From Bryum argenteum (Eukaryota; Streptophyta; Bryopsida; Bryales; Bryaceae), in contig CM073326.1 of the NCBI GenBank assembly GCA_037043015.1, forward strand, positions 19,476,345 through 19,540,344: a stretch of DNA of 64,000 nucleotides, given 5' to 3'. This document shows positions 1 through 64,000 of the stretch, in pieces. The notes under the pieces are model-generated. The model had not been told where the DNA came from. It ran no database searches and was given only the letters and a program-made list of their open reading frames with translations. How positions within the stretch are numbered: the stretch's first letter is position 1; each line of letters starts with the position of its first letter. The position numbers and the translations under genes are program-made.

Positions 1-66
1 ATATATCTCTTGGAAAATAGTTATTGGATACATATCTTGACTCGAAGACAGTGCATGAATACTTAC

Positions 67-3000
67 TCCGTATGTATTTCAAATGAAGATATTTTTCATA
101 TCTTTTGGATTTGTAATATATGATAGCCACTATGACAAGTAATATCACCACCAAAGCCATCGCTCCACCTCCTACTCCTAGAACGATGATTTTCTTCGTG
201 GAATCTGTTGCACACACATTTCCATTCATCAGTTTGTGACAAAAATCTTAAATAAAACACATTGAAGACTTCTACATTAACTAATATGTTATGAAAAATG
301 AAGATTCTAATGACACAATAAAAACGCTTTTATAAGTATTTGGTGAGATGAAAAAATTGTAGTACAACAAGATTTGAAATTCTTTGCCTTTTATGTGATA
401 CGTGAATAACTTTGATTGCACTTACCATTTGAATCAAAGCATATTTGTTGACAATAACATCTGGTACCATCATTCGATGTTTTTCCGTCACAATATGGAT
501 TCCCTTGTAATCTGAAACATATGAAATGGTAATGTACAAACCACATTCGAGAGATAAAAATGATAGTTAGAAAATGTTACAAACCAAAACTCTAACTACC
601 CTCCAACTTCCATAAGATATCAAACATTTTGTGAATGTACAATTTGCTTAAAATAGGTACTATATGCATGTCGTTGAAATAGAATAACAAAATGTTGAAC
701 TCATATATTGTTATGATAAGTTCCATGAGATTAGAATGAAAAAACTTACTTGAAAGTAATGGGATTGTCCATAACGTGGTGTATCTCATAAATAACATCT
801 GTAATGTTATTGTTTGTTAAACTCAGAAGGTGAAGGTTGTTAGTTAGATTTCTGGCACTTTCTTGAGTTGGATGCAACTCAAAGAAGTGAGTTACATTCA
901 AGATTCCACCAATGTTGTTTTTGTCCAAATATCTGCACATACAAAGTTATACTTCAAGCATGTTAGCATTATATATCCTACTTGGTTTGGAAAGAAATTT
1001 CTTGAAACAAGTGTTTGCTGAGAAGGTTAGTATACCTAATCAGCAAAACTCAACTCACTCAAAATACAAAGTTGAACATCCTATCAAAGTGCCATATAAT
1101 TTGTTATGAAAGTATGGACTTAGGAGTAATGAAGGAACTTACAATTCTTCAAGTGAACCAACATCGGACAATGTCCAAAGGGGAAGGTCTCCACTCAATC
1201 GGTTGTTCGAAAGATCCATGGTAGTAAACAATGTAGCAAGTGAGCTATTGAAAATGGAAGACAAGGTAACATTCCCAGTAAGTGCATTTGTACTCAAATT
1301 CCTGCACACATGAATATAAAAAAGTCCATGAGATATTTCATAATGCTTCCAAACTTTGAAAGTATGAGTCAACAAGAACGGATCCGTGTAAAAGAGCTTA
1401 TATCACTTATTTAAACTAGAGTCATTCATAGTACTCAATTCAAACTTAAGAAGGAAATCGACAATAAGTTGTAACATCTTTGTACAAGGACAATAGGATT
1501 TTTATCCTGAATAAGATAGTGATACCTATGAATATAAAAGATTTTTAGTAATCATGTAAAGATAGAGCTCGAATCTTAATCCCATTGATTCACACAACAT
1601 GAATACAAAGAGAGTACAAAGCTGAAGTAGCAAACAACATTGATCAAAGATTCCACCAAACAACCTTTTGACTTACAAGACTTTGATAGTCGGTGTCATT
1701 CTCAAATCCAATAATGAGCCATTGAACTTGTTATTTGATAGATCCCTGCAATCCAAAGTGTAACACCTTAGAACAAATGTAATGTAATCATTAAAGCAAG
1801 AAAATCTCATCAAGAATTAAGTTCTTCTAACAATCCTCAACTACTTGTACACATATTTTAACCTTAGCATAATAAGATGGATAATGAGTATCATAACACG
1901 GGATCTTATTCAATCATGTCTTGAAAGTACAAAGGTTGTACTGAAGGTACTATAAATGTGAAGAATACATTAAAAAGAATGAGTACAGGCAACTCACACA
2001 AACTGCAACTTGACATTCCTTGTGAGATTTGGCAAAGGTCCATTGAACATGTTTCCCGACAGATCCCTGCATCAGAATTCAACCACCACACTTCTTATCT
2101 TTCGATCTATGATACACAATTTGGCAAGAGTTACTGAGTATTAAGAATCTGTACGTCTTTAAACAAAACATGCCTCATCATATGACATGCATGATCACTG
2201 AAGACCCCGAAGGAACATAAGTTCCTTTACTTTTTTGTAAGAGACCATCTGCTGCTGTTGTTTTTTCTTTGCTTAACAAAAACAAGTATGAAAAATCCAA
2301 GTGTGTATATTTTTACTGTGAACCTCGCTATTACCAGAAATATTGACTGGTGATCGATCACACAAAGTAGCATGCAACACGAGAAAGAACAGTTTGTGTC
2401 AGTTGAGGGTTGAGCTTCTTACAGTTTGTCGAGCTGGGTCTTGTTCATCAAGGCATCCGCCGGTATGGGCCCGTGGAAGAGATTGCCGGCAAGGCTGAGC
2501 TCCTGCAGGCCACTCATGGTGCTGATCTGCGACAATGGGTATGACCCTGACAGTCGGTTGCCACTCAAATCTCTGCAACAATCACATCCGTCTCATTACA
2601 CCTCATCAGCCATACAACCTTTGTTACATGGCCAGTATGAATTTCTCTGCATCCGGAAACGGTGGCACCAAAAACAAAGCCAGCCCCGTGGAAGAACTAT
2701 TCAGAATCGACAGGCAACAGCAGCTAGTACTTACAATTTGAGGAGATTCCAGAGGATGGACATTTCTGGTATCGTTCCATTGAATCCGTTGTCGTGAAGA
2801 TCTCTGCATGCACCACAGGGTTGAACTGTCAGATTTTGCAGTTCCTATTGATCCAGATGGAGCCGTAGTCTTGCATCTAGATAGAAGAACGAACTTGCTT
2901 ACAAGTTGTTGAGCCAACACAACTGAATCTCCTGCGGAATGGGACCAGTGAGGTTTGGGTTTCCTGTGAGTTGTCTGCACACCCAACGGTGTCAGTTTAA

Positions 3001-4873
3001 GACTAATGACACTCGAGATTCTAGTGGCAATTGCATACTGAGCAGTCTATCAAACCCTAAGTCCATCGAAGCTAGAGAATTTGCACGAGTGACTCACAAG
3101 GTAGACAGCGTCGTGATGTTGCCAATTGCCGATGGCAGTTCGCCTACGATTGATGCATCTTCCAGGGTTCTGCAGAAAACAAACTGATTGAGTGCAACAA
3201 GTCATCTTCCACATCCGATTCCTTACTACTTTCACAGCCAGTTATACATTCGGATTTCTAGTTCGTGAACAAGTAAGAGTTTCTAGCATTGATGACTGAG
3301 ATTGAGACAACGCGGGTTCAGGAAGCTTTCTGAGTAACAACTCTATGAGTAATTTGAGGCATGTAACCGTCGATATACAACATCGACCGTCTCGAACCAC
3401 CAAGAGAATCGAATGTCTATGCAAGGGCAAGGGATGGTTAGAGTAATGAAGACAGTAATGTCGTACATTCCGATGATTCGGATGGCTACAGAAGTATTGG
3501 CGGTTTCGTTCAAGAGCGGGACACACTCGATGCCGCGCCAATTGGGGACGACACTGCCATCATCGAAGAAACTGTTGCAGGGAAATCCTTGCGTGGAGTT
3601 CCAGCCGGCCAAGTTGCTGCTGGGGTTGGGAGTGCTTCTGTTCCAGTTCCCCCACAGCGCCTGCAGCACGGCCACTGCACATACACGGAACACACACGTA
3701 CTCGCGCCGATCAGAATATTTAGCACATCACACTGAGGACTCCATAACTTCAGTAACAGTAATCTACTGAATTACAGTTCATCGAATCCAGCCTCTTCTG
3801 CCGTACCACAGCAAGCACGGTGTGGATTGATAATGAATCTGCTGCAAATCAAAGACCGGCTACTGGGAAGTTGAACAACACTACAGTAGTAGCCATACCC
3901 TACTAAAAGTGGCCGAGACAACGCCTCGAATAAGAAGTCATGACTATGCGCATGAACATAACGCTGATGAAAACTGAAGAGCAGAAAGGTAAAAATGTAC
4001 GTAAGAGAAGAATATGAAGTGCTAGGCAAGTAGCTAACAAGAAAGGAATGGGAAGGTATATTGCCCAGGTTCAGAACAATATTCTTACAGAAGTGGGATA
4101 CGTAGCATAGCCGGTAACTTACAGCGCAGTGAAAATGGAGGAAAGACGATGCATTCAAGAGTTGAAAGTTAGCAGGAACTACTCAAGACTCTATAATATG
4201 ACTAGAGAGAACAGCTGACTGATTTAGTTTCGGGAAAATTGCACACAGTCATGACTCCAGGTCAAGATAGGATATGATACTTAATCGTATTAATGGCACT
4301 GAACGTCTCAAGAATAGCTAGTAACTGGTTGACACATGCATATGCCTAAAGCCATTGGCGGGATTTTACGAAATTTCTGTTTTTTTATGGGGAGTTTAAT
4401 ACTTGACTTCTACACGTTCAAGTTCAAACAGCAGATTGGAGCCGCTTGAATATTCTTATTGACTGGTTTCGTTGATTCATCTTAGGGCTTCCAACCATTT
4501 CTAATACAAAGCGGCTGTCCTGCTTCACCAACTATTTCTCTTCAACGTAATAGGCAGGCGAGAGCAGTGTGGTCGATCTCTTTCCGGAAAGACATAAACC
4601 AGAAGAAGCGAAACAACTGAAAGAAGATGAAACATACAATGTATACAGCACTATCGTGATGATTATTGATATGATTGAAATCACGCCAGAATAGAATGAT
4701 ACTGTCTTCCTTTTATCCATCTAAGTTTCGGGTGTTCATTTGAAAGACAATGCAAGGGGAGTTCCTCACGTACGTTCCTCTGGTTTGTACACAGCGGGAG
4801 CTCCGCGAATGTGACACTGGATGCCGCTGGGAAGAAGGAGCAAAACTCCAACAAGCAGGCACAGCTTCATCAT
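67..4873 (-). CDS. LRR receptor-like kinase, N-terminal half (kinase half off the left edge)
   Basis: Plasma-membrane receptor kinase of the leucine-rich-repeat class, probably subfamily VIII-like. I read twelve in-phase exons: 4774-4873, 3467-3674, 3098-3169, 2903-2974, 2735-2803, 2423-2572, 1998-2066, 1677-1745, 1143-1301, 750-932, 426-511, 67-246, about 472 residues. Exon 1 encodes a signal peptide (MKLCLLVGVLLLLPSGIQC). Exon 2 holds the LRRNT-type cap (ALWGNWN, NLAGWN, NWRGIEC). Exons of 69-72 bp each encode one LRR (DLSGN, GPIP), all in phase 2, the classic one-repeat-per-exon layout. Exon 11 gives a Cys-rich juxtamembrane piece (NPYCDG, CYCQQIC). Exon 12 encodes one long hydrophobic helix followed by a basic stop-transfer. 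ATGs at 4871-4873 and 4868-4870 are both possible starts. The kinase domain should lie left of position 1. Subfamily assignment is inference from layout. Confidence 0.88.
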
Positions 4874-5061
4874 GATCACTAGTCTGCTGCTGCTAGGCGG
4901 CTTAGATACAAACCCCATGCATACTACTACAAGTACCGCAACGAACAGGTGATGGATAGAATGCAGCAGGACACATTCCCCGGAGCTAGCTACGCACTGA
5001 TCGAGTATATCGAAAGCGAACACTGCAAGATCGATGCAATCCCAGGTCCCGTGAGGCAGGG

Positions 5062-5071
5062 CATATATATA
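5062..5071 (-). promoter_or_regulatory. TATA box candidate for the LRR receptor kinase
   Basis: An uninterrupted TATATATATG on the minus strand lies about 190 bp upstream of the signal-peptide ATG at 4873. Spacing would put a transcript start near 5035 and leave a leader of about 160 bp. It supports the view that the gene starts here and not in the exon near 3.7 kb. No other core element was seen. Confidence 0.45.
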
Positions 5072-5099
5072 CTCATTCAAATCGGACGATAGTGGGTGG

Positions 5100-5917
5100 C
5101 ACGCACGTTCCTTTAATAGACTACCATATGTTCCAGGAAACGCCAGTGCATTACTATATCAAAGAGGGCGCCATCGAAATTCCCGGGCCCCGACTGACAC
5201 ATCACTGTTGGTATGCACATACATGCCTGCACTGCTTCAAAATTCTGCGATTGAGGGTCTCTTTGGAAGAAGATTATCCATGGCCTTTTAACCCCTAACC
5301 GTCTGAAAAACCCAATTCGGGTTATGATGTTTCGCTCAGTGGGTGCATAATCCTATTATCTAGACGTGGTAAAAAATTTGAGGTCAAGTTCACATTTTTC
5401 CACCATTTACAGCAGTTTCAAAAGGGCAGTTCGAGCATGCCCTGCATCAACGAGAGCTAAGCACCATAAACCAAACACCCTAAACTCTAAGTATTCTCCA
5501 ACTCCTCAATACATTAGAGTTTAGAAAATTGAATGAAAAATCTTCTTCTTCATTGATACCCCTTCTAAGGTACTTTCTTGTGTTGTTCAGGAATGGAACG
5601 TCCTAACTTAGTGCTAATTATTCTACAGATCCTGCAATCCAGGTGGGTGGGGGTAATTAAAAAATGATAACAATGCGATTATGAGTGTTTCCGCTACCGA
5701 CAGTGTATAAGTAGAAACCACTTGGTAGGCAATCAGGGGCAACTGCATGCAAATCTCCACGATAAGGCCATTTGGTAACCGCGGGTTCTCTTTAATTCCA
5801 GGCGACTGCTAATTATATAGTTACTTCCAGATCTGACCCATGTGCTCACCAATTTGCTTCCCGGGTTTTTTTTAAAAGTACCGTGTTACCGTGTGAGACC
5901 ATGCCCAGCCCTGTGCG
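5100..5917. other. Intergenic, one solo MITE-like end
   Basis: No coding signal on either strand. Near 5288 there is one TTAACCCCTAACCGTC motif resembling the terminus of the TTAA-bounded MITEs elsewhere in the window; I could not find its partner. Confidence 0.5.
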
Positions 5918-5920
5918 TTA

Positions 5921-6222
5921 GAGCATCTCCACCCATACTCGCTAAAGGTGACTCGCTAAAAATGCTCATCTATATTTGAAGAGCCCTTGAAATCACACTC
6001 CCCCACCCTTAAAGGCTCCTCAAGCACCAAAAGTACATGTGAAATAATCAATGCACCAATAGCAAGTAGAATGTCAGATTTAGTCAACTAAACTAAGATT
6101 TGGAGGGCCATTTCTTGGTTCGCCATAGTAGAAAGTCACGAGACATTTTTGAAGGGCCCTTAGCATTTCTCATCCACTTATTGCGTGTGTCACACACTGG
6201 GCGAGTAGGGGTGGAGATGCTC
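5921..6222. mobile_element. Tourist-like MITE with TTA duplication
   Basis: A 302-bp non-coding element. Left end GAGCATCTCCACCCATACTC and the reverse complement of the right end agree over about 22 bp with one mismatch. It is flanked by TTA at 5918-5920 and 6223-6225, the target duplication of PIF/Harbinger-type MITEs. Its termini differ from those of the Harbinger element at 47940-51117, so that element is probably not its driver. Confidence 0.85.
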
Positions 6223-6225
6223 TTA

Positions 6226-7118
6226 GGCTAGACCGCCAGGCTGCGTTAGACCCTCCCGGATGCCACTCAGTTGGAACTCAAAACTTCACCCCAAGCTCGA
6301 AGACAAGTCAGTTGAAGGCCATTAGCCAATTATATTTTTGCCACTCTCCAATCACCATTCTAACAAGCGGGTGATGATAGAAACCAATTTCTGCCAATGA
6401 AATTTCTGCCACATCGCACTTGCACATTGCTTGAAGGGAACGCTAAAATGTGAGTCGAGGCACGAAACAACTTGGAATTACGGGGTGCTAGAATCAAGGG
6501 GACTTCAACCCTCTTGGCCAAGTTACATGGGTGTTGTGTGGGGTGGGCTTCCTCACACTCCACACCCTGGTGTAGAGAGCCGGGGCATGCTCTAATGTTA
6601 ATGAAATGGAATACGACCTTGACCGTGAACTTCCCCCTTTCATTGGTATTTCGAGTAGAATTATGAGTCTGTTGCAGAGCAAAAAAAAATGTGACATTAG
6701 TAGCAGTCTTTTGAACTATAAATTGCAAATTGGTTGGTGTTACATGCACTAATTTACAATATATTGAAAGTTTTTACTATTGACTAATATTTTAACCTCT
6801 ATATTGGTCAAGATAGAGAGTACTGTAATCTATGATTCTTGTAAAATTTATGTTAAGAGTAAAAGTTATAGCATTTTCAAATCTTAAAAAAACATGACTA
6901 TAATCAACAACTCTTGTGTAGTGACTTTGGCTATGATCATGCTTGCATGTACAAGATTATCACATACTCAATCTAAACCTTTGGCAATACTATAGTAAAG
7001 ACCTTTTTTACTTCAAATTTTAGAAGTCATTCACACTCAAAGTTTAGAATTGAAGGAAGGGCAGGCTAATTTCTCATTTTTTTCCCATACGATCACACAA
7101 ATAGTGAGACATTTGACT
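6226..7118. other. AT-rich intergenic DNA
   Basis: Short open frames only (for example about 6360-6749) with no recognisable protein; no RNA gene or strong signal seen. Confidence 0.5.
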
Positions 7119-7910
7119 TTAACTCCCTAAACGTCCCCAATGTTGTATTTCTAGATTTTGGATGAAGGGTAGAAACTTTGAAGAGCCATAAGTCCTTCAT
7201 CCAAAGTTTGTTATTAACAAAATTACTTGGGTTGGGTCCCAAATCAGATCTAGTGTGTGGTAAATTTTAGACCCATAGAATGGAGTATATATTAATGGCA
7301 TGCATTTTGGTGAAGGCAACTATTGATTTTGGGTTTTCAAACAATAGGCATGTTTTACCATTGCAAGCCAATCATGTGAAACCAAAAATAGTTTTGATGG
7401 AGTTTTGTATACATAGCCATGGGTGATCCATTGCAAGGCTATTTTTTATGATATTTTTGGTGTAAGCATAGTATTAAGATGAAGATGAACAACTTTCTAG
7501 CTGGAGATTTTTTCATTAAAGTAACTTTGTTGATAGAATATCCACTCTAGAGTGAAAATGATGAAATTTGTTAGCATGGTTTGCGTACTAATTCTTTATA
7601 ATCTTGCAATCTATGAGGCCTCATGACTCAAATTTTGGTCCACATGACTTATAACAAGTCTATTACAAGTTTGTACAGTTAAGATCTAATTGCCTATCCT
7701 CATTTTCATCTACAGTGGTGCTTGGATTAAATAAACGTTTGTCCAAGCGTCCAAGCGTTGACCATAACGAAACAATGCCTCTTTGCATGATAAAGGGACA
7801 TGGACAACGTTCTTAACTAAACGTTGATCTTAATGAGGTTGATCTTATCCAGGTACCACTGTATAAGACTTTCTTTAAAATTTTAATAGCCTAGGACGTT
7901 TAGGGGTTAA
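7119..7910. mobile_element. TTAA-bounded TIR element, about 790 bp
   Basis: Left end TTAACTCCCTAAACGTCC and right end, read inverted, TTAACCCCTAAACGTCC match over almost all positions; TTAA stands at both borders. Interior is AT-rich and non-coding and contains a piece (near 7150-7240) shared with the foldback near 18.85 kb and 20.2 kb. At its right border the TTAA is directly followed by another CCCCTAAAG end, so a second member abuts it. Confidence 0.6.
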
Positions 7911-9135
7911 CCCCTAAAGTTGAGTCTTACCCGATTCAGGTTGATTTGCCTTCCGTCACCCTCTGCTTAACCCCTAAAGTTTCAAGGCACTAATTGCATC
8001 ATTTACCTTCAAAACTGCCTTCTTTCAATGCAAGGTAAGAATATTTCCTTTTGAGGCAATTTTTGAAGTATGTAACCGTAAGATCTTGTATTAAACTTCT
8101 ACGAGATCATAAACACCAAATCTTAGACTCAAAATCCTCTTGGTTTGTGAGATCGTGACATTAAATAAAAAGAAATTTAGTTTAATCCCCTTGTGAAAAG
8201 GGAATGCAATGTTTTGAGGGCCCAAATTGCCATTTTTAGAGGTAAACATGAATTGACGTTCTTCCTAGGTGAGTTAGGAACAAATCTATGCAATTTTTAC
8301 CCTCATGCAACTTAAGAATCCCAAAAAAATGCTTGATTTTCCACATGGAGGTATGCTGAAATCCAAACACAAAGACCCATTCTTAACCATGTAAAAAATT
8401 ATTGGATGAAAAACCCAAATGGTAAGATCATGCCTTTTGAGACTAAACATAGAATTGAGACAAGTTGGCTTTGGCAGGTTAATTGGTAATTTGCGTCAAC
8501 TTAGAACTATACACTAAAAAATCATGCAAATTCCACCGAGCCGTACACAAGTATTCAAATTTGAACCAAACAAAGTAACGAAATTTCAGCAGATAGTCCG
8601 CGTGGAAATGCCATCTGAATAACTTGGAGATTCTGGGTATTGTCCATTGCAATAATAGAATGTTGCAAAATGGTACCCAGGCAGTCTTTTGATGGGGCTT
8701 GCAGACGGTGAACTATATATATAAAGAGGGTATCCAGATGGAACGGGGGCAGAAATATAAAGAGGCGGGAAGGGAAGGGGATGCTGGGCTTGCGTTTCCC
8801 AGCTTGTGGCAGGGAAGGGCTCCTACCGACTTGCACTTGCACTTTCGGTGGAAGCCCTTGAAATAGTGAGTGCCGCTTGGCATGCCCTTCACCGACCGCG
8901 TACCCATTTTCTATGTGCTGCTCCTGTCCAGTACAGCCGTTGCCAGCCTTTTCTCTCTCACTCTGCTGGAGTGTTGGAATGTGCGAATGGTGATATTTTT
9001 GACCGTTGCATGTTTGTAACTTGACATATCATAACATCCAAAGTTTGTCTCTTATGTTTTTTCGGCATTGAAAAGCTTGATTCTGAAATTTTTGGAGGTT
9101 GTACTAATAAATTGGTGATTTCTTTGACTTATTGC
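7911..9135. other. Non-coding DNA with degenerate MITE ends
   Basis: Contains CCCCTAAAG ends at about 7911 and 7969 and a diffuse AT-rich repeat with the dispersed motif AACCGTAAGATCTTG near 8076. A TATA-like ATATATATAAAG occurs at about 8715-8726, but no gene follows it. Confidence 0.45.
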
Positions 9136-9505
9136 TTAACCCTTAAACGCCCATGTTGTCTGAAATGGGCAGCCCAAAACTCGATCACAACATCTTTTGG
9201 ACTTGGGCATCATGAATAGTGCACTTTTTGAACTTGGGCATCATGAATGAACCAATCAATGATGAGCTTGCAACCTCCTACAAAGTTATGTACAACCCCA
9301 ACCTACCTACCACAATCCTTTCAAAGCAGAAAATCACTCATACAAATTGTGATTTGAATTCTAAAATTTCACTTTTTGAATGCACCACAAGAAGGTGACC
9401 AGTTTGACATTAAAATATGAGTGAAAAGTTGAGTACATTGAGAGCTACAAAGGAGATTCTGTTGGAATCAGCCCCCTCGGGGCCGCTTGGGCGTTTAAGG
9501 GTTAA
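9136..9505. mobile_element. TTAA-bounded MITE, 370-bp family, copy 1
   Basis: Begins TTAACCCTTAAACGCC and ends GGCGTTTAAGGGTTAA. The TTAA borders act as the target duplication, because the bases outside them do not repeat. Interior non-coding. A second copy of exactly the same length and orientation lies at 51884-52253 and agrees over most of its interior. Confidence 0.88.
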
Positions 9506-9757
9506 GTTCCAAAGGTAGTAGAAGTTTTCATAGCAACCCGCAACCTACAGGTCATTTTAAAAGTAACTCTTCACTTCCGGGGTAAAGCCTCCCAAATCCA
9601 CCACTTACCTATGAGCACAACTAACATTGAAGATTTGTACGAGCACCCATAAATTTTTTAATACATGTCACATTTATCAATAAAGGTGAAGAGTAGCGAG
9701 GATTGAATTATTATTTGTGAAAAATTTGACATTTTCTATGTTTTATATATGGACCAA

Positions 9758-10122
9758 GATAGATAGATAGATAGAAACTCCGGTCCCTTTCTAAGGGGCC
9801 GGCGTGAATGAAGTGTCTGTTCATAATGCTAATATTCCGATGGCCACCAGACAAGGGGAAATTGGAACAATACTACTTCCCCCTCTCGAGGGTGGACACT
9901 ATAACTACGCTAGTTTCTAGCCTAGTTACTAATGCCTTGAAGATACTTGACATAGTATCCCCCCAAAGGACTTTGAGGTACCCATACAACAAGGTCCAAT
10001 GACCCCCCACAATAGATGGGTGGACTATAGTGGTGAGCACCACGTCGGCATGGGGAATAGAACCCACGACCTCCTCATTGGGGGCCTAAGCCCTAACCAC
10101 CAAGCCAAGGCTTGTGGTGCCT
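9758..10122 (-). mobile_element. tRNA-derived SINE, copy A (full length)
   Basis: Flanked by a 12-bp target duplication TATATGGACCAA at 9746-9757 and 10123-10134. On the minus strand it has a tRNA-like head: A-box-like TGGCTTGGTGGTTAGGG (10091-10107) and B-box-like GGGTTCTATTCCC (10053-10065). It ends in (TCTA)n at 9758-9775. The last 150 bp resemble the 3' end of the LINE at 10201-18756 (shared TAGTGTCCACCCT, GAGAGGGG, GACACTTxATTCACGCC). Transcribed by Pol III if active. Confidence 0.85.
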
Positions 10123-10777
10123 TATATGGACCAATCTAGTAGTGATAATGGAAGTTTCGGTACAACATTGTTAAGTTTCAGTACAACATCACGATACTCA
10201 GTGCCTTGAAGATAACGGGTGTGACTAGAAGGACAATGGAGAGAGAGGAGTAGAGAGCGGATAGGACCAGATCTGGTGTCGTAGCAATGCTGCAATCGTA
10301 ACGCGTGTGTGCGATTTGTGTTAGGAGTGATCTAACCGCACCACGAATGCACACAAAGCGTAGGTAGTGAAAGTGGTGGAATGAGGGTTTGAGTTGTTGG
10401 AGTTGTTATTGTAGATCTGAAAGCGGGCTGGGAAATAGACCTTAGATCCAACATTGAAAGGCTTGAAACTACCAAGAGCTTAGGATTTCGAGTGCTGAAA
10501 TCGCTGCAGGCCAGATCTGGAACCTAGACGCAGTTTAGACGCAGATCTGATTTCAGAAATTTTGCTGTCGCCGCCGGCGACATTGGTGATTCGTTTGCAA
10601 GAGAGAAGAGCGACGACGCGCGCAGAAGAGACGGCCGTAGAAACACTCGATCTACAGGTTTCAGGTAAGAACCTAACCCTAAACTCGTTTTTGCTCATTG
10701 AATTGAAAAAGAAACTAGTAGCAAAGATTGTATGTGCTGAAATTAGGTCAAGAGCTTACAATCTGTATACAGCCCCT

Positions 10778-12499
10778 ATGTACGCGCAGAAGGGAACAGA
10801 TTGGAAGCAGAATAGCCTGATTAGTATACAGACCAAATCGTTGAAAGAAAATACAGAAAAAACAAAGAAAAAATTGGATTTGCAGATGGCGCACAGGGGG
10901 AAAGCTGTACACGCAGCCATTATGACAGAAAGTACACCGGGGAAAATGCTGGACACAAATATGGCGGAAGCGGATGACGATTGCAAAGTTACACAAATCG
11001 AAACTCAACATACGAAAAGAAACCAGGAAGGATCCGGAGGAAGCGGCAGCAAGAGGAAGAAGAATGTAGCAGCAATCGAGGAAACGCCGAAGACATTCTG
11101 GTTGGGGTTTGTAGCTATGGAGCAGTTGGCGCTGAAAGAAGGAACTGGTGAAGCTGAAGGATTGAGAAGCAAAAGTGTGATGGAGAAAGTGAAACAGGGT
11201 TTCACGAAGGCTGAAGCTGAAGAATTCCACAACGCAGGAAGATTGGCGTTTCCACATGTGCAGCAGAAGCTGTACCCGATGGAGAGACCCGACGGCAGAG
11301 GTGGGCAACATTACAAAATTACTCAACTCCCAATCGAGACGGAAGTGGATACGTCTAGCGGGTTGTCGCTAGACTATCATGTGGCTGTCTTTTTTGAAAG
11401 ACCAGCAACAGACTTCACACACGGAGAAATTCTTACGAGATGCAAAGAAAGACTGAAAAGGATAGAAATTGAAGTCGGGGAGAATATGGCTGAACCGATC
11501 TACATTCCGTGCAAGGAGAAGGTGAAGGGGTCGAAACAAAAGTTTTGGACAGGGACCATCAAAATCCACCTGAAGCATCCGAAGATTGACGGAATCGCCC
11601 TGCTTAAAGGGAATAGAGCATTCATTTTGGAGTTGGACCACGATTTGACAACCGTTGAGAAGGTATGCAAAAGCTGGGATTCTATTGCACGGAACACATT
11701 GCTGTCGGCGAAAATTGATAGCGCAAAGTTGGAAGGGGTTACCGCTGCAGAACTCCAACGGGACATGCTCAGAGAGAGTTTCAGAAGAGGACATGATTAC
11801 GAGATTTCCAGCGTACAGAAGAGTGAAGGGGAGACCTGAGGCTGGCTGGTTGCTACAAGCCCGACTCAGGTTGACAAAATCATTCAATACCAGGTACCAT
11901 ACGAAAACGAACTGCTTCACGTGATCACACCGCAGACTGCAAAGGCGGAACGTGGCGCTAGAGGAGAAGGACTGACGGAGGAGGAATTGAAGAAGAAGAA
12001 TGCTACGATGCTGTGTTTATACGGATTGCACAAAATGAAGAAAGTCGAGGAGACAAAGACGTCAATCGAAGCTGCAATGGGGGAGAAGAACATACTGACA
12101 TTCTTCTTCCCGGGGCAGGTTGGAAACCTGCACAAAGGGGCAGCCAACGTCCAGTGCCTGAACCCCATTGTATATCGACAATGGGTGGGGAAGACGAAGG
12201 AGATCATGGGGAAACACGTAAGTTTCATTCCACACCCTCGCAGTTTAGAAGGCAGTCTACCTCCTAGTAAAGAAGACCAGGAGAGATTTGGGTTTTGTGA
12301 CATTTCTACCGTCATTGTGAGTACAATGGAGGCAGCACAGAACGCACCGAAGGAGAAACGGAACAACATTACTCATGGAGAAATCGCGGAGCTGGTGGAG
12401 AAAGCCGTTAGCAAGGGGAACGAGAAACTGAAAGAGGAAATGCACAAGGAGCTATGTAACAGGGCAAGAACTAGATTTTTGTGTTTGCTAGAAAAGTAG
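10778..12499 (+). pseudogene. LINE ORF1, one in-frame stop
   Basis: The frame is open from 10562, but the first in-frame ATG is at 10778 (MYAQKG), with another at 10886. One TGA at 11837-11839 interrupts it, after which the same frame stays open to 12499. Basic and Lys/Glu-rich near the N terminus (SKRKKNV). Two blocks look like folded domains: one around FWTGTIKIHLKHPKIDG, one around NVQCLNPIVYRQW and FIPHPRSLEG. The C terminus is Glu/Lys-rich and probably coiled coil. The likely role is RNA binding in the retrotransposition particle, as for other LINE ORF1 proteins. The stop could be a CGA-to-TGA change. Confidence 0.7.
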
Positions 12500-12582
12500 A
12501 TAGATAGTTGAAACCATTTTAGGAGTTTTTAGAAAATTTTAGAATTTGAGGTAGATGGCCTATGTGGGACCCACCATAGAAG

Positions 12583-12734
12583 CTTCGAGAAGGTGGGGCC
12601 CACCTCTAGAGTCTTCTAGAAGGGCGGTTATCTAGGTGGGGCCCACCTCTAGGACCTTCCGGAAAGTTCCATGGTGGGGCCCGCCATTGGAACATTCTAG
12701 AAAGTTCCAAGGGCGGTTAGGCAGAGTATAAATA
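12583..12734 (+). promoter_or_regulatory. Heat-shock-type promoter: HSE array plus TATA box inside the LINE
   Basis: Alternating nGAAn/nTTCn units form heat-shock elements: a perfect four-unit HSE at 12689-12708, a three-unit HSE at 12656-12670 and two-unit pairs at 12583-12592 and 12613-12622. TATAAATA follows at 12727-12734, 18 bp after the best HSE, the spacing of classic plant small-HSP promoters. GTGGGACC and GGGGCCCAC motifs between them fit class-I TCP sites. A pyrimidine-rich leader follows. Whether this is part of the LINE or captured host DNA is unknown. Confidence 0.7.
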
Positions 12735-12911
12735 GAACTGGCCGGGGCCATTTGGAGGCATTCGGTCAGGTACGCCTTAGTCCCTCTGTCTCAGTAAAGT
12801 TTGGTTTGTACTTTGCTTCTTTAGTTCTGCTTTGTTCTGTTCTGTTCAAGTCTATTCGGTCTTGTTTAGCCCGGTTTTCTCAAATCTTGTTAGGTTAGCA
12901 GTGTTTGAGTT

Positions 12912-13121
12912 GTGACCAAAGAGAGAATTCAGTCCCGTTTCAAGCTAGGAGTATTCAAGGAAGAGATTGCGAAGGAGGCCAACCTTCATGCCCAAAAGTT
13001 GACGGAAGAGCTACATAGCTCAATGCAGATGCAAATGGAAGAAGTGAAGAAACAACTCAGGGCTACCATCCAAGCAGTTGACATTTTCTGTGCCATTCGA
13101 AAACCTCAATTGAAAAACTGA
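12912..13121 (+). pseudogene. Coiled-coil-like fragment downstream of the HSE promoter
   Basis: An open frame of about 69 codons without its own good ATG (it opens on GTG). Glu/Lys/Gln-rich heptads (KEEIAKEANLHAQ, MQMEEVKKQLR) suggest a coiled coil like the end of ORF1. It may be a displaced part of ORF1 or a second small protein of the element. Function unknown. Confidence 0.35.
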
Positions 13122-13539
13122 TATGGAAAAACAACCTGCAGCAATGGTTAGAGGATGGCTTGAGTTTTTGCAGGGAACGAAGGCTACCAGAGAGAAGAAG
13201 AAGCGCGAAACTGGACAGCAATATATTACAGAGTACATGCAGAAGGAAAAGCTATAGGATAGAGAAGGGTTTCAGCAGATGCAGTATATGGCTGAAGAGG
13301 CAAATAGTAGATAGAGTATATAGGAGGAGGATATTATATAAGAAAAAAACAAAAAAGATATGCAATAAAAAGGTAATACAGATTACCAAAGATTTCTCAG
13401 AAAAGATATTGATAAAAGGAAAAGAAAAAGACCAAACAAGAATGATATCAAAAACGCAGAGTAACGTGAGAATTAATGAGTGCGTTGAAGGAACGATAGC
13501 GGGGGGGGACGAAGCCCGCCACAGGCCCCAAAAATAGAT

Positions 13540-14166
13540 TTACTAAAAATAGAAAATACCGACACGGTAAATCTAGAAAATACCGACACAGTAAATCTAA
13601 AAAATACCGACATGATAAATCTAGAAAATACCGACATAATAAATCTAAAAAATACCGACATAGTAAAACAAGAAAATACCGACATAGAAAAACAAGAAAA
13701 TGCGGACATAATAAAACAAAAAAATACCGACATAGTAAAACAAAAAAATACCGACATAGTAAATCAAAAAAATATCAACATAATAAATCAAAAAATACCG
13801 ACATAGTAAAACAAGAAAATACCGACATAGAAAACAAGCAAATGCCGACATAATAAAACAAAAAAATACCGACATAGTAAAACAAAAAAATACCGACATA
13901 GTAAATCAAAAAAATACCAACATAATAAATCAAAAAAATACCGACATAGTAAAACAAGAAAATACCGACATAGAAAAACAAGCAAATGCCGACATAATAA
14001 ATCAAAAAAATACCAACATAATAAATCAAAAAAATACCGACATAGTAAAACAAGAAAATCCCGACATAGAAAAACAAGAAAATGCCGACATAATAAAACA
14101 AAAAAATACCGACATAGTAAAACAAAAAAATACCGACATAGTAAATCTAGACAATACCGACATAAA
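13540..14166 (+). repeat. 24-bp coding minisatellite, about 26 units
   Basis: Units of 24 bp built on AAATACCGACATAGTAAAAC. Read on the plus strand most units encode an octapeptide of the form KQENTDIV (variants NQKNTDIV, KQENADII). Period 24 keeps the frame, so expansion does not close it. Units differ at a few positions and some are slightly indelled. It lies inside the LINE, between the ORF1 side and the surviving RT end. Confidence 0.9.
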
Positions 14167-14224
14167 AGAAGAAAATAGAAGACAAAAAGTAAAAGTAATA
14201 GGAGGGAAAGAAAAAACAAAGAAA

Positions 14225-14646
14225 GTGAATAGAAATTATAGTAATAATGAATATCCCTTTACCTACAAAACAAAATATATAACATATTACTCCACACAAC
14301 CGACCCTCAACATTACTATAAAAAAATACTTTACATATAAAAATAAACGTAAAAATCCAAAATTCTACTACCTTTTATATGATAACAAAACAATCCTATT
14401 AATATGCAAATATATAGAATCAAATCGGGACCACGCATAAACATGACACTCGCTCAACCACGCATAAACATGGATATAAAACATTTTCCGAACATAAACC
14501 AAAAACAAACATACTAGAAATAGAAATATTCAAGATAGTAACAAGAGACTGCAATTATTTGGAATCAAACATCAACCTATTTTTAGAAAACCTATTCTTT
14601 AAAGTTATATATTTTCCAACCAAAATAAAGCTTTTCAAAATATCTA
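14225..14646 (+). pseudogene. Damaged LINE ORF2 stretch before the RT thumb
   Basis: An open piece at 14225-14440 is Lys/Tyr/Asn-rich, with no recognised domain. A 16-bp direct repeat, ACCACGCATAAACATG, occurs at about 14430 and again 27 bp later, a possible deletion scar. Around 14600-14690 another frame reads like the start of an RT thumb (TKIKLFKISIVNTVFTY). The RT finger and palm motifs should lie here and do not. Confidence 0.4.
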
Positions 14647-16803
14647 TTGTTAACACCGTCTTCACATATGTGCCCACAAAGACTCTCAACACATACTATT
14701 ATAAATACAATGATTGCATATAGTTTTTATGCGGTACCTTACTCATTACCCACTATTAAAAAATTAGACAAAAAAATTATAGCAATACAAAAGAAAATAT
14801 GCGGGCTACCAAATTGCACCCCCAACGTAATCACCCAACTCCCACACGATATGTTCGGTATAGAAGCATTCTCATTAAAAAACGTCTATCTTAGATGCAT
14901 TGGTGAACAACTACGCAATGCTCTCAACGACACAGGAAAATTGGGAATAATCTATAAAGGTCTTACACATTTTATACTTGCTAAATACGGTGGAGCAAAA
15001 GAGATCCACAGAATTAAACAACATGACTGTTTAAGATCACCCACAACAAGAACACTCTACCTTATCAAACGATGTGGAGGTGCCCACCTGAGAAGTACAA
15101 TAGGAGACTTTCCACTTGAAGCCACATCCCTTGAACACATGTGGCTAAACTTGTCTTCAGAACTATTACCACATCTCACCCCTAAACAAAATCATAAACT
15201 TCTTAACAAATTATTACTTCAAAACATATATGAGATAAAACACTTAACACTGCCAAATGGTCTAAATCTAATGTCACATGATGAATTCAAAACATATTAT
15301 CAAACACCAACAAAAGTAATAAAACAAGCGCTACATACAGCCCAACAACTCTTTTGCTATCTTACATGTAACCAACAATGCCTAAATCCATACATCGAAC
15401 ACACTGCACCAAGAACTCTAAAACATGAATATAGAACACATAACCATTATATTGTACCTAACCACGGTACAAACCCTATACACCTACCAACACCGCTACA
15501 CCCCCCTTATCCGAAACCACCAATTAGAATCATCAATAACCCATCCACATTCCCCATACATACAATATTAGACCATAAACAAATCAAAACAATAGACAAA
15601 TACAAAATTTCAAAAACATACAACACTTACCTATGCCAATGGAAATTACCAAATGATATCACATATATCAAATGGATACCACAAAAAGACCTCTTCCCAA
15701 TAAACATACCACTAACCATACAACACAACACCTCGCTGCTTACTCAATATTACACCACAAAACAACATACATACTATAGAAACATAATAGATACCCATTT
15801 TGCAGAAGAACAATTCCGCGACACAAGACACATACTTCCAACAATGCTTGTCCCCCTTATAAATATTAGTGTAAACGAATGTAACCCTTCAAAAGATATT
15901 AACACCAACCAAAACACCATACAAATAAAAGATGATGTAGCACATCTTTATGATATAACAGGAAAACACATCATAACCATACCTATAATGAGACTAAATT
16001 GGCTATGGAATCAATACTCTGAAGCAAAAGATCTACCACATGGATTGACACCTCCCACACAACCGTTTGAAACAGAAATTGTATGGCTATACCAAAGATA
16101 CAAATACAGAATCCCAAAAACCGACCCACTTAAACTTGCACACTACTCCTTGCCAAAACTATTACTCGACCACATCATAACATCGTTTAATATAACACAC
16201 TCATATTTCTCCTCACCAATAACATGCTCAACTCAAATAAATAAATTTTACTCACCATTTAAAAGGGACAAAATTTTTGGAGCTATAGGGCAAGCATTTT
16301 CTTACAAATGGAAAGGAATTGGATATGCCCACCCACATAACAGAATAGATACCCAAAAAGCTATACATTGGGCTAGACTTGCCGCACAAAACAATCCAAA
16401 CAACATCACCATAATAATCACCCCCGACGACAATTGGTACCATAACCTAACACCACATAAAGGCCCCTATCCAGACACACATGTTGTTACATACATACCT
16501 GCAGATACAATAATATATGAAGAACCAACAAAACCACCAGAATTTACCAAACCACGGATAGAACCTTCCGCTCTCCACATATTTTGTGTACATCACAAAA
16601 CCACCACTGTAGGAAATAATACACAAATCACCGCCTTAACCACAATCTTTAATAAACTCCAAATCCCCCAACCATACATACAAATTGCCCCTTCAACACA
16701 ACCAAATATACAAGTCAACAAAAGCAAAGAATGGAACAAACTCATATATCCAACTGAAAACTCAGTTACATACCATAATATACCATCAATTCCTAGTTTT
16801 TAA
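14647..16803 (+). pseudogene. LINE ORF2: RT thumb and connection region
   Basis: About 718 codons open. The first part resembles the region after the RT palm in LINEs (INTMIAYSFYAVPYSLPTIK, KLDKKIIAIQKKICGLP). The rest is a long Pro/Thr/His-rich connector of unknown fold. The opening triplet is TTG, so this is a continuation of a longer frame and not a real start. It is out of frame with the RNase H piece that follows (stop at 16801-16803, next frame shifted by one). Confidence 0.65.
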
Positions 16804-16826
16804 ACGAAAGACAACCTAAATTCCTA

Positions 16827-17824
16827 CCACAATATCGCTTATTATCTTCGACGGCTCATTTCTCCCACCACAAAATATGGGCACCCACTGGACCCGTGAA
16901 ATTACAGGATATGGAATATATAATGAATCCAAAAACATCGAACAAGCTGTAAGACTCCCAGGTTTACAAAACATATTTAGGGCTGAAATAATGGCAATAT
17001 ACACGACCCTTCAAATAATTTCCTCCAAATACCCTGATGAACCTGCACACATTTTCACAGATTGTTTGAATGGTCTATATAATATCCAAACACAACTCAA
17101 ACACCCTACCCAACATAATAACCACCCAGACAAAACCATTCTACAAGATATAGTTACACTTCTTCAAGAAAGAACACAACCTACATCACTATACAAAGTA
17201 CGAGCTCATGCAAATATAGATGGTAACGAAAAAGCCGACAAACTAGCCAAAGAAGGTAGAGACAAAGATTACCACAATGCAACTTTACCACATGAATTCG
17301 CACATTCTACACCATATTACTTTCAAAGAGACTCGTGGCACTCTATGGATGAAACGCCAGATAAAGGTCCCATAAGATACCTTGAAAAACACATTATTAA
17401 ACACGACAAGGAAAACAACTTAACAGACATTGCTAGAAACTTCCCCAATATAGATAAATGGATAAGTAACACTGACATAGATGATAAACTATCAAATGAA
17501 TTTTGGACTAATAAACAAGTAACAGACTCCCAAAAAACATGCCTGCTTAAACTAAGACACGGTCAATACATGGGCAACGCTAGAAAACAATTATTTTTTG
17601 GCAGAGAACTATATCCATCAATCACATGTTCGGTATGTGACTCCCAAGATCCAGACACATGGCTACATGTACTGTTAAAATGCAAGCAACACCATATACA
17701 TGCGCTCAGAACAAAAAGACACAATAAAGCAGTATGGGAAATTAAAAAACTAATAGTCTCATCAAAACAGTCGAGATGTTATACCCTCATGAATGCGGGC
17801 ACATGTAATGATAAACCACCGTAA
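16827..17824 (+). pseudogene. LINE ORF2: RNase H domain and CCHC-like tail
   Basis: RNase HI fold with all four acidic positions visible: IIFDGS (D), RAEIMAI (E), IFTDCLNGL (D) and the closing HANIDGNEKADKLAKEG (D), with the catalytic His just before. It would degrade the RNA of the RNA/DNA hybrid. A Cys/His cluster follows (CSVCDSQDPDTWLHVLLKC), as in many RNase H-bearing LINEs. The domain itself has no stop; damage lies on both sides as frame changes. Confidence 0.8.
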
Positions 17825-17828
17825 AAAT

Positions 17829-18302
17829 ACGGTCCCACCATGGCTATTACCATGTACTTGTGTACAACAAAGATGCCAATGTAATGCACGACTAAAACCG
17901 GACCTACTATGTATACAAGGATTACCCTACCAATCAAACCCCCATACATCTCCCAACATTAATTTAAAGGTTCAATTTATAGAATTTACATACTGTAATG
18001 ACAGATTCTCACCAGACACCATTGAGAGAAAGATGCAAAAATACCAACCTCTCATCAACGATATTATTAACAAAGGATGGATAGTTGAACCACTAATAGT
18101 AATAACAGCAGGTGCCAGAGCATCCACATACATTCCATCTATGAAAATCCTCAAAACCAAACTCAAAATACCAAAGACACTCATAAAAAATACATTCAGA
18201 GAAATAAACACAATTGCTATACACCATGCCATGTCTATAATACTACACAAGAGAAAACTAGAAAATGGAGAAACATTACCAGCAGACATACAACCACCAT
18301 AG
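17829..18302 (+). pseudogene. LINE ORF2: putative PD-(D/E)XK nuclease C terminus
   Basis: Cys-rich start (PCTCVQQRCQCNARLKPD), then PD, FIEFTYCND, and ERKMQKYQPL. The order Cys cluster, PD, E-x-T, K-x2-KY fits a restriction-like endonuclease as in early-branching LINEs. It is in another frame than the RNase H piece and overlaps its end near 17793-17824. An almost identical copy of the last 95 codons is at 60623-60909. Nuclease activity is inference from motif order. Confidence 0.55.
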
Positions 18303-18756
18303 ATATATTATATAAAAAAAAAAATTTAAAAAAAAAAAAAAAGAAAGAAAAAGAGGAAGAAGTGATATATTAGAATTGCAACCTTGTCACAATACAGGGG
18401 GCCCAAGCCGTTGGAATTTCCTGCCCACTAGCTCTATAGCGCCAGATGATTGTAAACGATGCTCAAACGAGTTAAACGGGAATCGAACCCGGACCACCGC
18501 TACTACACATCCATGTCTCTTCCAAACAACGTGGTATGTCAACAATGTGACGACCAACAAAACCAAACCTTTACTTTTATACAAACATAACAGCTCACTA
18601 GTTCTGGGTCCTTTTTTCATGTAGTGTCCACCCTGAGAGGGGTTAGTAGTCCTATACCACTGTTGTTAGGTCCTGTGGGCATATCATCAAGGGTAGGTCG
18701 AACGGACACTTTATTCACGCCAACCCTTACGGGTCTGGTGTTCTTCTTCTTCTTCT
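18303..18756 (+). other. LINE 3' UTR with antisense tRNA-like B box
   Basis: About 450 bp, shared with 60910-61408. It holds GGTTCGATTCC, a perfect Pol III B box, on the minus strand near 18482-18494, within a T-arm-like CGGGTTCGATTCCCG. The last 125 bp (TAGTGTCCACCCT...GTGTTCTTC) are also the SINE tail. It ends in (TTC)n. Confidence 0.75.
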
Positions 18757-18813
18757 TCACGATACTCAAATTCTAGTGCAGAATGAACAATTTTTAGCAA
18801 GATTTCACATATC

Positions 18814-20311
18814 TTAACCCTTATGTGTCTTTGGTGTGGAAAAACAACATTTTGGATGAAGGGCTGAAGCTTTTTAATTTAAATTTTTCTTTGAACAAAA
18901 TCACTTGGGTTAGATCCCAAATCAAGTCTACTTTATGTCGTTAAACTTGCAAATCTATCGAATAAAGTATAAGATAATGACAAGTATTTATGTGAATGCA
19001 TGTCTTAGGATTTCAAACATGGAGCATGTTTCACAAATGTAAGCCAATTATGTGAAATAAAAAACATATATTCATGATTTTTTCGTACAGAATCCAGATT
19101 TTTTCGTGAGATGAATTTTATTAACTGTTTAGTTGAAGGATTTTCGATCCAAATAAATTTGGTTCCGATGTTTTGTAATGATGTTTCTATTCGAAATAAT
19201 TAAATAGGAGATGGTAGGAACCATAAATATATTGAAGGTGTTTAAACCTTTGATGCCCAAGGGCGGTTTGAAGCTTAGAAACACACGTTTCTCCAAAATG
19301 TTATAGATGAAAGTGAAGCACCTATCTAGATATCTAGATATCAACTGCATAATCTTGTAATAGACTTGTTCTTGGTCATGTCAATCAAATTTGGAGTCAT
19401 AAGACCTCATAGACTGTGAAATCATAGCATATCAGCACTCAAGTTATTTCACAAAAGTTCGTCATTTTCACTTTGAAGTAAAATTATTATCAACGAACCT
19501 ATTGCAACGAAAAACTCACCTAGTACAGAGTTTTTTGAATTGAGAACATTCTTGTAAAAAAGAAGATTCATCAAAAGAATTTCTTGGCTCAACTAATAGG
19601 CTTGCAATGGTGCAAACTGCCTAGAATCTTATAAAGGGAAAATATAACAAATTTACACTCCTTGTACTCAAATTTTAGCCTTATCTTCAAAAGACCTTTG
19701 ATTTGATGCACGATTCTACCACTCAAACTAGGACTAAAAGAAAACCTATCCCAAAAAATCTATTGAATTTGATGGTGGATGAAGGGGGTATAGCTCCTCA
19801 ACAATCATCCATTATTTCACTTCTTTCATTGTGGAAACATCAATGCAAATTCAATACCAAAACTATCCAGATCGAAAATCTTCCTGCCACAAAGTTGTTG
19901 GTATGCATCTAAAGATCACACTTTTGTAGAAATAATTCATAAAGAACTATTCTTAATCTCATATTAATGCTTTAAATAGATTAACATGCCAAATGTTTGA
20001 AATCCCAAAAACAAAGATTGCCTTCACTGTGATGCATGCCATTCGTTTGTAATTAATTCTATAGGTTTGCAATTTTTATCACACAAACTAGACTTCATTT
20101 GTGACCCAATCCAAGTGATTTTGTCCAAATGAAGCTCAAATGAAGAAGTTATGGCTCTCCAAAGTTTGTACCCTTCATCCAAAATGTTGTTTTTTGACAC
20201 TAGGGGCGTTTTTCTCCAATTTTGAGATTATAATGGTCAAAGTTGGCTGAATTTTCTCCCTGCGGAAATTCCAAAAAGCGATTTCCGCTTTCTTGGACCT
20301 TTAGGGGTTAA
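18814..20311. mobile_element. Foldback element, TTAA-type ends
   Basis: AT-rich foldback of about 1.5 kb. Left arm from about 18846 (CATTTTGGATGAAGGG) and right arm near 20170-20195 (same words inverted) pair over several hundred bases with gaps; both arms share an AATCACTTGG block. A TTAACCCTTA end lies at 18814 and TAGGGGTTAA at the right. The outermost bases of the two arms do not align well, so the exact borders are uncertain. Confidence 0.5.
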
Positions 20312-20989
20312 GATGAATCCAAGTCTCGTTTTTGTCATAGAAAGCTCAATGTAAGCCAAATTATAATTCAAACACATGATCTCCGTTTCAGTAATGCTTT
20401 TTGGTATAGTAGAGTTCTTGAGCTGAAGGTGAACAACTTCTTGTTTCATAAATTGCAATTGGTTTGCTGGTAGCATTTCCACTTCAAAGTGAAAATAATG
20501 AAATTTTGTGGTCTTTCTTGAGTACTAAAACATTATGATCAATGTTCATGCACATGTTTTGATCCTCATAACCTGCAATAAATCTATCACAAGTTTGTAT
20601 TACACAAATTTGACCCTTACTTTCTTTTATGACATTTTATGAAAAGGTCCAGAGGCTAAAAATAGCCATAAATGTCTAGGGGTTAAGCTTTGTTAAGTAT
20701 TGAGGCAACACCGGCAGCTGGGCAGGCACCTCTGCACTAGTTCGCAGTTGGATGTATAGGTATGAAATACTATTTGCACAACATCATTTGGGGAGCGGAA
20801 ATTCAAGTAGGTGACATTTTCGCCGGTCAGATTTGGGAAACCTGGGTTTCAAACTAGTTCTTTCAACACCCCACTTTGGTGGTCGCGGACGCCCGCTGGT
20901 GTATCGTTTGCTCATGCAAGTTTGGATGTCAGCAGCAAAATTGATGTGTGCCCAACGTTACGTTCGAGAGGCACTCTCGACCGTGGAGC
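20312..20989. other. Non-coding, diffuse repeat
   Basis: AT-rich sequence like the arms of the foldback to its left. A further TAGGGGTTAA end at about 20680-20695. No gene seen. Confidence 0.4.
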
Positions 20990-21430
20990 CGGAAGCCCAA
21001 AATGGACGCCCTTGCACTCCTCGAGTTCGCCGATCGTCAATTGAGCAAAGGGGAGAAGTTTGTGCAAATTGTTGCGAGCCTGGGTATGGGGCAAAACGTC
21101 TTCAGTCGCAAACTAGCAAAGTCGGGATGGGTCGGCGTGTATTCAAAGGTGCCTGTGGACAAGCTGAAGGCAATAAATCCCACTCGGCCGAGCAGGATCG
21201 ATGTGGGGAATCCGGAGCGTGCAGGCGGCACTCAAGCTTCGGAAGCTCCGAGTGCCTAGGTCGACAACGAACTGAAGGAGCTGCGGCCCGACCATATGGA
21301 CCGCCGCCAGGTTGGTCGCATGTTTCGTCGCCAATATACAATAAACGAGCCGATGTTCCTATGGCACATGGATTGTAAGCAAATCAAAAACCCTCTCTTG
21401 ACATTCTGCATGGATGGGCCAAGCTGAACC
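20990..21430 (+). pseudogene. Fossil of a DDE/integrase-core type gene (fragment)
   Basis: A GC-richer island in AT-rich repeats. One stretch (about 21001-21259) encodes a helix-rich N-terminal-like piece; just after it comes a block resembling the start of an integrase-core fold (FLWHMD, then a Cys-Met-Asp-Gly). It is a broken, partial copy whose source element I cannot name. No ends or target duplications were found. Confidence 0.35.
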
Positions 21431-22780
21431 CTCACCGTACTCACATTGTTGTATGTCCCGCCAATATGTGCAGCGTACGATAAACTAGCGCCGTCGAAGA
21501 TCAGAATTCACGCTTGCATCAAAGGCGGCTCACACTTTGTTGGACTTACTTTAGAAAGTCTTACTTTGGTATGTAGCTAAGCTTATGATCTGAACCTCAA
21601 CGTCGTTATTCAACATTTTGAATCACAAGCTGAAACTTTTGAAGAGCCATAACTTCTTAAAAAAGAAGCTCGTTTTGGACAAAATCACTTGGTTTGTAAA
21701 GTCTAAATTTTGTGGTAAAGGTTGGAGACCTTTCAATAAAGTATAAATAAATGACATCCAATTTAGTGAAGGCAACTTCAATTTTTTTTGTTTTAAAGCA
21801 TTAGGCAAATTTTACTATTGCAAGCTATTTGTATGAAATCAAGAACATTCTTCATGAATCTGTTTTACATTATCATGATCTAAAAGTGAATCCTAACAAA
21901 ATTCTAGTTTGAGGATTTCTTCATCCAAATACTTTCGTTGTGCATGATGTTTCTTCAATGAAAAAAGTGAAAAGATGGATGATTGTTGGGAAGTTATAGC
22001 TCTTTCATCCACCATTGGATTTCAACTCTATTCTTAGCAGTAAAAACCTTAATCCACTTGAAGGTTTTTAAGATAAGACGAAGATTTGAGTATGAAGAGT
22101 CTACTTTATGACTAATTTTATTTTATAAAACTTCTTGGAATTTTCACCATTGCAAGGCTATTATTGAACCAATAATTTTTTGATGAGGTTTTTTGGTGCA
22201 AACTAAGGTTTTTCTAGAAGGAAGATGAACAACTTCCTAGTTGGAGATATTTTCATTGTAGTAGCTTTGTCTGTAAAATTTCTACTCTAAAGTGAAAATG
22301 TTGTAATTTTGTAATTTTGTTATTTTGCTTATTTTTAGAACTAATATTTTACAATACTGTAAAATATGAGGCCTCATACTCCAAATCTTGGTGAACATAA
22401 CCTACAAGAAGGCAAACTTTGGTAGCCACTCGAATATTATTATATTTCATTCAAAATCAAGATACACGCAAAATCACAATATTTACAAGAGACCACTCGT
22501 TTTACAACCCTTCATTATCATAATAATAAAGATCATGATATCCCAAAACCATGATCTTTCACAAGGAAATCTAGATATTACCAAGCGTTTGGCAACCCTT
22601 CATTATCGGATAAGTGAAATTTCCAAAATATGATCTTCAATAGAAAAAAGAGATATCTTCAGAATTGCAATGTTCATTAGTGACTACCCGTTAGACAACC
22701 GATCATTATCATGATAATGAAAATCATGATATTTCAAACAAATTGAATTTGCATAGGAAATGACAATGGAGGTTTGGACT
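21431..22780. other. AT-rich repeat relics
   Basis: Half copies of the foldback family (GAAACTTTTGAAGAGCCATAAC, AAAATCACTTGG near 21630-21690) and several CATGATAT-rich palindromes near 22480-22730. No gene seen. Confidence 0.4.
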
Positions 22781-23709
22781 TTAACCCCTAAAGATCCAAG
22801 AGGACCAAATTGGGCTTTTGCTAATTTGGGCAGCCTAGATGAATAGGTTAAAAGTAATACTTCTGCCCAAAATTTTTATTGGGTGCTCCCTATACTGCAA
22901 AGTGTATGTGGTAAAATTTGCAAAGCCAAATTCCAATTTTTGAGTCTTCTACGACAATTCTTGGTTTGCGAGCCGAATTGGGGCAGTTTAAATTTAGTAT
23001 TTTTTTGAGATTTTTTTTTGGAAATATGTTCATGACCAAATTACTACTTGAGTTCCAAAGTGAGCTAACTCAAAAAGTTTGTGAATTTCACAAGGGCAGC
23101 CCTCAAAAATTACAAAAACAATCTTCACAATTTCTAGTAATTTCTGAATTAACTCTTACAAAATTTGTCAAAATTTGAGGTTTTGGAATTTTCCCAATTT
23201 TTTTTTTTTTTGCAAATCTCACAAACTCATAAAGGCACCTACTCGCCGTTTGGATTTTTAATTAAACCAAATATATCGAAGGAAATGCATGTTTTACTAT
23301 ATCGATGTTTTTAGACCTTCTTCTAGGAAATAATTCACACAAATGGAATGAGTTTCCAAAATTTTGCATGAGCGTACCCAACTTGATTATCTACATGGAA
23401 AAAAATATGGGAATTATGTTTGGGGTAACAATCTTCAATTTTACCTATGCTCCATGGAAACAATGTCTCACAAGCAATGCCCAAAGAAACTTTTGCACCA
23501 ACTTTGAATGTTAAGATCTCACAAATGGTGAAGATCCAACGGTTGAAATTTCACATGGTAGTACAAATAGTAGGTGGGTTTGAGATCTTACGGTTGAAAG
23601 TACAGAAAACAATAAATTTTTTGACCATATCTCAATTCGAACAAGGTGGTAGAAAATCACAGTTTTTGGTTTTGGAAGGCCAAAAAACGCTTGGATTTTT
23701 AGGGGTTAA
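22781..23709. mobile_element. TTAA-bounded MITE, 930-bp family, copy 1
   Basis: Begins TTAACCCCTAAAGATCCAAG and ends CTTGGATTTTTAGGGGTTAA; 929 bp with the borders. Non-coding; short open frames inside are chance. An inverted relative of 934 bp lies at 58260-59193, with matching internal words (the GGTGAGTAGGTGC block and an AACCGTAAGATCTTG block). Confidence 0.85.
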
Positions 23710-24760
23710 TATTCAACCCTTTCCTCTCTTTATTTGTCCTCCCCTACACTTTGCCTTTGCCCTTCTCAGCCGGCCGTGCCCACACCCCTCCTTGCTTCCC
23801 ACCATGTCCACCTCTGCCACATTTGCTCAAATGACTCAAATTTGTGAAAATCTAGTTTTAACTACATGATTTTTTTTTAGCATTTTGCTGAAAATATACT
23901 CCAAATTACTAAAAACTTGTAATTAAAGTAATCAAAATGAAGGTTGTGTAGTTATCACAATATTTGATAATTGAGTTACTTCATATTTCCATTATCACGA
24001 TTTGTAAAAATCACAATAACGAGTGAAAATGGAGGTTGTGTAAATATCATGATATTTATTATTGGGTTGCCAAACGTAACTTAAGTATACTACAAGATTA
24101 TACGATAAAGATCTAAAGGTGCGTTTGACAACCCAATAATCAAGACTAAGTTTGGGAGTGGAATATATATATAATTTTTTTTTTTTTTAAATGTTTTCTA
24201 GACAAGATATAGACGACCTTCGTCCTACTTATTATTGTGTTTTTCACATGTCACAATTATAATAGGAATATGAAGGGGCATTTGACGAAGGGTGGGGAAG
24301 GAAAATAGCAAACAGTGTGAGGGAACGGCTGAAATATTGAGGTTGAGACCTCTCTTTTCATTTCCTATGTAATATCATGATTTTGGAAATAATATGATCT
24401 CGGTTATCATGATTATGATTGGTGCCAAAGGGGTGATCACTAATGAATATTTTGATTCTCGAAATATCTTGATTTTCCATAAAATATCATGATATTGATA
24501 TTATGATATCATCATAATAATGGATTGCCAAACCAATGGTCATGGGGGAATACTGTGATTTGGGGTGAAATGTCATGATATTGAGGCGGTTGCCAAACAC
24601 ACCCTCAATAGCTTTGTGTTCATTTTGTTCTATCATGTTCCTTAAAAAAATTGCTAAAAATAGTTAGGGATGTGTAGGGGTGGAGCCGAACACACTCACT
24701 TCAACATGCACAAGCAATTTTTCCTTGAATTTGCTCACAAGGGAAGGAGTTGTTAATTCA
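23710..24760. mobile_element. hAT-like MITE remnants (GGTGTGTTTGGCAACC ends)
   Basis: Near 24118 the words AGGTGCGTTTGACAACCC and near 24577-24605 the inverted GGTTGCCAAACACACCC could be the ends of one element of about 490 bp; another GGGTTGCCAAACG stands at about 24064. The region is rich in CATGATAT palindromes. No clear target duplication, so class is a guess. Confidence 0.35.
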
Positions 24761-24817
24761 TGGATAACTTTGTCGCATGGATGTGAGTGCAAATTTTGGC
24801 AGTTTGCTGAGGTGACC

Positions 24818-24824
24818 TATAAAG
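24818..24824 (+). promoter_or_regulatory. Possible TATA box upstream of the Dof gene
   Basis: TATAAAG on the plus strand, 570 bp before the Dof ATG; a pyrimidine-rich stretch (about 25010-25120) follows and could be leader. Weak, positional evidence only. Confidence 0.3.
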
Positions 24825-25335
24825 GCCTCGGTTTGTCTTTCTTCCTTTGATTTGTTGAAGCACAGGAATTAGTAAGGGTATGAGAAATGCAAGGGAAATA
24901 GTGTGACTGGAGGCGTCTGTGAGTGAGTATTGGGGTGTGAGAGAGTAACGCCATACGGACAGCGTGAGTCCACGTCTCCCAGATATTTGCCACCACCTCA
25001 TCACCCGATCCCCAACTCCACCACACGACCCAAATCGACAACCCCTCCACCCCTTTCCCTTCCCTCCCCTCCCCTTCCCATCCCCCTCGACCAGGCTCGC
25101 CCGTGCCTTCCGTCCCCCTCCCGCATGCCCGACTACTGGAACTGCAAAGCATTCCACCCTACCTGCATGCACGCACGCCTGTCCCATCTAGCATCATTAG
25201 AATTGCCAATTCCAGCCCCCCACCAAGCTAGCTGATTCAATTCAAGGATTCCCAACCATGCTAGTAGTGCCGCACCCCCATCCGCGAGCTGATCGAATTC
25301 CCCTCACCACCCTCTTGATCGCTAGTTTCTAGTCA

Positions 25336-25374
25336 ATGATTGTCTGCGTGTGTGGGTCTGCTACTAGAATCTAG
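25336..25374 (+). promoter_or_regulatory. Upstream ORF in the Dof leader
   Basis: ATG followed by 11 codons and TAG, ending 19 bp before the Dof start and in another frame. If in the transcript it would lower translation of the Dof protein or require leaky scanning. Confidence 0.45.
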
Positions 25375-25393
25375 TGCAAACGAGTCACCAGCC

Positions 25394-26161
25394 ATGATGC
25401 CATTGGCGGAGACGAAGAAGGCTGCAGGTGCAGGTGCTGGCGCTGCTGGTACTGGTGCTGGTGCTGGGGCCAGCAGCGCCAAGCTCAAGGAGGCGGGCAA
25501 GCCCGTGGAGACTCTGCCGTGTCCGCGCTGCGAGTCCATGAACACCAAGTTCTGCTACTACAACAATTACAGCGTCACGCAGCCGCGCCACTTCTGCCGC
25601 CAATGCCAGCGCTACTGGACCGCGGGCGGCACGCTCCGCAACGTCCCCGTGGGCGGAGGCTCCCGCAAGAAGAATCGCGGCCCTCGGATCGAACCGTACC
25701 ACCAGCACCACCACCAGCAACGCGCCATGCGCATGCCTGGCGCGCCGTTCGGCTACATGCCGCAGCCTACCGCGTTCGTGACCCCGGATATGGCCGCCCA
25801 TTACGGCATGATGTACCCGACGGCTGTGACCCCACTGCCCCTGCAGTCACGACCAGCCGCTGCACCTGGGCTCACATTCGAATTGAATCTTCAAGCAGCT
25901 GCTGCTGCTGCGGCCGCCGCTGCTGCTGCTGCTGAGCCGCAATCTACTATCCCCCCGCAGGCTCCTGAATTCACCACATTGCTGCAGCCAGCCCCGGTTG
26001 TGAATCCCAAGACGGCGTCGCCCCCGCACGGTTCCAGTACCATCGAAGAAGAAGGCAGCACTCCGACGAATGGGTACTCAAACAGCGGCTATGAAGAAGG
26101 TGATGCAGTGTCATCGATGTGGAACGAAATGCACGACATGGACAATGTCTTGTTTCAGTAG
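25394..26161 (+). CDS. Dof (C2C2) transcription factor
   Basis: A 255-residue nuclear DNA-binding protein; Dof factors bind AAAG cores. The Dof zinc finger has Cys43, Cys46, Cys68 and Cys71 (C-x2-C-x21-C-x2-C), with the diagnostic CYYNNYS, QPRHFC and RYWTAGG and a basic tail (GGGSRKKNR). Before it is a Gly/Ala repeat; after it are a His/Gln-rich stretch, a poly-Ala tract near residues 185-195 and a Ser/Gly/Glu-rich end ([13 protein letters not shown]), perhaps activating. Single exon. The start is the first ATG of MMPLAETKK; the frame is open further 5' but only from a TTG. Sequence is much more GC-rich than its surroundings, as expected for a host gene. Confidence 0.95.
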
Positions 26162-26568
26162 ACGGATTCGCGGTGAGGGGTTGCTGAATCTACCTGTACA
26201 TTTTTTGGATCAGACAGACAGTGAGCCTGCTGGAAGGAGGATTATCAATTTGTGCATAGAGAATTGAGTATCATTTGTAGCTTCCTATCATTTTAGATTT
26301 AAGTGTTAAGATCAATTTATAGTAGTCAGTCATGATTTTTCTTGCTGTGAGTGATTGAGGTCCCTGATCTCAGATGTTGCTGCTGTTTCCCGTGAGTTTG
26401 ATCGCGGGTTCTGCGTGTAATATATGTGCCATATTGTGTAAAGCTGGCTTGTACCTGTGGTTTGGATCTTCGCGATTTTACTTTGTTATCTAGACTGGGC
26501 ATCTGCACTTTTTTCCATGATCACGGCACTCAGATTCTTCACCGTGCCGTTACGCAATTGCCCCTGCT

Positions 26569-26574
26569 AATAAA
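26569..26574 (+). terminator. Poly(A) signal candidate for the Dof gene
   Basis: AATAAA about 400 bp after the Dof stop, in an AT-rich stretch; position suits a plant near-upstream element. Confidence 0.4.
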
Positions 26575-26599
26575 GCTTGATTGTGTAAGCAATATCGAG

Positions 26600-27410
26600 C
26601 ATAGTAGCATGCAACTGTCTCGAGAAGAACCAATCTCTAACAATTAATGTTAAGTGTTAACCATCTACGCGATGGTTACAACTTCCTGTCTTCCAAATCC
26701 ATGCCACTCAAGGTAACTGCTTAAATGCATTGTGCGTCAGATTTATCACAATATTTTTAGTCACTTTTATGCTAAATCGCACTTTTGATTAAAAACTCCC
26801 GAATACTCAACAGTTCGTTGTCAGTTGACTACTGAATCCGAAAGTGCTCTTTCATGTGAGTGGGAGTATTGATTCCGAAAGTGCGCCCAAAAACTCTTTC
26901 ATGTGACCCCTCGGTAACCAAGTTCTACAATGGGCATGTGGAAAGCAATCGCCAATCACAAGTGTACACCAGGACTCCGAAGTCGGGCATGTGGTCACCG
27001 GAAAGCGATCAATCACAACTATACACGATATCAAATATTCGCTTGTGAAAGTGAAACAAAAAAGTAAGATTGCAAATCGTGACTCTTGTACCAATTGGTC
27101 GCAGTCAAAAGTCTTCCACGGGAAAAGGAAATGATAACCTTGACTTCATCATTTGCATTGTTGGAAAGAAAGGGACTCAATGACTCTGAAAATTGGGCTT
27201 CAATCTCATGAGCGTCAACTGATTTCACGTTATTGTAGGCACGATTGATTCACACCTGACAAAACTGTTTGCATTATTTGGAATTTCTAAGTTACAGCGT
27301 CACAAGTACAGCCACAGTCATTGCATCCATTAGGGGATGTGACTGAAGAAGACTTGGACCAACATCGCTACCTTGAATGGGCTGATAAATCCACTGTACA
27401 TACGATACTA
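26600..27410. other. Intergenic between Dof and VPS37 (convergent)
   Basis: Imperfect direct repeats (CCGAAAGTGC...CTTTCATGTGA at about 26838 and 26876; GGGCATGTGG...AAAGC at about 26932 and 26984). No gene seen. Confidence 0.4.
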
Positions 27411-27416
27411 TCGAGA

Positions 27417-29327
27417 CTACCCTGGAGTAATGGAGGAAAGTGCTGCCATGCGAATCAAACAACGTCTATGATAGAGGAGACGATGCTTGCGGTACTTTTG
27501 AATGAACTCTAGCAGTTCGATTTCTCCTGCTAGAAAGCTGCGGTGCAGGTTCTCAGACTCTTCATCGGCTTCATTGGCGGCACCTGCACATTTATGACGA
27601 TACGCCCATTCAGAATTCCGAAGTGATACACATGTGGAAGCTTACGTACTTTATGGAAGCAGTACTTGTGAGTTTCAATCACCTTGAAGTTGGTTGAGAA
27701 GAGACTGGGGCGAGCAACTCTCCCGCACCTCCCTGTATCGCTTATCGAGTTCCTCGAACTTTTCTCGACTGGCAGCTAGCTCTGTGTTCCGTATTATCAT
27801 GCACTGACGCACACAAATAACATCAGACCAACTGCAACAATAAACGTACACCTCAACTCAAGCGAATGGCATTTGGAGTTTCATCTCTATGCTATGCTTG
27901 AACATGGCTGAAAAAAGCACAAATACATTCTACTACCTGGGTCCTGAGTTCGGCAATTTCCGACTCTTTGCTCAGATTGTTCCCTGCAAAAACATGAGTC
28001 CCACATAAGAAACACAGCAGGACAATTTCTGGTAAAAGCTGAATAATGTAACGGGGGAGAGGATGACGCAAGTAAACAAGCAATCGTACTCACTTGATTC
28101 GTCTAGGGTAGATTTCCTCAGCTCATCGCTGATCTGCAAGTTACTCATTACGACATGAATTCATCAATGTCAGGAGATGGAAAGACGAACAAAGCAACTC
28201 AGCTGAGCTTCATGGCAGAACAATATTCACTCAAAAATGGCACAGAAACAGAGCTAAGAATTTATAACTTCGACGGAAAGAGACATAAGACACAATGCTT
28301 CGAAGAGATACGCAAGCTAAGCAAGCTCTGATGATTCGTGATCCTCGAGAGTGTGTACTGGAGAATCAACAAACTGATGCCTCCTAATCCCTGAAAACGA
28401 TGAGGCAATACCTTGTCCACCCGCCTCACTTCATCAAGTGAATGTAGAAACGCATTGTATGCATCCTTGTCATTGAGTAACAGTGTCAGCTCCTCTGGAC
28501 TGCACGTGAGATAAGCAATTAGTGAAAAGAGACCAGCTTTGTTCTGACCAGACAATACCACCAGTTTCGCTTGAAAGCATAACGGCATCGGCGAACCTGA
28601 ATACGGAATTGATAAGAAATGGTGCACATCATCCTTAAAGCTACAAAGTGATCCTCCACTTGCCGATTCTGCTCACCTTTTCTCATGCAAGCTTGCAACG
28701 GAATTCGAAGAAGGCGGATTTCGTGAGTAGGACCCCGACGACGAAGTAGGCACACCAGTTGGCGGTGGGTAGACCCCGGAAGTACTGGGAGGGTACACTC
28801 CTGGAGGCGGACGATAATCAGTATGGCGAGCGGGAGGATTGAAAGCAGGTCCAAAATTAGGACGTGGCGGTGGTGGCTCGCGTGATGGTCCACTAGTAGC
28901 GATGGAAGGAGGATACCAGCTCTGCGATGGAGGAGGCGGTTGTCCTTGTTGCTGTTGCTGCCCACCCCTGCATCACAACCAAACACCATCCCACGCTGAG
29001 CTCCAGCCAACCTCACGTTCCTCCCGTACAATTCAAATTACCACCGACGCAACAGCATCTCGGGAGTCCAATCCCAGAAAGTCAACGGCCTGGAAACCCT
29101 AGAGATGATGGATGTGCGCATAATCGTAAAACCTGTGAAACACGCTATCTGGCGATTCGTACCCAATTATGTGCGAGGTGGATTTAATCAAACACTGGAA
29201 GCAAAGCGAGAGGTGATACCTTAAGAAGCGGAATAGAATGGGTTCAAGTAGAAGGGCCAATCGATCCGGTGAGTTGGCAGGAGAATTAAGATGAGGGATA
29301 TAATGAAACTTGCCTGGAGTATAACAT
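27417..29327 (-). CDS. VPS37: ESCRT-I subunit VPS37
   Basis: Component of ESCRT-I (with VPS23 and VPS28), sorting ubiquitinated membrane proteins into multivesicular bodies. Seven exons, all in phase: 29314-29327, 28677-28967, 28412-28499, 28094-28133, 27937-27983, 27683-27803, 27417-27583; 255 residues. N terminus is Gln/Pro/Tyr-rich (GQQQQQGQPPPPSQSWYPPS), as in plant VPS37-1. The Mod(r) domain follows: SPEELTLLLNDKDAYNAFLH, then SKESEIAELRTQ, a helical coiled coil, and the C-terminal LIRMAALSSITPG. The 14-nt first coding exon (MLYS plus two bases) is the least certain part: it needs a GC-AG intron (AG|GCAAGT), but its phase fits. The LLLNDKDAY block leaves little doubt about the family. 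Confidence 0.88.
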
Positions 29328-29399
29328 GGTGATGAAGCTCCACGGGGATCGAGCAAAAGCGGATCGATCCCGCACCAGCAACGACGAAGACGAGGACTA

Positions 29400-31190
29400 T
29401 GAATTCTCCAAGCAAAAGCTCTCCCTCAACCCTAAAGCTTCTGGTGCGAGAGGAAGAGACTCTCTCATACCCGACCCAGGTCTTAAGTGAGGTCCGTATA
29501 ATCCGACCGACACGGCCCTTTCCCGACTGCAGACCCCGCATGACTTTTGTGGTACGATACCGGGCCATCCTTTGTCTGCACGGTATAATACAGTATAGTG
29601 CACCCATCACCGTGACTGAGGATACTTGGCATTGCCGAGCCTCACTCTTAATCTTCTCTAACTTTACAGTGAATATTTTACTAGAAAAACGGAACGCGAC
29701 AGAATGACCTTCTTCTAGAAAGTTATTCATCTTTATTGTAAAAATATTCTAATTAAAATAAAAATACTCTTAAAAGACATCAAAAACTTTCTCGGTTTAA
29801 ATAAATGCTTTGCAATGGTGAAAATTACTCTGAAATTCACAAGGAAAAAGGGTCCAAATCTAAACCCCTTGCACTAAAATTAATGCCATATCTGCATCAC
29901 ATCTTGGATTCACATAATTGACTTTGATTGGATCCAGTTGCGTAAATTTCTTTTTTTAACTGTAGTATGCTCATTCGCAGAGAAGTTAAGAGAAGATTTC
30001 TAGTTTCATTAACAACTTGTATCTCTATAGGTTAAGTTGAACCTCCAATCTTCCCATATACCCTAAGAAAATGACTTTTTGAAGGTTGATACCATTGACT
30101 AATTTTCACTCAATATATAAAAGCTTTTCAATCATGATACTGGAACAACTTCAATCTCATGAGTTTAGCAATTTGTAAAACAAAAAAGGACGTATTGAAT
30201 TTTGAGCGAATTTGAATTGTGCGGCTTCATTTGTGAGTCAATTCATTAATAGTTCCAAGTTGCATGGCTTGGTTTGTAACCTCAACATAATATATTGCAG
30301 TTTTTTTGACCTCCAAAACCAGAAACTGCAATTTTTGACCACCTTGTACATGTTGAGGCATGATTCACTTTAATTTACTTTTTTTTTGTATCTTCAACCG
30401 TAAGATTTTTAACACGCGCGAGCTTTGTTTACAAATTGAATACATGAGGTCATATCCAAAATTGTAATTGTACATGTAGACTTGAACAAGCTTTCGATCA
30501 TAATACTTGTTAAGATTGTGCACTTCTATTGCACATTTGCACCAAATTTGCTTTTGTGATTGACACTTGATACATTGAACAAATGTTGAAGCATATTTTG
30601 ATTTAAAATGTAGATGTCATTAAACAAGCTCGAAATTATTTATGAAAAGGAAAATCATGATCAAATATCATATTGAATTGATGTATATACAAAAGTAAAA
30701 AACTATTAAATAAATCAACTCCAAAGAAAACCTCAATATTTCCATCTAAAGGAGGTTTAATAGGTGATTTCCTTGACTAGATAACTAACATTTTTATACA
30801 CATAAGAAAAATTTGATTTTAGTGGTAACTTTGTAAAAATCCAACAATCAAACAGTATTGTCAGTATATGTGTAGAAATCTTGAAAGAACAACTATAATT
30901 CATCACTTATGAACTCAATGAGGAAGAACAATGAATCCTTCATCTAAATACTACGTTGTTTAGTTTTTTGAGACTTGGTTTCAACTATTAAAACACTTGC
31001 ATTTCTAAGGAGCCATACAATAAAGTGAATGTCATGTGAATATATAAGCTTTTAGACACTCCTATAATCATTTTTGAAGAATATATTGAAATAATCTTTA
31101 CTTACTTTGATTGGATGTTGCAGACCTAAGTTTAAAACCATAACGTTGTGATACCACGACAATCAAAGACATAGTATCCGAATTGTTATA
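29400..31190. other. Intergenic, AT-rich, MITE relics
   Basis: Divergent promoter space between VPS37 and the dynein gene. At about 30300-30420 is a degenerate piece of the 930-bp MITE (GACCTCCAAAACCAGAAACTG, CAACCGTAAGATTTTTAA). No gene seen. Confidence 0.4.
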
Positions 31191-31207
31191 TTTGATTCAC
31201 TCTTACA

Positions 31208-34200
31208 ATGGCGGAAGCACCCATGTCATTAGCAGACAAGATGGCACTCTTGACAGGGAGGAAAAAAGTAGAAGAGAAACCTCCTACACCTCCACCTCGA
31301 GGTTCGTTTCTAACCAAAATTGCCCAATACAGTTGCTTCATCCTTTATTTCTCAATAATTCTTTAACTTGTAGAACCTAAGATAATGCTCAAAATAATTC
31401 AAAAAAGAAAGAATATATATGATATTTTTATAAAAAAAGACTTATATGGGGAAACAATTGAAGATTGTTTTGATTCTAAAGCAAGAAAATGTTGGTTATT
31501 CAAATTGCAGTGCCTGAAGAACACCCCCCTGGAGTAGTTTCATTGTACATCTCCGATACAACTTGTAAAAAATTGAATATTGAAAAGAAAATAGACACAG
31601 AAAACAATGTCCATTTCAAAGCTAATACCAAAGATGTGAAAAAAGACCTCCTAGAAAATGAAGCTACATCGGACTTTTTTGCTATCAAAGATTCATTAAT
31701 GGTAAATAATTTACAATCACCCACAAGTCTAAAAACCCTTAAATGCATATATTGTATTTGCAAGTCCAATTACTTATTATGTTATAAAACACACTTTTGA
31801 GTTATAATTAGCAAAATTAAATCCTTGCTTTTTGCAGAATTATCATGAGGAATATTTTCTCCTCCGTTACATTGCCGATGATCGATATGTTTGTAATCAC
31901 AACTTCGAATTGGTGGTTGTTCTAGAAGTTAGAGAAGCCATTGAAAAGGTGAAAAGGTGTTGTATATATTAATTCATGATCAAATATCTAAAATTGTGAT
32001 GTTATTAAAATAATAATTGTTGTTGTAGAAGGTTCTCTTAGAGCGATATATGATTTTAAAAAATTTATTTTAGGCCTTGCAAGATAAAATTGATGCGGCT
32101 AAAGCAGCGGAAGGGCCTAGATTTTGGATAAATCTGGGTAGTGATATGGAAGTGGATGCTGAAAGAATACCAGAAACAAAAGAACCTGTGCAGTTCGTTG
32201 CCTTGTACAACATTCTATACTATCAATATTTGTACGAATATGAAGAAAAAAAAACTAGAGTCACTTTTTCTATACTTTATGTGTCTAACGATGAATTACA
32301 TTTGATTGGTCTCATGCTTTTGAAATATTTTTCATCTTGCTAAAATACTTCATGGAACGTACTTTAGGTTGTGATTAAGGCAACAAAGAAATGTAAAGAA
32401 TTTTATCAAAAAGGAACACTTGCTGATCGAGAAGCTTATGTAAGAATATATCAACTAAAGAACTTCTATACAGAATGTGACTTGCTCTTCAATGATGCAT
32501 TAGAAACTTCAAAGTGTCTTGAAGTGATTAGCGGAAGTTAGAGAATGCGTAAAATCATCAAGTATCCTTTCGTATGCAATTGCATTAAGCTCCTACTTAC
32601 AATTCTCAATTGAAAAAAAAATAAAAAAATAAAAAAAAAATGATAGTATTGTGAAATCAGGAAACATGGACTAGCAGTGCTATGGAATGTCGACCATTTA
32701 AAGACCCCTCCTTTGAACATTTTATGGTTGAACAAGACACGGCTACACAAGCAATACCCATCATAAAAGATATGGGTGCTCAAACAGTTCAGTTAAGACA
32801 ACATAATCACATTGAATTCAAAATGACCGTAATATAATAGTATCTACTACATGTAGGTTATGAAAGTTTACAAATCAAGCTAAACATGACCACATTTTTT
32901 ATTCAGAAAAGTTCATCGAAACAATCAAGTGCAATACCAACCTCACACTAAAGAAGCAGATGAAATAAGAAAAGATCTGAGTAGCAAAGAAATGGGCGAC
33001 TTTCTATCTAGAGCTAAATATAAGTAAGAGTAGTTGATCATATAATCTACATGGTTGAATCGCGTATTTATCCTTGTTTTTACTTATGCATATATTTGAA
33101 CATACAATTGTTGATTAATTTGTTCTTTTTCTTATGGATTAGGTATACAGATGCATTACAACAAAATGAAGTATTTGACTTATTTGAAGACGAGTTTGCT
33201 CACTTTATTGATGATGAGTTACAATATGGAGATCGAGCCGTGACTTCAGTATCGGTACATTAATGTTCATTTTACGCACACTCAATCATGTTGTCCTCTT
33301 CTTACAATGAATGCATCTATCGCATCAACCATTCATTTCATTCCAGATATCTTTCGATCGTATTCTTGTTAACACCAATTATACATCTTGTATACAAAAT
33401 TATAAACATTACATTATTCTTCCAATTGATTTTTGAGACTAAGAAGGTGCCACATGAAAACTCAATCTCGTTCAGTTCATAACTACATGGTTAACAAGTG
33501 CAAAGAGTCTCAATAAAGTATATGGTATATTACATTGAAGATTTTCTAGATTATGATTCAATCAAAAATAGTTGGCCTTATACATACATTTTTTTTGGTA
33601 CTATATCTTCAAATAGATTACTTTTACAATATACAAAGACATACATTCCTCGAACTTGAAATCCAATCTACCTAGCGTGGAACAACAGTTGACAAAATTA
33701 CATTTGCTTTTTGTTTGATTAGCATCTATAGCCCGTGCACGACCATATCTCAAATCTATGAACATAATTTTGTTGAATCTGATTCTAAGAAACACAACCG
33801 CAAGATCTTGTTTAAAACTATCTAATTAGTCTACCCACCAGTTTTTATCAAATTTTACTGAAGAATACATTGAGTCAAAACTTTCACTTTTGTCTAAACA
33901 ACATATCCATTTAAAGCAAATCGACCACAATATTGACATGAGAGGTTAAATCCAAAACACTAGGACACTTTGAAAACTGAAACATTTGTTTTGATCCGAT
34001 TGAATGATGTATAGGAATACCAATCATTTATGGAACTGAACTACGGAAAAAACAAAATGGTTTCGGCGATTGATTGGATGCCTGGAAAACGAGGCATTGT
34101 TGCAGTGGCAATCACGGCAACTCATTCATTTGATGAAAGATGTCAACTGGCATTCCGGCCTGCTCATTCTTATGTCTTATTATGGTCTTTTGCGGATCCT

Positions 34201-37200
34201 GTCCATCCATGGGTACCCAATCACACTACTCTTTACTTCAATTACTAAGTCTTTAATTTTATTACCATTTTAACCCCTAAATTTCCTTGTTGCAAAACGG
34301 TTTAAGTCATAACATTTGACCTTTGTTTAGATTAAGCTCAGCAAATCTTAATCTAAGCATTATTTAAAAGATTCAACCGTAAGATCTCAAAGTTCACTTG
34401 ACATCATTCTCACATACCAAATTTGAACCGTTCAATCTTCCTCATTTGTGAGATTATAATGGTCAAAGTTGGCTGAGTTTTTTTCCTGCGGGAACCTCCA
34501 AAACCCGTTTCGGGTTTTAAGGAAAGTTAGGGGTAAAATGCTTAGGATTTGGAGAATGTTGACAGTAATGGGTGTCTTTATCGATTGTAATTGTCCAGGC
34601 AGTACTAGAAAGTGCTTCCGACGTCTTTAGTCTTCGATTCAATACGGTGAAAGCAAATATCATAGCTGGTGGTTGTTTCAATGGCCAGGTATGGCTTACA
34701 AACATGTAACATACAATTGACTAAAAAATATCTAAACTAGATATATAAGTGATGTTTATCTATAGAGTCGTATTCATTGCTATGATAGAAGTGCATTGTG
34801 TAGGTCATGGTTTGGGACCTTGCAAAGGCTCAAGAATACCAAGATAGGCGAGATAGGAAAGAGCCTGAAGAACCGGAGCCGTTTCTGGTGAGAGAAAAGA
34901 AAGGAGAGAAAAAGGCATTGGAACCTCCAGTTGTGCAGTTTCATTTGCTTAGCGTTGCAGCTCTTTCCCATGACTCTATTGTTTCCGACATACATTGGCT
35001 TCCAAGGGACTTTCAAGTAACTCCCTACTTTCTTCTTCTTGAATCATTTTATCATCTCATGTTATTTAAATGAATATGCACACATTTAGATCATGACTTT
35101 TGAGAACCTTAGATTATTATCGCTATTAACCCCTAAAGGCCCCTAATTTACATTATTTGTATCTTCAAACCGTAAGATCATGAACCTCACTACCTGCACT
35201 AGTACCAAGTAAAATTTCAACAGTTGGATCTAGAAATTTCAGGATTCATCGAGATAAATAAAGTAATTCTAGATGAATATTTTTGTTGGTCTACTTTCTA
35301 ATTATTATGATACAATGTCATAGATTAGTGCCGATGGGGTCGCAAACAATGGTGAAACGAATCTCATTGCCTCCGTTTCTGCTGATGGAACGGTATACAT
35401 AGCCATCAACCTTATGGAATTACATCTATATATATAACAAAATATTGTATTGCGATCCTTCCTTCTTTATGTTTTTTAGATTATGTAAAATAAAATTAAT
35501 ATTAAAATTAATAAAAAAACAAAAAAACAAAAAAAAAAAAACAAAAAAACAACACTGGCATATATAATTCAAACACACGGGATACTTTTTTTGAAAGTAC
35601 CATATAAAGAGCTTCCCGCCGAGACGACCGGTACCTTACTAGTACAGTATAATTTATAAGCATGACATCGTTATTGATTACATGAAAAGTCTATGTAAGA
35701 GCTAAAAAATTTATTATAACATTATTATTACAGACTTAAAAGAGTAAAGAATTGGTTTGGATTCATTTTACTAGATTATATTCTGGGATATCATGTCATC
35801 AAAAGAGCCTGAGTTGGATGCTTCATGGTCAGACGAACGCAAATGGGCTGCATATGAACAACAAAAGTACATGTGGGAGCCCTTGTACAAGTTGGAGCTC
35901 AAATTTGACACTAGGCTCGTAGGACCTTTAAAAATGTCCCGCGGCTACGAGGACGCTATTTATTTATGCAGTACCGAGGTAAACGCTAAATGAGTCATCA
36001 CAAAACATGGTCGTACCCCTCGGAATGCACAAAAAAGTCTCGGAACGCATACACCCTTGGAAACGATTGCATAAAAAATTTCACTCCTGACTCTATGTGT
36101 TAAGATGGGTAGGACTGTATTAATATAAACTCAATGACACTTGACATGGGGAGTCAAGCCGTACATGGAGCTGGAGCAAGGGCAAAAATTCTCTCAACGT
36201 GATTGGTTCATTTCTTGTAGTTCCAAAAGTGAACCAATCACGTTGAGAGAATTTTTGCCCTCCTTCAGTCCCATGTATGACTTGACTCCCCATGTAAAGT
36301 GTGTTCTTCACCAAGCTCAATTTACGAGCCCAATTCACAAATCGTTCTTCCTTTTGAAACATCTACGTTAATTTTTATAATTATGAATTATTTCATTTTT
36401 GTATCATTTTGTGCAGTTTGGAGAAGTGGCGCAAGTAGATTTGAATATTCCTACTGGCTCCTCTAATGTTCTCAAAATTACAGGAGTTCATCAAGGACCT
36501 GTGAGGGCACTTCTTCGGTCACCTTTTTTTGATAATGTCTTTTTATCCGTTGGGATTTGGACATTTGCCTTATGGAAGGATGACATTGAGGTATTCACTT
36601 TTAGTATATTCCTAAAAGAATTCTAAAATGTTGTCGGAAGATTATAATCTTATATGCAATCCCACTATATTTTTATGAGAAGGTCATATTCGTGAGAGAT
36701 CTATAAGTCTCGCTTGTGACGTCGAAGTGCTCCGGCATTTCTGAAACCATGCTCTTGTATGGAATGTTATGTGCGTGAAGGATTCCTCATTACTAATATA
36801 TATATCTCAAGTATATAAGTGTATTTTTGATTCTGCCTCTAATTTTTTAGATGAGAGTAGATTGCATCACAAAATAACTATACATTTATCCTAGTTTTGA
36901 CATACGTTGTTAGAATAAGAACTTACCTCTAATTCTTGGTTGTAGAAACCTATATATGTTTCAAGGAGTTCAGAGGGTTATCTTACATGTGGATGTTGGA
37001 GTCCATCTCGACCTGCAGTCATCTATTTAGGATTGATTGATGGAACTATTGAAATTTGGGACTTGCTTGAGTTTACTCATCAACCATCTATGGTTGTACA
37101 TGCTAGCTCCTGCCAAGTAACAGCTATGGAGTTTTGGAAACTAAAAAGTAAATAATCAATATTGCAAAATTAATTCTCCTTTAATATTTCAATTTGACTC

Positions 37201-38086
37201 TTTAACTTTGTATGCAAAATTATGTATGTATGTACATGTGAAAATTTAAGATATTATTGATTGAACCACAAAATATGGATCTTATTTACAGCACCCCAAT
37301 TTCTTGCTGTTGGAGATATAGCCGGTGTTGTGCATATTTTGGAAATTCCAAGAAGTCTTCGTCGTTCAACTCACAAAGAGGTTAATAGAGCATATTACAG
37401 TAATAACTATTACTTTACAGTGTCCACCCTGAGAGGGGTTAGTAGTCCTATACCACTATTGTTATGTCCTGTGGGCATATCATCAAGGGTAGGTTGAGCG
37501 GACACTATATTCACGCCAACTCATAGGGGTCTGGTGTTCTTCTTCTTAATAACTATTTACAGACTTTGTTTTCTAGTTTGATAATTATTTTCCATTTGCA
37601 TTGTGATTAGATACTTGATTTGAAAGATATTAACCAAACTTACAAGTTGGATGATAATGTAGAAACCTGCATTCAAGAACTTTATGCTGAGACAACAAGC
37701 TTGGCATGTTGATGTGGAAAGACGAGCTGCAGGACGTGAAGCTGAGATTGCAAAACGAAAAGCCATTTACGATGAAGAGAAGGTGATCTTGCATATTATT
37801 AATTCGAGGTCGATCTTTGACCGCATGTTGTCATATGTGTTGTTTGATAATTGAATAATTTTCAATTTATCATGAGTATGCTTTCTTATAATCCTTTACT
37901 CTTATGTTAATACATCAGGAACGAGAACTTCAATTCTATAAAACATGCACATGGGATGATGCAGCTGAAGATAGATATCTTAAATTTGAAGAAGAATGTC
38001 GACAAAAGTTTCGTAATGGTGAACACAATGCTTCTTCGGCTGAGTCAAGTCCTCCTACATCTCCAAAGCCGGATTCTCCAACATGA
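31208..38086 (+). CDS. Axonemal inner-arm dynein intermediate chain (IC140/WDR63/DNAI3-like)
   Basis: WD-repeat intermediate chain of inner dynein arm I1/f, which in plants works only in sperm flagella. Exons read: 31208-31301, 31511-31701, 31838-31948, 32074-32187, 32368-32523, 32661-32828, 32907-33023, 33143-33254, 34015-34212, 34599-34688, 34804-35016, 35324-35392, 35775-35978, 36417-36590, 36946-37147, 37292-37380, 37663-37782, 37919-38086; about 860 residues. Marks of the family: PEEHPPGVVSLYIS, ATSDFFAIKDS, ALQQNEVFDLFEDEF, then WD blades (IDWMPGKRG, YVLLWSFADPVHPW, IIFWDI, WTFALWKDD, GTIEIWDL) and a charged coiled-coil tail. The junction 32828/32907 is off by two bases in my reading, so a micro-exon or a lesion may be there; the exon near 37611-37663 is also uncertain. 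Introns hold MITE and LINE pieces. Confidence 0.85.
34271..34539. mobile_element. Degenerate TTAA-type MITE in a dynein intron
   Basis: Left end TTAACCCCTAAATTTCCTT; right end GGAAAGTTAGGGGTAAAA inverts to a similar word but the border is no longer a clean TTAA. It sits between exons 34015-34212 and 34599-34688 and holds the AACCGTAAGATCTC motif at about 34375. Confidence 0.5.
35127..35320. repeat. Solo TTAA-type MITE end in a dynein intron
   Basis: One TTAACCCCTAAAGGCCCC end at about 35127 followed by an AACCGTAAGATCATG word. No matching right end before the next exon. Confidence 0.4.
36137..36302. mobile_element. Hairpin MITE in a dynein intron
   Basis: Two arms of about 72-75 bp, nearly perfect inverted copies, around a 20-base loop: left from ACACTTGACATGGGGAGTCA, right ending with its inverse. 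Transcribed RNA would fold as a long hairpin. A half copy with the same words (CAATCACGTTGAGAGGATTTTTG, ACTCCCCGTGTAAAG) is at about 46960-47030. Confidence 0.8.
37421..37546 (+). mobile_element. 5'-truncated LINE/SINE tail in a dynein intron
   Basis: A 126-bp copy of the shared LINE 3' end (TGTCCACCCTGAGAGGGG ... GTGTTCTTCTTC). Flanked by the near-identical words TAATAACTATTACTTTACAG (left) and TAATAACTATTTACAG (right), a target duplication. Same orientation as the gene; splicing should remove it. Confidence 0.8.
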
Positions 38087-38348
38087 ATTTGCTTTAGCCA
38101 CACATGATGTTTGCAATTCGGGCAAGATATCACACATAGAGATTGTTGTACTATTGACCTTGTTTCTATATTATATTATATATTTTGAACCATGGATGTT
38201 AAGATTAGTAGCTGTAGGACATAATAACACCATATACGCTAACTTTGATACATTAGATTTTCTAAATGATCACATTTGTTGAATGATTGACCTATCATGA
38301 ACATAAGAATCTACCTATGAAGAAGATGAGATTCAACCACCTGTTTAG

Positions 38349-38665
38349 AGGTCGGTGAGAATAGCATGTTTGTTTGACTTATCCTTGGAGGTATGCCTGG
38401 AGGTCATCACACCAATGGTGAGACTACTATCCCCTCTTAGAGTGAACACTATACTTATTTCTATCAACCACTCGTGCCTTGGAGATACCTGACATGGGTA
38501 TATCCCTGAAGGGCTTTGAGGTACCCATACAACAAGGTCCAAGATCCCCCTACCATAGTTGGGTAGACTGTGGTGGTGGTGAGCACCACACCGGCATGGA
38601 GAATAGAACCTACAACCTCCTCATTAGGGGCCATGAGCCATAACCAACATGCCAAGACTTCTGGT
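38349..38665 (-). mobile_element. tRNA-derived SINE, copy B
   Basis: On the minus strand: tRNA-like head with a B-box-like GGTTCTATTCTCC, the GGACCTTGTTGTATGGGTAC body and a tail with AGTGTTCACTCTAAGAGGGG. Lies between the dynein and left GATA genes, which converge here. Ends decayed. Confidence 0.75.
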
Positions 38666-38699
38666 GCATGATCATCATGGATAATTATTTTGTGCCAAC

Positions 38700-39980
38700 A
38701 CACACCAATTGAGGATGTATTATCTTCTTGTGAGCACAGTAGATATTTCACTTTTCTACCATCGCATGGAACACAAGAATTTTATATTCAAATACTTTTC
38801 TTGTCGCAAGTAAAGCGTTAAGCGTGTTCAAAACACCATAGGAAAAGGATTGCTAACCTCCCTCTAGTTGAGGCCTATAAGGTCGTGTGTGCAACAAGTG
38901 ACAATGGACATATGAGCCCCCCTCCCACAAGGTACCATCACAAGGACTGCCAAACCGCTCACCACATTTGAGTAAATTATGATTATGCATACGAAAGACT
39001 CAAAATGAATAATTTTAACTTTAAAAGTTGTTGAAGGACATACAATTGATGCAACATGGAGCAATCATTCCTGGATTATGTAAACTTTCAAAGCTTTGTT
39101 CGGCCCAAACATGCACCACACACCTTGTAAAGTTCAAATGACAAATGCACGTGAATACCCCTCTTTACACTAATCAGCAACTTCATCACTAGAAGGATTT
39201 TTGTACGTTTTCATCATGGTGATAGAGCTCCCCTGCAATTTCACCGCATCAAGTACGAGGCAGCATCACGTTTACATCCACAACGTAATCCTGTGTAGCC
39301 AAATTGGATTCTCTGCGCGCTTCATTTAATCTGCACTTATCTTATCTCTACAGTAAATGGGTACAGGTTGAAACAGAATGATCTGGCAGGCCTTTGCAGA
39401 CTTGCATGATTGGCTACCGTATGGCCTAAGCTTCAAACGTCATGCTAAAAAGGCATGACGTCGCCCATCCCCCTTTCACATTTAAGTCCCCAAACCCCAT
39501 ACTGTCGCGGTACAACATTACATAGATATTCACACTCAAACAACATACATAATAACATAATATGCAGATTCTCGCACATGAGCAACAGAAAGGAAATATA
39601 TCAACGTCCATAGCCACGCCGGTGCACAGAAGATGTCAGCTTCACAATGCGTCAATCCAACTTCGACCAAAGTTTAATACAAGCGCATGATAAAGGTAGA
39701 ATCATGGACGGTAATTTCGAATCCCAGCATCTACATCCATCCACAATATTCTGCAACCTTGCCTGACACCAGAGTTTCGACTGGTATTTGACCGCACTTC
39801 CCGCATACGGGATACGGCCCCTCAAAGCTTTTCTGTACGTGGAAAATGCACCACAAGGTGCTAGACTACTGAACGTTCCATGCAGGCGAGCACCCAGGGG
39901 CATCAGCAAACCGAGGAAAAAATATTTAAAAAAGAAGAAAAAAATTACAATCAGTGCATCAGGATGGATGGTTTCAACAT
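38700..39980. other. Intergenic, 3' ends of two convergent genes
   Basis: No coding signal; holds the 3' UTR of the left GATA gene on the minus strand next to 39988 (GATTGTAATTTTTTTCTTC). No repeats with clear ends. Confidence 0.4.
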
Positions 39981-39987
39981 GTGGAAG

Positions 39988-42398
39988 CTATCCAGCTGCA
40001 AGAACAGGACCTCCACCGGCTGCGACCATGTTCGCCATATTCTTCTGTACATCCACTTCCCTCTGCTGGCTAACCTGTACATCCTGCAATAACACTGAGC
40101 TAAGCAGATCGACCAGAGCATCGACTATGCTGAAATGAAATGAAATGAGAAATGAAATATCACCCCGCTATTCACCCCATTCTGAAAACATGTAAGCGAT
40201 GCGATTGAAGATAGCCTCCCTAGTGTTTGGCTTGGAACAAAATGTACCTAGTGTACAACAGCAATAGATATTATGTTGGCCAAAAATTGAAAGCATTCCA
40301 CCTTAGATTACTATTTAAGCGACGAGAAGGGCGAAGATGACGTACCCCTTGAGGAGGAGCATTTTCTACATTATGCTGCAGCCCCGACATCTGGAGCTGT
40401 TGTTGATGCTGCGGCATCATCTGTTCTCTCACAACACACCCTTCTCACTTCAGCTCAGATGTTCTCACCAAGCCCAAAAATCGAAAAGTATTTGTACAAC
40501 CAAACAACCCCGTCAAATCACCCCGCACCATGAACCTTCTTGATAATTTGCAAATAGGAAAACACTTTACACCAAAAGTGTCTAGCTTACTTGCGGTGGA
40601 TGCATCATCATTTGCTGTTGGCCTCCGCCAGGAACTGGCAGGTTCTTCGACAGGTCCCTCAACACCCCCTGCCAACACAATACACGCACCACGTACGTCA
40701 GCGAGTACTCTCACACTGTCAATTTCACCAACTCACATTTTCGAGATCTGAGTCTACAAACATACACAAGTTTCTTCCATCTCCTCACCTTGTTGGCCCA
40801 CATCAGCCCACACGCGTTGCACAGAGTTCGAGGTCCCGCTGGTCCTCGTCGCATCATTGGAGTCGACCGCTCTCCAATCCCACAATGTACGCACCTGCCA
40901 ATCGTGCAACACCATCTCATCAACAACTTCCATGTCCGTTTCCCATGACCAGAACCGTTGCCATCCTCCGCAGGCAATCCACAAACCAAAACCACGCCGA
41001 TACATCACCACTACATGATACAGCTCAGTCACTTACATCACTTCCGGCTGGACTCCTCCTGTTCCCAACGGCTGCCCAGGAGCTTGCACGCCGTCCCAGT
41101 TCGCAACAACTGCACCCTCCTCCTGAGCTGGTCGTGACGACGCAAACTGCCCTTTCTTGCGCTGCATCCTGAACAAACTCTCGCATACAAATCATCAGAA
41201 AAACTCTCGTATAGTAACGACCGTCACTGCCGGTTCTAAGACCGGTGCGGTAACCTAACCAACACTACTGCATTCCTTCTTGTTTTCAATCTTCTCAACA
41301 TGGCTCCTTTCCATTACTGAAGCAATGGCACGTTCCTACACTGTCTTCATACACGAGGTATCACGGGCGAACTCAGAATATACACTACCTTTGAGCAACT
41401 TCTTTGCGGACGGTATACCGAATCCTCTTATCGTAGCATCGTTCTTTGCGCTTCTCCCGAAATCTCGTCAAAGATGCTAGCCTCTGCGGCATATTCATCC
41501 GTGCCGGTAGCTCTGTCATACCCTGAGTAGGAGTTCAACTTGCAACATCAATTCTCGCACTTCATGTCGTACCCTCACTCACACAACAGCCCTCTCTTAA
41601 AAGGCAAGGACCAATAAAGTTTCCTGTAAGCCAGCTCGTGATAAATGGACAACATATCGACCAGTGTTACAATTCCTACCTTGTGGTGATGATTGCTCGA
41701 TACATTCACACCTGACATGCCTGGAGGTATCTCGCGGCCGCCCAATAAAAGCAGCACAGCCTGGACCTGCAATCATACGTTCACCCATTTCTTATGATCA
41801 AATCCCCAACACTACTACAAATCAATGCTCCAACACAATCACCAAATTAAACATCGAAACAGGTCTACGAAGATGCATCACAGCTCCTACTGCAACATGC
41901 CGTACACATATATATCAAAACGTATACACACACGGTATGTGTGATTGCTGCATCCAAGTGTTCAAGGAAAGACGATCGTACCTTCTCAGGAGGCACGGTA
42001 TCGAACACATAAACTTCGCCCTGGTAAGATAAAGTCAGCTGAGTGGAGCCCTGCGTGCGCGCAGCCAGAGGAACAGGTTGATCGCCCGCGTGCCCACCGC
42101 CATCCGAGTGCATGTCAGCCTCATCCAGCCCTTCCTCATCGCCCGCGTCGTCGTCGGGCTCCTCCCCTCCCGTTCCATTCTCGTCGTTGCTGTGCATGTG
42201 GTGGCCATGCATATGGTCTACCTCTAGATGCCCCTGCCCTCGTTGGTCCTGTCCATCTTCGCCATGGACGTGCATTTCGTGCATGGCATGGCCCAATCCA
42301 TGATTCAAGCTATGCTGATGGAGACTGTTGTGCAACTGCATGGATTGAAGATGATCTGCTTCTGACATCCCTCCTACATCTACTTCCTCGGAGCTCAT
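39988..42398 (-). CDS. TIFY-CCT-GATA transcription factor (ZML type), left copy
   Basis: Nuclear GATA factor of plant class C. Eight exons in phase: 41982-42398, 41680-41766, 41389-41522, 41037-41168, 40789-40894, 40591-40668, 40346-40420, 39988-40083; 374 residues. Acidic/His-rich N terminus; TIFY motif TLSYQG with [15 protein letters not shown] domain ([25 protein letters not shown]); GATA finger C-x2-C-x20-C-x2-C ([17 protein letters not shown]); Gln-rich tail ending GGGPVLAAG. Intact. It is the inverted paralogue of the gene at 54045-56522 and differs at a few residues (Val8, Met before the first finger Cys, three near the C terminus). The long open frame opposite exon 1 is a shadow. Confidence 0.95.
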
Positions 42399-43830
42399 TC
42401 AATCCTGTGGCCCACACTGATTGGAAAGCGGATGCTTTTGACAAGCCCAGAATCTACATAACGTGGAATTTCCTCCTCTGCTTTTCAAACCACGGCACTA
42501 ATTCCTACCCCCACAGTAATTGCAGGGAGTGGTCTTCCAAGCGCGCGCTGCCCTCAGCGCCGGACCATGAAAAGTCAAACTACTACCACCTAGTTCTCCA
42601 TGAACCATGTCATCAGAGACACCGAACGATCCTGCATCCTTGATATAAAATTCTACCGCCACCTGGCACAAGAGCATCCAAATACCTACGGTCAGCGACA
42701 TACAAGAAGCCAAAATCAAATAAAAGAGAGAGCAACGTGGCGATCATCTACGATGAATTGCCCTGACTATTGGATAACTGTTATTGAGGTTTGACACCGC
42801 TCCGTAATACTCTCTCAATAGAACATACACTCAATGAGCTCTCTGTACCTCGTAATAAGACTGACACCCGATGACCCTGATCACAACAACAAAAGCAAGG
42901 AACGAGAACCCGCTCAATGTGCAAAAACAACCCTAATTTGCAGCTCGAGACCTAAATAAAACCTAACCTTGCATTTCTCAATGCAATTTCTCTGCTCAGA
43001 AGTCTAAATGATCTCCAACCAAATTGCAGTATGAAACTCTCCGACGCATTGAGCGATCCATGGTACGGTTTTCGGGTATTTCGTTGCATTGAAAAGAGGG
43101 GAACAGGAAAAAAACCCAAGAACAAGCCAGAAGCGCTTCAAAATCGATCGTCAAAAATCATTGTTCAAGTTCGTGACCCAACCTAAACGAAGGCGTTCGC
43201 GCCAGCAATGGGATCAAATAATAACCCAGTTTGAAAAGTGAAGGTGACGGAACCTGAGAAAGGACAGCGTTATGTCATGGCCGGCACTAGAGAGGCGAGG
43301 GGCGAGGTGAAAGCATTGCAGCCTCCAAAATGCAAGAGAGGGAGGGAGGGAGGGAGGGAGGGAGGGAAGGAAAAGGAAGGAGAGTGCAGGTGGCGGGAGG
43401 GTGTGAAAACGTGGGAAAGTGAAGCTCCGACCAAGGTATGGCAAGGAAGGGGAAGGGAGGGAAATGCACGACCAATTCTCCGACGCGAGGTGAGTTTGAG
43501 GTGCGGCGAGACTCTCGCGCGCTGGGCTGGGCTGCCTGCCTGACTGCCAGGGACACAGGCGTGACGGATTGATGAACCCCGACGAGCGGCCGGGAACGGA
43601 CGACGACGACGGCGACGACGGCGACTACAGTGTCAAGGAAGGAAGGAAAGGACAGGCTCCGTTGGGTGGAAAAGGAAAGGCGGGGAGTCCCGGAAAAGCA
43701 GGGCCTCTCTTGTTGAGCCCGCGCTGCCCCGAGGCCCAGAGGGTTCTGTGAACTTGGTTCCTTTTTGGCCTGAGGAGGCGCCTTTTACTGTTGGTTGCTC
43801 TACTTTTATCTCTGTTCGTCGGAGTCCGCC
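42399..43830. promoter_or_regulatory. Upstream region and leader of the left GATA gene
   Basis: Minus-strand leader sequence up to about 42600 is alignable with the leader of the right copy (TTTCATGGTCC, GTGTGGGCCACAGGATT) but clearly diverged. A (GGGA)n run at about 43337-43372, six GGG tracts on the plus strand, could form a G-quadruplex near the promoter. GA- and CGA-rich DNA continues to about 43690. Confidence 0.5.
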
Positions 43831-43994
43831 ATAGATTGATATCCGCTCCCTTTCTAAGGGGCTGGCGTGAATGAAGTGTCCCTTCGTAATGCTAATAACC
43901 CAATGCCCGCCGGACAAGGGGAAATTGGAACAATATTACTTCCTCCTCTCGAGGGTGGACAATATAATTACGCTAGTTTCTAGCTAGTTATTAG

Positions 43995-45689
43995 GGTAGA
44001 TGTACCTATTATTGCGCATTTAAGGATTTGAGGGATGCTCCTTGACACCCATAATCCCACCTTTCTATCAAAATGCTTGCCTCTCAATGCTTCTATCAAG
44101 TTTGTAGATGTGTTTGTGAAAGGTTCAGTCTTGAGTGCAGATTGCTAAATGCACAACACAATATACAAAGACGCACACACCATGATCTGAATCGCAAATA
44201 AATTATGTTACCTAACTCGATCAAAAAGGGCTTCCAAAATACATGACGATTCAAATTATATCGGACTCAAGCATAAAAAAGATCACAAGTCACACATGAA
44301 TATTCATGATCAACACTAAACATAGACATCATACAATTTGAATGTCATGTCCAAGATTTAAGTGATTGTTGAAAATCTCTAAAACAAGAGATCATGTAAT
44401 TTTCATGAGGCCACACCTTCTCACTCTGTGATCACCTTGTCCAGTCGTCACCTTTGCAGCATGGACAAGTGCATGCCCAACCCTCCCACCGAGTCCTCTC
44501 ATAATTCCTTGCAGAGCAACCACTTCATGCTCTTGCTCTTGATGGTCCTGCTTGGCTATCAATGGTCCTTGAGAGCTTATATCATCTTCAGATAGAGAAA
44601 GACTTTTAGCAACTCGACCTCTCGGTAGTAAGATTGCACGAATAAGGTGATTGGGGGATTGGTTTTCATCATTCAAATTTGGCCTCGGTAAAGAGAAATG
44701 AGCTCGCATATTTCTTCCACATATTCACTTGCAAATGCTAAGGCTTCCTTAACAACTCCCCTGTCACGCCCACGATGATTCCTCAATTTCAGTAGCAGTC
44801 GGTGTCGACTTTCTTCGAGCTCTAATACTACTGCATTTTTTTCAGCCCTCTGATGATTCTACATTGACTGCAGCAAGGACCAGCAAGGACCAGGTGAAGC
44901 GTTAAAAAATTCCTCTGAAGAATTTATTAAGCACTACAGTAGTAGTGAATAAAAAAATTTCATTGAAGGACAGGCGAGCAGTCAACAGAAAAAAACACAG
45001 AAACAAAGTGACGACTAGGAGAAGATTGAATAAGACAACCTGCAAAGTATTAAGCTGCTCTTCCAACGCATTGCAAATCAAACCTAATGTCGTGACTGAT
45101 CGCGCATTTCTCCAAAGAACCGAAACGATGACTCTAAAGAGAGTGATCGATCTCATTTTGATAAATAGTGAGGACACGGGCGAGGAAGAAAAAAGGTCGG
45201 AGTATCGACTAAGCGAAGGCCGGATATCTAACCTCCAATGCCTCGAGCTGTTCTTCAAGAGTTTCTAACGCATTGCGAATCAAAACTAATCTCGTGGCCT
45301 CCATATTGTTGTCTCTGCTACTGTCGAAGCCATTGATGTTTTCCGCTCACCGAAGAGAACTCAAACAACTCTGCAATTGTGAAGCTCAGAAGAGTACTCA
45401 CAAACTCAGCGATTCTGAAGCTCGTCGTCTGCCTCTTCATCGCGGGCCATCGTCTCTGACATTGCCGCACCAATACTCCTTCTTCCTCATCGTAGAGAGG
45501 AATGCAATACAATCGGAGTTTCTCTCTTTCTCCTCACGTCACTGTCGCAGATCGACATGTGGCTAAAAGTGCGAAATCCGACGGTAATCCAAGAACTCTG
45601 AGATTGACGGTGGGGATTACAACAACGCGCAGACATAGGTACTTCATGCGCAATGATAGGGTTCAACACAATGATAGGTGCATCTACCA
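43995..45689. mobile_element. 1.7-kb TIR element inside SINE copy C
   Basis: Ends GGTAGATGTACCTATTATTG (left) and, inverted, GGTAGATGCACCTATCATTG (right), flanked by TAG (or TA) at 43992-43994 and 45690-45692. A subterminal TATYATTGCGCA repeats on both sides. On the minus strand there are coding-like blocks with coiled-coil character: 45233-45304 (starts MEATRLVLIRNALETLEEQ), a related copy near 45037-45084 (CNALEEQLNTLQ) and a block near 44690-44840 (LELEESRHRLLLKLRNH, then ASEYVEEICELISLY). No transposase was found. It may carry host gene fragments. Confidence 0.7.
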
Positions 45690-45714
45690 TAGTGCCTTGA
45701 AGATACTTGACATA

Positions 45715-46118
45715 AGGCTTGTTCGCACCTAGCCTTAGAGGAGGTCTTAACTATATTAAAAAGTGTGTGTTCCCACCTACATTCATTAGTATTTACCAAT
45801 CCTACATGTATGTCCACATGGCACACTTTAAAGATTTGGGTATTAGTAAACAATTAGGAGGACAAAAGAGATTTGAGCAATAGTAGGCAATACTTAAGGG
45901 AGCACCAATATTGGAAAGATTCTCAAATTTTCCTCACTTAAGAGTGGTCTTATGTATTGTCCCACTTGAGGGGCCATTACGTAATCCCCTCACTATTGAT
46001 TACACCTTTAGAACCTCATTGATGACACCTTTCCTCAAAAGAAGGTATTCCTCCCCGAATTGTGGGGGTGTTAAATTTTTATCCACGCTCTTTGCAAAGG
46101 TCAGGTGCAAACAAGCCT
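45715..46118. mobile_element. 404-bp MITE inside SINE copy C
   Basis: Ends AGGCTTGTTCGCACCT and, inverted, AGGCTTGTTTGCACCT; ATA repeats at 45712-45714 and 46119-46121. Non-coding. Interrupts the SINE word GACATAGTATCC. Confidence 0.85.
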
Positions 46119-46415
46119 ATAGTATCCCCAAAGGGCTTGGAGGTACCCATACAACAAGATCCAAGGACCCCACCACAGTTGGGTAGACTACAATGGTGAG
46201 CACCATGCCGGCATGGGGAGTAGAATCCACAACCTCCTCCCCAGGGGCCATGAGCCCCAACCACCAAGCCAAGGCCTATGGTGCCTCAGAGTCCGCTACC
46301 ATTTTATAGTGCGGAGCATGGGGTTCTTGTGGATAAAATTTTGAGATCTTCCATTTGATGATTTAGGGGTATTTAAGCCCTTAAGTCAAAATTCAACGGA
46401 TTGTGGTCCATTTGC

Positions 46416-46648
46416 TTAACCCCTAAAGGTCTGAGCGTGCCGTAGCGACCAGTAGAATACGGTGCATTTTGGTTGTATTTGAAGTGAATGCACACCTTTA
46501 ATGGGTTTGAGTTCAAAGAAGAAGTTGACATTTGAATTAGTGCGGTTCTAGTGAGCTATTACGATTCCAGTTTAGAGTTTCTTGTTGGTATCAAATCCTA
46601 ATTATATGACAGCGTACATACTATCCCCAAGGGACTTTTAAGGGTTAA
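46416..46648. mobile_element. TTAA-bounded MITE, 233-bp family, copy 1
   Basis: TTAACCCCTAAAGGTCTGAG at the left, GGGACTTTTAAGGGTTAA at the right; 233 bp including both TTAA. Same length and orientation as 60304-60536 with few differences. Non-coding. Confidence 0.88.
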
Positions 46649-47936
46649 GAAAATATAATCCGCTCTTTGGAAAAACTGAAAGTTTGACTTATAATGCTCA
46701 AGATCTGTACAGTAAAATTTGATAAAAACTAGTACATGGCTTACCAATTAAAAAATTGTGAACAAGATTATATGTTAAGATTTTCCAAAATCTATCTCAA
46801 GAAAACTTTGTTCGCGGATTTCAAATATGGATGTTTAGAGGTCGCTATAGAGCTTCTCTTGTAGGAGTTAATTTGTCCTTGATTCTTCATGAGAAAAATG
46901 TATTACCTTCAAACATTGACCTCATAAATAATTGTTGATGTGATACAATCATGAGCTATGATACAATCACGTTGAGAGGATTTTTGCTCTCCATTGGCCC
47001 CATGCATGGCTAAACTCCCCGTGTAAAGCATCCCTTAGTAATATTGCAATGTTCCTTAAAAGACTGTATGTTTTCTAAAATCGTAATGTTTGACAAATAA
47101 ACTTCTGAGTGTTGATCATAGCAAGTTTAAAGAGTTTCTGACCTTAAGGCACAAATTGAATGCTTTGTAATTTTAATGCTTTAAAAATATGACATAGACA
47201 AAAGATTGGTAAAGAATTGATAATAAAAGGCAATAATTGCATGTCTTGTATTTTATATGTCATCAATTGATTGATAGAAACTCATATAAGTAAATAAAAA
47301 AGAACTGTTCATAATTCAAACAACACCCCTCTCAAAACCAAAATCATTGTATCAAAGGTAAATTACTAAACTTCAAATTTAAGGTAGGGTTTTGATTTGT
47401 TGTGCAATGTTTGCTATGAGAGTAATGCTTCGTGCAATTATAATTTTGTCAAATGAAAATAGGGAGAATGAGTGTGAATAAACAACACAAGAGTGTTTTT
47501 TGTCTAACAACTAATGATGGCATGTTTTAGAATCGACTTGAGCATAGCAAAAAAAAATTGAATTTTACACTAAATATAGATTATAGTAAAAGATATGATT
47601 ATGGATGAATACCATTCATATAACAAAAAAGTAGCCAAAGAGATTATCTTCTATGCATAAATGATATAAAAATATAACTATTTTTGTTGATTATTGATTA
47701 TCAATTTCAAAAGATGAAGGATATTCAATTTTTACAATTTCAAACTTTATTAGTAAGCTCATAAAATTATATAATTTTTTTAGCCAAAGTGTACTAAAAA
47801 GTTTAGTATTTTGACATTATTAATCTAACCAACTTATAAACAAAGAAGGTTGCAAAAGGAGCAAGACATTAATAACTTTTAAAAGCAGACACATTCATTT
47901 TTTGAATGATGCTTTGAAGCATTATTTATGCGATTC
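46649..47936. other. AT-rich intergenic DNA
   Basis: No gene. Holds a half copy of the hairpin MITE at about 46960-47030; otherwise unstructured, very AT-rich. Confidence 0.45.
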
Positions 47937-48806
47937 AATAGAGAAATCCGCTAAGTACGACGGACTGGGGACGAGAACACCCAATTTTGGTTGGACTGGG
48001 GACGAGAACACCCAATTTTGGTTGGACTGGGGACGAAACGTCGAACTGGGCACCAACTTTTTACACTATGATCGAATTGGGGGCTAAACTCAAGAATGCA
48101 CCGATTGTGATGGTATTCCGAGTTTGGTCCCTAGTTCGACTTGGAGCGCAGTCCGCAACACAGCGAGAAGCTAGAGTGAAGAGTTTGGAGGGGCAGCGCC
48201 GAAGATCGCGAAGGCAGCAGGCGCGGCGCCGAAGTTGGTGAAGGCAGCAGGCGCATCTCCGAGGTTCGGGAAGGCAACGGGCGCAGGCGCATCGCAAGCA
48301 GGCAGGCTGCTTCGCATCGACGACAGGCGCATCCTCCGAAGGCACGCTCCGCTCCACCGCATCAAGCTTCGCATGTAAGCTGGATCTCCCTCATTCCGTA
48401 TTTTCTAGGGTTTCAATCATTTGTACTGTTCTCAATGAGATAGAAGCTCAATTGCCTTTGGAGAACATCGAATGCAAGCTTCATTCTGCTCCAGCAAGCA
48501 CAGACATGCTCTCATTTTTGTTTTCGGGCGCTCCAGTCTCGTTTTTGGCAGCTCCAACTTTGTTTTCGGCAGCTCCAGCTTCGTTTTTGACAGGGTCCAT
48601 TTTCGGCAAGCTACGTTCTGGCCGGCTCCGCTTTCACTTTCACGGCTGCAAATTTCTTCCTCTCCCTCTCTCAGGTCAGTGAATTGCTTCCTCTCCTTGT
48701 GAATCTCAATTTCTTGATTCTCTTTGATTTTCAGATCATGAAATATCACCTAGGGTTTTTTTTTTTTTTTCATGTTCAAGCCTTTCTTATTGATTTCTGA
48801 ACAGAG

Positions 48807-49714
48807 ATGGTGGACACTCGTTCATCCCCCCCGAGTGCTTCTCTGGGAGAAGCGGGAGCCTCTGATGTTGAAGGTCCAACTCAACACAGGGCAAAAGCAC
48901 CGCGAAGGGAGAAGGGGGCTCGTGCTATGGTTGAATCAACACATTTGAGTACCATGGTAGCGTCATACAATCAACAGTTTGGTGAATATAGCAAAACTAG
49001 AAAGCATATTACTCAATTGATTCCTTCAATTGTATGGAAAGCAGTCTATGAGCATAACCTTCAAAGTTATTCTGAGTCTACACTTGCAGAGGACACGCTA
49101 AAAGACAGGCTACGAGAAACTTTGAAAGATTTGAAGACTGGAACTTCAAACAATGATGGAGCAGAGACGGTGGTCCTACAAAGTGTGAAGACGTTTTGAT
49201 GCGATTGAAGTCTACTGATGGACATGCCACCAGGAACGTGTTGAAGCGAAGACAAAGCCTGATTGAAGGCATGGTAGTGTCATCCCCAACCTCTACACCG
49301 CCGCACTCTACCTCTACACCGATGTTTACTTCGACGGCAGCGCCTGAATCCACTCCATCTCCCATTGATGTTGGTCAAACTCCTACATTGACACCAACTT
49401 CATCAGGAGGTATGACAGCAAATTCCATTCCATCAAGTTCTATGCCTTTGGAGAAAGAGAAGACCATGACAAAAGCTGAAATGTTGCATCAGCAAACCTC
49501 TAGTATTGCTCTTCTAGCTAAACAATACCAAACTAACGTTGAGCACAAGGGAGCCTTGTCAATGCGTAAAGATGAGCTAATCAAAGAAAAGTTGGAGATG
49601 ATTCGAACTAAGAAGAACAAGGTGAAGATGGACATGCTCAAGCAAGCTAAGGAGTTGGGTGTAATTTCAGAGGAGGAGTTCAAGGCCAAGGTTAGAGAGG
49701 TTCTGGACCTGTAG
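48807..49714 (+). pseudogene. Harbinger accessory ORF1, one frameshift
   Basis: Starts with a real ATG (MVDTRSSPPSASLGEAGASD) and is open to 49199; the rest (from about 49150 to 49714) is open in the -1 frame (KCEDVLMRLKSTDGH on to the end). In Harbinger elements the second protein is usually Myb/SANT-like and helps bring the transposase to the nucleus and DNA. Here the middle has helix-rich blocks and the C terminus is a Lys/Glu coiled coil (EKLEMIRTKKNKVKMDML). An unspliced intron could also explain the frame change. No clear Trp-based Myb motif seen. Confidence 0.7.
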
Positions 49715-50902
49715 CTAGTAGTCTCCATCCCATCCAAACTCTGCAGGATTATCATGTTGCTCTCCAATGACTTGGAAGGTGAAGTCCATGCGCCTTCTAT
49801 GTAGGAAGTTAGTTAAAATAGCCGCTGATTTGAATAAGTAGCTGTACTTTGGCTTTGTTGAATCAAACCTTTTCATAAGGCGCCTCCATTTTCTCTTCAG
49901 TCCGCCTATTCCCCATTCCACTTGAACTCTGTACCCTGCATGTATTTTGTTGTAAGCTCTGATAGCAGGTGCATCTCCATCTCAAGCCAACTCCCGTCTT
50001 CCAAACCTTCGCATGATGTACATCTCTTCACCCATGTAAGCTGGATCTCCTAACAGGTACTCAAAATACTCCTCCTTGTGTGTAAAATACTCCCGCCAAT
50101 TGTTATGGATCTCAGAGTGGCGCAGAAGAGTCACATCATGGAATGAACCAGGGTAGCCAGAGTCTACATAGATAAATAGACCATGGTGATCAACAATGAC
50201 TATGTTGTTCATGCAATACATCTTCTTGCGCCCGTTGAACCATGTCTTGTGTTCTTCATTGTTCCAAGGCCTTCGAATCTCCACTAGAGCCCCATCAATA
50301 ATCCCAATGCAACCTTGAAATTGAGCAATCTCCGTACCTAGTGTAACTCTCTCCTCCATTGTTGGCCATCGTATTTCATTTGCTAGTGCATCATTGATGC
50401 AAGATGCAATGAAGAGAGTATCATCACATAAAGCACTCTTGGACCAATTCCACATGAACGCATCGTGCATGGTAGTATTATCATGTTTCAAGAATAAAAT
50501 GAAACTCAGAAGGCGTTGCTCAGGGGTCAACTTGTAAGGTTTACCTGGAAGAATAGGAGCTTCATCAGTAGTTCTAGTTGAACTCTTGATGGTAGGCACA
50601 ACAATGGATGCAAGCTCATCAAACTCAGCAAGAGTGAAATTTGTCAAAGTCTTGAAAAGCGCTGGAGTTGCCCTCATCGTAGCCAAAACATCACAAACGG
50701 CAACATTTGGATCCACTGATTGCCCCGCACCCGCCTCTACCTCATGTCCAAAGAAATGCTCAGTACTATTTGCCACACCAAGTGTGCAAGCCAGAATCTT
50801 CATGTCGTCCATTTCATCGTAACTGCTAGAAGAAGACGTAGAGTCCATAGAGGAGGTAGAAGAGGAGCTAGAATACTCATCAGAGTTAGCAGGAGGCTCC
50901 AT
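49715..50902 (-). pseudogene. Harbinger DDE transposase, one in-frame stop
   Basis: About 394 codons in one frame from ATG 50902 (MEPPANSDEYSSSSSTSSMD) to 49715, broken only by TGA at 49982-49984. Ser/Asp-rich N terminus, helical region (LTPEQRLLSFILFLKHDNTT), then the DDE_Tnp_4 fold: first Asp in GCIGIIDGALVEI, second in YVDSGYPGSFHDVTLLR, DPAY, and the final Glu in VQVEWGIGGLKRKW. The third acidic residue lies after the stop, so the protein ending there would be inactive. CGA-to-TGA by cytosine deamination is a likely cause. Confidence 0.85.
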
Positions 50903-51120
50903 GCTTGTGACAACAAAAAAGACCTTCAATTCTACAAGCTTCGGCCTCATATAGAGTGATTTGGTCCCCAGTTTACATCTGGTCCCCAATTTCGTGCATT
51001 TGGTCCCCAGTTTGCTCTACTTAGCGGATAACCGAAAACTGGGCACGAAACGACCGACTGGGGACCGACTGGGGATCGACTAAGGTCCAAACTGGGGACT
51101 ACTTAGCGGATTTCTCTAAT

Positions 51121-51883
51121 GATTAATTTATTCGCCAGTACCATATGTAATATAGGTTGCTTGAGTATAGTACGACTTGCAATGGTTACAACTAAACTTT
51201 CAATCAAGTGTTGCAATTGAAATTGTGAAAAGAAAGCAAGATGTTATATTATGAAAATAGGTATTTGCAAACGAAGCAAGCTTCCAACAAGTGAAGCTAG
51301 AAAAAACATAATTTGGAGTTTGAAGGTGGTCCAAAAGACAAGGTTAAAGCATGAGCAAGTCAATTTGGAACTGGATGAAGATTGGGATCAAATACGGCAA
51401 ATAGAATTGAGTCCAGGGGTTGATTGTGCATGGAAGGCAATGACAAACATTATGCAGTGAATAAAGACCTAGTATTGTACAGGTTTTATTTGTTGAATAT
51501 GTATTATGAATTGACTAATCTGGTTTAAATAGAACATTCACATTTGCTCTATGCTTGATGATATACTTATATGGCATAATCCATGACCTCAATGGTATAT
51601 GTGTAGAAAAGTTGCGGCACCACCCACACAAAACTTTTGGGAAAAGTCAATTAGTAAGTTCAATATGATACTATTACTACCACTTCATATGTTGATCCGG
51701 AGACATATGAACTCAAAAATGTGAAAAGCGATATTTGAGTAGAAAACGTTGTAATAAACATTCCTTCCCAAAGTGTCGACTTGGAGCACCAATTTCCCTT
51801 ATCTTTGGTGTTAATGGTGTTTCTCCCATATAAAGTAGGAGAATCAAAAACCACACAATGCCAAATATTGCGCACTAGGTTCA
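51121..51883. other. AT-rich intergenic DNA
   Basis: No coding signal, RNA gene or clear repeat seen. Confidence 0.4.
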
Positions 51884-52253
51884 TTAACCCTTAAACGTCT
51901 GGCTATACGGATTTGGGCAACCCAGTATTGGATCACAACATCTTTTGGACTTCGGCATTATGAATAGTGCACTTTTTGAACTTGGGCATCATGAATGATC
52001 CAATCAATGATGAGCTTGCAACCTCCTACAAGGTTATGTACAACCCCAACCTACCTACCACAATCCTTTCAAAGCACAAAATCACTCATACAAATTGTGA
52101 TTTGAATCCTAAAATTTCACTTTTTGAATGCATCAGAAGAAGGTGACCAATTTGACATCAAAATATAAGTAAAAAGTTGAGTACATTGAGAGCTACAGAG
52201 GAGATTCTGTTGGAATATGACCCCTCGGGTCACCTTAGGCGTTTAAGGGTTAA
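51884..52253. mobile_element. TTAA-bounded MITE, 370-bp family, copy 2
   Basis: TTAACCCTTAAACGTC at the left, GGCGTTTAAGGGTTAA at the right, 370 bp including TTAA at each side, exactly the length of the copy at 9136-9505 and the same orientation. Interior matches it with scattered differences. Confidence 0.9.
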
Positions 52254-54044
52254 GCACGAAGTACCTTATAGCCTCTTCCTTTGGATTTAGATGTACCTAT
52301 GGTGCATATTTAGATTGATTGATTTTTGGTATACATGTGAGTTTCACCTCAAAAAACTATAACTAGGTTACCATAAACTCGGAATAGGTATTTCCAATTG
52401 ATCTAGTCTCCTATATACTTTGCGCATTTTCCAAAATTGATTCCATGAACCAATCCCCAACAAGCTTGCCAATCTGAAATTTGAACAGTTATAAAGTCTC
52501 GTAGCTTTTGAACATAAGTGTATGGACACCACTGTGGGATACACCGTGTCAACAGACCATTGGCCGTGACCATCTGAAACTGACGTGGAAACCCAATTAC
52601 AAGGCGGACCTGGGGATATGCTGACAGGGACCCTTACAGGGTGGAGCCGGCCACGGAAGGCGTTGCAGGGCCCTCGGACCCGCGGGAGTGCGGTTTTGAC
52701 CGCCTAGCATGTTCCCGTCCAGGGTCCCCTCTCCCGTGCTCCGTACCCTAACCACGTTCGCAATGTTCCCGCTTCCGTTCTCAAGGTTCCCAACGGTGGT
52801 GGCTGGCAATTGGCGAGGGATGGCGCTCGATCGGGTTCAGCAAGCTGGAGGCCACGAATTGGTGAGGGAGGCCCGCCTGCCTGCCTTTCGTCTTTCGTCC
52901 CGTCCCTCAATCCGCGCCTGCGCGCGACGCCACAGCCCCTAGCCACTCCCGATTCCTCACTGTTGTCGCATTTCCGCGGTCGGAGCTCTTTACTCGCCCT
53001 TCTCGCACCTGGATTTCCTCGCATTTCATGGGTCGTCGTCGCATTCTGCTCACCAGGCTTTGGGCATGCGCTCCCAGTTTGCCGTTTCACTGCCGCCTAT
53101 GACTCTTCTCAGGTTCCCTCCCTCAACCTCATATTTTACTTTTGCTCAATACCCTCTGCAACCCCTTCATCTATTTCAGTGGCGGCGATACTATGATAAG
53201 ATCAGGAAAGATTCGCGGGCGTTCGCGCGATCGAAGCTGTTCCGCTTTTTTCTTTCCGTCCCGTCTTTCAAAAAAATTGCTAGTTTTTTCGCATCAACGC
53301 CACAAGTTCAGTGAGAACCGTCTTATTACGTTGGATATCATATTCTTTCGCCTCCGTTACTTTAATTCCGGGGTATATGCAGAGTGAGCTTTTTATTTTC
53401 TTTTGTGTTCAAGTTGTGGAGTTGCAGCATTTGGTCTAGTTTAGGTCGAATTGTGTCTTTGGAGCTCCAATTTAGGGCTAGAGGACGACCGGTTTGCTAT
53501 TTTTACTTATCACAATACTACCTACACGGTTCAGGCGTTTCTTTTCATATATTTTGTCATTATCGCCGTGATGATCCCCTCTGAGGTTTGATTGTTTACC
53601 TTTCTGGGAGGAGATGTACTATAATTTTCGAAATCAGGACAAGCTCCGATTAATGTTCGTTTCATAATTTAAGCAGTCAGTCGTTTAGCAATTTAGCTTC
53701 GCAAAAGCTTCAAAGTTTTCCTCATGAGGTAACTGATAATACAAGCGGACATCTTCCAACGTTTCCGTGCCGTTCTCTAATAGCGGGGGTGTGTACCTAT
53801 GGCAGGTCGCGGTGCAATCGGCTGTTAAAGGATTTGCTCTCATCGAGGAGACGATAGGTGCAAAATTTCATGGTGGAGCATTCGAGTTGCTGAGGATAGC
53901 GCGCTTGGTACCCCTTTCCCTGTTGCGGCGGAATAATTTCTATCGAGTTATTCTCTGCGTTGACTAAGCTATGAAGATTTTAGGCACATAGGAAGTATCC
54001 GCTTTTCAACGAGTGTGGGTCACAGGATTACAGACAGGTGGTGA
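52254..54044 (+). promoter_or_regulatory. Upstream region and leader of the right GATA gene
   Basis: GC-rich promoter-like DNA at about 52600-53100. A leader intron probably ends at the ACAG at about 54028-54031, before ATG 54045. Sequence at about 53870-54025 matches the leader of the left copy inverted, with many differences and a short insertion (ACAGACAGGTGGT) next to the ATG. No TATA box was chosen. Confidence 0.45.
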
Positions 54045-56522
54045 ATGAGCTCCGAGGAAGTAGATGCAGGAGGGATGTCAGAAGCAGATCATCTTCAATC
54101 CATGCAGTTGCACAACAGTCTCCATCAGCATAGCTTGAATCATGGATTGGGCCATGCCATGCACGAAATGCACGTCCATGGCGAAGATGGACAGGACCAA
54201 CGAGGGCAGGGGCATCTAGAGGTAGACCATATGCATGGCCACCACATGCACAGCAACGACGAGAATGGAACGGGAGGGGAGGAGCCCGACGACGACGCGG
54301 GCGATGAGGAAGGGCTGGATGAGGCTGACATGCACTCGGATGGCGGTGGGCACGCGGGCGATCAACCTGTTCCTCTGGCTGCGCGCACGCAGGGCTCCAC
54401 TCAGCTGACTTTATCTTACCAGGGCGAAGTTTATGTGTTCGATACCGTGCCTCCTGAGAAGGTACGATCGTCTTTCCTTGAACACTTGGATGCAGCAATC
54501 ACACATACCGTGTGTGTATACGTTTTGATATATATGTGTACGGCATGTTGCAGTAGGAGCTGTGATGCATCTTCGTAGACCTGTTTCGATGCTTAATTTG
54601 GTGATTATGTTGTAGCATTGATTTGTAGTAGTGTTGGGGGTTTGATGATACGAAATGGGTGACTTGCAGGTCCAGGCTGTGCTGCTTTTATTGGGCGGCC
54701 GCGAGATACCTCCAGGCATGTCAGGTGTGAATGTATCGAGCAATCATCACCACAAGGTAGGAATTGTAACACTGGTCGATATGTTGTCCATTTATCACGA
54801 GCTGGCTTACAGGAAACTTTATTGGTCCTTGCCTTTTAAGAGAGGGCTGTTGTGTGAGTGAGGGTACGACATGAAGTGCGAGAATTGATGTTGCAAGTTG
54901 AACTCCTACTCAGGGTATGACAGAGCTACCGGCACGGATGAATATGCCGCAGAGGCTAGCATCTTTGACGAGATTTCGGGAGAAGCGCAAGGAGCGTTGC
55001 TACGATAAAAGGATTCGGTACACCGTCCGTAAAGAAGTTGCTCAAAGGTACCGGTCTTATCTGGTTGTGGTGCATGAATGTAATGTAGGATTTTACCATC
55101 GCTTCCGTAATGATATGGATGAAGACGGGTTGGAATGCAGTAGGTTGGTTAGAGCACCCAACCCGGTCCCAGAATTGGCAGTGTTGCTCGTTATGAGATC
55201 AGCGTTGTGGACAAGGAGTATTCTAATGATCTGAATGTGAGAGAATGTTCAGGATGCAGCGCAAGAAAGGGCAGTTTGCGTCGTCACGACCAGCTCAGGA
55301 GGAGGGTGCAGTTGTTGCGAACTGGGACGGCGTGCAAGCTCCTGGGCAGCCGTTGGGAACAGGAGGAGTCCAACCGGAAGTGACGTAAGTGACTGAGCTG
55401 TATCATGTAGTGGTGATGTATCGGCGTGGTTTTGGTTTGTGGATTGCCTGCCAAGGATGGCAACGGTTCTGGAAAGGAAACGGACATGGAAGTTGCTGAT
55501 GAGATGTTGTTGTACGATTGGCAGGTGCGTACATTGTGGGATTGGAGAGCGGTCGACTCCAATGATGCGACGAGGACCAGCGGGACCTCGCACTCTGTGC
55601 AACGCGTGTGGGCTGATGTGGGCCAACAAGGTGAGTAGATGGAAGAAACAGGTGGGCTTTACATGAATGTTCAAAGGGTGTTGAAAGGAGCTAATGGAGG
55701 TTGTGCATGCAATGTGGACAGGGAGTGTTGAGGGATTTGTCGAAAAACCTGCCAGTTCCTGGCGGAGGGCAGCAGCAAATGATGATGCATCCACCACAAG
55801 TAAGCTAGACACTTTTGGTGTAGAATTTTTTTCCTACTTGCAAACCATTGAGAATGTTCATTGCTAAGGGATGATGTGATTGAGCTATCTGCTCGTTCTT
55901 AGTCGTGGACTAAGTGAGAACACGATAGCTGACGAGAGTTCGTTGTGGGGATGGAACAGATGATGCCGCAGCTTCAGCAACAGCTCCAGATGTCCGGGCT
56001 GCAGCATAATGTAGAAAATGCTCCTCCTCAAGGGGTACGTCATCTTCGCCCTTCTCCTTGCTTGTGTTGAACCGTGATACTAATATGGCATTGCCGGAAG
56101 AAGAGCCCATGCAAGCAGGAGTGTTTATTTAAATACAATTATAGTTCCATTGTGGTCAGTACGCGTTGCCGTAAGGCATTCACCGGCCTAACGCACCGGT
56201 TGTTCCCGACTGTGTCGGCAGCCCGTGGTCCGGGGGTCGAGTCCCGTGGTCGGTCTGGTCGTGTCCGTGGTTGTCTAGAGGTCGAGTCTAGGTTAGGGTG
56301 TTGCTTCGCAATTGGTTATTGGCTCGTGTTACGAAGCGTCGCCTGCAGTGAAAGTACAGGTCCAGACAAGATTCTTGTCACGAACTTTTTTCATGATCTG
56401 AAGGGGAGTTTGTTTATGTGTAGGATGTACAGGGAAGTCAACAGCAGAGGGAATTGGATGCCCAGAAGAACATGGCAAACCTGGTGGCAGCTGGTGGGGG
56501 TCCTGTTCTTGCAGCGGGATAG
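54045..56522 (+). CDS. TIFY-CCT-GATA transcription factor (ZML type), right copy
   Basis: Paralogue of the minus-strand gene at 39988-42398. Eight exons in phase: 54045-54461, 54670-54756, 54914-55047, 55253-55384, 55525-55630, 55722-55799, 55960-56034, 56424-56522; 375 residues. TIFY motif TLSYQG at residues 122-127, continuing in exon 2 ([17 protein letters not shown]). CCT domain about 181-224. GATA finger with Cys258, Cys261, Cys282 and Cys285 (C-x2-C-x20-C-x2-C, class C). Gln/Met-rich C terminus ending GGGPVLAAG. Acts in the nucleus; in Arabidopsis, TIFY-CCT-GATA proteins serve in light and growth responses. Intact. Intron 7 is longer than in the left copy and holds an insertion. Confidence 0.95.
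56120..56345 (+). repeat. Possible tRNA-like insertion in intron 7 of the right GATA gene
   Basis: A GC-rich block absent from the left gene's intron 7. It has an A-box-like GTGGTCAGTACGC (about 56151) and B-box-like GGGTCGAGTCC (about 56235) and again GGTCGAGTC (about 56280). It could be a tRNA-derived SINE of another family. No cloverleaf or target duplication was found. Confidence 0.3.
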
Positions 56523-56559
56523 CTGCCCGCTTGTGTGAAACCATCCATCCTCATTCACC

Positions 56560-58259
56560 GATTGTAATATCTTGTTTTTTTCTCCCTTCTTTTTTTTGGT
56601 TTTGTTGACGGTGCCCATTGAGTAGTGCTTGCCTACACGGAAAAGCTGGTAGTGCAGTAGCTGCTGTACGTACAGAAATTGCTTCTTGCTTGTTTGCTAT
56701 CCCGTGTGTGGGAAATGCTTTCAAAATGACATAGTGCTCCCTACTTCTAGTGCGAAGAACTCTAGAACGAAGGTGGAAGAAAGATTATATTTGATGGGTT
56801 GTAGATCGTTGTCAGGTCGGTCGAGGAGTGGCCATCTTGACTTACGGTGTTTCATTGCCATCCATTAACCTACTTTTATCGTGGGCTTGTATTTTTAATG
56901 TGCGTCAATGCTAGATTGGAATTGTTGCTATTATTGATCCCCGACGTAGTTTTATGCTCACGTGATTCACGTCTCCTGTGCATGCGTGTAGTTTTGACTG
57001 GGTGACTCTTGCTTATTATATTCATGGGTACCAGCGTTTACTACACTTCCCTGATTTTCGCATTTTCTCATCTGTTTCGCTCGTAGTGATTCGTTTGATA
57101 GCGTTGTAATACCACCATGATTGGAACGGATAATTAGCTTTTATTCTAGTTTTTTAGTTCAGAGAGGCAATTGTTGGGTTTGCGCCATGAACCGCTGTTG
57201 GAGAGTGGCCTTAACACCCTCAAAAATTGCCCTCTTCTTATGCAAGATGCAGATTTTTAGTTTTTGACAAGTTTTGAAGAATTTAATTGTATGATATAGT
57301 AGCTAACTCATCATGTCTATGTACACTAGATCCAAACTCATCACCAGTTGTGAGCTCATAACGTTCAAAATTATTTTAAAAAAATTATTTTTCCTTGCAA
57401 TAGGGATTGATGAGTCTCATGAGCTAAAAAACCCATTCTAATAGAAATTTGACATGAGTCACCTCAATTTTTTCTTCCTAATTGAGTCAGGTACATGTCT
57501 ACAGAATTTTTACCCTCATAGGACCTGTGAAATCTAGAGAAATACTTGATGATTCATGGGGAGGCATGCCTAAAAATTCAAATACAAAGCGGAGCTTTTG
57601 ACAACAAAAAGGGTATGTGAAGAATCATTGATTGGGAATGGAAGTATACAAAATATTTAAATACAAAGGTTGGTCTTTGAGAACTAAAAAAAACATGTGA
57701 AGAATTATTGGATTAGAAGTGTGAATAGTGAGATCGTGCCTTGGTACCTTTTCTACATGCTCAAAAACAAAGATTGAAAAAAGTAAAATCTCAAATTTTG
57801 GTAATTTCATAATCTCATAATTTATGCGCTTCATCTGATTCCGGGCAAATTTTGAGAATATAGGAGGATATATTGCGGTTTTGGGCAAATTTTAGCATTC
57901 CTCAATGGTGTTTTGAAACTTCGAGAGTGAATCTCCTAAAGTATGAGGAACTCTAAAGCATGAATGGTCTTGTTGGAAAGATATGGAAATCCCTACTAGC
58001 CTTGTAAAGCTCAACTTCACACTATCTATCTTTAGTAACAGAGGGGCTGACCAAACTTCATTGTGATTGCAACACACTTTAAAGCTTTCAAGTTGGATCA
58101 TTTTGGAGTGTACACGCAATTCTCAAAGTTTTTGAGATTGGGACGAACTATTATTTTAGGCAGGTAGTTTTTTTATTTTGATTGTGAATGATCTTTGGTA
58201 CGGCCGGTCCGATTGGGGTGCATGAGGTGTTGTTGGAAGCGGATTTTTTCTAGAAATCT
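56560..58259. other. Intergenic after the right GATA gene
   Basis: 3' UTR-like sequence to about 56900 (GATTGTAAT motif shared with the left copy near its stop), then AT-rich repeat relics. No gene seen. Confidence 0.4.
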
Positions 58260-59193
58260 TTAACCCCTAAAAATCCAAGCGTTTCCTCGACCTCCAAAAC
58301 CAAAAACTGCCATTTTTCACCTTCGTTGGGAGATGGGGAAATGGAGAAACTTTTTTTTTGGTTTTAGACTTTGAACCGTAAGATCTTGTACCTAACTTGT
58401 ATACAAAGGACTCGTCAAAATTTCAACCGTTGGATGTTTGTCATTTGTGAGATCATTACAATCAAAGTTTGTCCAACACTTTTTTTTGCCACTGCGTGAG
58501 AGGCATTGTCTAAATGGTGCCAAGGGCATCTTGATGATTGTTACTCCAAACATTTTTCCCTCATTTTTTTTCATGTAGGTAATCAAGTTGGGTACGCTCA
58601 TGCAATATTTTAGAAACCAATTCCACTTTTTGACCTTAATGTAAATTATTTTATGAAAGAAGGTCTAAAAACAGCAATATAGTAAAACAAGCACCACATA
58701 TGATATATTTAGTTTGAGAAAAATCTAGACGGTGAGTAGGTGCATTTATGAGAATGTGAATTTCGAAAAAAAAATCTTGGAAAAACTCCAAAATCTCAAA
58801 TTTTGGCAATTTTTGAAAGAAAAAATTGTAAAATTACTAGAATATGTGAAGGTTGTTTTTGAAAGTTTTGAAGGCTGCCTTTGTAAAATTGGTAAACTTT
58901 TTGACTTTGGATACTTTGGAATTTGAATAGTAATCTGGTAATGAACATATTTCCAAAAAAAAAATACTTAAATTTTTTTAATTTTAAAGTGCCCGTTTTG
59001 GACTTGAAACCTAAAATTTCTAGAGGAAGGTTATAAGATTAAAATTTGGCTTTGCAAATTTTACCACATACACATTACACTATGGGGAGTGTCCAGTAAA
59101 AATCTCAGGCAAAAATATCAAATTAGTTGCTTAAAATGAGCTGCCCAAAATCTCAGAAAACCGAATCGGTTTTCTTGGATTTTTAGGGGTTAA
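58260..59193. mobile_element. TTAA-bounded MITE, 930-bp family, copy 2 (inverted)
   Basis: TTAACCCCTAAAAATCCAAG at the left and CTTGGATTTTTAGGGGTTAA at the right, 934 bp. It is the reverse of 22781-23709: the words GGTGAGTAGGTGC and TGAACCGTAAGATCTTG of this copy appear inverted there. Non-coding. Confidence 0.85.
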
Positions 59194-59814
59194 AACAATT
59201 GAATTGCGAAATGAGTCGAAAGATCTGGAAATACTAGATTTTCAAGTAATTGTAACCCAATCACTAAACATTTGACAATATATTTGTAGCTATGTGAAAA
59301 CCATACTAGTCTATTATTTAAGGCAGGTTCTACTTTTAGGGTTTTCTTTTATGACGTTATCATATGGGCGACTGCCAAATGAAAGTGAGTTTTTTTGAAG
59401 AGTTGTGGAAATAATTGAGTTGCAAAACAGGTGGACGGGCTCTAAGATATTGAACTTTGATGTATTTATGGCCTCTAATTCACCAAAAATTACAAAAGTG
59501 ATCTAATCATAGAAACTTTTTATTATTGTTATGTTTTTGTTATCTTTATGGTTATTTACTCAGTTATAGAAAAATTGACAATATATCCGTTGCAATGTTG
59601 TAGTCCATACTACTTTGAAGTGAGATTACAATGTTGTTCTTGAGTGGTGAGTATACCACCGTGTACGCAATACACGGCCTAGTGTAAAATGTCGTAGGCA
59701 TCAACAAAGGAGAATATGCCACCTGGACTCCTTATAGAGTCTGGAAAATATGGAATATTTATATGGGTTAACGTGGCGTTGCATGGAGCGTATGCACCCA
59801 AACAGATTCAAACT
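59194..59814. other. AT-rich intergenic DNA
   Basis: Nothing recognisable on either strand. Confidence 0.4.
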
Positions 59815-60265
59815 CTAAGGTAGGAGTCGTGAAAACCGTCCAGCCCCAAAAACCGCACAGTAGGTTTATGGGTAGGGTCTGTAGAACCGTCCGTTCATGG
59901 TAAACTGACAGGTTTTGGGAACCATCCACTGTTTTTAGCTCCCACCATGCATGCTGAACGGTTTTAGACAACTCCTATGTCAGTTCATGAACCTATTTTA
60001 ATTCATTTTGGGACATTCAATCGACAGTTTTTGGAATACAACCTTGCAAAAAAGCCAGCACTCTATGTTCGGGTAGTGGGACTCCTAAGACTCGAGATTC
60101 AAAAATTCATAGGAAATTATAGGATTACTCAAAAAATGTTTTTTTTTTTTTTTGGGATGGATTTGCACTCGCTCTGCAGACCATCGAAAAATAATTAAAA
60201 TTTTACACCACTATTCCAAGTATGCAAAGCTGAAATTCAGACGGTTTTCACCACTCCTACCTTAG
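59815..60265. mobile_element. 451-bp TIR element, class uncertain
   Basis: Ends CTAAGGTAGGAGTCGTGAAA and, inverted, CTAAGGTAGGAGTGGTGAAA; the match runs on to ACCGTC, 26 bp with one mismatch. The word AACCGTCC recurs inside. No certain target duplication. Non-coding. Confidence 0.7.
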
Positions 60266-60303
60266 TCTTCTTTCTTCCGTAAGAGTACCTTATCTGCACC
60301 TTG

Positions 60304-60536
60304 TTAACCCCTAAAGGTCTGAGCGTGTTGTGGCGACCAGTAGAATACGGTGTATTTTGGTTGTATTTGGAGTGAATGCACACCTTTAATGGGTTTGAGT
60401 TCAAAGAAGAAGTTGACATTTGAATGAATGCGGTTCTAGTGAGCTATTACGATTCCAGTTTAGAGTTTCTTGTTGGTAGCAAATCCTAATTATACGACAA
60501 CGTACATACTATCCCCAAGGGACTTTTAAGGGTTAA
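60304..60536. mobile_element. TTAA-bounded MITE, 233-bp family, copy 2
   Basis: TTAACCCCTAAAGGTCTGAG ... GGGACTTTTAAGGGTTAA, 233 bp, same length and orientation as the copy at 46416-46648, differing at a handful of positions. Confidence 0.88.
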
Positions 60537-60622
60537 TTGGAAAACCTCACATGTGACCACTCCGCTAGCTGATCGCTGAACATGACGACTTTGGAGAGTG
60601 AGTAGTATAAGTACGAGAGCCA

Positions 60623-61408
60623 ACACCATTGAGAGAAAGATGCAAAAATACCAACCTCTCATCAACGATATTATTAACAAAGGATGGATAGTTGAACCAC
60701 TAATAGTAATAACAGCAGGTGCCAGAGCATCCACATACATTCCATCTATGAAAATCCTCAAAACCAAACTCAAAATACCAAAGACACTCATAAAAAATAC
60801 ATTCAGAGAAATAAACACAATTGCTATACACCATGCCATGTCTATAATACTACACAAGAGAAAACTAGAAAATGGAGAAACATTACCAGCAGACATACAA
60901 CCACCATAGATATATTATATAAAAACAAAATAAAATAAATTAAAATTATTAAAAAATAATAATAATAATAAAAAAAAAAAATAATAAAAAAATAAAAATA
61001 AAAAATGGAAGAAGTGATATATTAGAATAGCAACCTTGTCACAATACAGGGGGCCCAAGCCGTTGGAATTTCCTGCCCACTAGCTCTATAGCGCCAGATG
61101 ATTGTAAACGATGCTCAAACGAGTTAAATGGGAATCGAACCCGGACCACCGCTACTACACATCCATGTCTCTTCCAAACAACGTGGTATGTCAACAATGT
61201 GACGACCAACAAAACCAAACCTTTACTTTTATACAAACATAACAGCTCACTAGTTCTGGGTCCTTTTTTTCATGTAGTGTCCATCCTGAGAGGGGTTAGT
61301 AGTCCTATACCACTGTTGTTAGGTCCTGTGGGCATATCATCAAGGGTAGGTCGAACGGACACTTTATTCACGCCAACCCTTACGGGTCTGGTGTTCTTCT
61401 TCTTCTTC
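60623..61408 (+). mobile_element. 5'-truncated LINE copy, 786 bp
   Basis: Starts inside the nuclease-like end of ORF2 and runs to the same (TTC)n tail. Flanked by an 11-bp duplication TACGAGAGCCA at 60612-60622 and 61409-61419. The coding part (60623-60909) matches 18015-18302 almost base for base; the A-rich stretch after it is different in length. Recent insertion from the same LINE family. Confidence 0.93.
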
Positions 61409-61419
61409 TACGAGAGCCA

Positions 61420-62650
61420 TGTATCTAGTGCAATAAAGGCGGACTGTTGTGCTGCATGGAGGGCGGCTATAATACAAGAATTTTTCTTGAGCCCACTACT
61501 AAGTACACTAGCAACCAAATCTGGTGTATTAGTGCAATATAATCAACCCTGATTCTTACAAGTGATTTATTATCTCCTTGCGGTTATACGTCAAATATAG
61601 TCTATCCTTTGAACCTTCTTTTAATTTATTTTTGTATGCATGGAGCACCTCCGAGTTTATGGCCCTACATCGTTCAATTTTGTAATTTTCACAGTGCTTA
61701 TAATACCTTGTGTGAAAGTAGTTGAAAGAATCTTCATAGTTGCATGTTGTTGAAAGTTTTGTATTTGTTAGCCCCCTAAGTAAAGGAATATCAATGTACC
61801 ACTTTAGGTATGTACATATGTGTTTGCACCAAAGAAGTATTGATTTAAAGTTCTTATCCTCCAAACTTCAAATAGTGGGGTCATCAACAAGGTGTAAACT
61901 GGAGAGTGGTGGAATTGTGGTACATGGTGCTTTTTGAGGAAATGCTCAAACATTCAAATCGAAAAGTTTCTCCAACTATAGATTGTGACTGTGAAGAATT
62001 ACAACTTCATTTGTATCAGTATGATGTTCTTGAACTTTTAATTCCCATGGTCTTCACAATGCAGGAGCCAAGGAGAAAAATTTAACGTTTCTTGCAAAAC
62101 CTCATTCTATGCAAGCCTAAGAGAAGTATAAAAACTAGATGAAGAAATTAGGGATCAATGACAAAACAACACCGAACATACTAAATTGTAATGAACATAC
62201 TAGTTTAAAAGGAATTTTGTTTTGCCCAACAAAACTTAAGCTCACACATATTTCGTAAAGGAATCATGACTTTTCATCTTTAATGTGGTGCCCAATTCTC
62301 AACTCATGTGAGCAAGTACTTAAGAGGCATATTTTGCGTATGAACTCTTTTCAGTGTACCCATATTGAACATTTGAGGGCAAAATGGTTTACAAGAGCAC
62401 TCTACTACTCCAAGTTTAAAAAATTATATCACAAATAAGCATAAGGTAGTGTGCCACAAGCTTTGCTCATACCACTAAAGTTATTCTCTTAGCCACTCAA
62501 AAAGGAGAATCTTTAACTCAAAATAGCGACAATACTCACTTACAACCAAAAACTAACATTCATAACTAATTTGAGGACAATATGAAGAAAGTTCTTAAAT
62601 ACCACGCGTACGAAGCCACTTCAGAAATATGTTACAACAACAAAGTTGAC
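61420..62650. other. Intergenic before the right-edge gene
   Basis: AT-rich; no coding signal that I trust. Includes the 3' side of the minus-strand gene at 62662-63929. Confidence 0.4.
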
Positions 62651-62661
62651 CTTGGTGTAGG

Positions 62662-63929
62662 TTACGGTTGCCCAGGAAGATGAGGAATATCATCTAAGAA
62701 TGCACCTTGCTCTTTAGAATGTCCAAAGTAGTCAGCAAGTTGGCTTTGGGTATAGGTAGGCTCCGGTGAATCCTTCTCATATTGTTTCTCATATTGTTGT
62801 ATCAAAGGTTGCAAAGATTCATCAAAATGAGATGCTGAAACTTTGAACCTCTGCCCATGATTTGTCCGCTCCTCAAATGTACAAAATGTGGGATTAGAAT
62901 CATCTCCTATCCAACTTTGCATGCGAGCATAAGTATCTGATTGATGATCTTCTAAATTAGGCAAAACAACTACCGGTAAATTACTTGCCGCTTCCTTTTC
63001 TTCCTGCAAGCGAAGGTTGAATCAATACTCCAATGATTTCATGCATATTCAGTCTAAAGCAAGAAAAACTACAACCTATTTAGAGGCAGGCGTGAATAGA
63101 GTGTTCGTTCGACTTATCCTTGGATGTATGCTCGGAGGTCATCACATCAGTGGTGTGTCTTCTAACTCCTCTCGGGGTGAACACTATGCTAGTTTCTACC
63201 TAGCCACTAGTACCTTAGAGATACCCCAGATGGTATTATCCTGAACGGTTTTGAGGTATCCATACAACGAGGTCCAAGAACCCCCACCATAGTTGGGTGG
63301 ACTATGATGGTGACCACTGCACGGGCACAGGGAATAAAATCCACGACCTCCTCATTGGAGGCCGATACTCATTCTACATTATACTTTAGCAAGTCTCAAA
63401 CTATGATATGACAAGATCTTGTAGAAACACATCAAGTGGTATTAAATTACATCAATTGCATTGTGTGGGTGGTTTGAAATTTCCATTGTGATTATTTTGT
63501 CGCGGAGTAGTTTAATTTACTTATACTTATATCTAAACTTATATGATGTTTTGTTACGTTTCATGTATTTGGACGACAATGAATTTGAATACCTTTGAAA
63601 TAATTTGATGTCCTTGGATGGTTTGAATAAATGCTTACTTGGAATGATTTTGAGCGTTGGTATCGCTCTTTAAGACTTCGTTGTTCTTCATCAATCTGTA
63701 AATGATATATTTTTATTTTATTTTTTCAAATAAGGATAATGTTCAGTCTTATAAGGATAATGTTCAGTCTTATAGATGTCCAAGTAGAATTTGTGTATAA
63801 TAATATAGTGAACACCTGCTTATTTGTCTCAAATGCAACTTGTTCTTGAAGTTCTTTGAATCGAATTTTGATCAATGCTAAAAACCAATCAAGTCCAAGT
63901 TGCAAATCTTTTTGTATCATGCTTCCATA
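62662..63929 (-). CDS. C-terminal exons of an unrecognised coiled-coil protein
   Basis: Three exons, all phase 0: 63816-63929, 63639-63695 and 62662-63003, together 171 codons including the stop; the 5' part lies beyond the right edge. First exons are helical and charged (IKIRFKELQEQVAFETNKQ, IDEEQRSLKERYQRSKSFQ), probably a coiled coil. The last exon has QSDTYARMQSWIGDD, QQYEKQYEKDSPEP and a C terminus FLDDIPHLPGQP. No domain recognised. The intron before the last exon contains SINE copy D. The regular phases and good GT/AG sites make it a real host gene; I assign no function. Confidence 0.7.
63084..63363 (-). mobile_element. tRNA-derived SINE, copy D, head-truncated, in an intron
   Basis: On the minus strand it lacks the A-box part but keeps GAGGAGGTCGTGG, the GGACCTCGTTGTATGGATAC body and the tail. 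The tail (AGTGTTCACCCCGAGAGGAG, then GTCGAACGAACACTCTATTC) is the closest of the four copies to the LINE 3' end. Confidence 0.8.
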
Positions 63930-64000
63930 CTAACATACAACAAAATACAACTCAAGAGAAACACAATATTTGATGACTTCTTAGTGAAGCTTTGAAAGCG

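Follow-up and report, generated by a model that had tools for sequence, protein, structure and literature searches.

A heat-shock-type promoter block within a LINE of Bryum argenteum is most likely the U3 region of a nested solo LTR

A promoter-like block rich in HSEs lies within a defective-looking LINE in the 64,000-nucleotide stretch of Bryum argenteum DNA that was analysed here (the window). We propose, with a probability of roughly 85%, that this block is the U3 promoter of a solo LTR (12455–12942) that is nested in ORF1 of the LINE and whose internal region has been lost by recombination. On the strength of its motifs, the LTR probably comes from a heat-activated retrotransposon. The original prediction was of a heat-shock-type promoter belonging to the LINE; the promoter architecture is borne out by our analysis, but its assignment to the LINE is not, as the block sits in a unit with LTR-like ends of its own, a 5-bp duplication, and a flanking ORF1 whose frame is restored when the unit is removed. 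Since the unit is most likely the solo LTR of another retrotransposon, the block represents a known kind of element rather than a new kind of LINE promoter.

Four HSE arrays, made of alternating nGAAn and nTTCn units, follow one another between positions 12579 and 12707, with three, two, three and four units in that order (Table 1). The four-unit HSE that had been predicted at 12689–12708 is present, the array itself spanning 12690–12707 and its pentamers 12689–12708. The predicted three-unit HSE and half HSEs also exist as motifs, although in fact they make up two three-unit arrays and one two-unit array, and the start that had been given for the block cuts into the first of these. The sequence TATAAATA is found where it was expected, downstream of the HSEs and separated from the four-unit array by 19 bases; it occurs four times in the whole window. 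Arrays of at least three units thus stand upstream of a TATA box, which is the arrangement of an HSE-bearing LTR. Along the block the HSEs, as defined by the general rule for such elements, take turns with GTGGGNCCC motifs, which are of the TCP type. Such motifs between the HSEs were part of the original prediction, and one of them, GTGGGNCCCAC, has its three occurrences in the window (12564, 12593 and 12636) inside this block, with a variant at 12674. As was also first described, the block is flanked by the ORF1-like frames on one side and the ORF2-like frames on the other, and shares its strand with these LINE coding parts.

The HSE motifs are real and far above chance, contrary to the possibility, raised beforehand, that similar sequence would hold as many. 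In the region 12540–12760 we count 12 HSE units, the longest array having four. None of 5000 dinucleotide shuffles of this region reached 12 units (mean 0.19 units) or contained a four-unit array, and an array of three or more units appeared in five of the 5000. At the scale of the window, one four-unit, three three-unit (two of them in the block) and 56 two-unit arrays are present; 20 whole-window shuffles yielded no four-unit arrays, the means per shuffle being 1.3 for three-unit and 46.85 for two-unit arrays.

Table 1. Positions of the LTR-like unit, its motifs and the surrounding LINE in the window
Feature	Position	Strand	Basis
Probable 488-bp solo LTR with TG...CA ends, within LINE ORF1 and oriented like the LINE	12455..12942	+	ends, duplication, reading frame
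Left target-site duplication AGCTA	12450..12454	+	
Right target-site duplication AGCTA	12943..12947	+	
U3 module A: GTGGGACCCAC - HSE (3 units) - GTGGGGCCCAC - HSE (2 units) - GGGCGGTTA	12564..12630	+	
U3 module B: GTGGGGCCCAC - HSE (3 units) - GTGGGGCCCGC - HSE (4 units) - GGGCGGTTA	12636..12719	+	
HSE, three units	12579..12591	+	motif scan
HSE, two units	12614..12621	+	motif scan
HSE, three units	12657..12669	+	motif scan
HSE, four units (4P type)	12690..12707 (pentamers 12689-12708)	+	motif scan
TATA box TATAAATA	12727..12734	+	motif; putative start from spacing, about 12757-12765
Presumed R-U5, T-rich	12758..12942	+	composition; putative role
Host LINE, read as defective, with ORF1, a tandem array of 24-bp units, the C-terminal part of ORF2 including RNase H, and a (TTC)n 3' end	10201..18758	+	
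LINE duplications ACGATACTCA	10191-10200 and 18759-18768		
LINE ORF1, left part, two frames, shift near 11839	10562..12454	+	
Right part of LINE ORF1 (57 codons, coiled-coil-like), continuing the frame of the left part once LTR omitted	12948..13118	+	

The unit that contains the block has the ends of an LTR. It begins with TGTAACAGGG and finishes with CCCGTTTCA, giving the TG...CA termini of LTRs, and seven of its ten terminal bases match in inverted orientation, TG/CA included. AGCTA is present on both sides, as a 5-bp target-site duplication. Such a combination is not rare in its own right: if the boundaries are sought in wide ranges, some pair of TG...CA ends with a 5-bp repeat is found in 770 of 5000 random windows. 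Within narrow ranges centred on where the coding signal is lost and where it returns, 12455/12942 is the sole pair; 257 of 20,000 random placements of these ranges gave a pair by chance, and across the same placements 11 pairs also had at least 7/10 inverted terminal bases, figures that are guides rather than strict probabilities because the ranges were set after the pair had been seen.

The internal layout of the unit also fits an LTR. R-U5 regions are expected to be T-rich, and T makes up 41% of the stretch downstream of the putative start, compared with 28% of the window. With its TATA box at base 273 of 488, the unit has this motif close to its midpoint, and a near-central TATA box is reported for plant LTRs in a passage of PMC11656987. 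No further copy of the LTR was found within the 64 kb window or in the plasmids collection, nor was there an exact match in viral_contigs to one 18-base motif from it, although these two collections say little about plants; scans for bacterial promoter and terminator patterns, Rfam families and tRNAs gave nothing informative. As neither a paired LTR nor an internal region was found, the identification as an LTR rests on the ends, the duplication and the reading frame, and the absence of a second LTR copy from the window suggests that the internal region was probably lost by recombination between LTRs.

The reading frame is stronger evidence for a nested insertion than the ends alone. When the unit is left out and one AGCTA is kept, ORF1 is open as HKEL/GVFKEEIAKEANLHAQKLTEEL..., that is, ...NEKLKEEMHKEL/GVFKEEIAKEANLHAQKLTEELHSSMQMQMEEVKKQL..., and the target is thereby restored, as it should be if a solo LTR had entered ORF1. 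The rejoined ORF1 runs for 57 open codons past the joint, stops being present in both of the other frames, and the resulting stretch is continuous and, judged by eye, coiled-coil-like. With a codon table drawn from 520 ORF1 codons, the score past the right edge is +11.1 in the rejoined frame versus −21.8 and −6.5 in the others. On the left side, where the table was retrained with the last codons excluded, the cumulative score is highest (10.07) at base 12451, which precedes the proposed left edge by one codon; it then falls to 5.58 and partially recovers to 8.32 by 12496. The right edge is not fixed by the coding signal, as no stop interrupts the coil frame as far back as 12909 and the score over that stretch is flat.

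This coding signal also bears on a second pair of boundaries. An LTR unit with its edges at 12486–12900 and GTGTT as its repeat, or an origin from a small non-autonomous element (a TRIM, for example), would leave the promoter reading the same; the pair resembles LTR ends almost as closely as the first, with TG...CA, the 5-bp repeat, and five matching terminal bases (TGCTA/TAGCA), 6/10 being inverted overall. By phase, however, these edges would place the right part of ORF1 outside the coil frame, in the one with stops and a score of −6.5. The disputed left stretch has a low codon score (−1.95 over 10 codons), and the disputed right stretch is about neutral in the coil frame (+1.0 over 13 codons). 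We have set these edges aside because they do not restore the ORF1 frame, and we regard both forms of this alternative as very unlikely. The promoter is inside an LTR-like unit under either boundary pair.

The element into which the proposed solo LTR inserted has the hallmarks of a LINE, namely a target-site duplication of variable length and a simple-repeat 3' tail. We read the LINE insertion as 10201–18758, with the ORF1-like frames included, because ACGATACTCA brackets this unit. The duplication is 10 bp long, or 12 common bases if two possibly tail-derived ones are counted, and its right copy begins exactly at the end of the tail that is common to a second copy at 60623–61408. In a control that paired random stretches of 200 bp and 60 bp, 77 of 5000 draws had a 10-mer in common; draws less than 400 bp apart were skipped yet counted in the 5000. 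The ORF2 part encodes an RNase H (Pfam E 3.7e-12) and two further 3'-end copies are present in the window, and the element is therefore marked as a LINE. These two copies, at 60623–61408 and 37419–37547, are 5'-truncated and have a TTC-repeat end in common; the former is flanked by its own 11-bp repeat, TACGAGAGCCA, and shares the (TTC)n tail of 10201–18758, while the latter has AATAACTATT near both ends.

Six of the nine forward frames of at least 60 aa in 12455–16810, all except the three in the tandem array, were scanned for a reverse transcriptase and gave no match. The RT domain expected of a LINE is thus missing from the frames scanned, and we read this copy as internally deleted and presumably defective. 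The ORF1-like frames match no known family, so that the label “ORF1” rests on their position, and NCBIfam gave no match for three LINE pieces. The ORF1 pieces have no relatives in viral_contigs, and the ORF2 piece none in viral_contigs or genome_contigs, results that say little about plants since these collections are of virus, prokaryote and plasmid sequences. Searches against solved structures returned nothing useful.

Between the ORF1 and ORF2 remnants there is a 24-bp tandem array of 25.6 copies (13553–14164, + strand) with the unit AAAATACCGACATAGTAAAACAAA. The ORF2 remnant (14629–16803, + strand) has a PCIF1_WW match upstream of the RNase H, at a Pfam E of 3.9e-7 and 30.3 bits, just below the curated cut-off of 31.1. 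Single-sequence structure prediction gave the PCIF1-like segment a mean pLDDT of 34. Our literature search found no paper linking PCIF1 and a non-LTR retrotransposon, looser terms leading to general reviews only.

The window also contains a Dof domain gene (E 2.9e-33), indicative of a plant, and a large inverted duplication, at 40770–42401 and 54042–55649, the pieces of which are 95.6% and 98.0% identical and which carries a similar 177-aa frame in both copies. A frame at 49982–50989 on the minus strand matches DDE_Tnp_4 (E 1.8e-16), and is probably the remnant of a DNA transposon.

Could the block nevertheless be native to the LINE family, as an internal promoter that evolved, or was captured, between its coding parts? 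It does lie within the LINE and in sense orientation. The two other LINE copies in the window both stop short of the block region, and hence they do not count against it. Stress-activated transposable elements of maize, with LINEs among them, mostly carry DREB/CBF motifs according to a passage of PMC11656987, so there is precedent for stress-type motifs in LINEs. Our literature search for a plant LINE with HSEs found none, with none evident by title among the matches listed; preprint servers and most subscription journals were outside its scope. Set against a native promoter is the interruption of ORF1, in which the codon signal peaks just before the unit and the open frame is in phase again after the unit is omitted, as well as the unit's own TG...CA ends and 5-bp duplication. 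Furthermore, target-primed reverse transcription, by which a LINE is copied from its own RNA, does not carry along a promoter that lies upstream of the start site. We therefore consider a native promoter of the LINE highly improbable.

A fragment of a host gene promoter, for example from a small HSP gene or another gene with a TATA box, could alternatively have arrived as filler DNA or by gene capture. HSP gene promoters have HSEs close to the TATA box, much like the block, and a second copy of the LTR is not known; but TG...CA ends, a 5-bp duplication and partly inverted termini are not expected of such a fragment, and the open frame at 12909–13118 has no significant Pfam match to an HSP (best E 0.0036, below the cut-off), and we consider this explanation very unlikely. 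Neither the evolution of the promoter in place nor the capture of an HSP promoter by the LINE, the two origins first suggested, is supported, and the 488-bp LTR-like unit fits better. The comparison with heat-responsive LTR elements that accompanied the original prediction turned out to be the better explanation of the block.

The U3 of the proposed solo LTR contains a duplicated module. Modules A and B are two diverged copies of GTGGGNCCC-HSE-GTGGGNCCC-HSE-GGGCGGTTA, and the two sites of GGGCGGTTA in these modules are the only ones in the window when both strands are searched. Local alignment of A with B has a score of 56, which was reached by none of 2000 shuffled pairs (maximum 37). Compared with module A, module B, which is nearer the TATA box, has eight additional bases in each HSE region, each giving one TTC unit. 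The second HSE has two units in module A and four in module B, by way of this TTC unit and a further GAA unit on the left, whereas the first HSE still has three units in module B, since the left GAA unit seen in module A has no GAA counterpart there.

Among known systems, the nearest parallel is the HSE-bearing LTR of ONSEN/ATCOPIA78 (COPIA78), a copia element of Brassicaceae, which likewise has a four-unit (4P) HSE in its LTR promoter. The HSE form nTTCnnGAAn in ONSEN is supported by PMC3907296 and PMC5059998. In PMC5059998, the 4P site of ONSEN is traced to duplication of an nTTCnnGAAn proto-site, and the 4P type is given as the highest-efficiency class in that element; PMC3907296 describes binding of the ONSEN LTR by HSFA2 in vitro. 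There are several differences. In the Bryum LTR it is a whole HSE/GTGGGNCCC module that is duplicated, with a longer second HSE in one copy; four HSE arrays alternate with GTGGGNCCC motifs; and the LTR is solo, without an internal region. While the ONSEN promoter is described as free of CG and CHG in an excerpt of PMC3907296, the U3 described here has 6 CG and 6 CHG sites on the + strand, and the two LTRs may thus differ in their control by DNA methylation.

How HSEs fare in other copies and families is the subject of further passages in PMC5059998. Across seven Brassicaceae species, putative HSEs in COPIA LTRs correlate there with heat response, with exceptions named by its authors. Functional HSEs are given as absent from all 16 fragments or solo LTRs of COPIA78 in A. 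thaliana. In A. lyrata, at least one putative HSE is given for 15 of 55 COPIA78 copies, 10 copies being full-length, from which it follows that HSEs persist in some incomplete copies. The 3' LTR of ROMANIAT5-2, upstream of APUM9 in A. thaliana, is reported in the same source to bear HSEs and to confer heat response on its neighbour. ROMANIAT5-2 could serve as a model for a solo LTR acting on LINE sequence, although its function was tested and that of the Bryum LTR is read from sequence, and its neighbour is a host gene rather than a defective LINE. PHRE1 and PHRE2 of moso bamboo are LTR retrotransposons studied under heat stress (PMC8656106), and are likened to the present case by description, not by sequence. 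Heat-driven transposon movement in a fungal pathogen is the subject of one work that exists in two versions (PMC12810828 and PMC12139950).

Taking these observations together with the reading as a solo LTR, the following history can be envisaged. An LTR retrotransposon would have entered ORF1 of the LINE copy, duplicating AGCTA, and recombination between its two LTRs would have removed the internal region, so that one LTR was left. While the element was intact, its HSE arrays would have been bound by heat shock factor trimers, and heat would have switched on transcription starting at about 12760, much as it does for ONSEN. It is possible that read-through from the solo LTR makes downstream LINE RNA heat-inducible. 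Such an RNA would start inside the LTR and continue into the ORF1 tail of a LINE with no RT match in the frames scanned, and its ATG-started frames would be of at most 64 codons before the one at 14668. We see no reason to think that this RNA would serve the LINE.

An enhancer in which HSEs alternate with TCP-like motifs is unusual among heat-responsive plant LTRs. A more elaborate proposal, which we put forward as an unlikely but specific one, is that the HSF and TCP-type sites alternating in the duplicated module act as a composite enhancer, tying transcription of the element to heat and to growth-related TCP factors, and that the solo copy, with its HSEs intact, drives a heat-induced, sense, 5'-truncated LINE RNA that keeps the LINE 3' end and might be copied in trans.

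Our analysis replaces a surprising heat-shock promoter of the LINE's own with a nested insertion that can be checked. It also adds a probable heat-responsive plant LTR, in which the HSEs are part of a duplicated module, and in this it parallels the duplication history of ONSEN. Should there be full-length copies that respond to heat, this would be another LTR retrotransposon that has gained heat control by the build-up of HSEs.
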